Shown piece after piece: positions 1 to 42,382 of a stretch of DNA of 42,382 nucleotides. Each line of letters starts with the position of its first letter. Position 1 is the stretch's first letter. The notes below the pieces were generated by a model. It was not told the DNA's origin, searched no databases, and worked only from the letters and a program-made list of their open reading frames with translations. A program made the position numbers and the translations under genes. The DNA is taken from the IMG/VR virus record IMGVR_UViG_3300042372_000650, positions 1-42,382 of that record. One strand, given 5' to 3'. Origin of the DNA: a virus.

Positions 1-135
1 GCCGCCCCAGGACAGGTTTTCCTCGCCGTCACAGACGCGGTAGAGGCCTGAGCCGAGATTGAGCCGCGCAATGGTGCGCACCCCAAGACTGGAGCCTGCA
101 AGGACCGATTTAAGAGCATTCGAAAAGGTGCGCAT
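1..135 (-). CDS. DUF2163 tail protein, N-terminal fragment cut by window edge
   Basis: These 45 codons start at an ATG at 135-133 and run off the left edge of the window. They match the first 45 residues of the complete DUF2163 gene at 40136-40831, with several synonymous and a few amino-acid differences. The start codon overlaps the stop of the distal tail gene as TGATG, the same junction seen at the right-hand copy, so the start is secure. The truncation comes from the window edge, not from a mutation. The divergence between copies is highest here. Confidence 0.85.
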   Translation of the reverse strand, partial: MRTFSNALKSVLAGSSLGVRTIARLNLGSGLYRVCDGEENLSWGG

Positions 136-821
136 CAGGTCTGGACCGATAGGGCTTCAAACTGGGCCGCGCCCTGGCGAAGGCCGCCAGAGCCGAGCAC
201 AGCGATTGAGAAAGGGGCCAAGAGCTTGAACTTGGCGCAGGCCCGGTAAAAATTAAGCGTGGCGGCGGCGGTAAAGCCATTGGGCAGTTCAGGCTCGACA
301 TAAAGCCCGGTTATGACCCCAAGCGCGCTGGCCCGGGCCGCCTCGCTAATCCGGTGAAGGCTGTATTTACCCGACTGGATCACCGAGACATAATCGCCAA
401 GCGAAAGCGTAAACAGGGCGGGCAGGCCCGACAGGCCGATCTCATTGCGAAAGGTGCTGATCTGGGTCAGGCTGGCCGTGCCATCAAAAACGGACCCACC
501 TCCCGCGCGCAGCAGGACCGAGGGGCCGATCGGCATATAGGCGGCGGGATATTCGCGCGCCGGATCAAAGCCCAAAAACGTGCGGGCCGAGCCTTGCAAA
601 CTATCGCCCCAGGCGCGCCAGGCCCCCAGATCAGCGGGATAGAGCGGCGGCGTCTTCCAGCTGGCCTTCCATTGCGGGCGACCGCGATCAATCGTGACAT
701 CGCGGCCCGATTCCAGGACCCCAACCGCTTGGCGGCGGGTCAGGACAAAATTGGCCTCGATAAACCGCACCCCGGTCGAGAGCATGGCAGGAAAGGGGCG
801 CGGAAAGCTGGGAACAGTCAT
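135..821 (-). CDS. Distal tail-like protein, left copy (position of RcGTA gp12)
   Basis: This 228-residue protein lies between the tape measure and the DUF2163 protein, the place held in gene transfer agents and related siphophages by the distal tail protein that joins the tail tube to the baseplate. The N-terminal half has a strand-rich pattern (RFIEANFVLTR, then WKASW and a FLGFDP segment) that fits a Dit-type beta domain. I assign it mainly by position; similarity to DUF2460 itself is weak by eye. Its start overlaps the tape-measure stop as ATGA and its stop overlaps the DUF2163 start as TGATG, so the three genes are translationally coupled. It differs from the right-hand copy at about five residues. 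Confidence 0.7.
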   Translation of the reverse strand: MTVPSFPRPFPAMLSTGVRFIEANFVLTRRQAVGVLESGRDVTIDRGRPQWKASWKTPPLYPADLGAWRAWGDSLQGSARTFLGFDPAREYPAAYMPIGPSVLLRAGGGSVFDGTASLTQISTFRNEIGLSGLPALFTLSLGDYVSVIQSGKYSLHRISEAARASALGVITGLYVEPELPNGFTAAATLNFYRACAKFKLLAPFSIAVLGSGGLRQGAAQFEALSVQT

Positions 822-2929
822 CGGGTCGCCCTAGAATAGGCGCTGGCATTGGCGACCCAGCGCTCAGGCTCAGATTTTCTCCACTGGTCCAGCTGGTCTG
901 ACACCCGCTGCAGGGCCGCAGGATCAGCCCCGGCGGCATTAATAATCTTGCGATTATCAATATTCACCACCTGGCCGCCGCGAACCGGATTCGCAGGACC
1001 CGCCCCCGCGCCCTGACCAAGGCCCCGCATCAAGCGCCGGGTGCGGTCGGCACTATAGACCATGCCCGGCTGGGTAAAATCGACCAGTTCTGGGCCGCGC
1101 TCACCGACCAGGGTGGTACCATAGGCCATGCCCCCCGCCGCGCGGGCGGGGATGGGGGACGGGCTAAAGCCGCCGCCAAACAGGCTGCCCAAGAGACTGC
1201 CAAATAGGCCGCCCCCGCTGCTGCGCGCCGGTCCGGCAGTGCTGCCGCCCAGGCCTGAGCCCATAAAACCGCCGCCGCTAGAGCCGCCACCGCCAAACCC
1301 AAACGCGCCCAAAATCGAACCCAAAAGGCCAGAGCCGCCGGGGCTAGAGCCCGCCTTGGTCATCAGGGCCTTGGTGATGGAATCGACCAGGCCCTCAAAC
1401 ACCTGGTTGCGCATCCGGTCGACAAAATATTTCAAGGCCCCCCTGGCCCCGCCGTCAAAGCCTGCCGCCAGCCCGCCAGACACCGCCTCACGCAGGGCCG
1501 AATAGGTCTGGTCGCGCGAGTCCGAAAAGCCCCTGACCAGATTATCGCGCGCAGCGGCCCCGACCGGTTCTAGGACCGATTTCCAATCGACCGCTTTTAG
1601 GTCTTGGCCCGTTAGGTCGACCATGGTTGAGGGAATAATCGTTGCCGGGCTGGACGTGTCGGCATTCCAAGGCAGGGCTGGGCGGCTAGACTTGCCAGAC
1701 CGCGATCCACCGCCGCTAGAGCCGCCAAGGCCATCGGCCCCCGCCCCGCTATAGGCCCCCGCCGTGCGAATGGTCGCCCGGCCCTTCGCCATGGCTGCAA
1801 CCTGGCCACGCTGGTTTGGGGTGATCATCTTGCCGGTTTTGGGGTCAAGCACCGGGTCATATCGGCCCAGCAGGTCACTATTATAACCCCCCATCCTGAT
1901 CAGAGCATCATTAACACGGGCAAGTTCAGGAGCATTCCTTGCGGTGCGAACCGGGCTATTCTTGTTTTCAGCCAAGATCCCGGCCTTGCGATATTCCAGC
2001 TGGCTGCGGGTGCGGTTTTCAATCGCGGTAAACTGACTTAAAAAGCCTGACAGGCCATTGGTCAGACCGGCCACCAATTCGCTGATTGTTACCAGGGTCG
2101 GGGCCAAGTTCAAAAAGGCCTGCTTTAAATTCACATCAATGGCCTGGCTGGCCAGCTCCGCCTTGCGCTGCATCTCGCCCATGCTGGCCACAGTCTTGGA
2201 ATCGAGAATAATCCCCAGATCGCGAAACCGCTTGGTCATTTCGCCAATCTTGTCCGAGCCTTGTTCAAGCAGCGGCAAAAGCGGACGCAGGCCAAGCTTG
2301 TCGGCAATCGCGACCTTTTCCGCCTCAGACCCGACATTTTTCAGCCGATCGGCCAAAAGCGGCAACATGTCCGAGACGGATTTGAAACTGGCCGCCTGTT
2401 CGCGGCTTATCCCTAGGGCCTCAAACGCCTTGGCCACGCGCGCGCCGCCAATGCCAGAGACAAACTTACCGACGCTCGATTGCAGGCCCTGAATGCTCTC
2501 ATCAAAGGCCCCGGCATCCAGATTGGCCTCTTGCGCGGCAAAACGCCATTCTTGAAGCGCCTCGACCGACACGCGCAGTTTTGTGGCAGTATCGCCCAGA
2601 TTATCGATAAAATCCAAGGCCTCGCGGGTCTTGACCAGGGACACGGTCAAGGCCCCAAGCCCGGCGGCGGCGGCCATGCCAACCGGACCAAGATTGCCCA
2701 GCACCCGGCCCGCCGCGCCGCTGGAAACCGCCACAGTCGCCAGGCTGTCCTTGACCTCGCGCGCTGTGCCATCAATGACCTTCAGGCTCGAACTGGCCTG
2801 GCGACCGGCCAGATCGATCTGGCGCATGGCCCTTGCGCCCTCGGGGCCCAGCTCACGCAGGGCGGCCTTTACCGCCTCCTGCCCGGTCACGGACAGGCGC
2901 AGGGTCACTTGACCGCCATTGGCTAGCAT
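818..2929 (-). CDS. Tail tape measure protein (complete copy)
   Basis: This 703-residue protein fits a lambda-type tape measure, which sets tail length and is loaded with the chaperones encoded just upstream. The N-terminal 300 residues are helical with Ala-rich hydrophobic runs around residues 80-100. A Gly/Ser-rich stretch lies near residues 525-590. The C-terminus carries the motif GERGPELV followed by a Gly-Met-Val-Tyr segment, common at the ends of tape measures. The ATG at 2929 is preceded by AAGGAG at good spacing. The gene follows the frameshifted chaperone extension and overlaps the distal tail gene by ATGA. The right-hand copy lacks two Gly codons of the Gly-rich stretch. Confidence 0.92.
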   Translation of the reverse strand: MLANGGQVTLRLSVTGQEAVKAALRELGPEGARAMRQIDLAGRQASSSLKVIDGTAREVKDSLATVAVSSGAAGRVLGNLGPVGMAAAAGLGALTVSLVKTREALDFIDNLGDTATKLRVSVEALQEWRFAAQEANLDAGAFDESIQGLQSSVGKFVSGIGGARVAKAFEALGISREQAASFKSVSDMLPLLADRLKNVGSEAEKVAIADKLGLRPLLPLLEQGSDKIGEMTKRFRDLGIILDSKTVASMGEMQRKAELASQAIDVNLKQAFLNLAPTLVTISELVAGLTNGLSGFLSQFTAIENRTRSQLEYRKAGILAENKNSPVRTARNAPELARVNDALIRMGGYNSDLLGRYDPVLDPKTGKMITPNQRGQVAAMAKGRATIRTAGAYSGAGADGLGGSSGGGSRSGKSSRPALPWNADTSSPATIIPSTMVDLTGQDLKAVDWKSVLEPVGAAARDNLVRGFSDSRDQTYSALREAVSGGLAAGFDGGARGALKYFVDRMRNQVFEGLVDSITKALMTKAGSSPGGSGLLGSILGAFGFGGGGSSGGGFMGSGLGGSTAGPARSSGGGLFGSLLGSLFGGGFSPSPIPARAAGGMAYGTTLVGERGPELVDFTQPGMVYSADRTRRLMRGLGQGAGAGPANPVRGGQVVNIDNRKIINAAGADPAALQRVSDQLDQWRKSEPERWVANASAYSRATR

Positions 2930-2960
2930 GGGCGCTCCTTTGCGGCTCTAGGGGTGCTGT

Positions 2961-3320
2961 TTAGGTTGGGGTTTGGCGCTGGCGGCGGTCGCCGCTCAAG
3001 GCCCCCATCTCGATTTCACTCAAGGCCTCGATCAGGTCCTGGTCTGGATCGGCCCCATAGGCCGCCGCCGTGGCGAGGGCCTCGGTCAGGTTCAGGCCCA
3101 TCAGGCTGCCATCCATGCCAGAGCGCTGCCAGACTCCTAGTCTTTGACAGGCCCGCCAGGCGGCATGGCCGGGGGCTGTGCGGGGCTGGTTACAGGTCTG
3201 GGGACAGGGTGCCCCGCCTTCGTCTAGGCCGCCTGTGGCGCAGCCTGCGCCGACAAGGGCGCATCCGGCGCAGTGGTCTGCGCCCCCACCAAAGACCCAT
3301 TCGGCAAGGGCGCGGAGTCG
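2961..3320 (-). CDS. Tail chaperone T-like extension (DUF1799-like), reached by -1 frameshift
   Basis: The -1 frame relative to the chaperone gene stays open from the slippery site to a TAA at 2963-2961, giving 119 residues beyond the shift and a fusion of about 263 residues. Upstream of its conserved part this frame has no plausible start, as expected if it is made only by frameshifting. The C-terminal half has the pattern of DUF1799, the T-like tail assembly family: a Trp-Gln-Arg segment, a GMDG motif and a conserved helix ending in EIEMGAL. In lambda the equivalent fusion (gpGT) brings tape measure and tail tube together. The stop lies 31 bases before the tape-measure start, the usual position. 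Confidence 0.85.
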   Translation of the reverse strand, partial: RLRALAEWVFGGGADHCAGCALVGAGCATGGLDEGGAPCPQTCNQPRTAPGHAAWRACQRLGVWQRSGMDGSLMGLNLTEALATAAAYGADPDQDLIEALSEIEMGALSGDRRQRQTPT

Positions 3321-3751
3321 TTTCCCTCTTCGTGCCTCGCCCAGCGGGGGCCATCAATCAGGGCAATAAAGGGCGATAACAGGATGGGCGCGCCGCCATT
3401 GGGCGCGTAGTTAAGGGCTAGGCGAATGGCCTCCTCGCTGATCTCGAGCGGCTGGCCCTCCTCATCCTCCATGCCCGTCCAGGACACCAAAAGCGCCTGG
3501 GCATAGCAGCAGGCGGCCTCAAACACAGACAGGCCAACTAGGATTTCAGGATCCTTGAGGATGCCAAAATCATCGCCCTCAAAGCCCATGGCCTCCAAGG
3601 CGCCCCGCCCCTCACGCAAGGCAGCGATGCGCTTTTGCACGCTCGCCTCGACCGAGAGCTTGATCGGGCCGGTCAGGCCGCGCAGGGTCCAGACCACGCC
3701 GGGCACCAATTCATGCGACACCGGGGCCGCTAGGGTCTTGTTGATCCGCAT
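3224..3751 (-). CDS. Tail assembly chaperone, G-like
   Basis: This 175-residue protein lies between the tail tube and tape measure genes, the fixed place of the lambda G-type chaperone that coats the tape measure during tail assembly. It is an acidic helical protein; the segment around residues 65-120 contains Cys-Cys and WTGMEDEEG and resembles phage tail chaperones. The last 30 residues are Ala/Pro/Gln-rich and low in complexity, typical of the unshifted end. A slippery heptamer at codons 143-144 diverts some ribosomes into the -1 frame. The ATG at 3751 follows the tail tube stop by a few bases. Confidence 0.87.
   Translation of the reverse strand: MRINKTLAAPVSHELVPGVVWTLRGLTGPIKLSVEASVQKRIAALREGRGALEAMGFEGDDFGILKDPEILVGLSVFEAACCYAQALLVSWTGMEDEEGQPLEISEEAIRLALNYAPNGGAPILLSPFIALIDGPRWARHEEGNDSAPLPNGSLVGAQTTAPDAPLSAQAAPQAA
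3280..3326 (-). promoter_or_regulatory. Programmed -1 ribosomal frameshift signal (GGGAAAC plus stem)
   Basis: On the minus strand the heptamer GGGAAAC occupies 3326-3320 and is read G GGA AAC in the chaperone frame, so both tRNAs can re-pair after a -1 slip to GGG AAA. Six bases downstream, GCGCCC (3313-3308) can pair with GGGCGC (3285-3280). This heptamer is the same class as the lambda G/T site (GGGAAAG). The downstream -1 frame is open to the end of a DUF1799-like domain. Confidence 0.88.
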
Positions 3752-3754
3752 GAT

Positions 3755-4735
3755 CTAGTAGCTCGCAAAAGCATTGGTCAGGGTGGCGGTTAGCATGGGG
3801 CTCGATGCCCCGACCTCACACCGGCCCTTAAAGCTTTGGGTCAGGGCCTTGCCGTTCTGGACCGCAATCGAGACCGGCTCATAGCGCACCGCAGGCAGGT
3901 CCAGCACCAGTTTCAGGGTCGCTGAAACCACATATTCAATACTGATCGCATAGGCCGCGGGCAAGAGCGTGGTGGCGTCAGGATTGGCAAAATTCCTTTG
4001 AGTGTCGGTTGTATAGCGGGCGGTGAAATTCAGCTCGGCATTAATCGCGTTCAGCGCCGCCGCCGAGCGGAACGGATCGCCGACATAGCGGTCCATCTCG
4101 AAATCATTGGTTAGGGTCAGGTCACCGCTAATCACCTGACCAATCGCGGTGCCGCCCTGTTTGATGACGCCAATACTGGCCGGGACCCGGTTAGACAAAG
4201 CCTGAACCGTGGGGGTCCCGGCAATACTTGCGCTATAGGGGGCCAGCACCTGGCGACCGGCCAGCGAAAGATCAAGGCTGCGAAAGCCTTGAGCGGGGCC
4301 AAAATCAAATTTGGCAGTCTTGACCACGCCGCCGACCAGGGCCTCAAGCTGGGCGGCGGATACGAATTCGCGCTCCAGGGTCAGGCTGGGCAGGCTGGTC
4401 GAGCCAGTTGTGAAAACGTGGGTCTTGATGGTGGTGCCGCTTGTGGTCGGCGCGCCCATGGCCGCCCTTAGCCAAAACCCAATCTGGGCCAGATCAAATG
4501 GCACAGACAGGCTGGCCTCGGCCTCTTCCAGCCCAGGCGCGGCGGGGCGCTCATCGACCAGATTGTGAAAACCCGCACCAAGAATGTCATCATCGGCCAA
4601 GGGACGGGAGCGGTTAAAGGTGTGGCTATAGGTACTCAGCTCTTGAAAGCCAGTCGTGGCCTGGGTGGCAAAGGCGCTCTGATAGGCCAGGCGCACTCGA
4701 GATTGGCGACCCCTGGGCAGGACGGTTGTGGTCAT
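3755..4735 (-). CDS. Major tail tube protein
   Basis: This 326-residue protein is predicted to form the rings of the non-contractile tail tube. It is rich in beta-strand patterns with Thr, Ser, Val and Ala, and repeats segments such as SLTLEREF, SGDLTLTNDFEMD and YVVSATLKL that fit the tail-tube fold of phage TTP families. Its length is usual for this family when an extra C-terminal domain is present. It follows the tail terminator gene by 26 bases and precedes the chaperone gene. The ribosome-binding site before the ATG at 4735 is weak. The assignment rests on both sequence character and gene order. Confidence 0.88.
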   Translation of the reverse strand: MTTTVLPRGRQSRVRLAYQSAFATQATTGFQELSTYSHTFNRSRPLADDDILGAGFHNLVDERPAAPGLEEAEASLSVPFDLAQIGFWLRAAMGAPTTSGTTIKTHVFTTGSTSLPSLTLEREFVSAAQLEALVGGVVKTAKFDFGPAQGFRSLDLSLAGRQVLAPYSASIAGTPTVQALSNRVPASIGVIKQGGTAIGQVISGDLTLTNDFEMDRYVGDPFRSAAALNAINAELNFTARYTTDTQRNFANPDATTLLPAAYAISIEYVVSATLKLVLDLPAVRYEPVSIAVQNGKALTQSFKGRCEVGASSPMLTATLTNAFASY

Positions 4736-4761
4736 GGGGACTTATCCTTGATCAGGCCGGG

Positions 4762-5226
4762 CTATCCGGCGGGGGATGGGGCAATAAAGGTGACAAGCAC
4801 CGTAATCAGGGCCAGGGCGACCGGCGGCGCGCCGGGGGCCAGCGATCGGTCATCGCGCTCGGCCGCGCCAATCTCGGCATAGACCTGGACGCCGAGGCCC
4901 AGTGTGCGATTGGCGGCAATCAGGGCGACAATTCGCTCTATGGCGCTGTCGCGCGCGCTCCGGCGCAGGCTCGCACTGGTGCCCTCGACCGCATAGGCAA
5001 TCATGGCCTCAAGCTCTAATTCATAATCCTCATCGCGCCCGCCATCGCGGGTAACGGTGACCGGCCCGCCCTGGACCGCGAGGGCCTGGCTAAGGCTGGC
5101 ATTGGCCCCGCTCATGGGCGACCAGCTGGTCGGTTCGGGCACATCCAGATCGGCCGGCGGAAAGCCAGAATCGGTCGCCAGCCGGGTGACCATGGCCTGA
5201 AGGATCAGTTCTGTTTGCGTGGTCAT
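4762..5226 (-). CDS. Tail terminator protein (gpU-like)
   Basis: This 154-residue protein sits between the tail completion gene and the tail tube, the position of the protein that caps the tube at its final length. It begins with a helix (TELILQAMVTRLATD), has a DYELELEAMIAYAVEG strand-helix in the middle, and ends in a hydrophobic strand. This agrees with the gpU/minor tail family, where a terminal strand region follows helices. The start ATG at 5226 overlaps the previous stop by ATGA, which supports both start choice and coupling. Confidence 0.75.
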   Translation of the reverse strand: MTTQTELILQAMVTRLATDSGFPPADLDVPEPTSWSPMSGANASLSQALAVQGGPVTVTRDGGRDEDYELELEAMIAYAVEGTSASLRRSARDSAIERIVALIAANRTLGLGVQVYAEIGAAERDDRSLAPGAPPVALALITVLVTFIAPSPAG

Positions 5227-5963
5227 GGCTTGGCCTCTTGCAGATTGCGCGCGACCGCAGCGGCAAATTCACTGGCAAACCGACCCTTAAAATCGTCCAA
5301 TAGGGCCAAGCCCTTAATGCGTTTCTTAATGCTGGCGGTCTTGACCAGGATAAACAGGGCCGTAGCCTTACCCTGGCGCTTGGCCTCGCGCCCGCCTCGG
5401 GTCAGGGTCAGGCCGCCTGTGGCCGTATCGGCGATCAAGACCCCCCGGCCCGTGGCCGGATCTATCCTTGGCACCAGATGCACACCCAAGGCCGCCGCGA
5501 CCCGGGATATTGGGTTTTCCTCGGCCATAAACTTGCCAAAGCCATTGCGCGATCGGTTCTTGGCCTGATTCATCCGCCGAACAATCGCCTTGGCCGGGCC
5601 GGTCGGAATGGCCAGATACTGACCGCCCCGCGCCGTGATCTGGGCTCCATAGCTAAAGGTCTCTAGGATCGTCTCGGCATTGGACTTGATATAGATGGCC
5701 GGTTCCAGATGCGCTTTTTTTGGAAACGTATTGACCCGCCAGGTCTTGGATAGGGCCGCCGCCCGATAAAAACCGCCCGCGACAATATCGGCGCGCAATT
5801 CTTTCTTATAGCGATCACCAAGCTGGCGAGCGGCGATCTGATAGGCCTTGGCAATCTTGTCCTGTTCTGCGGCCAGGACCTCGGTCAGGCGGCCTTGAAA
5901 GGCTAGGGCCAGATCGCCATTGGCGACACCCTCGACCGAAAGCTTGATGTTATTCGCACTCAT
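5223..5963 (-). CDS. Tail completion/neck protein, DUF6441-like
   Basis: This 246-residue basic protein lies between the head closure gene and the tail terminator and probably joins head to tail. An in-frame start exists at 5984, but the ATG at 5963 (MSANNIKLS) overlaps the upstream stop as TGATG, so I prefer it. The N-terminal 80 residues are helical; a central part with RRMNQAKNRSRNGF is strongly basic; the C-terminus ends in a helix. The features match a family of phage proteins known as DUF6441, found at this place in similar genomes. Biochemical function of the family is not established to my knowledge. Confidence 0.68.
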   Translation of the reverse strand: MSANNIKLSVEGVANGDLALAFQGRLTEVLAAEQDKIAKAYQIAARQLGDRYKKELRADIVAGGFYRAAALSKTWRVNTFPKKAHLEPAIYIKSNAETILETFSYGAQITARGGQYLAIPTGPAKAIVRRMNQAKNRSRNGFGKFMAEENPISRVAAALGVHLVPRIDPATGRGVLIADTATGGLTLTRGGREAKRQGKATALFILVKTASIKKRIKGLALLDDFKGRFASEFAAAVARNLQEAKP

Positions 5964-6298
5964 CAGCCCGCCTCGATACGCCATTCCAATTGTTTGGCAT
6001 CAAAATACCGGGGCGCGCCAAACACGGTCAGGGTCTGGCTGGTGACCCCATCGGTCAGGAAGAATTTATCGCCCGCCCTGGGCAGGCGGTTTTGCGCCCG
6101 GCTATCGGCGACCTGCAGGCGAATAATCGTACTGGCGGCGTTTTTTTGGCCAAAGCCCTCAAGGCCAATGGCGTCTTCTGGCTGGCTGCGAAAGATCCGC
6201 ACGGCAAGGGTCAGGGCCGTGCCAAACGGGGTCCAGATCGCATCCTCGGCCAGGGCGCTGGCATATTTGGCCGCGACCAGGGTTTGGGATGGGGTCAC
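5963..6298 (-). CDS. Head closure / head-tail attachment protein (lambda FII-like)
   Basis: This 111-residue protein is encoded directly after the decoration proteins, where lambda has gpFII, the protein that seals the packaged head and offers a docking surface to the tail. The N-terminal segment is helical and followed by beta strands, with an RAGDKFFLTDG turn near residue 75 that resembles the conserved part of FII-type proteins. The stop overlaps the next start as TGATG, and its start abuts the decoration gene stop. Sequence similarity within this family is weak in general, so the call rests partly on order. Confidence 0.68.
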   Translation of the reverse strand: MTPSQTLVAAKYASALAEDAIWTPFGTALTLAVRIFRSQPEDAIGLEGFGQKNAASTIIRLQVADSRAQNRLPRAGDKFFLTDGVTSQTLTVFGAPRYFDAKQLEWRIEAG

Positions 6299-6639
6299 TA
6301 GCGCCCGCCCTGATTATAGATGACGGTGGCGGTTGTCGCGGCCGACAGGGCAGCGGATTCGCAATAGCCAACCAGGAACCGCCCAGCGCCACTACTCGCC
6401 GTAAGTTTTAATGTGCCTGTGTCAAAGAACAATCGATCGCCCTGGCCCCAGGTCTCACCTGTGGTCTTGGGTTGATTATAAAAAACGCCAAACGGCGAGA
6501 CTCCGACCCGCTCGCCTGCGGCCTTGGTCTCATTGGCAACCCCAAAAAAATCACCGATCAGAATGGGCTGGCCAGAAACCGTGCCCCCGACCGGGGCAAG
6601 CATGGTTATGGTGCCGCCATCCGTTTTCCAATTGCGCAT
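6298..6639 (-). CDS. Capsid decoration protein, DUF2190 (second paralogue)
   Basis: The reading frame is open further upstream, but homology to the neighbouring gene begins at the ATG at 6639, giving 113 residues, exactly the length of the paralogue at 6783-7124. Both start MxNWxxDGxxITM and share a KTT-E-W-GQ-L segment in the second half. DUF2190 proteins are small beta proteins that cement HK97-type shells. The protein is about one third identical to its partner by eye, so the duplication is not recent. The open frame upstream of 6639 has a composition unlike a protein and was not included. Confidence 0.82.
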   Translation of the reverse strand: MRNWKTDGGTITMLAPVGGTVSGQPILIGDFFGVANETKAAGERVGVSPFGVFYNQPKTTGETWGQGDRLFFDTGTLKLTASSGAGRFLVGYCESAALSAATTATVIYNQGGR

Positions 6640-6782
6640 TAAATCAGCCTCGACCGTGAAAGCGGTGATCACCACCCGCCGGAAAGCAGATGGTGACCGA
6701 GGGGCCGGGCTGACCCGTATACGACGGACCTGCGGGCCGCATTCTGACGCGCCCGCAATACCGACCCGGCAAACAAGAGCCC

Positions 6783-7124
6783 TTAGGTCAGGGCACCGAT
6801 CAGGCAAACCGTGCCCGTTGTATCCGCTGCTAGGGCCGCGACCGTGGCAAAGCCAATCGCGGCACCATTGGTCCCGGCCGTGGTGGTGAACCGCGAGGTG
6901 GCGGTAACCCAATAGAGTTTTTGGCCCACGGTCCAGGCCTCAGCCGTGGTCTTGAGCTGACCGCTAAACACGCCCTTAGGTGAGAAAGACACCGCAGTGC
7001 CCGAGGCAGCAGTCGAGGCGGGCACCGCGACCACGCCGCTCGACAACTGTTGCGCGACCCCAGAGACCGTGGCCGCAGGCGCAATCATGGTGATATTATT
7101 GCCGTCCGAAATCCAATTTTTCAT
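6783..7124 (-). CDS. Capsid decoration protein, DUF2190 (first paralogue)
   Basis: This 113-residue protein follows the protease-capsid gene and belongs to the DUF2190 family of capsid cement proteins. It starts MKNWISDG and has alternating small and hydrophobic residues expected of a beta protein, with a KTTAEAWTVGQKLYW segment conserved in the paralogue downstream. The 143 bases between the two paralogues hold no gene I can support. A strong stem-loop separates this gene from the capsid gene and could lower its expression relative to it. Confidence 0.84.
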   Translation of the reverse strand: MKNWISDGNNITMIAPAATVSGVAQQLSSGVVAVPASTAASGTAVSFSPKGVFSGQLKTTAEAWTVGQKLYWVTATSRFTTTAGTNGAAIGFATVAALAADTTGTVCLIGALT

Positions 7125-7147
7125 AGGACAGATCCTTGTGCTGATCG

Positions 7148-7178
7148 GGCGGCCCCGCCTTTCCTAAACAGGGCCGCC
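7148..7178 (-). terminator. Stem-loop between capsid and decoration genes
   Basis: GGCGGCCC at 7148-7155 and GGGCCGCC at 7171-7178 form a perfect 8-bp stem with a 15-base loop. It lies in the 79-base gap between the capsid stop and the decoration start. No T-run follows on the minus strand, so it is better seen as a processing, stability or partial attenuation element than as a full terminator. Confidence 0.5.
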
Positions 7179-7203
7179 AGAAGGGATGTTGATTAGAAAA
7201 GGC

Positions 7204-9222
7204 TTAAGCGCCCGGATTGCGGAAGGTTGGGCGGAAGTCGGAGGCCCCGCAGCCAAAATCATGCAGGACCCGCATCATGATGCCGTCGAAGTTAAACACG
7301 CCGCCGGTCGCGATTTGCGGACCATTCTGGCCTGCGACATAACCATAGGCAAAAGCTGGCGCGTAATTTGGATCGGCAAACAGGTACCAAGCATTCCCGG
7401 TGATATTGGCATCGACCGCGATCTGGAGGACCCCGGCGAAAAGCGGCACATTGTTCGCCTGGGTGGCCTGATAGGGATTAAGGACCGATTGGGCCTCGCT
7501 TTCCTTATCGGGGCCGACCAGCAAGATGGATGGGCTCAGGTTTAGGAACTGGACCCCGCCAACCCCTTTTTGCTTGCGCATGGCAGCGCGGCCAACGCCC
7601 AGTGAGGCCGAGGAGATTGGGGCGGCCGAGCCAAGATTGGCGTGACCGCCCGCAGCCGTGATTGCCGTCGCATTATACAGCGCCCCGCCATCCGATAAGA
7701 TCGGGCCTGTATTGGTATTCAAGGCCAGCAAGGCATACATCATGGCGTTTTCAGTGCGCGCCGCCTCATAACCGGCGCTGGTAACCAAGTCGCCAAAGGC
7801 GTTTAGATCATCATTGATCAGAAGCTGACGCGAGAACGGCAGCATAACGCCAGAAGTGATCGGGGTCACGCTTTCGCGATTTTCCGAAATGGTGCTGCCT
7901 GGAATATCGCCCGACTCTGAGAGTGGCTGCAGGGCGGGGAAGTCACCCAGCCGATAAAGTTTATGGACCTTGAAATCGTTAAAGGGCCTTTGCTTAGCCC
8001 AGGCCCTATAGGTCGGGGCCGCCACCTGATAGGCGTCCGACAGGGCCTTGTTTGACGCCGCCTCAGTCAGCAGCGGAAAGTCGCTGGTGGTGTGTGAGGC
8101 GCGGGTAATGACCCCAATCGGATCGCGGATGGCCTCGCGCGGGTCAAGACCCATACGGATGGCCAAGAGCTCGACCGCGCGATAGCCCATGAATTCTCGG
8201 GCCATATCCACAGGCGCCTTGCCGGTCATGCGGGCATAAAGGGCTTCAGACATGCGCTTGCCATCGCGTTCGAAGCCGTCGAGCGTGACCGTGGCCGCGC
8301 TAAAAGCCGGGACCGTCGTGCGCTCGCCTTGAGCACCGGCGGCTAGGCTGAGGATCTGGCTGCGGACGGCATCAGCGGTCGTTTCTGGATTTTTCTTGAT
8401 GAATTCGGCGACCTGGGTCTCGACGCCAAAGCCACGGGCCTGGCTGGTCAGGTCAAGGGTCTCAATCGCCGAAAGCGCGACTGGCGCGGGGATAGCCGCA
8501 GGGGGGGCGGCCACGGGGGCCTCTGTATTAACCGACATGTGCCGGGACTCCTCTAGTTGGGGGGACAGGGTTTTGGGGTCAGGGTCGGACACGGGGTCCA
8601 AGGGGCCGCCCTCATCGGCGCTTATCGAATTGAGGGGTTCAGACGCAGCCTGATCCGGGGCCAAGGCGGCGGCGGGTTCAGGCGCGGCAGGGGGGTGATC
8701 TTGCGGCAGGCTACGGACCTGGGCGGCGGGATCGGCGGGGACAGTGACAAACGAGACCTCGCACAGCTCCCAGCGGGTCGCGCGCCAGATATCAGTGCCA
8801 TTTTCGACGCCGGTCTTTTCCATGGCCTGGATGCCATAACCGATCGATAGGCCGGTCAGTTCGCCGCGCGCGACCATGGCCTCGGCGGCCATGCCATCCT
8901 CGGTCTGGGCAAAGGCAATGGTGCCGACTATGGCCCCGGCCTCGAACCGGACATCGGTGACCGAGCCGAGCATGCACTCGATCGAGCTGGCATCATGACT
9001 GTCTAGGACCTTGACCTGACCGGCGCGGACCCGGCCTAGATCGACATTGTCTGGCGAAACGCCCAATTCCTCATATCCAAACCAGCGCAGCACCCGCGCG
9101 CCGGTCGAAAACACCGCATCGACCGTATGGGCATTGGCGCTATAGCTGGCCGGGGCAATGCCAAGATCACGGCGCTGGATGGCCCCGGGCTGAAAGCCCT
9201 GGGGCAGAGGATGATTGGACAT
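7204..9222 (-). CDS. HK97-type prohead protease fused to major capsid protein
   Basis: This 672-residue protein joins a head maturation protease to the major capsid protein. Residues 1-170 match the S78 (U35) protease family: His76 in LDSHD and Ser126 in GLSIGY are the likely catalytic pair, followed by an ELCEVSFV strand. Residues 171-228 are a Pro/Ala-rich linker. From about residue 229 the chain is a capsid-like protein of about 444 residues with a helical N-terminal (delta-like) domain, then a shell domain ending in a GVFNFDGIMMRV strand. The ATG at 9222 has a GAAGG site. Such fusions are known in alphaproteobacterial phages. An internal start could supply separate capsid protein. Confidence 0.93.
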   Translation of the reverse strand: MSNHPLPQGFQPGAIQRRDLGIAPASYSANAHTVDAVFSTGARVLRWFGYEELGVSPDNVDLGRVRAGQVKVLDSHDASSIECMLGSVTDVRFEAGAIVGTIAFAQTEDGMAAEAMVARGELTGLSIGYGIQAMEKTGVENGTDIWRATRWELCEVSFVTVPADPAAQVRSLPQDHPPAAPEPAAALAPDQAASEPLNSISADEGGPLDPVSDPDPKTLSPQLEESRHMSVNTEAPVAAPPAAIPAPVALSAIETLDLTSQARGFGVETQVAEFIKKNPETTADAVRSQILSLAAGAQGERTTVPAFSAATVTLDGFERDGKRMSEALYARMTGKAPVDMAREFMGYRAVELLAIRMGLDPREAIRDPIGVITRASHTTSDFPLLTEAASNKALSDAYQVAAPTYRAWAKQRPFNDFKVHKLYRLGDFPALQPLSESGDIPGSTISENRESVTPITSGVMLPFSRQLLINDDLNAFGDLVTSAGYEAARTENAMMYALLALNTNTGPILSDGGALYNATAITAAGGHANLGSAAPISSASLGVGRAAMRKQKGVGGVQFLNLSPSILLVGPDKESEAQSVLNPYQATQANNVPLFAGVLQIAVDANITGNAWYLFADPNYAPAFAYGYVAGQNGPQIATGGVFNFDGIMMRVLHDFGCGASDFRPTFRNPGA
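8536..8554 (-). promoter_or_regulatory. Internal ribosome-binding site and ATG for free capsid protein
   Basis: Within the fusion gene, AGAGGAG (8554-8548) lies nine bases before an in-frame ATG at 8538, codon 229. Translation from here would give a 444-residue capsid protein without the protease. The position falls exactly in the linker between the two domains, so the site is well placed to raise the capsid to protease ratio, as in lambda, where Nu3 starts inside C. Confidence 0.6.
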
Positions 9223-9233
9223 GGAAAGAACCT

Positions 9234-10784
9234 TCAGGGGTTGGAATCGGTAGGCGCTGTGGGGCGCAAGAAACCGGCGGGCGCTTGAATCTGGCCTCGG
9301 CCATCGATCCGGCGGGGATCGGTATCTAGGGCCAGGTTCTTGGCATCTGCGGCGGCATTAAAGGTTGCAATATCATTGACATGGTCGCGCCAATTCTTGC
9401 CGCGACTGGACAGGCTTTCGCCCATTGTGGTCAGGCCCGCGCGGATGGCCTTGATCTCGGCATTTATGTCTTTTTCCGGATCAACCCAGGCGCGGGGCGG
9501 CGGGGTCCAGGCGGCGGTCACCTCGATCAGTCTTGGCTCATTCCTGACCAGGGCTTCGCGCTGCATGATCCGCTTCCAGGCGGCATCACAGACATGCGGC
9601 AAGATCGTATGGGCTAGCCAGTCGTCCAAAAGGGCCCAGAAGGCCACCGTTGCAGCCCGGAGGCTGGAATAATTGGCCTGGCTGACATCGCCGGTCAGGA
9701 GATGATAGGGCACACCTAGGCTGGCCGCGACCGCTTCTAATTGACGGCGGACAAAGGCATCGCCATCGCCGCTGGACGAGGGATTAACCACGCTAATGTC
9801 TTCGCCCGGCCGCGCCGTATAGATGCCGCCGGGGCGCAGGGTTTCCCAGACCTGACCGTCGGATTGGGTGTCTTGTTCGCCAAGCGCCGAGCGGCCATCA
9901 TCCAGAGCCGGGCGGCGCACCAGGGCCAGGCAGGCCTCGACCCGCTTTTTTTGCAAGGTCGCGTCATTCAACTCGCCAATAGAATAGAGGGCGAAGACGG
10001 CCTGGGCTAGCCAAGGCACACCAAGCGATTGGCCAATCCGTTCACAACGATATAGGTGATCGACGTCCCTGGCATCCACGGCGGTCGAGCTATAGATCCC
10101 GCTCGGGCTAGGCATGAGATCCGTGGAACTGACCGGGGCCGACCAACCACCCAAGACATCACCCGGATGGCGCGGATAAAGATGATATGAAACCAGATTT
10201 CCGTCCTGATCGGTCTCAATCCCATTGACCACCCGGTTGCCATTAGCCAGGTTTTGGGTGCGGGTGTGATCGAGCCAATCGCCCTCAAGTGCCCGCACCC
10301 GACTGTTTGGAATCTTGCCATTCGAGGTCCAGACCAGAAGGCTATTGCCGCCCTCAATCATGCCCCGCACCATTTGGGATTGCAGCGTGTAAAAGGTGTG
10401 TCGCCCATCAACAGGATGATTGGCCCAGCTATTCCATGCCGATTGCGCCAGCGCCGCTAGCCGCTCATCGCTATGTTCGGCCCGCGCCTCAATCCCGTCG
10501 CCGACCAGATTGGCCACCAGCTGATTTACGCCAGACGCTGCATACGGATTATTGCGCACCAGATCGCGCGATCGGTCGCGCAGGCGGCGAAGATCGCGCC
10601 AGACCTCCAGATCGGCACTGGCGGCTGTGGTTTGCCAGTTTTGGGTCCGTCGATCGATGCGCGCGGCATCATAGCGCCGGGTCTGGGGCTGGGACGCCAT
10701 CAGGTCTAGGGCATTGCGATAGGCGCGCCGCTGGACCCCAGCGCGCGGATCGAAAAACCCGATTAAGGAATCGAGAAAATTCAC
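9234..10784 (-). CDS. Portal protein (lambda gpB family)
   Basis: This 516-residue protein forms the dodecameric channel at the capsid vertex through which DNA is packaged. The N-terminal part contains RDLVRNNPYAASGVNQLVANLVG and the middle a YRCERIGQSLGVPWLA segment, both typical of the lambda-type portal family (Phage_portal_2). A GVPYHLLTGDVSQANYSSLRAA segment near residue 360 and a later W-PPPRAWVDPEKD segment complete the match. The start is GTG at 10784 and overlaps the gpW-like stop as GTGA. It lies between the joiner and the protease-capsid gene, the canonical order. Confidence 0.96.
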   Translation of the reverse strand: MNFLDSLIGFFDPRAGVQRRAYRNALDLMASQPQTRRYDAARIDRRTQNWQTTAASADLEVWRDLRRLRDRSRDLVRNNPYAASGVNQLVANLVGDGIEARAEHSDERLAALAQSAWNSWANHPVDGRHTFYTLQSQMVRGMIEGGNSLLVWTSNGKIPNSRVRALEGDWLDHTRTQNLANGNRVVNGIETDQDGNLVSYHLYPRHPGDVLGGWSAPVSSTDLMPSPSGIYSSTAVDARDVDHLYRCERIGQSLGVPWLAQAVFALYSIGELNDATLQKKRVEACLALVRRPALDDGRSALGEQDTQSDGQVWETLRPGGIYTARPGEDISVVNPSSSGDGDAFVRRQLEAVAASLGVPYHLLTGDVSQANYSSLRAATVAFWALLDDWLAHTILPHVCDAAWKRIMQREALVRNEPRLIEVTAAWTPPPRAWVDPEKDINAEIKAIRAGLTTMGESLSSRGKNWRDHVNDIATFNAAADAKNLALDTDPRRIDGRGQIQAPAGFLRPTAPTDSNP

Positions 10785-10969
10785 CGGTCAAACACCACAA
10801 ACGTGGTCTGGGGTTCGCGGCTTAGGCGGTTGCGGTTATAATTGATCGCGGCCACCAGGTCGGTCGTCGACTTATAGGTGATGCGTTCGCCATTGGCCTC
10901 GATCGTCAATTCGCCCCGCGCCAGGGCGTCCTCGAGTAGGACAATATTGGCGGCATAGTCGGTGGCCAT
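10781..10969 (-). CDS. gpW-like head-tail joining protein
   Basis: This 62-residue protein lies between the large terminase and the portal, as gpW does in lambda. It has the gpW layout: an N-terminal helix (AANIVLLEDALARGE), a short strand pair around residues 23-33, and a C-terminal helix (STTDLVAAINYNRNRLSRE). gpW completes filled heads and connects them to the tail. The ATG at 10969 abuts the terminase stop and its own stop overlaps the GTG of the portal, so all three are coupled. Confidence 0.85.
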   Translation of the reverse strand: MATDYAANIVLLEDALARGELTIEANGERITYKSTTDLVAAINYNRNRLSREPQTTFVVFDR

Positions 10970-13108
10970 TTAGAACCAATCCTTATTGTCTAGCTTGATC
11001 CAGGGCTCGGACGTATCGCGAACCGGATTCGCGGGGCGCGCAGGCGGGGTTTCGGCGGCGGCGGGCTGGCGCATCAACTGCACCAGGTCGCCCTGGGCGG
11101 GATCAGGGGCCGCGCAGCGTTCAGCCTGCAGCTGGCCCCAGCGAGCATGGGATAGGCCATCAAGGCGCAGGGCCTCGGTTGCGGCCATGCTATAGATTGC
11201 GCAGTCCAGCCAGTGATTTTGCCGCCCCGAAATTACCTTCCAAACCCGGGCGGGGACGCCCGACGGGGTGGTCTCGGTCACGCAGGTTTCAGATGTCAGC
11301 TGACCAAACAGATTAGCATCGGCCTCGCGGCCAAAATGTAAGCGCCCGCGAATCTCGCCGGGGGTTTCGCCCCGGGCGCGGGCCTCTGCCGCCTTGAGGC
11401 TGGCGCGGACATAGCCATAAAAGGTCGCCTTGGCTCCAAAGGTGCCGACCAAGAACGCCTTATCATCGGCCTTGCCCGTGGCCCGGCCAGCGCGGCGGCC
11501 GCGACTGATATACTGGGTCGCCTCGCCGCGCCCTAGAAGCGGTCTAAACCAGCCCGGCCTGCCAAACACCGGCATGCGATTAGGGTGGCCCTTGCAAAAG
11601 GCTCTGGCCGACTCGGTGTGATAACCAGCATCAACACAGACCTGATCAATCTCTAGAGTCTTGCCGCCGGGCAGGGTCAGGCCTCGGCGCACCAGCTCAT
11701 CTAGCCGCAACCAGGCCCCTTGGCCGGGCACATCGGTCGGGCCGGGCAGGAAACCAAAATCAAGGCACCAGGTCTCAGACTCCGGGCCATGGCCATTGGT
11801 CAGATAATAGATCCCGTCGCCCTGGATATCGCAGCCCATGGTAAAGACGCAGGGTCCCCATGGCACCTGACCCCTGCCCCAATCCTGTTCGCGCAGGATT
11901 TCGAGGGACTCGGCGGGCGGGGCATCGCCCTTGTATTCAAACAGCTCACCCAGTTCCAGATTGGTCCAGGTCTTGAGCGCATTGACATTGCCCTGGGCGG
12001 CGACAAAGCCGGTCGCCAGCTGTGACCAGGTCAGAAACGAAGAAATGATGCCGGTGATATGATAGCCCGGCTGCAGCCCGCCCATGGGCCGGGTGCGCCA
12101 GTGCGTGATCTGATCGTCTGGAATAATACGCGGCGGGCGGATCTTATCGCCGTCAGGGGTTTCGGTTTCAGCCGTCGGGATCCAGAGCGCGGTCTGGAGC
12201 AGGTCTTGTTTTTGATAATGCTCGATCACTAGGCCAGCGCAGGTCGGGTCGAGCATATAGGCCTTGGCCGGTTGGCCGCTCGGCCAGACCAGGTCCGAAA
12301 ATACAGGGTCAAACCATTGGCCGCTATGCGGGCTTTGCAGATAGAGCCGTCTTTGGTCAGACGCCTCATAGGCCCGGCCAATCTTGGATGCGCCCTTAAT
12401 GGTGCCGGTCGAAATCTTAAGCCGCTTGGACAGGCCTTGGCGGGCATAGACCCGCTGGCGGGCCGTGACCATGCCCTCTGGACTGCCTTGATTGTCCAAA
12501 TCGTCTGGAAACTGGTCTAGATCATCCTCGACCACATAGCGGATCGAGTGGGCGCGCAGTGTGGCGGCGGAATTGGCCCCGGCGATCAAGAGCCAAGAGC
12601 CCTTGCGAAACCGCACACGAAGCGCCGTGGTGCCATCCCCGTCGCGGGACTTGCGCCCCATGATCGCGCCGGTCAGGTCGGGATTAAGCCTTGGCGTGGC
12701 CTCGACCATGGGCCAGAGTTTTTCGGCTAGCCAGTCCTTGGCCGCTGTGATCGTGGCCTGGACATACATCAAGGGGCCGGGGGCAATATCGGCAATATAG
12801 CCGACCCAGTTTTCGGCGCTGGCCGAGCCGCCGGACTGGGCGCATTTCAGGATCGATATGGTTTCAGCCGGATCATGCGGGCTCAGCCGGTCCATAATCT
12901 CGACCAGATAGGGCGCGGTGGCATGACGCCAGGGACCGGGATAGGCGCTGTCATCCGAAAACCTGCGATAGCGCCCAGCCCAGTCCGAGACCGATAGCTT
13001 TTCCGGCGGGCGCAGGCCCGTGGCAAAGGATCGATTGATCCGGGCCGCATTGGCCAAAAGGTGTTTTTGAATGGCCGGATCATACCGGTCCAGAACCGCT
13101 AGGCTCAT
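10970..13108 (-). CDS. terL: Terminase large subunit (lambda gpA family)
   Basis: This 712-residue protein is the packaging motor and nuclease. The ATPase half shows a Walker A-type segment KCAQSGGSASAEN near residues 88-100 and a Walker B-type segment YVVEDDLDQFPDD at 191-203. The C-terminal half has the family pattern KTLEIDQVCVDAGYHTE that carries nuclease acidic residues. The P-loop lacks a classic GKT, as is common in GpA-type terminases. The family usually cuts at cos sites, which suggests cohesive-end packaging. The ATG at 13108 overlaps the small-subunit stop as ATGA. Confidence 0.95.
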   Translation of the reverse strand: MSLAVLDRYDPAIQKHLLANAARINRSFATGLRPPEKLSVSDWAGRYRRFSDDSAYPGPWRHATAPYLVEIMDRLSPHDPAETISILKCAQSGGSASAENWVGYIADIAPGPLMYVQATITAAKDWLAEKLWPMVEATPRLNPDLTGAIMGRKSRDGDGTTALRVRFRKGSWLLIAGANSAATLRAHSIRYVVEDDLDQFPDDLDNQGSPEGMVTARQRVYARQGLSKRLKISTGTIKGASKIGRAYEASDQRRLYLQSPHSGQWFDPVFSDLVWPSGQPAKAYMLDPTCAGLVIEHYQKQDLLQTALWIPTAETETPDGDKIRPPRIIPDDQITHWRTRPMGGLQPGYHITGIISSFLTWSQLATGFVAAQGNVNALKTWTNLELGELFEYKGDAPPAESLEILREQDWGRGQVPWGPCVFTMGCDIQGDGIYYLTNGHGPESETWCLDFGFLPGPTDVPGQGAWLRLDELVRRGLTLPGGKTLEIDQVCVDAGYHTESARAFCKGHPNRMPVFGRPGWFRPLLGRGEATQYISRGRRAGRATGKADDKAFLVGTFGAKATFYGYVRASLKAAEARARGETPGEIRGRLHFGREADANLFGQLTSETCVTETTPSGVPARVWKVISGRQNHWLDCAIYSMAATEALRLDGLSHARWGQLQAERCAAPDPAQGDLVQLMRQPAAAETPPARPANPVRDTSEPWIKLDNKDWF

Positions 13109-13767
13109 GCGGCGGCGACTTGGTCCAAATCAAGCATGGGGTCAGCCTCATGGATAGCGGCAAGCGCCTGGTCGATCTCGGTCTCGGCGCGCGCCTCAGC
13201 CTCGATCTGGTCGGCAAGGGATTCAAATGTCTGGTCGATCAGCTCGGCGCAAAGGACCTGGACCGTGCGCGGATCAGTCATGGCGGCGAGCCGCTCTGAC
13301 TCCAGCCGAAAGGCACTCTGGATCCGTTCCCGCGCCTGCCGCCCCAGATCGCCCGCCCGGCGCTCAAATTCGGAGACCAAGACCAACGCCCCGGCCCGCT
13401 CGTCAAGGTCAAGGGTGAGCTCTATGTTTTTGAGACGCTTATTTTTTAAATTTTCATCATTAATTTCAGAACGCTGATGGACTTTTAGAAACGGCAATCG
13501 GTCATCTATTGAACGATACGGGGCCTTTTCTAACGGCCTTTTAGAAGCCTCAGTCGGTCGCCCGCGATTAGGGTCGATCATGCCTTCAATCAATAAATTG
13601 GACCTAGCGACATCAACTAGTTTTCGTTTCGGATTGTTCGGGTCCGCCGCAAAAACCAAATAATTCGCTGCCTTCCAATTTGTTACAGCTTGGCGGCTTA
13701 CTCCATGAAGCTTCGCATAGTTTGTTTGTGTGACTAATTCAGACACGGGGACCTTCTCAAAGTACAT
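13105..13767 (-). CDS. terS: Terminase small subunit (DNA recognition)
   Basis: This protein of about 220 residues precedes the large terminase and should bind the packaging site. A helix-turn-helix lies near the N-terminus (YAKLHGVSRQAVTNWK), as in lambda Nu1, and the C-terminal 120 residues are charged, helical and likely coiled-coil, the part that assembles rings and contacts the large subunit. The ATG at 13767 and a TTG at 13776 are both possible; neither has a clear Shine-Dalgarno site. Bases 13430-13720 are clearly richer in A+T than the flanking genes, which suggests that this half was exchanged from another source. A palindrome covers the start. Confidence 0.85.
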   Translation of the reverse strand: MYFEKVPVSELVTQTNYAKLHGVSRQAVTNWKAANYLVFAADPNNPKRKLVDVARSNLLIEGMIDPNRGRPTEASKRPLEKAPYRSIDDRLPFLKVHQRSEINDENLKNKRLKNIELTLDLDERAGALVLVSEFERRAGDLGRQARERIQSAFRLESERLAAMTDPRTVQVLCAELIDQTFESLADQIEAEARAETEIDQALAAIHEADPMLDLDQVAAA

Positions 13768-13800
13768 AATGTACAAAAAGAAAAACTAACAAAAACTAAC
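13762..13800 (-). promoter_or_regulatory. Palindrome over the terS start plus tandem 10-mers
   Basis: GTACAT-A-ATGTAC at 13762-13774 is a perfect 13-base dyad covering the terS start codons. Immediately upstream (minus strand sense) the 10-mer AAAAACTAAC is repeated twice without a gap (13781-13800). The combination could be a terminase binding site, a translational operator, or both. No function can be fixed from sequence. Confidence 0.45.
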
Positions 13801-13912
13801 GGACCCCCGGACTCTGCCCGACCGTATTGGGTGGGGGGCTGCAGGAAGGACCCGCTAGGGTGGGGAGAGATGGGATTGGAGGGGTACACTGGGATGGCTA
13901 CCGCACTCGAGG
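13777..13912. other. Candidate cos region upstream of terS
   Basis: This non-coding gap lies directly upstream of the small terminase gene, where lambda-type phages carry cos. It combines the AT-rich tandem 10-mers with a G-rich tract containing repeated GGGTGGGG words near 13829 and 13859. I see no nicking site I can name, so the assignment rests on position and on the lambda-type terminase. Confidence 0.3.
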
Positions 13913-13934
13913 TCAGGATAGCCTGGCCGAGTGC
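13903..13934 (-). terminator. Hairpin spanning the NusG-like gene stop
   Basis: GCACTCG (13903-13909) pairs perfectly with CGAGTGC (13928-13934), and an inner CAGG/CCTG pairing extends it. The hairpin straddles the stop of the NusG-like gene (13915-13913), just before the late genes. No T-run follows, so it may be a pause, processing or antiterminator-sensitive site rather than a strong terminator. Confidence 0.45.
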
Positions 13935-14428
13935 ACAGTGATCCGCGATTCGCGATTCAGGAGCTTAAGCAACAACACGGACCGATTCTTGTCAATGCTT
14001 TCACAGAATATCCCCTCAAGCTCGCCGTCATCGATCTTGACCCTCTGGCCCTTTTCGAAGACGCGCGCAGGCTTGACCTCCACCATATTAATCATCCCAT
14101 CGACCTCGCGCACCCGGATGTTTTCGATATTGGCATCGCAGGCAATCATGGGCTTGCCGCCAGCACTGCAGACCAGGGACTGCACCCCGCGTGTCGAGAA
14201 GATACAGCGCCACTGATCCACCCGCTGCGAGAAGCGGACGAACAGATAGCGCGCAAACAAGGGCCGACCCTTAACTTCACGGGTCTTGCGATCCACCATC
14301 AAGGCCATGGGCAGATAGACCTCAAAGCCCTGGTCGCGCAGATTGGCCGCCGCCGTTCGTTCACAGAAGGCCTTGGCCTTGACCACATACCAGCTCCGGC
14401 TTTCCAGTTTGAGGTCCTGCTCAGTCAT
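13913..14428 (-). CDS. NusG/RfaH-like transcription elongation factor, likely late antiterminator
   Basis: This 171-residue protein has the two-domain build of NusG paralogues. Residues 11-105 fit the NGN domain: SWYVVKAKAFCERTAAANL, then GFEVYLP and RPLFARYLFVRF, the segments that bind RNA polymerase in RfaH and NusG. Residues 125-170 fit a KOW domain (FEKGQRVKIDDGELEGIF). Members of this family lock polymerase into a pause-resistant state. The gene lies between the replication genes and the terminase on the same strand, so a role in late operon readthrough is a sound inference. AAGGACT precedes the ATG at 14428. It takes the place that Q holds in lambda. Confidence 0.88.
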   Translation of the reverse strand: MTEQDLKLESRSWYVVKAKAFCERTAAANLRDQGFEVYLPMALMVDRKTREVKGRPLFARYLFVRFSQRVDQWRCIFSTRGVQSLVCSAGGKPMIACDANIENIRVREVDGMINMVEVKPARVFEKGQRVKIDDGELEGIFCESIDKNRSVLLLKLLNRESRITVHSARLS

Positions 14429-14485
14429 TTATTTTTAGTCCTTCTGATTAGAATTAAAAAACACCGACACACCTAAACGCCGCAC

Positions 14486-14728
14486 ACAGACCATAACGCA
14501 TCCCGCATAGACGCCTCACGCGACGTGCGCCTATAGAGACTTCCCCGGCGCAAGGTCTGCATGGTCTGTAAGGTCTGTTATCACAACATAATCAACACCT
14601 TATCGAACGGACCAAGCGGGCCACCGCAGACAGACAATCGTCTGTAAACCGCCCCTCCGGCCCGCCTTGACCACAGACCATCGCCCTATGGTCTGTTATG
14701 GTCTGTGGTTTTAAACCCAATCGTCTGT
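14486..14728. repeat. Iteron cluster, ten copies of ATGGTCTGT-type 9-mer
   Basis: Exact ATGGTCTGT occurs on the plus strand at 14561-14569, 14688-14696 and 14698-14706 and on the minus strand at 14486-14494 and 14673-14681. Close variants lie at 14552-14560, 14570-14578, 14637-14645 and 14720-14728 (plus) and 14630-14638 (minus). Three copies abut at 14552-14578. The cluster fills the gap between helicase and NusG-like gene and enters the helicase 3' end. An AT-rich stretch (about 14428-14462) lies beside it. It most likely is the replication origin; a late-promoter operator is the alternative. Confidence 0.8.
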
Positions 14729-16273
14729 CCCCTGATCAGAGCCCAGAGCGGGGGCAACAGCGCCCTCGCCTGCCCGCGCCGCCGCATAGCCTTCCGAGCC
14801 GCCCTTGGGCTTCAGGCGCGCGCCCTTGCGCATCTTCTTGCCCTGGGCATTCTTGCCCGCCAGAATGATTTGCTGATCGCCCAGGGCCGCGCCAAAGCCC
14901 TTTTGGCTCATCGGCTTTTCATGGCCCTCAGCATCCATCCAGGCCTTGTAGTCATCGAATAATTCGGTGGCCGAGATCTTGTAATCAGCCCCGATCTCGA
15001 GCCGATCCTGCATCCATTGCGCGAACGGATTGGCCCCGCGCCTATAGTCCTCGACCGCATCTTTCACATCTTGCGGATCGATCAGGCCCTCATTCATCCA
15101 GCCGATCACACCCTCGACCAGCCAGCCCAGAATGCCATCGGCCTCGGCCTTGAGCTTGGCAGGCAGGTGGCCATCCCTCTGACCCTCTGGCACCTGTTTG
15201 CGGAATAAGAGGATCTTGAGCCGTCGCCAGATCCCGTCATCCGTATCATTGATCAGCGGCTTGCGATTACACTCGATCAAGGGCTTGCCGACCGGGGTAA
15301 ATTCAAACAAGGCCTCGCGCAGCTGCCGCGCCTTGATCTTGCCGCCGCCTGTGTATTGCTTGATCGCCCCCGCCGCCAACTTGGCCCCAGACGGCGGCTC
15401 ACCGGACGATAACAGGCGCGTATCGCCTGCCAGGGCGGCTATGTCAGGACTGGCCTCGCCGCCCCGCCGCAAGCCCGTATCCAGAAAGGTCTCGATCGCC
15501 ACTGTGGTGGCATAAGAGCCAAGCGTTTCGCGCACCGCGCCAACAATGGTTGACTTGCCATCGCCGCCCTTACCCTGAAACACAAAGAATTTTTGCTCGG
15601 ACGTATCGCCGGTGGCGCAATAGCCCATGACCTTTTGCAGGTACCCCCGCATATCGGCCTCTGGCTGGGCATAGGCCAGGACGCCGTCAAACACCGGCGC
15701 GCGCGCCTCTGGGTTCCAACTGGCCTTAGCGATCCGGGTAAAGCGATCCGCTGGGTCATGCCGAGGCAAAAACACCACCCGCCCCCGACCGTCGGCCCCG
15801 CGCGCAAACCGCAACGTGCCGTTAAGGACATTTAGGCTCATCGGGTCCTGGTCGAAATCCTCAACCCCGACATCCAGATAATTGCTGGCCATTTTTAAGG
15901 TCGCACTGATCTTGCCAGAATTGCCGCTATCGGTGGCGAACTTATAGGCCTCGACCGCGCTCTTGCCGCCGGTCTGGACACCCGTATCAATCTTGTGCTT
16001 GATCTGCCCCACCAGACCGCGCGCCATCTGGCTGGCCATGCGATAGGCCATGGCCTCGCCATGCTCCAAGTCCCAATGCCGCCCATTAAACGCGATCCAG
16101 CCATTGCCGCGCAGATACAGAACCCGCGCCTGGGCCTTATCAATCTCATAGGTCGCATCATCAATTTGGCCGCCGCACAGGCGGATAAACCGCATGGCAT
16201 TGCCAAAATCATTCAGCTCATACCGCGCCAATTCGCCAATCTCTGGCGCGGGCGCAAATCCATACTCAGACAT
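14711..16273 (-). CDS. D5-type SF3 replicative helicase
   Basis: This 520-residue protein fits phage/plasmid D5-family helicases that unwind the origin. Walker A is GKGGDGKST at residues 234-242. The segment after it (ETFLDTGLRRGGEASPDIAAL, then LLSSGEP) and the downstream IECNRKPLI Asn fit motifs B and C of superfamily 3. The D5_N-type segment lies upstream of the ATPase. It overlaps the primase gene by 8 bases, so the two act as a pair. The last ~80 residues are basic and low in complexity, a possible DNA-binding tail. Its 3' end contains one iteron. Confidence 0.93.
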   Translation of the reverse strand: MSEYGFAPAPEIGELARYELNDFGNAMRFIRLCGGQIDDATYEIDKAQARVLYLRGNGWIAFNGRHWDLEHGEAMAYRMASQMARGLVGQIKHKIDTGVQTGGKSAVEAYKFATDSGNSGKISATLKMASNYLDVGVEDFDQDPMSLNVLNGTLRFARGADGRGRVVFLPRHDPADRFTRIAKASWNPEARAPVFDGVLAYAQPEADMRGYLQKVMGYCATGDTSEQKFFVFQGKGGDGKSTIVGAVRETLGSYATTVAIETFLDTGLRRGGEASPDIAALAGDTRLLSSGEPPSGAKLAAGAIKQYTGGGKIKARQLREALFEFTPVGKPLIECNRKPLINDTDDGIWRRLKILLFRKQVPEGQRDGHLPAKLKAEADGILGWLVEGVIGWMNEGLIDPQDVKDAVEDYRRGANPFAQWMQDRLEIGADYKISATELFDDYKAWMDAEGHEKPMSQKGFGAALGDQQIILAGKNAQGKKMRKGARLKPKGGSEGYAAARAGEGAVAPALGSDQGTDDWV

Positions 16274-17462
16274 CCACCCCTCCCAGGGTCAGTTTTTGTT
16301 GTAAGGCATCATTGAAATCCAGCCCCGGCGGCGGGGCTATGGCCCGTACGGTCACACCGTCGCCCAGCCGGGCGCGCCAGGCGGCCACGGCCAGGCCTGC
16401 ACAGATCGCGGCGCGCTTTTCCCCGTCGATCGATTGCTTGACCGTGCGCCCAGTTGGCCCACGCACGGGCACATCAATCGGGCTCATATCTCGGTCAATG
16501 GCGATCAAGACCTCATCGATCCCGGCCTCAGACACATCCCAGGTCACGGCGGGCTGATCGGGATCGGCCTGGACCAAATCGGGATTCTTGCGCCCCCATC
16601 GATCGGCCAGCCAACCGCCCTGTAAGCGATTCAGACTCAGCGCCGCCAGGACGTGACAGGCCAGGCCCTGCAATTTTGCCGCCGCTAGAGCGGTCTCAAT
16701 GCCTTCTGCCACCACCAGGACGCGCGCGTCGCGCGGGCGCGCCAGCCAGACCCCGCCGGGGCGGCCATCGCCATCATTTTGCGGCCCAAACATCTTTTTG
16801 CCGGGCTTAAGCTGGGTCTTGGCATAGCCGCGCAGGGGGTCCAGATAGGTCAGATGCACCCCACCCGTGGGTCCCGCCTCGGTCACCACCTGGGCCACCA
16901 TGGCAGGCAGATAGATTGGCTCATCAAACGGGTCAGGCCCATAATAGGCGCGCGGCAGATACCGCAATCGCATCAAGGCCGAATCCATAGACGGCCCGCT
17001 TAGGCCCCGGCTGCGCAGATAGCGGCGCAAGGGGTGCATCCCGCCTACGCCATCATGATGCGGCGGCGGCAGGGCCTGATCCCACAGCCGACCCGATAAC
17101 TGCGGCCCGCCCTGGACCGGCTTGGCCGGTCTGGCCTGCGGCACCGCCGGGCGAAACGCCACCAGGGACCCGCCGCTTAACCGCTCCGCCGCCTCACGCG
17201 CCGTGCCACCGCGCAGGGCCTGTTCGAGCGCAATCACATCGCCATGCTCGTTACAGGCATGGCACCAGAACAGGCCGCCCTGCTTATCGACACTAAAGGC
17301 CCCATCGGCCTTCTTGCCCGCACTGGCCCCGCACAGGGGACATGGCCCGCGCCATCGCCGCCCGGCGCGGAACAGCCGCACCCCCGCCACCGCCTCGATA
17401 TCCACACCGCGCGCAGAGTCGAATAGGGCCCTAAGGTCTGTTGTGGCGGGGGCGGCGCTCAT
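16266..17462 (-). CDS. DNA primase with zinc finger and Toprim domain
   Basis: This 398-residue protein makes RNA primers at the fork. Residues 41-70 form a zinc ribbon (CPLC then WCHAC), as in CHC2 primases. A Toprim domain follows in the second half: VLVVAEGIETALAA holds the catalytic Glu and VLIAIDRDMS the acidic pair. Its stop overlaps the helicase start, and its ATG at 17462 overlaps the methyltransferase stop. The set zinc ribbon, Toprim and D5 helicase is a standard phage replication module. Confidence 0.93.
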   Translation of the reverse strand: MSAAPATTDLRALFDSARGVDIEAVAGVRLFRAGRRWRGPCPLCGASAGKKADGAFSVDKQGGLFWCHACNEHGDVIALEQALRGGTAREAAERLSGGSLVAFRPAVPQARPAKPVQGGPQLSGRLWDQALPPPHHDGVGGMHPLRRYLRSRGLSGPSMDSALMRLRYLPRAYYGPDPFDEPIYLPAMVAQVVTEAGPTGGVHLTYLDPLRGYAKTQLKPGKKMFGPQNDGDGRPGGVWLARPRDARVLVVAEGIETALAAAKLQGLACHVLAALSLNRLQGGWLADRWGRKNPDLVQADPDQPAVTWDVSEAGIDEVLIAIDRDMSPIDVPVRGPTGRTVKQSIDGEKRAAICAGLAVAAWRARLGDGVTVRAIAPPPGLDFNDALQQKLTLGGVDV

Positions 17463-18166
17463 GGCACCGCTCCGAACTTGATCGCGTCATGCGGCTGGGT
17501 GCACTGCGCGCGCGCGCCGGGCAGGATCGGCCAAACCATTGGCGCGCCAAAGCCAGATGGGAGGTTGGAATAAATAAACCAGGCATAGGCCATATTGGTG
17601 CTGGCCCCCGGATCATACCGGCCCCGGACCATGGCCACCCGCTCACAAAAGGGGGCCAGAATGCTCAGCCCCTGCCCCACCTCATTGCCGCCAAAATGCA
17701 GCCCTGAGCGTTTCACGCCCTCTAGGAATTGCAGGCGGCACAGGACGGCCACGCCCTCGCGCGCGCGCTCAAGCCCCACCCGAATAAACTCATCCGCCAG
17801 CTTAAACGGCGGATTGGTAATCACCCAATCGACCGGACCCAGCCTTGCCGCCTCTGGCGACAGAAAATCGATCAGATCGCCCGCCCGGCCCGCATAGCCA
17901 TGATCATACAGATCCGTGGCCAGAACCGATTGAAAGCTTTCCGCCAAGACCTCGGCCATATGGCCACCGCCGCAAGCGGGCTCCCAGACACTGCCAAGAT
18001 CAAAATTCAAGTCCAAGATCCGGATCAAGGCGCGTGTCGCCCAGGGCGGGGTTGGATAATAGTCCGTCTCCATACCGCCGCGATCGCGCCGCTCTGCCCC
18101 GCCAGACGTGAACCGATAGGGCGTCGCCACGGCAGTTTCGGGTATGTCATCAAACAGCCCGCTCAC
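17459..18166 (-). CDS. Adenine-specific DNA methyltransferase
   Basis: This 235-residue protein has the N6-adenine methyltransferase signature: YPTP at residues 37-40, motif I EPACGGGHM at 62-70 for S-adenosylmethionine, and the catalytic NPPF at 118-121. There is no partner restriction gene nearby, so it is an orphan enzyme. It could mark phage DNA against host restriction or control the timing of transcription or replication. It sits between the DnaA-like protein and the primase, with start and stop overlaps on both sides. Confidence 0.9.
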   Translation of the reverse strand: MSGLFDDIPETAVATPYRFTSGGAERRDRGGMETDYYPTPPWATRALIRILDLNFDLGSVWEPACGGGHMAEVLAESFQSVLATDLYDHGYAGRAGDLIDFLSPEAARLGPVDWVITNPPFKLADEFIRVGLERAREGVAVLCRLQFLEGVKRSGLHFGGNEVGQGLSILAPFCERVAMVRGRYDPGASTNMAYAWFIYSNLPSGFGAPMVWPILPGARAQCTQPHDAIKFGAVP

Positions 18167-18777
18167 GGCAACACCACCTGCCCGCGCGCGCGGTCGATCA
18201 GGGTCTTGCTATACAGGGCCACAGTGCAATCGTCTTTTGGTGGGGTCGTCGAGCGCAAAACCGGATAGCCGCCCTGGGCCATCACGGCCTCGACAAACCG
18301 CTCATCGGTCTTGGGATTAAACACGATGGCGGGCTCGATCTTACCGCCGCCGGGCGCAGATTCGCGCTTCAAGATCGCGGCCCCGGCATTTTCCACGGTT
18401 TTTAGCGGACGATCCAGCGCCCGCGCAATCTTGGCATAGGACACGCCAGCCCGGCGACCCGCCGCAATCTCGGCCTTTTCCTCTGGCGACAGCACCTCGC
18501 CCTTTTGGCGGCCATGACGCGGCCTTGGCGGCGCGGTCCCGGTCGTGGCCTCGACATAATCGCGATGTTTTTTCAGCAGCAAAAACACTGTCCCCTCGCC
18601 CCGGCCAAAGGCCTGGGCAATCTGGGCGACCTTAAAGCCGCCCATACGGGCCTGCGCCATCGCCTCGCCCCGCACCCGGCAGACATCGGGCAGGCGATTT
18701 GGCCCAATCAGGACCTTGATCGGCACCTGATGGCGCGCCGCAACCTGGGCAATAATGGCCAAGAGCGCATCATCCAT
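18163..18777 (-). CDS. DnaA domain IV-like DNA-binding protein with second HTH
   Basis: The frame is open upstream to 18837, but the ATG at 18777 (MDDALLAI) lies just before the conserved part and overlaps the previous gene, so I chose it (204 residues). Residues about 8-75 follow the DnaA C-terminal pattern: hydrophobic helix, RVRGEAMAQAR, then IAQAFGRGEGTV, equivalent to the DnaA box-recognition helix. A second helix-turn-helix is likely at AEIAAGRRAGVSYAKIARAL. There is no AAA+ domain. It may bind the iterons or act as a regulator of the replication operon. Confidence 0.72.
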   Translation of the reverse strand: MDDALLAIIAQVAARHQVPIKVLIGPNRLPDVCRVRGEAMAQARMGGFKVAQIAQAFGRGEGTVFLLLKKHRDYVEATTGTAPPRPRHGRQKGEVLSPEEKAEIAAGRRAGVSYAKIARALDRPLKTVENAGAAILKRESAPGGGKIEPAIVFNPKTDERFVEAVMAQGGYPVLRSTTPPKDDCTVALYSKTLIDRARGQVVLP

Positions 18778-18970
18778 GCCGCTGGCCCCTGCGCTTAAAA
18801 TCCAGCACCCGCTCATGCAGGGCCTGGATCTGATCATCCGATAGCGACACGGTCAGGCTGGCCTGCTTGTGCGGGCCTTCAAACGTCAAAAGCGCCCCAT
18901 CCTGACCCACCCGCGTGGTCAGGCTGATCTCATCCTCTGGGGTCAGGATACGAATATCGGCGACCTGCAT
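18770..18970 (-). CDS. Small hypothetical protein
   Basis: This 66-residue protein starts at the ATG at 18970, which has GAGGG upstream; the longer open frame before it has an unlikely composition. The sequence is strand-rich and acidic in the first half (MQVADIRILTPEDEISL), ending in a helix with basic residues. It overlaps the downstream gene by 8 bases, so it is part of the operon. No family recognised. Confidence 0.65.
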   Translation of the reverse strand: MQVADIRILTPEDEISLTTRVGQDGALLTFEGPHKQASLTVSLSDDQIQALHERVLDFKRRGQRHG

Positions 18971-18974
18971 GGCC

Positions 18975-19418
18975 CTAGCCCTCCTGCGCCGGATCGATCG
19001 GCGGCAGCTTGGCGCGCACCTCATCGAGCTCGCGCTGGACCAGATTGAGTATGGCATGCAGGCCGACCGTCTCATTACGGCTCAGCCGCGCCCCGGCCTC
19101 GCGCACCGCCTTTTGCAGGGCGACCGCCGCCTCGGTCAGCTCGCAGGCCTCAACCAAAAGCGGCTTTGGCGCGCGCTGCGCCTTGGCCCGGATCAGGGCG
19201 GCAATCGCCCCGGTCATGACCGGCTCAGCCAGCATTTCTTCCAGCCGGATGATTGACCTCAAGGACAGGACCGAGGTCTCGCGCTCTGGCCCCGGCAGGG
19301 TCTGGCACTTGGATAACTGGCCCTTGGTCAGGCCGGTAATCTCGCTGACCGCCTCCAGATTGCCGACCTTTTCAAACAAGGCCCGGGTCAGGATGGCGAG
19401 CTGGGTATTGGTGATCAT
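18975..19418 (-). CDS. Hypothetical HTH protein
   Basis: This 147-residue protein begins with a probable helix-turn-helix (LFEKVGNLEAVSEITGLTKGQLSKCQT), followed by long helices rich in Ala, Leu and Glu up to the C-terminus (EAGARLSRNETVGLHAILNL). An AAGGGAG site precedes the ATG at 19418. It lies second in the leftward early operon, where a CII- or antirepressor-like regulator would be common, but I see no similarity to those families and do not claim one. Confidence 0.65.
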   Translation of the reverse strand: MITNTQLAILTRALFEKVGNLEAVSEITGLTKGQLSKCQTLPGPERETSVLSLRSIIRLEEMLAEPVMTGAIAALIRAKAQRAPKPLLVEACELTEAAVALQKAVREAGARLSRNETVGLHAILNLVQRELDEVRAKLPPIDPAQEG

Positions 19419-19492
19419 ACAGAAACGCTCCCTTGATTTTTTTCATGGTCCGGGCGGGGCCGGGCGATTAGGACATCCCAGTCAGACGGGCA

Positions 19493-19708
19493 TCAGTCGC
19501 CCGCCCCGCTGCCAAGACCTTGAAGCGGCGGGCGCATCCGGGCCTCGGCAGCAGGGCGGGGATCAGGCGCGCGGGGACAGACGCAGCTGATCTTTTGGCC
19601 TGTGCGTCCCCGCCCGAAAAAACGGCGCGCGCCAGCGACGGCGCGCGCCAGTTGAGGGAGGAAACGCCCAGGTGGGCGGGGAGAAGGAGTGCGGGCCGGG
19701 CCGGTCAT
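19493..19708 (-). CDS. Small Arg/Pro-rich ORF coupled to cro-like gene
   Basis: This 71-residue frame starts with an ATG that overlaps the Cro-like stop as ATGA, a junction used repeatedly in this genome, so it may be real. The product is very rich in Arg and Pro with two nearby Cys (SCVC). No family recognised. GC is high enough here that a random open frame of this size is possible. The 74 bases between it and the next gene hold no support for anything else. Confidence 0.38.
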   Translation of the reverse strand: MTGPARTPSPRPPGRFLPQLARAVAGARRFFGRGRTGQKISCVCPRAPDPRPAAEARMRPPLQGLGSGAGD

Positions 19709-19917
19709 GCGGCGGGCTCGGCGCGGCGTTCGAGGTCGGATCTAGGCTCACGCCAAAAATCGACCGGAATATTGAGGCGTTCTTGAATATCGAGCGCCAA
19801 GGCCAGAGACGGCGCGCGCTGGCCTGAGGCCAGCTGGCTGGCATAGGGCGCGCTAATACCAATCGACCGCAACCGCGACCGAAAGGCCTTCAAATAGGAT
19901 GCAAGGGACTCTGTCAT
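19705..19917 (-). CDS. Cro-like repressor
   Basis: This 70-residue protein is a compact XRE-type helix-turn-helix: LRSIGISAPYASQLASGQRAPSLALALDIQERL. Size and place (first leftward gene, divergent from the CI-like gene) fit Cro. In lambda-like phages Cro binds the same operators as CI and directs the lytic route. Its start at 19917 is next to the operator pair at 19928-19975. All leftward replication genes follow on the same strand. Confidence 0.82.
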   Translation of the reverse strand: MTESLASYLKAFRSRLRSIGISAPYASQLASGQRAPSLALALDIQERLNIPVDFWREPRSDLERRAEPAA

Positions 19918-19927
19918 GACTTCAATA

Positions 19928-19975
19928 TTGCAAATAGCAACAAAAGCGACAAGCCCAAAAATTTGCAGATGGCAT
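19928..19975. promoter_or_regulatory. Immunity operator pair 1 between cro and cI
   Basis: TTGCAAATAGCAA at 19928-19940 is a dyad of TTGC and GCAA around five bases. A weaker match, TTGCAGATGGCAT, lies at 19963-19975. The two begin 35 bases apart, about three and a half helical turns. They fill the cro/cI intergenic space. The strong copy is identical to a site at 20898-20910. Confidence 0.7.
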
Positions 19976-20011
19976 GAGGACTCTGAGGACCAGCCGAGTC
20001 ACAATATCGCT

Positions 20012-20374
20012 ATGTGCAAATTTGACAGAATTGCTGGCAACCAGCTGAAGTTGTGGCGCTTAGCCGCTGGGCTGACACAGTCGGAACTTGCCGACCATAT
20101 TGGTACAACTGCGAGTGTTGTCAGTCTTTTTGAAACAGGCGGGCGTAAACTATCGCCAAAATGGCTGTATAGCGCCGCCGAAGTCTTGAAAATATCGCCC
20201 GGAACACTGTTAGACAAGGCTCCGGGCGAGGTCGATATTGGATTAATACAGACTTACAATGCTATCCCTGCGCCTCAAAAAATCCAAGCGCTGGAAATCT
20301 TAAAAACCTTTGTCCCAGACCCGGAGCCAAAGGCCGCTGAGCCAATCGCGGGCACATTCAAAATCCTGAACTAG
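20012..20374 (+). CDS. CI-like repressor, short form
   Basis: The frame is open from 19916, but the first 32 residues would overlap the operators and have an odd composition, so I chose the ATG at 20012 (120 residues). The N-terminal domain is a clear XRE helix-turn-helix (LKLWRLAAGLTQSELADHIGTTASVVSLFETG). The C-terminal part is short and helical with no LexA-type Ser/Lys protease domain, so induction cannot go through standard self-cleavage. No Shine-Dalgarno site precedes it, so the message may be leaderless, as lambda cI is from PRM. Divergent from cro. Confidence 0.8.
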   Translation: MCKFDRIAGNQLKLWRLAAGLTQSELADHIGTTASVVSLFETGGRKLSPKWLYSAAEVLKISPGTLLDKAPGEVDIGLIQTYNAIPAPQKIQALEILKTFVPDPEPKAAEPIAGTFKILN

Positions 20375-20376
20375 GC

Positions 20377-20748
20377 CTATTGATGCCTTGCCAGCCAAGG
20401 ATTGACCGCTCCGCAGTTTTTCAAGGCCTGGGCCTGTTGCATGGCCACCTGTTCGCCTTTTAGCCGGGCAATTTCCGGCGCAACATTCGATCCCGACAGG
20501 GACGATACCGGCAGACCCAGCAAGATCACACCCACCGTATCATTCGACCGCGCCTTGGATTGCTGGGTCGATGCCGAGACTAGGGCCGAGGCCAGCCGCG
20601 CCGATTCGGCGGCCATTTGCTCGCAAGTCCAGGCCTGATACTGCATATTGGACACATAGGCCGGGGCAATATCCTCTGGCGCGGTCGCACAGGCCGCCAA
20701 GCTTACGGCCAACAGGCCCGCGCCAATGCATTTAGACAGATTTTTCAT
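20377..20748 (-). CDS. Outer-membrane-type lipoprotein, likely lysogenic conversion gene
   Basis: The ATG at 20748 (123 residues) begins a lipoprotein signal: MKNLSK, a hydrophobic core, and a lipobox LAAC with the lipidated Cys at residue 20. The mature part is helical and contains AYVSNMQYQAWTCEQM, a pattern found in small proteobacterial lipoproteins of unknown function. It is transcribed against the neighbouring cI and its upstream region contains operator pair 2. A lipoprotein in an immunity region suggests a superinfection-exclusion or other lysogen trait, but that is inference. Confidence 0.83.
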   Translation of the reverse strand: MKNLSKCIGAGLLAVSLAACATAPEDIAPAYVSNMQYQAWTCEQMAAESARLASALVSASTQQSKARSNDTVGVILLGLPVSSLSGSNVAPEIARLKGEQVAMQQAQALKNCGAVNPWLARHQ

Positions 20749-20897
20749 CAAGACTCTCCGATGAGGCAAGGCCGATAAGGCCGCATGCCAGCTAAGGTCT
20801 CGACAAATTGTCACACCTTATACGGGCGTTCAATCCTGATGATTTCGACGCGATTCTTGGCAATATTGCAGCTTTTTCCCAGCAATTTATAACAATT

Positions 20898-20945
20898 TTG
20901 CAAATAGCAATATTTTGGCTTGACGGGTATGTTTGCTAATTGCAA
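20898..20945. promoter_or_regulatory. Immunity operator pair 2
   Basis: TTGCAAATAGCAA at 20898-20910 is identical to the strong site of pair 1. TTGCTAATTGCAA at 20933-20945 is a near-perfect dyad of the same type. Their starts are 35 bases apart, exactly as in pair 1. The pair lies between the divergent lipoprotein and XRE operons, so one repressor probably controls both loci. Confidence 0.75.
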
Positions 20946-20947
20946 CA
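20919..20947 (+). promoter_or_regulatory. Possible rightward early promoter
   Basis: TTGACG at 20919-20924 resembles a -35 box. Seventeen bases later lies CAACAT, a poor -10. The second operator of pair 2 covers the spacer and the start of this -10, so repressor would block polymerase. Direction and position suit the operon that begins with the XRE gene at 21096. Confidence 0.42.
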
Positions 20948-20985
20948 TATCCTCGCCAACACGCCAAACCCGGCTCCACCCCATC

Positions 20986-21013
20986 AAGGAGGCGCGCCAT
21001 GGACGACGAATAA
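20986..21013 (+). promoter_or_regulatory. Four-codon leader ORF with strong Shine-Dalgarno
   Basis: AAGGAGG at 20986-20992 stands six bases before ATG at 20999, followed by GAC GAC GAA and TAA at 21011-21013 (Met-Asp-Asp-Glu). It is the best ribosome-binding site in the early region yet serves only four codons. It lies just before a strong hairpin, so it may be part of a translation-dependent attenuator, or the remnant of a lost gene. Confidence 0.45.
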
Positions 21014-21025
21014 GCCCAGCCGCTT

Positions 21026-21058
21026 GGCGGGGCGGTTCAGACCCAAGGCCGCCCCGCC
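21026..21058 (+). terminator. Strong leader hairpin before XRE gene
   Basis: GGCGGGGCGG (21026-21035) pairs perfectly with CCGCCCCGCC (21049-21058) around a 13-base loop. It lies 13 bases after the stop of the four-codon leader and 38 bases before the XRE start. There is no T-run, so attenuation or translational control is more likely than plain termination. Confidence 0.55.
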
Positions 21059-21095
21059 TAGCCAGACCCCATCTCCAACCCATGAGGCCCGCCCC

Positions 21096-21509
21096 ATGAC
21101 CACCTTAACCGAACCCGATCCGCTCGATATTGCCCTTGGGGCCAGTATCCGCCTGCGCCGCCGCGCTGCGCGTCTGTCGCAAGAGGCCTTGGCCGAGGCG
21201 CTGGATGTGAGTTTTCAACAGGTCCAGAAGTATGAGCGCGGCACAAATCGCGTGAGTTTTTCCCGGCTGGTCAAGATCTGCCGCGCCCTGGACTGTACGA
21301 TCGATGCCCTGGTCGAGGGGCTGGATACCGGCCTGTCGGACCGCCGGGTGCTGGATCTGGCCTTGCTGGCCACGCCGGGCGCTTATGGCCTCCTGACCGC
21401 CTATGCGGGCATCTCCGCCACCCATCACCGCGCAGCCGTACTGGATCTGGCCCGCGCCCTGACCCGCAGCCCAGCTGCGCCAACCTCAAATCTACAGGTG
21501 GCGGCATGA
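21096..21509 (+). CDS. XRE-family transcriptional regulator
   Basis: This 137-residue protein has a textbook helix-turn-helix at residues 12-65: IRLRRRAARLSQEALAEALDVSFQQVQKYERGTNRVS. This form is common in Alphaproteobacteria. The C-terminal 60 residues are helical and could dimerise. The start at 21096 matches the beginning of the conserved part; the longer open frame crosses the operators. It is the first gene of the rightward operon and overlaps the next by ATGA. It could be a second control switch for this operon. Confidence 0.85.
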   Translation: MTTLTEPDPLDIALGASIRLRRRAARLSQEALAEALDVSFQQVQKYERGTNRVSFSRLVKICRALDCTIDALVEGLDTGLSDRRVLDLALLATPGAYGLLTAYAGISATHHRAAVLDLARALTRSPAAPTSNLQVAA

Positions 21510-21808
21510 GCGATAATATTGTCTACCTGCCCATCATCCCGGCCCCCAGCGCCTATGCGGCGGCGGATGCGCGCGCGATTGCTCAAAACCTGACCGTCCT
21601 GACGATTGCCGCCGATGCCCGGGTCCGCGCCAAGAGCGCCGCGCGCTGGAACCGCGAACGCGGTTCGCGGCCCCTGGCCATGCTGCATTTCGATCTGGCC
21701 GGACCCGGCCTTGACTATATCGCCGCCCAGGCCCCGCGCATCCTCATGGTCCTTTTCGCCGCCGCCGTCATGGCCGCTGGCCTGATCCAAGCGGGGGTCT
21801 GGGCATGA
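21506..21808 (+). CDS. Small membrane protein of unknown function
   Basis: This 100-residue protein has one likely transmembrane segment near the C-terminus (APRILMVLFAAAVMAAGLIQAGVW). The N-terminal 70 residues are Ala- and Arg-rich. It overlaps the genes on both sides by four bases, so it belongs to the operon. No family recognised. Confidence 0.6.
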   Translation: MSDNIVYLPIIPAPSAYAAADARAIAQNLTVLTIAADARVRAKSAARWNRERGSRPLAMLHFDLAGPGLDYIAAQAPRILMVLFAAAVMAAGLIQAGVWA

Positions 21809-22656
21809 GTGACACATTCAGCCCCATGCTGGCCGCAAAGGCCCCCGCCAATCTTAAGGCCCTGTTTAAGGACCTGCCCAAGGGCGTACAGATTGTTGTC
21901 CAGCCCAAGCTGGATGGAGTCAGGGCCTTGGTGCGGCGCGGCGTTGTCCTGAGCCGCAGCCTAAAGCCCATCCCCAATGCCTTTGTCCAGAAACAATTTG
22001 GCAGGCCGGATTTTGAGGGCCTTGATGGCGAATTAATTGTCGGCTCCGCCAATGATGGCCAGACCTTCCGCCGCACCACGGCGGCGGTCATGAGCCGCGC
22101 CGGGGACATTCCGAATCTGACCTTTTACGTCTTTGACAATTTTGATTGGGACATGTCACCCTACTTCGCGCGCCGCATGGATTTTGTTAGCGCTACAGCG
22201 TCGTGGCCCGCTTGTTCTGCGCGCCGCGCTCTCTTCCCAATTGAGCAGCATGATGTCAAAACTGCAGACGAACTTCTTGCGCACTATGCCGACTTTTTAA
22301 GCCAAGGCTATGAAGGCCTGATCCTACGCCGCGATGACGCGCCGTATAAGTTTGGCCGGTCTACAACATCTGAAGCCTATTTGCTCAAGCTAAAGCCGAC
22401 CGAGGATGCCGAGGCCTTAGTCATTGGCACTTCGATTCGCCTGCGCGATGGGGCGCTAAGCGCGCTTCGATGCAGAAACATTGATGGGCAAGAATTCAGG
22501 CTTGGCGCTGGGTTTTCAGAGGCTGACCGCCAGACCCTGCCGGACCTGAACCCGATCGGCAAGATTGTCAAATATGCCTATTCGCCCGGCGCATACACAG
22601 CCGCGCCACGCCACCCGGTTTTTTTGGGTTTCCGAGACAAGAGGGACCTAACATGA
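21805..22656 (+). CDS. ATP-dependent DNA ligase, minimal form
   Basis: This 283-residue enzyme seals nicks using ATP. The nucleotide-binding lysine is K35 in the motif QPKLDGVR. RSLKPIPN follows as motif Ia, TFYVFDNF as motif III, EGLILRRDDAPYKFGRS as motif IV, and LLKLKPTEDAEALVIG as motif V. The last 70 residues fit a small OB-fold domain. It is a compact ligase without added DNA-binding domains, typical of phages. Its role would be in replication or repair. The middle of the gene has lower GC than its neighbours. Confidence 0.93.
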   Translation: MSDTFSPMLAAKAPANLKALFKDLPKGVQIVVQPKLDGVRALVRRGVVLSRSLKPIPNAFVQKQFGRPDFEGLDGELIVGSANDGQTFRRTTAAVMSRAGDIPNLTFYVFDNFDWDMSPYFARRMDFVSATASWPACSARRALFPIEQHDVKTADELLAHYADFLSQGYEGLILRRDDAPYKFGRSTTSEAYLLKLKPTEDAEALVIGTSIRLRDGALSALRCRNIDGQEFRLGAGFSEADRQTLPDLNPIGKIVKYAYSPGAYTAAPRHPVFLGFRDKRDLT

Positions 22657-22913
22657 CCCCCATCCCCCACCGCCCCGCCTTTCAGATCATGTCGCCGCGC
22701 CCCCGATTTCTCGGGGGCAGGCCCCGGGTCCGCTTTGGCTGGGCCTATGCCCTGCGCCGCGCCGTGTTTGCGGTGGCCAAGCTGGGCCTACAGATCGGCC
22801 TGATCATGGCCCTGATCGGGGCCTTGGCCTGTTTTATGTCCTTTACCTATCAGGCCGGATGGGACGGCATGGGCGCGCGCCTCGCCGCCATTGCACCGGA
22901 GAGCAAGTCATGA
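22653..22913 (+). CDS. Small membrane protein
   Basis: This 86-residue protein has a basic N-terminal part (RPRFLGGRPRVRFGWAYALRR) and one long hydrophobic segment around residues 40-66 (LGLQIGLIMALIGALACFMSF). The positive-inside rule places the N-terminus in the cytoplasm. It overlaps the ligase stop and the next start by four bases each. No family recognised; a role in superinfection exclusion would be speculation. Confidence 0.6.
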   Translation: MTPIPHRPAFQIMSPRPRFLGGRPRVRFGWAYALRRAVFAVAKLGLQIGLIMALIGALACFMSFTYQAGWDGMGARLAAIAPESKS

Positions 22914-23236
22914 GCGCGCAGCCCCGCCTTGACCTTAACCTTGAGCCTGTCCTTGCCCCGGTTGCGGCCAATGACTTGGCCCCCGGCACGGTGATCTTGG
23001 CCTTTGCCGACACCGCGCCGCCGGGCGCGTATCGCAGCCAACACATGTTCAATCCGCCGCCCGCCAAGGTGGCCGAGGCCATTATGCGCCGACTGACCTG
23101 CCCGGCCGCTGATCTTGAGATCAAGACCAACCGAAAGACCGGCGAGGTCGGGATCTTTACCTCCACCCACGGTCTGGTGGCGGCGGTCTGGGGCCTCGAT
23201 GCCCCGACCCTGCACGCCGCTCTGGACCGATTTTAA
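22910..23236 (+). CDS. Hypothetical protein, strand-rich C-terminus
   Basis: The ATG at 22910 (108 residues) overlaps the previous stop as ATGA and has a GGAG site, so it is preferred over an earlier in-frame ATG at 22859. The N-terminal 45 residues contain a Pro/Ala-rich strand pattern; the C-terminal part carries LEIKTNRKTGEVGIFTSTHGLVAAVWGL. No family recognised. Confidence 0.6.
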   Translation: MSAQPRLDLNLEPVLAPVAANDLAPGTVILAFADTAPPGAYRSQHMFNPPPAKVAEAIMRRLTCPAADLEIKTNRKTGEVGIFTSTHGLVAAVWGLDAPTLHAALDRF

Positions 23237-23256
23237 TTCAACCAGAAGGGACAACC

Positions 23257-24660
23257 GTGACCCAGACCCAGCCAGAGTCTGCCCTTGAGCCTGCCCCCAC
23301 GCAGGCGGGGGCCTTATCCCCCAAGTCCGCCCCTCAGCCCTCCGCCGTGCCAGAGGCTCGGCTAGAGCGCATGGCCCTAGTTGCTGGCCAGTCTAGCCTG
23401 CTTAGGCTGATCGCCCGCCAAGATTTTACCATATCAGACCTCGCCAAACAAACCGGGCGCGACCCATCCAATCTGCACAAAAGCCTTGGTCGCCTGCAGG
23501 CCGCAGGCCTGATCGAGCGGCCTATCGGCGGCGGCATGTGGAACCTGACCGAGACCGGGCGCAGCGATCTGGACGCCCTGAACCGCGCCCTGGACCCAGA
23601 CCCTGAGCAGGCGGACACACTACCCGGCTGGAAACTGATACCGCATGATCAGCTGATCCCCGGCTCTGCCGTCGGCAATAATCCGCGCACGGATTTTGAC
23701 CCCCAGGCGATCGACGCCTTGGCCGAGAGTATTGCTGATATGGGTCTTTTGCAGAACCTTGTCTGCTATCAGGGGCCAGATGGCCGCTATGTCCTGATCA
23801 GTGGTGAGCGCCGCTGGCGCGCCATCGGCCAATTGATTGCCGAGGAGACATGGCCGATCGAGCAGGGCATCCCCTGCCAGGTCATGACCGCGCCTATTGG
23901 TGCCGAGGATGTTCTGAAGCGGGACTATTTCGCCGCCGCCGTGGTCGAAAACATGGCGCGCGAGGATCTAAACCTGATCGATCAGGCCAAGGCCCTTGCC
24001 CGCCTGACCGCCATGGGCAAGAGCCCCAGCCAGATTGCCGGGCTGATCGGCAAGACGACGCGCTTTGTCCAGCTGCGCCTGCAGCTGTTGCAATGCGACC
24101 AAGGCACCCAAAACGATCTGGCCCTTGGCCTCATGACCGTCAACGAGGCCCTAGAAACCCTCCGCGCCCCCAAACGGCCCGCGCCGGAGCCTGTCCGGGA
24201 GCCTGTCCGGGATCCTGTCCGGGAGCCTGTCCAGGAGCCTGTCCCCGCGCAGGCGGGGACGAAGGCGGGGACGCAGGCGGGGACGCAGGCGGGGACGAAG
24301 GCGGGGGTAGCCCTAAGCGGCACCCTGACTGGCGTCAGCACCCTGTCCCCCAGCCCAGAGCCTGAGCCAGACCCTGCCGCGCCAAGGTTTGAGCACGAAA
24401 ACTATCAGGCGGTAGAGATTGCCAAGGCCCTATCCGACCTCGTGGATGCGCTGCTGCTGGCCGGGGCAGAGCCGCGGGTTCGCGCCCCCACCGCATCCCG
24501 TTGGCCATCCCTGCACATCCCCAGCCACGACACAGAGATCTTTGTTTTTGGTCCGAGCCGCTGGCCCCTTGTTGATCCCAACATCTTCGAAACCCGCATC
24601 AAACTGTGCGGCGTACCCGCCATCCAGCTCCTGACCGAACTGGTCCAGGGCAAACACTGA
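23257..24660 (+). CDS. Winged-helix/ParB-like fusion protein
   Basis: The start is GTG at 23257 with AGAAGGG upstream. Residues about 45-110 form a winged helix resembling MarR (ISDLAKQTGRDPSNLHKSLGRL, then a wing GGGMWNLTETG). Residues 125-200 form a ParB N-terminal CTPase-type domain with GERRWRA at 183-189; ENMAREDL follows at 231-238 and a DNA-binding HTH at 253-278 (MGKSPSQIAGLIGKTTRFVQ). Residues 311-350 are a linker of EPVR and AGTK repeats, followed by a 100-residue unknown domain. No ParA is present in the window, so it is probably a regulator or DNA-spreading protein rather than part of a full partition system. Confidence 0.85.
   Translation: MTQTQPESALEPAPTQAGALSPKSAPQPSAVPEARLERMALVAGQSSLLRLIARQDFTISDLAKQTGRDPSNLHKSLGRLQAAGLIERPIGGGMWNLTETGRSDLDALNRALDPDPEQADTLPGWKLIPHDQLIPGSAVGNNPRTDFDPQAIDALAESIADMGLLQNLVCYQGPDGRYVLISGERRWRAIGQLIAEETWPIEQGIPCQVMTAPIGAEDVLKRDYFAAAVVENMAREDLNLIDQAKALARLTAMGKSPSQIAGLIGKTTRFVQLRLQLLQCDQGTQNDLALGLMTVNEALETLRAPKRPAPEPVREPVRDPVREPVQEPVPAQAGTKAGTQAGTQAGTKAGVALSGTLTGVSTLSPSPEPEPDPAAPRFEHENYQAVEIAKALSDLVDALLLAGAEPRVRAPTASRWPSLHIPSHDTEIFVFGPSRWPLVDPNIFETRIKLCGVPAIQLLTELVQGKH
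24187..24306 (+). repeat. Ten in-frame 12-bp repeats in the parB-like gene
   Basis: Five units of the GAGCCTGTCCGG type (24187-24246) are followed by five of the ACGCAGGCGGGG type (24247-24306). They encode Glu-Pro-Val-Arg and Ala-Gly-Thr-Lys/Gln repeats, a flexible linker. The 12-mer ACGCAGGCGGGG also appears once near the start of the gene at 23299-23310, out in the N-terminal tail. Copy number is likely to vary. Confidence 0.85.
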
Positions 24661-24680
24661 CATCAACAGGGCACGGACCC

Positions 24681-24911
24681 ATGAAAGCTAAAAACATCAT
24701 CTCGATCACTGGCATTTACGATGATGACCCGATGAAAAGCGGGCTGATTGGCGCGAATATCGAGTTCATGAGCGCGCCGGGCTTTCCACCCTTAAGCCCG
24801 GACAATCTTGCTGGCATTGCGAAATCCCTAATCGAGGCCGCCAGTAACGTGATTAAGGCACAAGCCGCCCAACCCACCGAAATCCACCCCCCAGGGACCG
24901 GCGCGGCCTAA
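24681..24911 (+). CDS. Small hypothetical protein
   Basis: The ATG at 24681 gives 76 residues (MKAKNIISITGIYDDDP). The middle is Gly/Pro-rich and the C-terminal 30 residues form an amphipathic helix (LAGIAKSLIEAASNVIKAQ). No family recognised. It lies 20 bases after the ParB-like gene in the same operon. Confidence 0.55.
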   Translation: MKAKNIISITGIYDDDPMKSGLIGANIEFMSAPGFPPLSPDNLAGIAKSLIEAASNVIKAQAAQPTEIHPPGTGAA

Positions 24912-24932
24912 TAAGCCGCGCTGGCACACATC

Positions 24933-25433
24933 GTGACCGACACCCCCACCGTCCGCTATGCGGGCAAGCAATCCTCCGCCGATGCCTTTATGGGCTATTC
25001 GACCATTTATGGCCGGGGCGGTGATCTGGATAAGCCCTATCTGACCCGGATCTGGATCGGGCGGCTGCGCCTGCATATCTTTTTCAAGGGCGATCAGGAT
25101 CCTGATCCGCACGACCATCCCTGGGACTTTTGGACCTTTCCGCTGATCCCCTATGAAGAGCGGGTGCTGGAGGCGGACAATATCACCCTGACCACCCAGA
25201 CCGTGCCCGCCTGGCGCGCCACCTTTCGGCCCGCCACCCATGTCCACCGGGTGCTTGGCCCCAAACCCGGCCCCATAGCCCACTGGCTAGGCCTGCCCCT
25301 AATCACCCTGGTCTGGCGCGGCAAGGCCCGGCGCAGCTGGGGGTTTTGGACCATCAACCCCATCCACCCAGGCAGCCCCCGCAAATGGATCCGGTGGGAC
25401 CGGTATTTTGCACAGCAGGAGCAAAGCGCATGA
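24933..25433 (+). CDS. Cupin-like phage protein with HDHPWDF motif
   Basis: This 166-residue protein starts at GTG 24933. A metal-binding cupin-like motif is visible: HDHPWDFWTFPL near residues 60-71, then a Glu (YEERV) and a later His pair (THVHRV). This spacing fits a single-domain cupin, as in a phage family of unknown activity annotated as cupin- or cysteine-dioxygenase-like. It is fairly rich in Trp and Arg. The stop overlaps the next start by ATGA. The substrate is unknown. Confidence 0.62.
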   Translation: MTDTPTVRYAGKQSSADAFMGYSTIYGRGGDLDKPYLTRIWIGRLRLHIFFKGDQDPDPHDHPWDFWTFPLIPYEERVLEADNITLTTQTVPAWRATFRPATHVHRVLGPKPGPIAHWLGLPLITLVWRGKARRSWGFWTINPIHPGSPRKWIRWDRYFAQQEQSA

Positions 25434-25981
25434 CTGAACCAACATTCCCAGAACCCCAGCCGATTGACTGGGACGCGCTTGAAGAGGGCGATACCGTTTG
25501 GATGAGGGCTATAGTGGACCGAACGCTTACTGATCATCCAAGAAAATTTGTCAGCCAAGCATACGTGTATCTAGACTTCCACGATCCAAGCGAAGAAGTC
25601 CAAGCCGTTCGCGCCACCACGATCCGCCTTGGCCACGTCATCAAGGCCCCCAAGCCGAACCTAGACATGCAATGTCCAGACGGAGTGCTGGACCCTGCTG
25701 AAACTGCCATCTTTATTCGAGACCTAACCGCCGAGATCGAGCGGCTGAGGGCGGAGGTGGATACCTTACGGTCGGCCCTAAAACTGCGCGTTTCAAACGT
25801 TTCTGACGATCAGATAATAGCCGCTTGGGCCGCGTGGGATGACTGCCACGAAGCGCCGCAAGCCAATGATGCGATGCGCGCGGCGCTTGAAGCATCGCAC
25901 TTGGTTTTTCTGCGTCGAACGAGTCAAATTGTTGAGGCCACCCGCGCCGCCCTAGCCGACCAGATTGGGGGTGAGGGATGA
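25430..25981 (+). CDS. Hypothetical protein with coiled-coil segment
   Basis: The ATG at 25430 overlaps the upstream stop, giving 183 residues. The first 80 residues are a strand-rich domain; a Cys-Pro-Asp-Gly turn follows; a coiled-coil (TAEIERLRAEVDTLRSALK) lies near residues 105-123. The C-terminal half is helical. Segments of the gene have lower GC than neighbours. Function unknown. Confidence 0.6.
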   Translation: MTEPTFPEPQPIDWDALEEGDTVWMRAIVDRTLTDHPRKFVSQAYVYLDFHDPSEEVQAVRATTIRLGHVIKAPKPNLDMQCPDGVLDPAETAIFIRDLTAEIERLRAEVDTLRSALKLRVSNVSDDQIIAAWAAWDDCHEAPQANDAMRAALEASHLVFLRRTSQIVEATRAALADQIGGEG

Positions 25982-26619
25982 AGGTCCTCGTAGCCTGTGA
26001 ATTTTCGGGCATTGTCCGCCGCGCCTTTGCCGCGCGGGGCCATGAGGCTTGGTCGTGCGACCTGTTACCTGCCGAGGATGGCAGCAACCACCATTATGTC
26101 GGCGATGTCCGCGACATTCTGTACGATGGCTGGGACCTCTTGTTCGTCGCCCATCCGCCCTGTACGCGCCTCTGCAATAGCGGGGTCCGCTGGCTGTCTG
26201 TGCCGCCGCCGGGGCGCACCAAGGATCAGCTATGGGATGAGCTAGAAGCGGGCGCGGCCTTGTTTTCCACCCTCTGGAACGCCCCAGTTTCGCGCGTGGC
26301 GGTCGAAAACCCGGTCATGCATCGCCACGCCAAGGCCCGGATCGAAAACTATGAGGCCCCGGCCCAGAGCGTCCAGCCCTGGGAATATGGCGACTGGGAA
26401 ACCAAGCGCACCTGTCTATGGCTGCGCGGCCTGCCCGCCCTGATCCCGACCTATTCCACCCTGGACGCCGCGCGCGCGGGGCTCGGCCTCGCCAATGACG
26501 CCCAGCCCACAGCCCGCGTCCACCGCATGGCCCCCGGCCCCGCCCGCGCCAAAGAACGCAGCCGGTTCTTCGCGGGGATCGCCGAGGCCATGGCCTATCA
26601 ATGGGGGAGCGCCGCATGA
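25978..26619 (+). CDS. C5-cytosine methyltransferase-like protein
   Basis: This 213-residue protein has a Rossmann-type motif I (VLVACEFSGIVRRAF), an HPPCT motif at residues 59-63 with the catalytic Cys62 of C5-cytosine enzymes, and ENP at 110-112 matching motif VI. It is much shorter than restriction-associated C5 enzymes and lacks a clear target-recognition domain, as in phage DNA-methylase-like families. Action on DNA is probable but unproven. It overlaps genes on both sides by four bases. Confidence 0.75.
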   Translation: MKVLVACEFSGIVRRAFAARGHEAWSCDLLPAEDGSNHHYVGDVRDILYDGWDLLFVAHPPCTRLCNSGVRWLSVPPPGRTKDQLWDELEAGAALFSTLWNAPVSRVAVENPVMHRHAKARIENYEAPAQSVQPWEYGDWETKRTCLWLRGLPALIPTYSTLDAARAGLGLANDAQPTARVHRMAPGPARAKERSRFFAGIAEAMAYQWGSAA

Positions 26620-26876
26620 CCGCCCGCCCCCGCACCGGCCCGCGCCGGGGTCTGAACCGTACCGAGGCGGCAGACTATATCGGCATCAGTGTCTCGAAAT
26701 TTGATCAACTGGTCGCCGGGGGCCTGATGCCGCCGCCAAAATCGATTGATCGGCGCAATGTCTGGGACCTGTGGGCTCTTGACGTGGCCTTTGAGGCCCT
26801 GCCAGATCAGGCCGCACCCAATAGCGGGGTCAATGAATGGGACAGGAAGCTCGGCCTTGACCAATCTGCGGCTTAA
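26616..26876 (+). CDS. Excisionase-like MerR/AlpA-type HTH protein
   Basis: This 86-residue protein begins at the ATG at 26616, overlapping the upstream stop. The segment LNRTEAADYIGISVSKFDQLVAGGLMPPPKSIDRRNVWDL is the AlpA/HTH_17 fold found in phage excisionases and regulators. It originally abutted integrase, as shown by the repeat at its 3' end. Xis proteins bend att DNA and bias integrase toward excision. Confidence 0.78.
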   Translation: MTARPRTGPRRGLNRTEAADYIGISVSKFDQLVAGGLMPPPKSIDRRNVWDLWALDVAFEALPDQAAPNSGVNEWDRKLGLDQSAA

Positions 26877-26879
26877 ATA
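26852..26879 (+). repeat. 28-bp direct repeat, left copy (xis 3' end)
   Basis: This 28-base segment covers the last codons and stop of the excisionase-like gene and is perfectly repeated at 27235-27262. The two copies are 383 bases apart and bracket one gene. Confidence 0.92.
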
Positions 26880-26889
26880 GGAGTCAGAC

Positions 26890-27243
26890 ATGACCTATTA
26901 TTCTCATGACATGCTTTATGCCGAAGACCTGATTGCAGGCGGCCGCAATGCCCAAGACATAATATGGATGGCCGCAAAGATGGGCTTTCTTAAAGATTTA
27001 ATAGATTTCGCGCGGTTCTGCTTACTTGAATACATCGGGACATCGCTCGAGGCTTTTGATTTGGCGGACGACCTTATCAAAGTAAGGCGGGGTCAATTAG
27101 AAGCGACGTCGCCAGATTTTCAAGATGATGTTTTTAAAATTGTCGAGCGCATCATCGCGTTTGCTTTAAGCCGTGGTACGTCACAAGATGTTATTAACAT
27201 GAGGTTTTTAAGTGTATTTGGCCGCAGGGCACAGCGGCCTTGA
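26890..27243 (+). CDS. Cargo gene inserted between xis and int, unknown function
   Basis: This 117-residue protein has a good AGGAG site before its ATG. It is helical, with an acidic N-terminal half (MLYAEDLIAGGRNAQDIIWMAAKMG) and a C-terminal helix. Its GC is clearly lower than in both neighbours. It is bracketed by a perfect 28-base repeat: the left copy ends the excisionase gene and the right copy starts the integrase. Its stop TGA overlaps the integrase TTG. It is thus a late insertion that kept both flanking genes whole. No family recognised; a defence or lysogenic-conversion role is a guess. Confidence 0.72.
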   Translation: MTYYSHDMLYAEDLIAGGRNAQDIIWMAAKMGFLKDLIDFARFCLLEYIGTSLEAFDLADDLIKVRRGQLEATSPDFQDDVFKIVERIIAFALSRGTSQDVINMRFLSVFGRRAQRP

Positions 27244-27262
27244 CCAATCTGCGGCTTAAATA
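27235..27262 (+). repeat. 28-bp direct repeat, right copy (int 5' end)
   Basis: This is the second perfect copy of the segment at 26852-26879. It contains the stop of the cargo gene and the TTG start and first codons of integrase. Bases on either side differ between the copies, which fixes the repeat length at 28. Confidence 0.92.
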
Positions 27263-28313
27263 CGTCCAGGCCCTGACCGATCGGCATGGGCGGCGGCGGC
27301 ACTATTTCCGCAAGGCGGGGATGGCGCCTGTGCCCCTGCCCGGCCTGCCGGGCTCACGCGAATTCATGACAGCCTATCAGGCGGCGCTAACGGGATCACC
27401 GCTGGTGCGGATCATAGGGGCCGAGCGCACCCGCCCTGGCAGCTTTAGCGCCCTGATTATCGACTATTATGCCAGCACCTATTTTAAGGCCCTGCAGCCG
27501 ATCACCCAAAAGGCCTATCGCCATGTGATCGAGCGATTCCGCGATGAGTATGGCGACCTGTCGGTGGCGGGCCTGCAGCCCGGCCATATTCGCAAATTGC
27601 TGGACCGCCATGCCGACCGCCCCGGCGCGGCCAATGACCTATTAAAAAAACTGCGCATCTTGATGAAGTTTGCGGTCGAATATGGCTATCGCCCGGACAA
27701 TCCGGCGCGCGATATCCGCAAGATCCGCACGGTCTCGACCGGCTATCGCAGCTGGACCGAGGACGACATTGCCCGGTTTGAGGCCCATTGGCCCAGTGGC
27801 AGCCGAGAGCGGCTGGCCTTGCGGCTCTTGCTCTATACCGCCCAGCGCCGATCGGACGTGATCGGCATGGGCCGCCAACACGTCACCGGCCAGACCATTG
27901 CCGTGGCCCAGTCCAAAAGCCTTGGCCGCACCCGCCTGACCCTGCCCATCGCCCCAGCGCTTGCCGAGGTCCTAGCCCAGGTCGCACCGGGTCAGATGAC
28001 CTTTATCCAGACCCGCGAGGGCAAGCCCATGACGGCGGCTGGCTTTGGCAACTGGTTTGCCGCAAGCGCCAAGGCCGCAGGCCTGCCGGATCATTCCAGC
28101 GCCCATGGCCTAAGAAAGGCCGCCGCGCGCCGCCTAGCCGAGGCAGGCTGCAGCCCAGCCCAGATCAAGGCCATCACGGGACACAAAGGATTAGCCGAAG
28201 TCGCCCTCTATACCGCCGCCGCCGACCAAAAAAGGCTAGCCCACGACGCCATGGCCATGCAGGCCCTGGACGAAAACAGAACAAGAACTGTTAAACCCTC
28301 CGGCAAGGTTTAA
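27240..28313 (+). CDS. int: Tyrosine recombinase, phage integrase
   Basis: This 357-residue protein starts at TTG 27240 (MTNLRLKYVQ). The catalytic set is visible: R203 in TAQRRSD, K226, H289 and R292 in HGLR, H315 in TGHKG, and the nucleophile Y324 in ALYT. The N-terminal part matches SAM-like and arm-binding domains. It integrates and, with Xis, excises the phage genome. Its C-terminal codons run into a perfect inverted repeat, and the non-coding region after it is the best place for attP. Confidence 0.94.
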   Translation: MTNLRLKYVQALTDRHGRRRHYFRKAGMAPVPLPGLPGSREFMTAYQAALTGSPLVRIIGAERTRPGSFSALIIDYYASTYFKALQPITQKAYRHVIERFRDEYGDLSVAGLQPGHIRKLLDRHADRPGAANDLLKKLRILMKFAVEYGYRPDNPARDIRKIRTVSTGYRSWTEDDIARFEAHWPSGSRERLALRLLLYTAQRRSDVIGMGRQHVTGQTIAVAQSKSLGRTRLTLPIAPALAEVLAQVAPGQMTFIQTREGKPMTAAGFGNWFAASAKAAGLPDHSSAHGLRKAAARRLAEAGCSPAQIKAITGHKGLAEVALYTAAADQKRLAHDAMAMQALDENRTRTVKPSGKV

Positions 28314-28314
28314 C
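28290..28314 (+). terminator. Hairpin at integrase stop
   Basis: GTTAAACC (28290-28297) and GGTTTAAC (28307-28314) form a perfect 8-bp stem around nine bases. The integrase stop lies inside the right arm. It may end the rightward operon. Confidence 0.5.
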
Positions 28315-28488
28315 AATTTGCGCTGATTCCCCAATGAAATCAGCGCCCCAAACCCGCGATGGTAGTCCCTAGGGGGGCACTGAAAACGAGGAAAAACAAA
28401 GGCTTAACGTGTTAACCCGCAAAATCTCGATCATTGAATTCATTGGTGTTTTTTTGCGATTGTAAAACCTAAAAACGAGAGAAAGACC
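28314..28488. other. Intergenic region after integrase, candidate attP
   Basis: These 175 bases are non-coding. They contain two hairpins, the palindromic words CCCTAGGG, TTAACGTGTTAA and TGAATTCA, and AT-rich tracts. Position next to int and the density of short palindromes suit an attachment site with arm sites. No tRNA-like 3' end could be confirmed, so the core cannot be named. Confidence 0.35.
28320..28346 (+). terminator. Second hairpin after integrase
   Basis: GCGCTGATT (28320-28328) pairs perfectly with AATCAGCGC (28338-28346) around a nine-base loop. No T-run follows. With the hairpin just upstream it forms a tandem structure that could stop transcription from int into the next group, or belong to attP. 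Confidence 0.5.
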
Positions 28489-28812
28489 ATGCTTGAGACC
28501 TTGAAATGGATTGCGGCTAATGATGAAAATTTTGTCACCGTGGCCGGGCTAATGGTGATCGCAGCCCTTTGTATCCGAATTGTGCTTGAGGACTTACCCA
28601 GGGCCGAGCGGCCTAAAAAATCATGGCTGGCGGCCTTGCTAAAGCCGCTCATGGCGCGCGGCTATAGCGCCGATCTGGATGGAGGCCCAAAGGCCCCGCC
28701 AAGGGGTGGGTCGGCCACAGCCAAGGCCCAGCCCACCGGCAATGTCCACGCGCCGCGCGACGGGGCGGAACTGGGCGCGCCGCCGCATCAGGGATCAGGG
28801 GGGCAGAAATGA
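28489..28812 (+). CDS. Small single-pass membrane protein
   Basis: This 107-residue protein has a transmembrane segment at residues 16-35 (VTVAGLMVIAALCIRIVL), then a basic cytoplasmic-type helix, and a disordered Gly/Pro/Ala-rich tail. An AACGAGAGAAAG stretch serves as a purine-rich leader. It starts a group of small genes that overlap by four bases each. No family recognised. Confidence 0.55.
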   Translation: MLETLKWIAANDENFVTVAGLMVIAALCIRIVLEDLPRAERPKKSWLAALLKPLMARGYSADLDGGPKAPPRGGSATAKAQPTGNVHAPRDGAELGAPPHQGSGGQK

Positions 28813-28976
28813 GAATGACCCGAGCATCAAAGCGTCGCATCAAGGATAAACTCAGGCGCGGAGCTTGGGTGCCGCTTTGCCATATTGTCAATTACAACTT
28901 AACGCGCTGGATGGATCGCAACTTGCCAAATAGCACAACGGATTTTTATTTTCAGATTGTGAGGGCCTGGAAATGA
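28809..28976 (+). CDS. Short basic protein, 55 residues
   Basis: The frame from ATG 28809 to TGA 28974-28976 codes for 55 residues with many Arg and Lys and several Trp (LRRGAWVPLCHIVNYN, TRWMDRNLPNS). Start and stop both overlap neighbours as ATGA, which is the main support. Composition resembles a real protein. Function unknown. Confidence 0.48.
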   Translation: MRMTRASKRRIKDKLRRGAWVPLCHIVNYNLTRWMDRNLPNSTTDFYFQIVRAWK

Positions 28977-29167
28977 TAAGGTCCCACCCTAGCCCCCCAC
29001 CGAGCCAAAGGCTGCGCGACATTCGTGCGCGCCGCACGGTCTCCAGCGCCGCCGAGATAGAGCGCCAAAAATTAAATCTGAAAAACACGTTTCCCGTGTT
29101 GACAACATACAACGGTGTTGTATGCTCACTCATCGAAGCACGGGGACTGGCCCCGGGCCAAAGGTAG
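28973..29167 (+). CDS. Small hypothetical protein
   Basis: This 64-residue frame begins at an ATG overlapping the previous stop. Residues 11-35 are rich in Arg and Ser (SQRLRDIRARRTVSSAAEIE). Its 3' half is crossed by a promoter-like element at 29099-29126, so coding and control overlap, or the last part is not functional. No family recognised. Confidence 0.42.
   Translation: MIRSHPSPPPSQRLRDIRARRTVSSAAEIERQKLNLKNTFPVLTTYNGVVCSLIEARGLAPGQR
29099..29126 (+). promoter_or_regulatory. Promoter with palindromic operator in the spacer
   Basis: TTGACA at 29099-29104 and TATGCT at 29121-29126 are separated by 16 bases. Within the spacer lies a perfect dyad, CATACAAC at 29106-29113 and GTTGTATG at 29117-29124, around GGT. 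Just upstream, AACACG and CGTGTT (29084-29100) form another hairpin. A dimeric repressor bound here would block the -10 box. The genes at 29179 and 29529 follow. Confidence 0.68.
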
Positions 29168-29178
29168 GAAGACCTAAG

Positions 29179-29532
29179 ATGACATCGATTAATCAAATCA
29201 ATGCCGGAGTTATTGTTACCCAGACCCGCATGATGGGCCTTGGCCTTAATGATGCGCTCGGCATGGCGCATGAGGCGCGGCTTTTCAATGATCTGAACAA
29301 GGACGCCCACCGCGCCACTGTGGTCCGCTTGGTTAAGGCGATCTGGGAACAAGATGAGCGGGACATGGGCGAGGCCCGCCGCCTTTCGACGCAACTGGCC
29401 ATCAGCAATGAGCGCGCCGCCGCCAAGTTTGGCGACCGCTGGACCGCCGCACTAGCCCTTCCATTAGGCCGCAAGCGCCGCGACAAGCTGGCCAAGATGC
29501 GCCGGGCCGCCGACCCACGGGCGCAGGCATGA
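29179..29532 (+). CDS. Hypothetical protein under palindromic promoter
   Basis: The ATG at 29179 is preceded by AGGAAG and gives 117 residues. It is helical and rich in Met, Asn, Arg and Ala; the C-terminal 25 residues are strongly basic (GRKRRDKLAKMRRAA). It is the first gene behind the promoter at 29099 and overlaps an HTH gene by four bases. No family recognised. The arrangement resembles anti-CRISPR/Aca operons, but this is an analogy only. Confidence 0.62.
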   Translation: MTSINQINAGVIVTQTRMMGLGLNDALGMAHEARLFNDLNKDAHRATVVRLVKAIWEQDERDMGEARRLSTQLAISNERAAAKFGDRWTAALALPLGRKRRDKLAKMRRAADPRAQA

Positions 29533-29930
29533 CCCCCTTCACCCTCCTTCTCGGCGCAGCTGGCCTCTCACACAGAGAGGCCAGCGACTTTTTGCAGGTG
29601 CGCCTTGATACCATCCACGCTTGGTCAAGCGGTCGCAATAATTGCCGCCCGGCAGTGCTTACCGAACTGCGCGCCCTGATCCAAAAACAAGACCGGGCCG
29701 CGCGCGAGGCCATAGCCCAGATCGAGCAGGTCCGTAGCCAGCACCCCGCCGCCGAGATCGAGCTTGGCTATCCAACCGACGACCATGAGGCTCAGGGCCT
29801 CGGCTGGCCTTGCGTCGGCGCATGGCGGGCCATGGCCGCAAGGGTGGTGGTCGCGGCCCTGCCCGTGCGGCTGGTTCCGCGCGGCTCTAGTCTCGCCACG
29901 GCGGCGGCCATTGCCGCCCATGAGCCCTAA
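29529..29930 (+). CDS. HTH protein, possible autorepressor of its operon
   Basis: This 133-residue protein has a helix-turn-helix in residues 11-45 (LSHREASDFLQVRLDTIHAWSSGRN, then CRPAVLTELRAL) followed by a charged helix with KQDRAAREAIAQIEQV, similar in layout to short Aca/YdiL-type DNA-binding proteins. The rest is Ala-rich and less clear. It would be the natural candidate to bind the palindrome at 29106-29124. Its stop TAA overlaps the stop of the convergent methylase gene. Confidence 0.58.
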   Translation: MTPFTLLLGAAGLSHREASDFLQVRLDTIHAWSSGRNNCRPAVLTELRALIQKQDRAAREAIAQIEQVRSQHPAAEIELGYPTDDHEAQGLGWPCVGAWRAMAARVVVAALPVRLVPRGSSLATAAAIAAHEP

Positions 29931-30786
29931 AGCAGGCGCGGCGCGGCCCTTATCGGATTGAGATTGACCCCCTTGGTGATCAGTAATTCTTGGACCGGCG
30001 CATTGCCGTCGGCCTTGCCGATACTATAGCGGGTCTCGATGGGGGTGATATCGGCCCAGTCAAACAGAGATCGGATCTCTGGAACATCATTAATCGACAT
30101 AATGAACTTGCCGCTTATCCCTTTAAGGGTGTCGGCCAGTCTTGCAAAATCGGATGGCGGAAATAGGCCAGTGCCATAATCGTCTTCGCTGCCCCAATAG
30201 GGCGGGTCGAGATAAAACAGGGTTGCCGGGCGGTCATAGCGCGGGATCAGGTCGCTCCAGTCCAGATGCTCGATCACCACATCGGTCAGGCGCTCGTGAA
30301 TGGCCTCAAGCCGGGGCCGCAGCCGCGCCAGATTAAAGGTGACGCCCGAGGCCGGATCAATGCCAAAATTGCGGCCCTTGACCTTGCCTGCAAAGGCCAG
30401 GGTCTGGAGATAGAGAAAGGTCGCGGCCCGCTCTATATCGGTCAGGTCAAGCCCACGCAGGGTCTTGAGCCGGTCAAATTCCGAGCGCATGGCAGGCCGC
30501 CAGCGCAGGGCCGCAAACAGGGCCTCCGGATGCGCTGCAAGATCCGGTATAGATTCACCAGATCGCCGGAGACATCATTAATCACCTCGACCGCTGGGCG
30601 CATTGAGCGGCGCAGGAAAATACCACCCATACCGACAAAGGGCTCGCAATAGCAATCATGCGCCGCCTGGGCGATCAGGCCGCAGATGCGCTTGGCCAAG
30701 AGCCGCTTGCCACCAATCCAGGCGGCGGCGGGCTCGGCAGGCTGGACCCAGGTCAGGCCGGGACGGGTATTGGGGGTGTGGTTCAT
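29927..30786 (-). pseudogene. Dam-type adenine methylase with a frameshift
   Basis: The N-terminal part (from ATG 30786) has WIGGKRLLAKRI and FVGMGGIFLR, the SAM-binding segment of D12-class adenine methylases. The C-terminal part continues in another frame with the catalytic DPPY in FYLDPPYWGSEDDYG. The frames meet near 30529-30540; adding one base there would restore the expected continuous protein (about 286 residues). No slippery heptamer is visible at the junction. The gene is either broken or carries a sequencing/assembly indel. It is the last minus-strand gene after the lysis genes. Confidence 0.85.
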
Positions 30787-30791
30787 GGTTT

Positions 30792-30883
30792 AGCAATCCT
30801 CATACGCTAAGGCCCGCCCGTGCTCGAGCGCGGGGCGGTGACTGGGCCGGGTGGCCACAGGTCTGGTCGTATGAGGGTTTGCT
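30792..30883. promoter_or_regulatory. Long-spaced inverted repeat upstream of the Dam gene
   Basis: AGCAATCCTCATACG (30792-30806 region) is repeated in inverse orientation as CGTATGAGGGTTTGCT (30868-30883), with one indel. The arms lie about 60 bases apart in the gap ahead of the methylase gene. The spacing suits paired operators or looping rather than a simple terminator. Nothing else coding is seen in 30787-30954. Confidence 0.45.
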
Positions 30884-30954
30884 CATAGGTCGGCGCGCGC
30901 CAACGCACCGATCCCGCCCGCTTGGGCTAGGATAGAATAGAGTTTAGGGGTTAC

Positions 30955-30994
30955 AGCCCGACCATTTTCCCGGCGTCGGGAACATGGTCGGGCT
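30955..30994 (-). terminator. Very strong hairpin after the holin gene
   Basis: AGCCCGACCAT (30955-30965) pairs perfectly with ATGGTCGGGCT (30984-30994). After one mismatch the stem goes on with TTCCCG/CGGGAA around GCGT. The holin stop lies at its edge. It most likely ends the late operon on the minus strand; a T-rich stretch exists only on the other side, so it may also stop rightward transcription. Confidence 0.65.
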
Positions 30995-31410
30995 TATTTC
31001 GCCGCCACGCCATTGATCTTTTCGATCGTGCGCAGGCCGCCAAGGCCGAGCATGCCGCTGACCAGACCGATCAGGGCGAATTCATTGACCGGCTCAAGCG
31101 CAAAGCCGAACAGTTTCAGGATCAGGGGCGAGAAAATCGGCTTGATCAGGAGCGCATAGGCCAGGCCCGCCACGCAGATCCAGCCAATGCCGGGCCGCCA
31201 GCGGCTGACCACAGGATCGGAACTGGCGGCCTCGATCTGGTTTATGGCCATCTGACCCTTGGCCAGCTCGGTCTCGGCGGTCAACCGCGCCAGCTCGCCG
31301 GACTGTTGCAGCTCGATCATTTTCAGCTTGGCCGCATCGCGCTGGACCGGATCGGGGAATGCCCGGTCGATCACGGTGCCGACAATGCCCAAGATTGCAT
31401 CAAGGTTCAT
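30994..31410 (-). CDS. Holin, three-TM GTA type
   Basis: This 138-residue protein matches the holin family of gene transfer agents. The N-terminal part (FPDPVQRDAAKLKMIELQQSGELARL) is the charged domain of that family; then SRWRPGIGWICVAGLAYALL, a second hydrophobic stretch (LILKLFGFALEP) and a third (LIGLVSGMLGLGGLRTIEK) follow. Holins form lesions in the inner membrane that release the endolysin, coded immediately upstream. It is the last gene of the late unit before the terminator. Confidence 0.88.
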   Translation of the reverse strand: MNLDAILGIVGTVIDRAFPDPVQRDAAKLKMIELQQSGELARLTAETELAKGQMAINQIEAASSDPVVSRWRPGIGWICVAGLAYALLIKPIFSPLILKLFGFALEPVNEFALIGLVSGMLGLGGLRTIEKINGVAAK

Positions 31411-31413
31411 ATT

Positions 31414-31881
31414 TCAAGCCCTCATCAGGTTGCTAGCAATCCGCCGCGCCCAGCCCTTGCCATAGGTCTGCCAGCCCGGCAGGCCGGTCATGAATTGCAG
31501 TCGCGCGGCGCTATAGCGCGCCTGCAGGGTCACCGGATTGGCCGCGCGCAGGGCGGCCTGGCTGGCCGGGCCAAACTGGCCATCGGCTTTGGTGCCAAGC
31601 GCGGTTTGCAAAAACCGAATGGCCTGGCCCAGGCCAGAATTGACGGCGGCGTCAAACACGTCAAACCGCACAGCTGCGGGCAGGCCGTCACAGCCCGCCG
31701 GGGCCCAATAATCGCGCTTATAGATCGCCTTGGCCGCATCTAGGGTCAGATTCTTGATATCCGTACCCGGATAGGCGCGGCGGGAAATGCCATATTTGGT
31801 CTCGCCGCCGGGGTCGCGCGGATCGTTCACATAGCCGCCCTCATGCCCAATCAGGGCCTCGAAAGCTTCGTCAAAGGTCAT
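31414..31881 (-). CDS. Endolysin, GH108 muramidase
   Basis: This 155-residue protein starts with FEALIGHEGGYVNDPRDPGGETKYGIS, the signature of GH108 lysozymes, with catalytic Glu14. The rest carries AIYKRDYWAPAGCDGLP and a C-terminal segment similar to peptidoglycan-binding domain PG_binding_3. It lacks a signal peptide, so it depends on the holin four bases downstream. Length is usual for the family. Confidence 0.94.
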   Translation of the reverse strand: MTFDEAFEALIGHEGGYVNDPRDPGGETKYGISRRAYPGTDIKNLTLDAAKAIYKRDYWAPAGCDGLPAAVRFDVFDAAVNSGLGQAIRFLQTALGTKADGQFGPASQAALRAANPVTLQARYSAARLQFMTGLPGWQTYGKGWARRIASNLMRA

Positions 31882-31885
31882 GGGG

Positions 31886-32206
31886 TTACTCCACTGTCTG
31901 ATCTGATCCGCGCCGCGCGCGGGGGGTTAGGCGCTCCATCACGCGCTGTTCCAGCCGGTCTTGTCCGGCCATGATCTGATTGATTTTTTCGTCGAGAAAG
32001 CTGAACCGCTCATCTAGCCGCGCAAACGCTTCGCGATCGGCCTGGCGCTGACCTGAGGCCTCCTTATTGGCATCCGTGATGTCCTGGACGCCCTTAAGTG
32101 CGGTCTTGGTGCGCCCCTCAAGGCGAAACAGCCAATAAAGCGCTGCAACCCCCATTCCAAGCGCGGTTAAATCGACCGGCTGCAAACCGGTTGAGGAAAG
32201 GCTCAT
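31886..32206 (-). CDS. Membrane-anchored coiled-coil protein, lysis cassette
   Basis: This 106-residue protein has a single N-terminal membrane segment (LTALGMGVAALYWLFRL) followed by a long charged helix with heptad-like spacing (REAFARLDERFSFLDEKINQI). The layout, one anchor and a coiled coil, agrees with an inner-membrane spanin-type protein but lacks proof. It lies next to the endolysin. No family recognised. Confidence 0.6.
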   Translation of the reverse strand: MSLSSTGLQPVDLTALGMGVAALYWLFRLEGRTKTALKGVQDITDANKEASGQRQADREAFARLDERFSFLDEKINQIMAGQDRLEQRVMERLTPRARRGSDQTVE

Positions 32207-32225
32207 CTGACCCTCGCTATGTTTT

Positions 32226-32444
32226 TTAAAAGTGGATCTTGGTTGTTAGGGCTGGGGTTAATAGCCCCAAAATAAAGCCGACCATGCCGCCGCCCGCCGC
32301 AAGATAGACCATTAGGCGGGCCTGGGAATTTACCTTGTCTTCTAGGATCTTGAAACGCTTGACCAGGCCATCGCTACCGTCGCCGGGGCCGATGAGCACG
32401 GTCTCGATCGTGGCCAGCCTTTCGCCCGCCTCGCGGGCGTTCAT
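32226..32444 (-). CDS. Small membrane protein, lysis cassette
   Basis: The ATG at 32444 (72 residues) overlaps the upstream stop as ATGA; the longer frame is excluded because it runs antiparallel to nothing conserved. The N-terminal helix (REAGERLATIETVL) precedes one C-terminal membrane segment (LMVYLAAGGGMVGFILGLL). The form resembles small phage holin/antiholin-like proteins of the XkdA type, but no firm family was recognised. Confidence 0.6.
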   Translation of the reverse strand: MNAREAGERLATIETVLIGPGDGSDGLVKRFKILEDKVNSQARLMVYLAAGGGMVGFILGLLTPALTTKIHF

Positions 32445-32917
32445 TCCAAGCCCGCCGCACGAGGCCTTGCACGGCCAGGGCCAAGGCCATGGCGATGAAT
32501 ATACAATACCACATCGCGCCCCCCAATCCCCGCCACAATGGCCAGCATCAGCCCATAGGTGATATTCAACTCGATAATATAGATCAGCAAGGCCCAGGGC
32601 GCGTCTGAGGCGGCCTGATAGGCGACATGGGTGAAGCTCTGAAAGCCTAGGATCCACAAAAGATACATTTTCCACACCTCCCACCGCGCCCGCGCGGCTA
32701 GGGCCAAGGCGCTGGCAAGGCCAAGATCCAGCACAGGCCCCAGTAACATCGACTGCGGCGGCGTACAGACCTGCGAGACCACCATGGTCAGGGGCCAGGT
32801 CAGGGCCAGAACTAGGGCCGCTCCCAACAGGTCCGATCGGTCGCGGGTCAGGCCATGCGCCAAACAGGCTAGGCCGAGCATAATCGCGGCAAAGACGCCA
32901 AGCGCGTACCAGGCCAT
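32441..32917 (-). CDS. Multi-pass membrane protein
   Basis: Starting at ATG 32917, this 158-residue protein has four to five hydrophobic segments (GVFAAIMLGLACLAHGL, LLGAALVLALTWPLTMVVS, GLASALALAA, LLWILGF, LLIYIIELNITYGLMLAIV). A basic tail follows. It could be a second holin or a membrane protein for host takeover. It is in the lysis/fibre junction of the late operon. No family recognised. Confidence 0.62.
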   Translation of the reverse strand: MAWYALGVFAAIMLGLACLAHGLTRDRSDLLGAALVLALTWPLTMVVSQVCTPPQSMLLGPVLDLGLASALALAARARWEVWKMYLLWILGFQSFTHVAYQAASDAPWALLIYIIELNITYGLMLAIVAGIGGRDVVLYIHRHGLGPGRARPRAAGLE

Positions 32918-32924
32918 CTTAACC

Positions 32925-33173
32925 TCAAGCCTTTTTCGGCTTTGGACCCCCGGCGGCGGCCAGGACCGGGGTCTTGAGGGTTGGGGTCGCCAGATCGGCA
33001 TGGCGCGCGGCGAGTTGCAAAAGCGTATGGGCCTGATCGAGATATTTGGCCACGGCCTCGCCTGCCTCTGGGGCCTTAGCAAAGGCCTGGCCCTGCACCG
33101 CATGCAGGCCCTTTAAACAGACCATGATGCCAAGGGTCAGGGCCTGGGCCTTAAAAGCAATCCATGAATTCAT
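32925..33173 (-). CDS. Small hypothetical protein with N-terminal hydrophobic segment
   Basis: The ATG at 33173 has CAGGAG nine bases upstream, so it is preferred over the GTG one codon earlier (82 residues). Residues 5-25 are hydrophobic (AFKAQALTLGIMVCLKGLH); a helix AKAPEAGEAVAKYLDQAHTL follows; the end is Lys/Pro-rich. Role unknown. Confidence 0.55.
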   Translation of the reverse strand: MNSWIAFKAQALTLGIMVCLKGLHAVQGQAFAKAPEAGEAVAKYLDQAHTLLQLAARHADLATPTLKTPVLAAAGGPKPKKA

Positions 33174-33206
33174 CACACACGACTCCTGCTTGAGTGTTAT
33201 TCTAGA

Positions 33207-33545
33207 TTAAAACACTGAAGATAGAACTGTAAATTTACCCGATAGCTGTGTCGAGACCACGCCATTGGCCAGGGTAATCCTGATCTCGTAATCATAGATC
33301 CCGTCGGTTATGGCCACCGTCGTCTGCATGGCCGGGGTGATGGCTATCTGGACCTGGCCTAGGGCGGCATTGGTCACCGTGATTCCAGACCCGATCGCGG
33401 CGGTCAGGCCATTGGACAGCTTGAACTGGATCGCCGCGCCGGTCAGGCCGGTCAGGGACAAGGGCGCGCCGCTGGAATCGTTAAGCGTGACATCCATCAA
33501 CCAGGTCTCGCCCCGGGTAAAGACGGCTATGGCTTGCACAGGCAT
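33207..33545 (-). CDS. Baseplate/fibre protein with BppU N-terminal-like domain
   Basis: This 112-residue protein is strand-rich throughout (RGETWLMDVTLNDSSGAPLSLTG and YDYEIRITLANGVVSTQLSGKF). This pattern resembles the N-terminal domain of upper baseplate proteins in siphophages and related small virion proteins. It follows the repeat protein gene. GGGAG precedes the ATG at 33545. A fibre-linked role is an inference. Confidence 0.6.
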   Translation of the reverse strand: MPVQAIAVFTRGETWLMDVTLNDSSGAPLSLTGLTGAAIQFKLSNGLTAAIGSGITVTNAALGQVQIAITPAMQTTVAITDGIYDYEIRITLANGVVSTQLSGKFTVLSSVF

Positions 33546-33547
33546 GC

Positions 33548-34027
33548 TTAAAAACTCCCAATCAGTGTGATGCGATTTTGGCGGCCGGTCAGGCCGGTCT
33601 TACTGCTCAGGCCCCTTAGGCCCTGATAGGCCTGCATTCCGGTCAAGACATAGCCGCGCAGGACAAAGACCGGCACCAGCGTCCCGCTCACCGACCCCGA
33701 CCCGCTGGCGCTGCCGCCGATCGCGGTCTGGGCCCAGACCAGGGCCACCAGGCTGGACGTGCCGGTCGCTGTGCCGGTCAGGGCCGCCGATCGGGCTACA
33801 AGGCCGGTCAGGCTGGATGTGCCGCTCGCCGTCCCGCCAATCGCGCCGGGCGTCACCACAAGCCCGGTCAGGCTGGAGGCCCCCGCCGCCGTGCCGGTCA
33901 GGGCCGCCGCCAGACCCAAGGCCCCGGTCAGGCCCCCGGTGCCGGTGGCCGTGCCCGCGACCTGGCCGCCCGCTAGGGACCCACCCTGAAAACTATCGGC
34001 CTGAAAGGCCCCGGGCTGAAACGCCAT
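33548..34027 (-). CDS. Low-complexity repeat protein, fibre cluster
   Basis: This 159-residue protein contains five imperfect repeats of 18-19 residues built on a Gly-Thr-Ala-Thr-Gly-Thr-Ser-Ser-Leu-Thr-Gly-Leu pattern across residues 25-115. Repeats of this type form extended beta structures in fibres and adhesins. A basic C-terminal segment follows. It is located among fibre genes. Recombination could change repeat number and with it the fibre length. Confidence 0.65.
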   Translation of the reverse strand: MAFQPGAFQADSFQGGSLAGGQVAGTATGTGGLTGALGLAAALTGTAAGASSLTGLVVTPGAIGGTASGTSSLTGLVARSAALTGTATGTSSLVALVWAQTAIGGSASGSGSVSGTLVPVFVLRGYVLTGMQAYQGLRGLSSKTGLTGRQNRITLIGSF

Positions 34028-34036
34028 GTGCGCGCG

Positions 34037-34309
34037 CTAGCCCAGGCCTTGGGCAGCGGCCAAGGGGCCGGTCATCCCCGCCACGGGCTTGGCCTCAATG
34101 CGCCAGGCCTCTTGCCCAACATCCCAGACCACCATCTCGCTGGCGGCATTAAAAACCGGCTGGGGCGGGGCCTCGACCAGGCCGCAGGCCAACAAGACCT
34201 CGGGCGGTTGATTAGCCAGATCGGTCCAGGCTCGGCCCTGACCATCATAGGCCAGCATGGGCAGGCCCGCAGGCGCGGCGCGATTAAGTCGGTATAAGGG
34301 CGCGGTCAT
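34037..34309 (-). CDS. Fibre assembly or accessory protein
   Basis: This 90-residue protein has a compact pattern with conserved-looking Pro, Trp and Gly (MLAYDGQGRAWTDLANQPP and VVWDVGQEAWRIEA). It sits after the Gly-rich fibre gene and overlaps it by ATGA. That is where fibre chaperones often lie, but sequence alone does not prove this. Confidence 0.5.
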   Translation of the reverse strand: MTAPLYRLNRAAPAGLPMLAYDGQGRAWTDLANQPPEVLLACGLVEAPPQPVFNAASEMVVWDVGQEAWRIEAKPVAGMTGPLAAAQGLG

Positions 34310-35016
34310 TTTGGCACCTGGCCGTCATAGAATTCGATAATCATGGCCCCAGCACCCGCCCAGCCCGCGCCAAAGCCGCCGCCGCCCGGCCCGGCATCAT
34401 TGGCATTGACGCCGCCATTATCAAAAGCGCCGAACCCACCAATGCCCAGACTGTCAAAATCGCCAATATCCGAGGCCGCGAACCCGCCTTTAAAATTATA
34501 GGCTGCCGAATAGTTGAAGCTCGGCAAGCGGCTCGATGGGTTGGACGCCACTTCCCAGGCCGCCCCAAGCCACCCGCCCCAGCCGGTAGAGCTCGGATCA
34601 CCGCCCTGTCCGCCATCGCGCTTAACCTGACCAATTGAGGCCGAGGCCTGACCCCCCGCGCCCGTCCCGGCCCCCGGCGCGGCGGATAAGAGCACAGTCC
34701 CGCCGCGACTAAGGCTGGACTCGTAGCTCACGCCCGTAAAATACCAAGAACTGACAAAGGCGCTCAAGGTTTCGCCAGGGGTAACCGCAAGAAGGGTTCG
34801 TGCATAGGCCCCGCCGCCCCCCGCATAACTGGCCCCAAAATCTTGGCCACCCGCGCCAACGGCCCGGACATCAGCCCAGATCGCCCGGCTGGGAACTATA
34901 ATATTCTGCGCCGTACCGCTGGTCGGCGGCACAGAAAGCCGCCGAACCAGCGCGCCCAAATCTGCCCGCCCCGTGCTCTGGATCGCGGATCGCTTAGGAC
35001 CGATCAGGCGGCTCAT
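34306..35016 (-). CDS. Glycine-rich tail fibre protein
   Basis: This 236-residue protein has an N-terminal anchor, then Gly/Ala/Ser-rich stretches (GAGGQDFGASYAGGGG and GPGGGGFGAGWAGAGAM) with conserved Trp, and ends in a short strand (IIEFYDGQ). This is the layout of glycine-rich receptor-binding fibre tips that form polyglycine bundles. It may bind the host surface. Start overlaps the upstream stop by four bases. Confidence 0.68.
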   Translation of the reverse strand: MSRLIGPKRSAIQSTGRADLGALVRRLSVPPTSGTAQNIIVPSRAIWADVRAVGAGGQDFGASYAGGGGAYARTLLAVTPGETLSAFVSSWYFTGVSYESSLSRGGTVLLSAAPGAGTGAGGQASASIGQVKRDGGQGGDPSSTGWGGWLGAAWEVASNPSSRLPSFNYSAAYNFKGGFAASDIGDFDSLGIGGFGAFDNGGVNANDAGPGGGGFGAGWAGAGAMIIEFYDGQVPK

Positions 35017-35906
35017 GCGGCGATCTCCTGTCCGGTCACAACAAGGTCTAGGCTGGTGGCGGCGCTGGCGCGGGCCTGGATGCGCCAGGTGGCAGGCAAG
35101 ACCAGATCTTCAATCACGTCCTGGGCCGTGCCAGCGGCAATGATCAGGCTCTGGACCAGATAAAACGTATTGGTGCCATTATTGATCGCCAGGTCCAGGC
35201 TCGCGGCACTGGTGGCATGCACATTGCTGGCCCGCAGCTTGTGCTTTTGCATCCGGCCCGTCGCCACGGCGCTGCCGATCGTCCCTAAGGTGGTCGATAG
35301 GTTGGACCCAAACAAAAGGCCAGACCCGATCGGCGTGGTCGGCGCTGTGGTTTCCAGACCGGTGGCCACAATCGTCAAGGCGCCCGCAATGCTGGCCCGC
35401 GCACTCACCCGCCAGGTCGCGGGCAGATAAAGATCCTCGATAATGTCCTGGGCCGTGCCCAGATCGACGCGCAGATTCTTGACCAGATAATAGGTCACGG
35501 TGCCGTTCGTAACCGCAATGTCACAGGTCGCCCCGCCCGCACTGGCCAGCTGATTGGCCACGCGAATTTTTAGCTTTTGCGTTTTCCCCGTCGCCACTGT
35601 GGTGGTGATCTGGGTCAGGGTGGTGGTCAGATTGGCCGCGTTCAGGACGCCCGTGGTCGCCCCGCCCTGCACCCCGCCCAGCCAGATGGCCGAGGGATTA
35701 AGATAAAGGCTGGTACTGGCCATGCCCAGGCCATTGGTCAGGCCCAGCTCCTCGACCGCCCCGACCGCCGTGGTGGTGCGGCCTAGAATCTTGGCCGTGG
35801 CCATGGTGTGACTCAAGGCCGCATTCCAATTGCTCGGGCGGATCAGGGTCGTATCGGCCCCGTCCGCGACCGCTGAGACAAAGGCATGATTGATTTGCAA
35901 CGGCAC
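35013..35906 (-). CDS. Tail fibre protein with internal duplication
   Basis: This 297-residue protein carries two homologous modules of about 95 residues (residues about 95-190 and 200-295). Both contain VATGxxQKxKxR, a short central repeat, AxDIAxxNGTxTxYLV and AQDxIEDLxLPATWRxxARAS. The N-terminal 80 residues likely attach it to the virion. The tandem module is typical of beta-sandwich fibre domains. Similar arrangement in the neighbouring virion proteins supports a host-recognition role. Confidence 0.72.
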   Translation of the reverse strand: MPLQINHAFVSAVADGADTTLIRPSNWNAALSHTMATAKILGRTTTAVGAVEELGLTNGLGMASTSLYLNPSAIWLGGVQGGATTGVLNAANLTTTLTQITTTVATGKTQKLKIRVANQLASAGGATCDIAVTNGTVTYYLVKNLRVDLGTAQDIIEDLYLPATWRVSARASIAGALTIVATGLETTAPTTPIGSGLLFGSNLSTTLGTIGSAVATGRMQKHKLRASNVHATSAASLDLAINNGTNTFYLVQSLIIAAGTAQDVIEDLVLPATWRIQARASAATSLDLVVTGQEIAA

Positions 35907-35909
35907 CGC

Positions 35910-36287
35910 TTAGGCCTCCGTCACGGTGACGGCATTGATCGCCACGGTCAGGGTCAGATTGGCCGAATGCGCCACCGAGCTGGATAGCGGGCCGCCATAC
36001 AACATATTGCCGCCGGTCAGGGCGTCCCAGATCGCCAAATGGGTCAGGGTGCCAAGCGCCGCTGTCGGGGTCAGGCTGATGGCATTGGAATTCTTGGCCT
36101 GGCTGGCGGCGGCGGCCGAAAATGTGATGGCCTGGCGCGCATAGCCGGTGCCGCTGGCCTCGCTGGCCCCGGTCGCACCCGGATCGGCGGTATGCAGGCT
36201 CAAAAAGCGGCTAGTGGGCCGGGTCGGGGTGGCCCCGCCCAGTTGCCAGTCCAGGGTATTGTTGGCCGATACGGCGCTTTTAGGCAT
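35910..36287 (-). CDS. Tail fibre/virion adhesin protein
   Basis: This 125-residue protein has the family pattern seen in many alpha- and betaproteobacterial phages: FLSLHTADPGATG, ASGTGYARQAITFSAA, and LTHLAIWDALTGGNMLYGGPLS. These are annotated as tail fibre proteins. Its two Trp and Gly-rich loops suggest a compact beta fold. It precedes the duplicated fibre gene in the late unit. Confidence 0.75.
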   Translation of the reverse strand: MPKSAVSANNTLDWQLGGATPTRPTSRFLSLHTADPGATGASEASGTGYARQAITFSAAAASQAKNSNAISLTPTAALGTLTHLAIWDALTGGNMLYGGPLSSSVAHSANLTLTVAINAVTVTEA

Positions 36288-36398
36288 AGGAAGGTGCTCC
36301 CAAAAAACGGGTTAAAGGCGGGTTGAGACCCAAGAGGGGGGTTAGGGGTATTGCGGCCTAGGCCAGCTCGACCAGCTGCACTGTGACCGAACAGGAGG

Positions 36399-36791
36399 CT
36401 AGACGCCGACCCCGGCAACCGCTGTGATCGCGTTTTGGTTGACGAGGGCGCGCAGGGCCTGAATGGCCAAGCCCTGACGCAGATTGGTCAGCTCCGCGAC
36501 AAGATCGGTCTCGCTCTGCGACTGGACCACCAGCTGGCCCTCAATGCTGAGAATTGCGGGCGCGCCATTTATCACCAGTGCGCGGCCATCGGCACTGCAG
36601 GCCGAAGCCGTTAATCGGATGATCTCACGCCCTAGGCTAGAGGCCGCGTGATCGTGGCGCGCCTTGATCTTGGCATGGCCCGTCAAGGCCCCAGTCAAGG
36701 CCAACACCGAGTCTTCTGGATTGAGGTTCTGTAAGGTGCTGGTGATGTCGGCGATTACCAGATCAGTAGTTAATAAGGGACCAGTTGGCAT
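36399..36791 (-). CDS. Hypothetical tail-associated protein
   Basis: This 130-residue protein overlaps the tip protein gene by 29 bases. It contains a strand region (DGRALVINGAPAILSIEGQLVVQS) followed by a helix (ETDLVAELTNLRQGLAIQALRALV). It likely belongs to the tip or fibre attachment. No family recognised. The 111 bases between its end and the next gene hold nothing coding that I can support. Confidence 0.62.
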   Translation of the reverse strand: MPTGPLLTTDLVIADITSTLQNLNPEDSVLALTGALTGHAKIKARHDHAASSLGREIIRLTASACSADGRALVINGAPAILSIEGQLVVQSQSETDLVAELTNLRQGLAIQALRALVNQNAITAVAGVGV

Positions 36792-39717
36792 CTATCAGAC
36801 TCCAATCGATTTCAAAGTTTATCCATGGGTCCAGACCCCCGAGCCCGCCGCCGCCGGTCCCCGTCGCTCCGCTGGCAGCGGTGTATCCGGTCGCGATATA
36901 GAGATACCGGGTCAGGCTGGTAAAATAGCCGGTGAGGCCAGTTGTAACCGCCAGATACGCATTGGTCTGGCGATCCCAAAACACCACATAGCCGGTAGCC
37001 GCAGCTAGGCCTGTAATCGTTGCGGCGGGCAGGCTATAGGACCCAGCTGTGGTGGCGATCACGGTGGAAGCCAGCGTCAGACTGTTGCCCGTGCTCGATG
37101 TGATAGGCTTAGGCGGCGTGAAGGTGTAACCGCTGCCGATTTGCAGATTAATGGGCAGATTCTGGATTGTCACATCCGCCGCAGGAGCGGAATCGGGTCC
37201 CGCCACCCAGGCCGGATGCGCGGTCTGGCTGGCCGTGGCGGCGCTGACCATGGGCTGGGCTAGGCTGAAAACAAAGGCCCCTGCGCCCAGCGTATAGATA
37301 TTGAACGCAAAGGCCGCGGCCACAGCATTGGCCGGAACCGTCACAAAGCCCTGCCCCTGAGTGCCAAAACTAGAATTGGCCGCGACACTAAAGGCCGCCA
37401 CTGTGCCAAGGCTTGCGCCCGCCGCATCATAAAAGGTCAGCTCAACCTGGCCTGCACCGTTCTGTGCCTCGACCAGGGCCTGGACAGACAATCGCTCGAC
37501 CGCCTTAACCGCAAACCGAAAGGCTGGGGCCGCAAACAAGACAACCGCCTGATTAGCCGCCGAGGCCGTGCCCCCCAGCCGGGCCGGATAGCGGCCAAGA
37601 TAGCCATTGGGCCAAAAATTAGTCAGGGTCGGATTGCGGGCCGTGGGATCATAGACCGCCCAGCCGGTCAGTACCCCAGCCTCCCAGCGGCTATAGCGCA
37701 GCCGATTGACCGCCGCTGGCACCACCAGGGCATTATTGATATCGTTTGGCCCCAGACCGCCGATCGACACCACCAGGGCATTATTGATATCGTTTGGCCC
37801 CAGACCGCCGATCGACCCCACCGACAACTCGCCCGTACTGGCGGCTGTACTGACCCAAGCACTATAGGTCAGGTCGCGCTCGGGGCTGGTCAAGACCGCG
37901 CCGCGCACCTGATAGACATAGCCGCCAATGACGCCATCGCTCAGGACCAGGCTGACCGTGGAGCCACTAACCGCCTCGGTTGGGCGCAGGGCGAACTCCT
38001 TAACAAAGGTCTGGGCTGCCGCAGCGGGCAGGCCCTGGACCCGGTATTCAAGCCTGAGCGTCACCGCGATCGTATCGGTAATGGCGGTATAGGTCACGGC
38101 CAGGGCCGGGATCTGGGTCGCGCCCTGGGCAATCGTGGTGGCCGCAACCGTCAGGCCCGTAACCGCCGAGCCGGTAATCAGGGCGCTGGACAGGTCGGTC
38201 GCGACGGCGGGGTCGAGCTGATCGGTCGCAGCGGTCCAGCTATAGAGGCTGGAATCCACCTCGCCCAGGGCTAGATTGACCGCCAAGAAATCATCGCCAT
38301 CGGTTGTGATATCGATCGGGGTGATCTCAAACGTCTTGGTCCAGCCATAGCGGGCGCTGGTCCAGCTAATCCAGTCGCCCGGCTCTAGATCCATATGCTC
38401 AGGCGCCAAAGCCATCTTGGCCGCGCGCATGCGGCGGCCCCGGCGGCGATGGATTTCCTGCACCCTTTGGCCCTGGGTGCCGCTGGTGACATAGCTTAAT
38501 TCATAGGTCTCGGCCTTGCGCCCGCCGTCTGTGGCCTCATCGGCGCTGGATAGGCGCGCAGGCAGGCTGATCGGCTGATAATAGGCCGAAGGATCGGCAA
38601 ATCGGCCATAGACCGCATTAACCGTCTCATCCAGCGGCTTGTCCTGGGTATAGCTGGAGCTGACATCGATGCGGATATCGTCATCTGTGATATATTTTAC
38701 AACCGACTGGGCCACGCCCGGCAAGATGCGCCAGCGTCCCGGCCCCGTGGTCAGCTTGCCCGCCATGGCCGCCAGCACATCCTCGGCCACCTGGCGCGGG
38801 GTCGCTGCGACACTAAAGACGCCGCTGGCCCGGTAGCGCTTTTCGCTGCCGCCCGCCTTTAGGCTGACCAGCTCATCACAGGCATTCATGGCGGCAATAT
38901 TGGGGGCAAAGGGCATATCGCTATCGCCAAGGCCGGGCCCAAAAATCAGATCGCGCTGGCGGCTGGCCACCGCCGTGCCCGTATCCTCAGCCCCCATGCC
39001 GCGCAGGAGATTTTCCAGCACCACGGCGGCATTATCGCTCCAGGTCCAGCTGGCCTGATCATTGGCCCTTTGGCTGCCCGACCCGCCGACCGAGCCATCA
39101 AGGCGGCGGTCATAAAGCTTGGCCCCCTTGATCTCATACAGGAACTGAAACAGGCCGCTTAGGCCCTCGCCGTGCGCCTTTTCATTATAGCGCGCCTTGA
39201 CCTTGACATAACAGACCCCGCGCCCGCGATCATTGGCGGTCCAGCGCCCGCCACTGACACTGATCAGCTCACTATCGGCGGCCTGATTCCAGTCGCCGCC
39301 ATAAAACGTGATCCAAAGATTATGGCGGCCATCGGCATAATAGTCTTGGACCGAGCCGTCCCCGTTCAGGGTCAGCCGCTTGCCATTATTCCAGACCCCA
39401 ACCAGGCTATCGCAAGGGTGGTCCGCCAGCGCAAACAACAGGATGATATATTCATTTTTCGCGCCCCAGGTCTGGAACGTCACCAGACTGCCCGCCGTGG
39501 CGGTCTGGCCAACCACACAGACCCGGTTTTGATTCGGATCCAGGCTGACCTGCAAACTATCGCCCCGCCAGCCGCTTTTAGGCTTGGGGGTCAGGGCCTT
39601 GGACACAGCCGATAGGGCCACGGTCGCGATCAGCTGGACGCCAAGCGTCTTGATCGCAGCGGCGCTGAAAACCTTGACCGCAACAAACTTGACCGCGGCG
39701 ACGACGATTTGAGGCAT
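36763..39717 (-). CDS. Tail tip/host-specificity protein (gpJ/GTA gp15-like)
   Basis: This 984-residue protein follows the DUF6950 peptidase gene, the place of the large hub/fibre protein. The N-terminal 45 residues are hydrophobic helices; then segments such as FGPGLGDSDMPFAPNIAAMNACDELVS and RRRGRRMRAAKMALAPEHMDLEPGDWISW match phage tail tip proteins of the gpJ type. From about residue 540 it is beta-rich with fibronectin-like repeats. Near residues 630-665 a 16-residue segment is exactly doubled. The C-terminal 300 residues probably carry host contacts. Length is usual for the family. Confidence 0.87.
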   Translation of the reverse strand: MPQIVVAAVKFVAVKVFSAAAIKTLGVQLIATVALSAVSKALTPKPKSGWRGDSLQVSLDPNQNRVCVVGQTATAGSLVTFQTWGAKNEYIILLFALADHPCDSLVGVWNNGKRLTLNGDGSVQDYYADGRHNLWITFYGGDWNQAADSELISVSGGRWTANDRGRGVCYVKVKARYNEKAHGEGLSGLFQFLYEIKGAKLYDRRLDGSVGGSGSQRANDQASWTWSDNAAVVLENLLRGMGAEDTGTAVASRQRDLIFGPGLGDSDMPFAPNIAAMNACDELVSLKAGGSEKRYRASGVFSVAATPRQVAEDVLAAMAGKLTTGPGRWRILPGVAQSVVKYITDDDIRIDVSSSYTQDKPLDETVNAVYGRFADPSAYYQPISLPARLSSADEATDGGRKAETYELSYVTSGTQGQRVQEIHRRRGRRMRAAKMALAPEHMDLEPGDWISWTSARYGWTKTFEITPIDITTDGDDFLAVNLALGEVDSSLYSWTAATDQLDPAVATDLSSALITGSAVTGLTVAATTIAQGATQIPALAVTYTAITDTIAVTLRLEYRVQGLPAAAAQTFVKEFALRPTEAVSGSTVSLVLSDGVIGGYVYQVRGAVLTSPERDLTYSAWVSTAASTGELSVGSIGGLGPNDINNALVVSIGGLGPNDINNALVVPAAVNRLRYSRWEAGVLTGWAVYDPTARNPTLTNFWPNGYLGRYPARLGGTASAANQAVVLFAAPAFRFAVKAVERLSVQALVEAQNGAGQVELTFYDAAGASLGTVAAFSVAANSSFGTQGQGFVTVPANAVAAAFAFNIYTLGAGAFVFSLAQPMVSAATASQTAHPAWVAGPDSAPAADVTIQNLPINLQIGSGYTFTPPKPITSSTGNSLTLASTVIATTAGSYSLPAATITGLAAATGYVVFWDRQTNAYLAVTTGLTGYFTSLTRYLYIATGYTAASGATGTGGGGLGGLDPWINFEIDWSLIDANWSLINY
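37721..37816 (-). repeat. Exact 48-bp tandem duplication in tip protein gene
   Basis: The units 37721-37768 and 37769-37816 are identical. They encode a doubled 16-residue Gly-Leu-Gly-Pro-Asn-Asp segment in the linker between the beta-rich region and the C-terminal domain. Identity with no silent change means the duplication is recent or kept by recombination. Confidence 0.95.
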
Positions 39718-40136
39718 TAGCCGACGCTCCAGGCCATCAGCACCTCGGTGCGGGGCCGTACCGCCCCGCCCGCCACGCGCAGACCATCGCCATCGATCAG
39801 GCCAAGAACTGGCCGGACCTTGCCATCACCATCTGTGGGCAGCTTGACCAGGCCCCAGTCGCCGCGATGGGCCAGCGCCGGGGCAATGCGCGGAAAATAA
39901 AGATCCGCCCAGCCCGCCAGGTTGCGCTTGCCGGTCAAGGCGCGCAGCCGCCTTAGGCCCGACCTATAATCGCTATAGGCACCGCGATAATCTGCCGCCG
40001 GGTCTTGGCCCGTCAAGGCCAGGGCCGCATCGGCCACAAACAGACAACAATCCCAGATGCCATATTTAAAGGCCTGCCGGGCCTGGGCCTCAAGCACAGG
40101 CTCTAGCCGCTCTGGCCAATCTTCAAGCCGCGCCAT
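39717..40136 (-). CDS. DUF6950 / NlpC-P60-like cysteine peptidase (RcGTA gp14-like)
   Basis: This 139-residue protein matches small tail-tip peptidases that open the cell wall during DNA entry. WDCCLFVADAALALTG at residues 28-43 carries the likely catalytic Cys (C30 or C31), and the His in ALAHRGDWGLV about 60 residues later is the probable partner. Its place between the DUF2163 and the tip gene is that of gp14 in RcGTA. Start and stop abut both neighbours. Confidence 0.86.
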   Translation of the reverse strand: MARLEDWPERLEPVLEAQARQAFKYGIWDCCLFVADAALALTGQDPAADYRGAYSDYRSGLRRLRALTGKRNLAGWADLYFPRIAPALAHRGDWGLVKLPTDGDGKVRPVLGLIDGDGLRVAGGAVRPRTEVLMAWSVG

Positions 40137-40831
40137 TAGCGAAAGGATCCTAGATTTAGACCGCCACGGCCAAGGCCAAGGCCCAGCCCGGCCAGATTGG
40201 CCCCGCCACCATTAATACTGGCAGCGGCCTTAATCGGCGACGATGACCCATCCTTGCCCCAGCTGATCTGGCTCTTGCCCGCCGTATTGACATCTTTGTA
40301 AAACCCGTCGCCCGCGCGATGGGTCTTTTGGTCTGTATCTGAGCGGGTGCGGACGCCCGAGCGCTCCATTTCCGAGGTCGCGGCGGTCAGGGTCAAGGTC
40401 AGGGTCGAGACGGTTGGCTTATCGGGCTCGCCAGGCCTTTGCGCGGCCATGGCATGGGTCACCACCTCCATCTTGCCCGAGGCCAAGAGCACTTCTTCAA
40501 ATGGCTGGCCCGTGGTCGGATCCAGAAACAAGAGCGCCATCTCGGCGCTGCGGCCCCGGTAAACCTCATTGAAAAACGTATTTAAGACCGCCGGGTCCGT
40601 CCCCGACAGGCTGATATTGGACCCCTGGCCCCGGCCATCGGTTGTGATCGCACCCGGATCTAGCACCAGGGCCTCGCCAAAGGCGGTATAGGTAAAGCCG
40701 CCCCAGACCAGGTTTTCCTCGCCGTCACAGACCCGGTAAAGCCCCGATTGCAGATTAAGCCGCGCAATGGTGCGCACACCAAGGCTGGAGCCTGCAAGGA
40801 CGGATTTAAGAGCATTGGAAAAGGTGCGCAT
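40136..40831 (-). CDS. DUF2163 baseplate hub protein (RcGTA gp13-like)
   Basis: This 231-residue protein begins MRTFSNALKSVLAGSSLGVRT and carries ITTDGRGQGSNISLSGTDPAV and RSDTDQKTHRAGDGFYKDV, which resemble DUF2163-type tail hub proteins. The C-terminal 30 residues are Gly/Leu-rich. It lies between the distal tail protein and the peptidase, as in GTAs. The start overlaps the upstream stop as TGATG. The left-edge fragment at 1-135 is its diverged counterpart. Confidence 0.82.
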   Translation of the reverse strand: MRTFSNALKSVLAGSSLGVRTIARLNLQSGLYRVCDGEENLVWGGFTYTAFGEALVLDPGAITTDGRGQGSNISLSGTDPAVLNTFFNEVYRGRSAEMALLFLDPTTGQPFEEVLLASGKMEVVTHAMAAQRPGEPDKPTVSTLTLTLTAATSEMERSGVRTRSDTDQKTHRAGDGFYKDVNTAGKSQISWGKDGSSSPIKAAASINGGGANLAGLGLGLGRGGLNLGSFR

Positions 40832-41517
40832 CAGGTCTGGACCGATAGGGCTTCAAACTGGGCCGCGCCCTGGCGATGGCCGCCAGAGCCGAGCACAGCG
40901 ATTGAGAAAGGGGCCAAGAGCTTGAACTTGGCGCAGGCCCGGTAAAAATTAAGCGTGGCGGCGGCGGTAAAGCCATTGGGCAGTTCAGGCTCGACATAAA
41001 GCCCGGTTATGACCCCAAGCGCGCTGGCCCGGGCCGCCTCGCTAATCCGGTGCAGGCTGTATTTGCCCGACTGGATCACCGAGACATAATCGCCAAGCGA
41101 AAGCATAAACAGGGCGGGCAGGCCCGACAGGCCGATCTCATTGCGAAACGTGCTGATCTGGGTCAGGCTGGCCGTGCCATCGAAAACGGACGCACTTCCC
41201 GCGCGCAGCAGGACCGAGGGGCCCATGGGCATATAGGCGGCGGGATATTCGCGCGCCGGATCAAAGCCCAAAAAGGTGCGGGCCGAGCCTTGCAAACTAT
41301 CGCCCCAGGCGCGCCAGGCCCCCAGATCAGCGGGATAGAGCGGCGGCGTCTTCCAGCTGGCCTTCCATTGTGGCCGACCCCGATCGATCGTGACATCGCG
41401 GCCCGATTCCAGGACCCCAACCGCCTGGCGGCGGGTCAGGACAAAATTGGCCTCGATAAACCGCACCCCGGTCGAGAGCATGGCGGGAAAGGGGCGCGGA
41501 AAGCTGGGAACCGTCAT
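40831..41517 (-). CDS. Distal tail-like protein, right copy
   Basis: This is the counterpart of the gene at 135-821, with the same length of 228 residues, the same coupling overlaps and about five amino-acid changes (for example Ile to Met in YMPMGPS and Leu to His near the C-terminus). It leads directly into the complete DUF2163 gene, whereas the left copy is cut by the window edge after it. Only one of the two is likely to exist per genome. Confidence 0.7.
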   Translation of the reverse strand: MTVPSFPRPFPAMLSTGVRFIEANFVLTRRQAVGVLESGRDVTIDRGRPQWKASWKTPPLYPADLGAWRAWGDSLQGSARTFLGFDPAREYPAAYMPMGPSVLLRAGSASVFDGTASLTQISTFRNEIGLSGLPALFMLSLGDYVSVIQSGKYSLHRISEAARASALGVITGLYVEPELPNGFTAAATLNFYRACAKFKLLAPFSIAVLGSGGHRQGAAQFEALSVQT

Positions 41518-42382
41518 CGGGTTGCCCTAGAATAGGCGTTGGCATTGGCGACCCAGCGCTCGGCTTCAGATTTTTTCCATTGATCGAGCTGATCGGAGAC
41601 GCGCTGCAGGGCCGCAGGATCAGCCCCGGCGGCATTAATAATCTTGCGATTATCAATATTCACCACCTGGCCGCCGCGAACCGGATTCGCCGCGCCTGCG
41701 CCCGCGCCCTGACCCAGGCCCTGTATCAAACGCCGGGTGCGGTCGGCGCTATAGACCATGCCGGGCTGGGTAAAATCGACGAGTTCTGGGCCGCGCTCGC
41801 CGACCAGGGTGGTGCCATAGGCCATGCCGCCAGACGCTCTTGCGGGGATGGGGGACGGGCTAAAGCCGCCGCCAAACAGGCTGCCCAAGAGACTGCCAAA
41901 CAGGCCGCCGCCGCTGCTGCGCGCCGGACCGGCCGTGCTACCGCCTAGGCCCGAGCCCATAAACCCGCCGCTCGAGCCGCCGCCAAAGCCAAACGCGCCC
42001 AGGATCGAGCCCAAGAGGCCAGAGCCGCCGGGGCTGGAGCCCGCCTTGGTCATCAGGGCCTTGGTGATGGAATCGACCAGGCCTTCAAATACCTGGTTGC
42101 GCATCCGGTCGACAAAATATTTCAAGGCCCCCTTGGCCCCGCCGTCAAAGCCTGCCGCCAGCCCGCCCGATACCGCCTCACGCAGGGCCGAATAGGTCTG
42201 GTCGCGCGAGTCCGAAAAGCCCTTGACCAGATTGTCGCGCGCGGCGGTCGAGATGGGTTCTAGGACCGATTTCCAATCGACCGCTTTTAGGTCTTGGCCC
42301 GTTAGGTCGACCATGGTTGAGGGAATAATCGTTGCCGGGCTGGACGTGTCGGCATTCCAAGGCAGGGCTGGGCGGCTAGACT
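41514..42382 (-). CDS. Tail tape measure, C-terminal fragment cut by window edge
   Basis: The frame is open to the right edge of the window, so the gene is incomplete. It corresponds to the C-terminal ~289 residues of the tape measure at 818-2929, including the Gly-rich stretch and the GERGPELV motif. Two Gly codons of the Gly-rich stretch are missing compared with the left copy and the frame is kept. A few residues near the Gly-rich part and the C-terminus differ (for example AASG for AAGG). Confidence 0.88.
   Translation of the reverse strand, partial: SSRPALPWNADTSSPATIIPSTMVDLTGQDLKAVDWKSVLEPISTAARDNLVKGFSDSRDQTYSALREAVSGGLAAGFDGGAKGALKYFVDRMRNQVFEGLVDSITKALMTKAGSSPGGSGLLGSILGAFGFGGGSSGGFMGSGLGGSTAGPARSSGGGLFGSLLGSLFGGGFSPSPIPARASGGMAYGTTLVGERGPELVDFTQPGMVYSADRTRRLIQGLGQGAGAGAANPVRGGQVVNIDNRKIINAAGADPAALQRVSDQLDQWKKSEAERWVANANAYSRATR

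Follow-up and report, generated by a model that had tools for sequence, protein, structure and literature searches.

A one-gene insertion between the overlapping xis and int genes of a temperate phage, flanked by a perfect 28-bp direct repeat

Genes and repeat at the xis–int junction

The window, i.e. the whole 42,382-bp stretch analysed here, is the metagenomic contig of virus record IMGVR_UViG_3300042372_000650. It encodes, among others, a tyrosine integrase, a head protease/major head fusion, a tail fibre, a ParB-like protein, an ATP-dependent ligase and DNA methyltransferases, and is, judged by its sequence, a temperate tailed phage of an alphaproteobacterial-type lineage. Its two ends (1-1692 and 40697-42382) overlap by 1.69 kb at an identity of just 94%, and the window probably represents a circular genome of about 40.7 kb in whose assembly two co-occurring strains were mixed. 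The features at the junction of xis and int are listed below in window coordinates, where the inserted gene is referred to as the cargo gene and G001 is a near relative described in the next section.

26616..26876, + strand: xis/AlpA-like HTH gene, 86 aa, intact, with a TAA stop at 26874-26876 (PHROG profiles)
26844..26849, + strand: AGGAAG, int Shine-Dalgarno sequence of the cargo-free allele, within the xis 3' end and just outside the duplicated 28 bp (sequence)
26852..26879, + strand: first copy of the 28-bp direct repeat, covering the xis 3' end and the 3 bp after it
26879..26883, + strand: AGGAG, cargo Shine-Dalgarno sequence, 6 nt before the ATG, its GGAG part lying in the insert (duplex -6.8 kcal/mol)
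26880..27234, + strand: unique inserted DNA, 355 bp, 45.4% GC, absent from G001
26890..27243, + strand: cargo gene, 117 aa, orphan, predicted six-helix protein (ORF, structure model)
27235..27262, + strand: second copy of the 28-bp direct repeat, covering the int 5' end and the 5 bp before it, which gives the cargo stop codon
27240..28313, + strand: tyrosine integrase gene int, 357 aa, TTG start overlapping the cargo stop as TTGA (PF00589, 5.4e-19)

The product of xis matches phrog_25900 (4e-8) and phrog_66 (excisionase and transcriptional regulator, 0.0056), and its match to NCBIfam TIGR01764 (excise) stays below the cut-off. All 28 bp of the direct repeat, CGGCCTTGACCAATCTGCGGCTTAAATA, are identical between its copies at 26852-26879 and 27235-27262, which have a spacing of 383, and by chance the window should contain about 6e-8 such exact pairs. 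An initial annotation of this DNA had described a perfect 28-bp repeat contained in both the end of xis and the start of int, with both genes intact, and the exact match and the two open reading frames bear this out. The 383-base interval given there holds as the spacing of the repeat, whereas the unique insert measures 355 bp. The low-GC 117-codon gene with its own ribosome-binding site was likewise recovered (ORF at 26890-27243, preceded by AGGAG): the GC content of the insert is 45.4% versus 61.7% for the window, among the lowest 0.3% of same-size windows, so that its base composition differs from that of the surrounding phage genes, as looked for in accreted accessory genes. End redundancy aside, the only other exact repeats of at least 20 bp in the window are a short tandem array of a 12-bp unit (GGCGGGGACGCA) at 24248-24299 in the ParB-like gene, whose copy number differs from that in G001 by 36 bp, in frame, and an exact 48-bp tandem duplication (16 codons in frame) at 37720-37815 within the tail-fibre gene at 36763-39717.

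The final 9 bp of the cargo ORF, including the stop codon, lie inside repeat copy 2, where the cargo TGA overlaps the int TTG. As + strand ORFs of at least 110 aa arose in just 9 of 5000 shuffles of the insert, and the AlphaFold model made from the single sequence reached a pLDDT of 75.9 and a pTM of 0.71 with an all-helical, six-helix fold, the ORF is very probably a real gene. In a consensus scan that is weak for this host, the insert contained no + strand promoter-like match and one terminator-like match, which lies inside the ORF (mean of the shuffles 1.2). Since neither a + strand promoter match nor a terminator above chance level turned up, cargo is most likely co-transcribed with xis and int, and it would be translated from its own AGGAG within a xis-cargo-int transcript. 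In the cargo-free allele AGGAAG stands 7 nt upstream of the int TTG; it was not duplicated and is no longer next to int when the site is filled, where the Shine-Dalgarno energy upstream of int is -3.3 kcal/mol compared with -4.8 kcal/mol in the empty allele. On these energies, translation of int may have shifted from the AGGAAG within xis to coupling, through TTGA, with the stop codon of cargo.

The empty allele and the direction of change

The near relative IMGVR_UViG_3300042308_001934 (G001; L002 in the locus survey) is about 93% identical to the window at this site, and its integrase is 97% identical to that of the window. The assembly of 40,638 bp has an exact 127-bp end overlap and is thus circular. 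It carries the 28-mer once, and xis runs directly into int through a 20-bp overlap, from the int TTG to the xis TAA; the insert is thus present in the window, while in G001 nothing separates these two genes. When the window flanks are joined across the insert, 480 of 517 positions are identical to the empty allele, colinear and without indels, from which it follows that the window equals the empty allele plus 355 bp plus the duplicated 28 bp. A search of IMG/VR with the 28-mer returned matches in G001 only, and this genome is the one close relative that covers the insertion site (n=1). The perfect identity of the two repeat copies, at a length of only 28 bp, would date the insertion event weakly.

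Relatives of int with 38-55% identity were gathered from IMG/VR and from alphaproteobacterial prophages. In the loci with intact ends, about 30 in number, int directly follows or overlaps a small xis-like gene: the overlap runs from +23 to -7 bp and is mostly 4 bp (ATGA or GTGA), and no gene intervenes in any of them. Among named phages, xis and int overlap by 1 bp in phi2LM21 and by 4 bp in Pan3, and are separated by a gap of 9 bp in Rivra. No homologue of cargo is present in any of the approximately 30 distant loci or in these three phages. The survey automatically took the ORF abutting int, so that the cargo gene of the window was itself labelled 'xis', and it yielded no usable xis for L008 and L123; the truncated loci L007, L128, L129 and L137 were left out, which is why the count is given as about 30, and some of the loci surveyed partly overlap or are near-identical (L006/L133, L101/L103, L004/L106).

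Because G001 is empty, the roughly 30 distant loci have no intervening gene and cargo is missing from all of them, the insertion reads, in this comparison of sequences, as a gain in the window lineage. The initial annotation had proposed that xis and int overlapped in the ancestor and that an insertion duplicated this overlap, and had suggested looking for a cargo-free relative; G001, with its direct overlap and single 28-mer, is such a relative, and together with the cargo-free loci it supports the proposal. An empty allele thus exists, and no conserved family always present at this place was found. The reverse polarity, with a filled ancestor from which G001 lost the gene by recombination between the 28-bp copies, would suit the perfect repeat, which lends itself to precise deletion, and the empty allele looks exactly like the product of such a loss; it is nevertheless very unlikely, given that xis adjoins int in every distant relative whose ends are intact, and a cargo homologue occurs in none of them.

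The distant loci also revealed two families of small proteins, seemingly unrelated, whose genes lie immediately upstream of the integrase genes of this family; one is HTH AlpA/Xis-like and the other of about 60 aa with the sequence 'TQADVARAI'. Both share a C-terminal N[E/P]WD tail, found within the last 20 aa in 12 of 15 and 7 of 13 members, respectively, with varying synonymous codons (scope: window 26830-26876, i.e. the xis C-terminus, and loci L102, L104, L106-L109, L111, L112 and L114-L122). In a profile comparison of the two families the tail was the sole aligned stretch, and the signal was gone after its removal. This tail may be an Int-docking peptide or a junction at which xis types are swapped.

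Sister insertions and the origin of the repeat

Between the window and G001, at least three further single-gene insertions are found in the operon, with flanking duplications of 7, 104 and 413 bp. The first of them lies in the window.

28809..28976, + strand: another small cargo gene (55 aa) that G001 lacks, at an ATGA overlap with a 7-bp GAAATGA duplication; either gained by the window or lost from G001

The other two lie in G001. A 131-aa gene, cargo B, stands in front of xis, where 104 bp of xis are duplicated and the first xis copy is truncated; between the two copies there are 8 mismatches in 104 positions, as though two parents had contributed. A pentapeptide-repeat gene (PF00805, 2.3e-30) is flanked by 413-bp direct copies that are 99% identical and correspond to window positions 29157-29569, most of an upstream gene having been duplicated. 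In each of these three cases the neighbouring genes on both sides were left intact, and in all three of the cases in which cargo and following gene touch, the stop codon of the cargo is given by the start of the next gene (TTGA, ATGA, ATGA). For cargo B, no relative was found outside its own genome; a match to the PADLOC 2TM effector (5e-4) was treated as spurious, as it covers a coiled-coil-like stretch. G001 contains GACGTCATGAC at exactly two places (rotated coordinates 6178 and 6570), once where cargo B starts and once where the next xis copy starts, and the window lacks it; the start region of cargo B recurs at the beginning of the gene behind it.

Taken together, duplications of 7, 28, 104 and 413 bp exclude a target-site duplication of fixed size; their length is variable and at least that of the gene overlap, as would be expected if illegitimate recombination were followed by selection of products in which the neighbouring genes stay intact. 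It is the spread of the sister scars, from 7 to 413 bp, that separates selection on gene overlap from target-site duplication. We consider it the best explanation, with a probability of about three in four, that illegitimate recombination inserted a one-gene segment of 355 bp between the overlapping xis and int and thereby duplicated the overlap. The ancestor would have had the two genes overlapping by 20 bp, from the int TTG to the xis TAA. Recombination with little or no homology, between co-infecting relatives or with unknown DNA, would then have joined the left arm to the new gene 3 bp past the xis stop, and the end of the new gene to the right arm 5 bp before the int start, so that the two arms overlap and 28 bp are present twice. 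Survivors would be only those products that kept both overlapping genes whole, which sets the duplication at no less than the 20-bp overlap; the observed 28 bp equal the overlap plus 8. Since both neighbours must stay whole and share 20 bp, the repeat is explained as a scar of overlap plus selection rather than as a target-site duplication. No microhomology was demonstrable at the junctions.

A single unequal crossover would need one illegitimate event: a second parent would have carried cargo in the xis position immediately upstream of int, the xis-side left arm would have been fused at int codon 8 to the DNA directly preceding cargo in that parent, and the repeat would consist of two int 5' ends. 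The 104-bp duplication in G001, with its copies differing at 8 of 104 positions, resembles such an event. The repeat, however, reaches 5 bp upstream of the int start into the xis-specific CGGCC, which is expected by chance at about 0.1-0.2%, and no phage with cargo in the xis position was seen among the approximately 30 int loci; we regard this route as unlikely.

Besides recombination, for which the sister duplications speak, the initial annotation had left room for an unnamed mobile route, and this part found no support. A self-mobilising element, moving by transposition or by site-specific recombination and with the 28 bp as its target duplication or attachment core, would account for the perfect direct repeats and the low GC content. 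Yet a single orphan ORF fills the insert, which has neither a recombinase domain nor terminal inverted repeats spanning it; there is no second copy in the window or in G001, and no relatives occur in the IMG/VR, phage or plasmid collections. The transposase or inverted-repeat ends and the constant short duplication typical of transposon- or IS-like elements are thus missing, the neighbouring insertions having duplications of 7, 104 and 413 bp, and we regard this origin as extremely improbable.

An assembly artefact was also considered, in which the assembler, misled by a short repeat, would have spliced foreign DNA into the contig. The window is metagenomic, and the 94% identity of its 1.69-kb end overlap indicates that strain mixing did occur in the assembly. 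Against this, two whole genes, an in-frame stop codon placed on the int start codon and a Shine-Dalgarno sequence at 6 nt would be an unlikely accident, and the circular assembly of G001, closed by its exact end overlap, shows the same type of insertion elsewhere in the operon. An artefact is therefore highly improbable.

Under illegitimate recombination, the perfect repeat should also permit precise loss of cargo by recombination. We further speculate, as a rather unlikely extension, that overlapping gene boundaries are recurrent, self-repairing docking points, and that cargo, reversibly present or absent, acts as a switch that also moves int translation from coupling with xis to coupling with cargo. 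If so, genes would enter at start/stop overlaps, their neighbours would keep working and the perfect repeat would allow clean loss.

The cargo protein and analogous insertions

How phages acquire single genes while keeping tightly overlapping operons intact is mostly deduced from old junctions that have become scrambled; at this locus both alleles, the polarity and the exact scar are visible. The prediction that follows is that a scar is never shorter than the gene overlap. An early-expressed accessory role in anti-defence, exclusion or host modification is the usual expectation for such added genes.

No relatives of the 117-aa protein were found in IMG/VR, GenBank phages or plasmids, in 385 genomes of the Reyranella-centred class, or in all 142 fetched loci. 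The protein belongs to no Pfam, PHROG, PADLOC or NCBIfam family (a PHROG match of 0.17 is not significant), it has no sequence or fold match in the PDB and no viral fold match (best E about 0.6-2), and Rfam gave no matches. As an orphan adjoining int it is an accessory-gene candidate, and the anti-defence or lysogen function suggested in the initial annotation is putative. We tentatively favour an accessory role, most likely an early anti-defence, exclusion or host-modifying one, at about one chance in three; otherwise cargo may be a neutral passenger.

The closest precedents come from mycobacteriophages. In LRRHood, 1.35 kb (genes 43-46) lie between 29-bp direct repeats, a sequence of which Cali has one copy (Pope et al., 2011; PMC3029335). 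As in that case, accessory DNA is present here in one of two close relatives, with direct repeats of about 28-29 bp that are single-copy in the empty genome and one copy of which ends the upstream gene; two perfect copies surround the insert of the window and one is present in G001. Unlike LRRHood, where four genes are concerned, the present insert holds one orphan gene, the gain is settled and the repeat coincides with a gene overlap. The insertion of gene 68 in Island3 involves a 60-bp sequence common to the 3' ends of genes 67 and 68 (PMC3029335); there, too, a small orphan gene was added in one of two near-identical phages, and a gene end is duplicated in both cases. In Island3, however, the copies end two successive genes, whereas here the duplicate is the overlap of xis end and int start. 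The polarity of neither mycobacteriophage case could be settled by Pope et al. (2011; PMC3029335). A likeness to phage morons (as conceived in PMC3029335) lies in the single low-GC ORF between two genes that are adjacent in relatives; typical morons, in contrast, have their own promoter and terminator, and none is apparent here, the gene having only its own Shine-Dalgarno sequence and looking operon-embedded. We thus file cargo only as an accreted accessory gene and not as a classical moron. This is a known way of phage gene acquisition, and what is new here is that the polarity is settled and the repeat is explained by gene overlap.

A further difference between the two genomes was observed at window positions 24668-24884, where one small ORF stands in place of two genes (about 1.17 kb) in G001; one of these encodes a DUF2303 protein, and the boundaries of the swap lie at gene edges.
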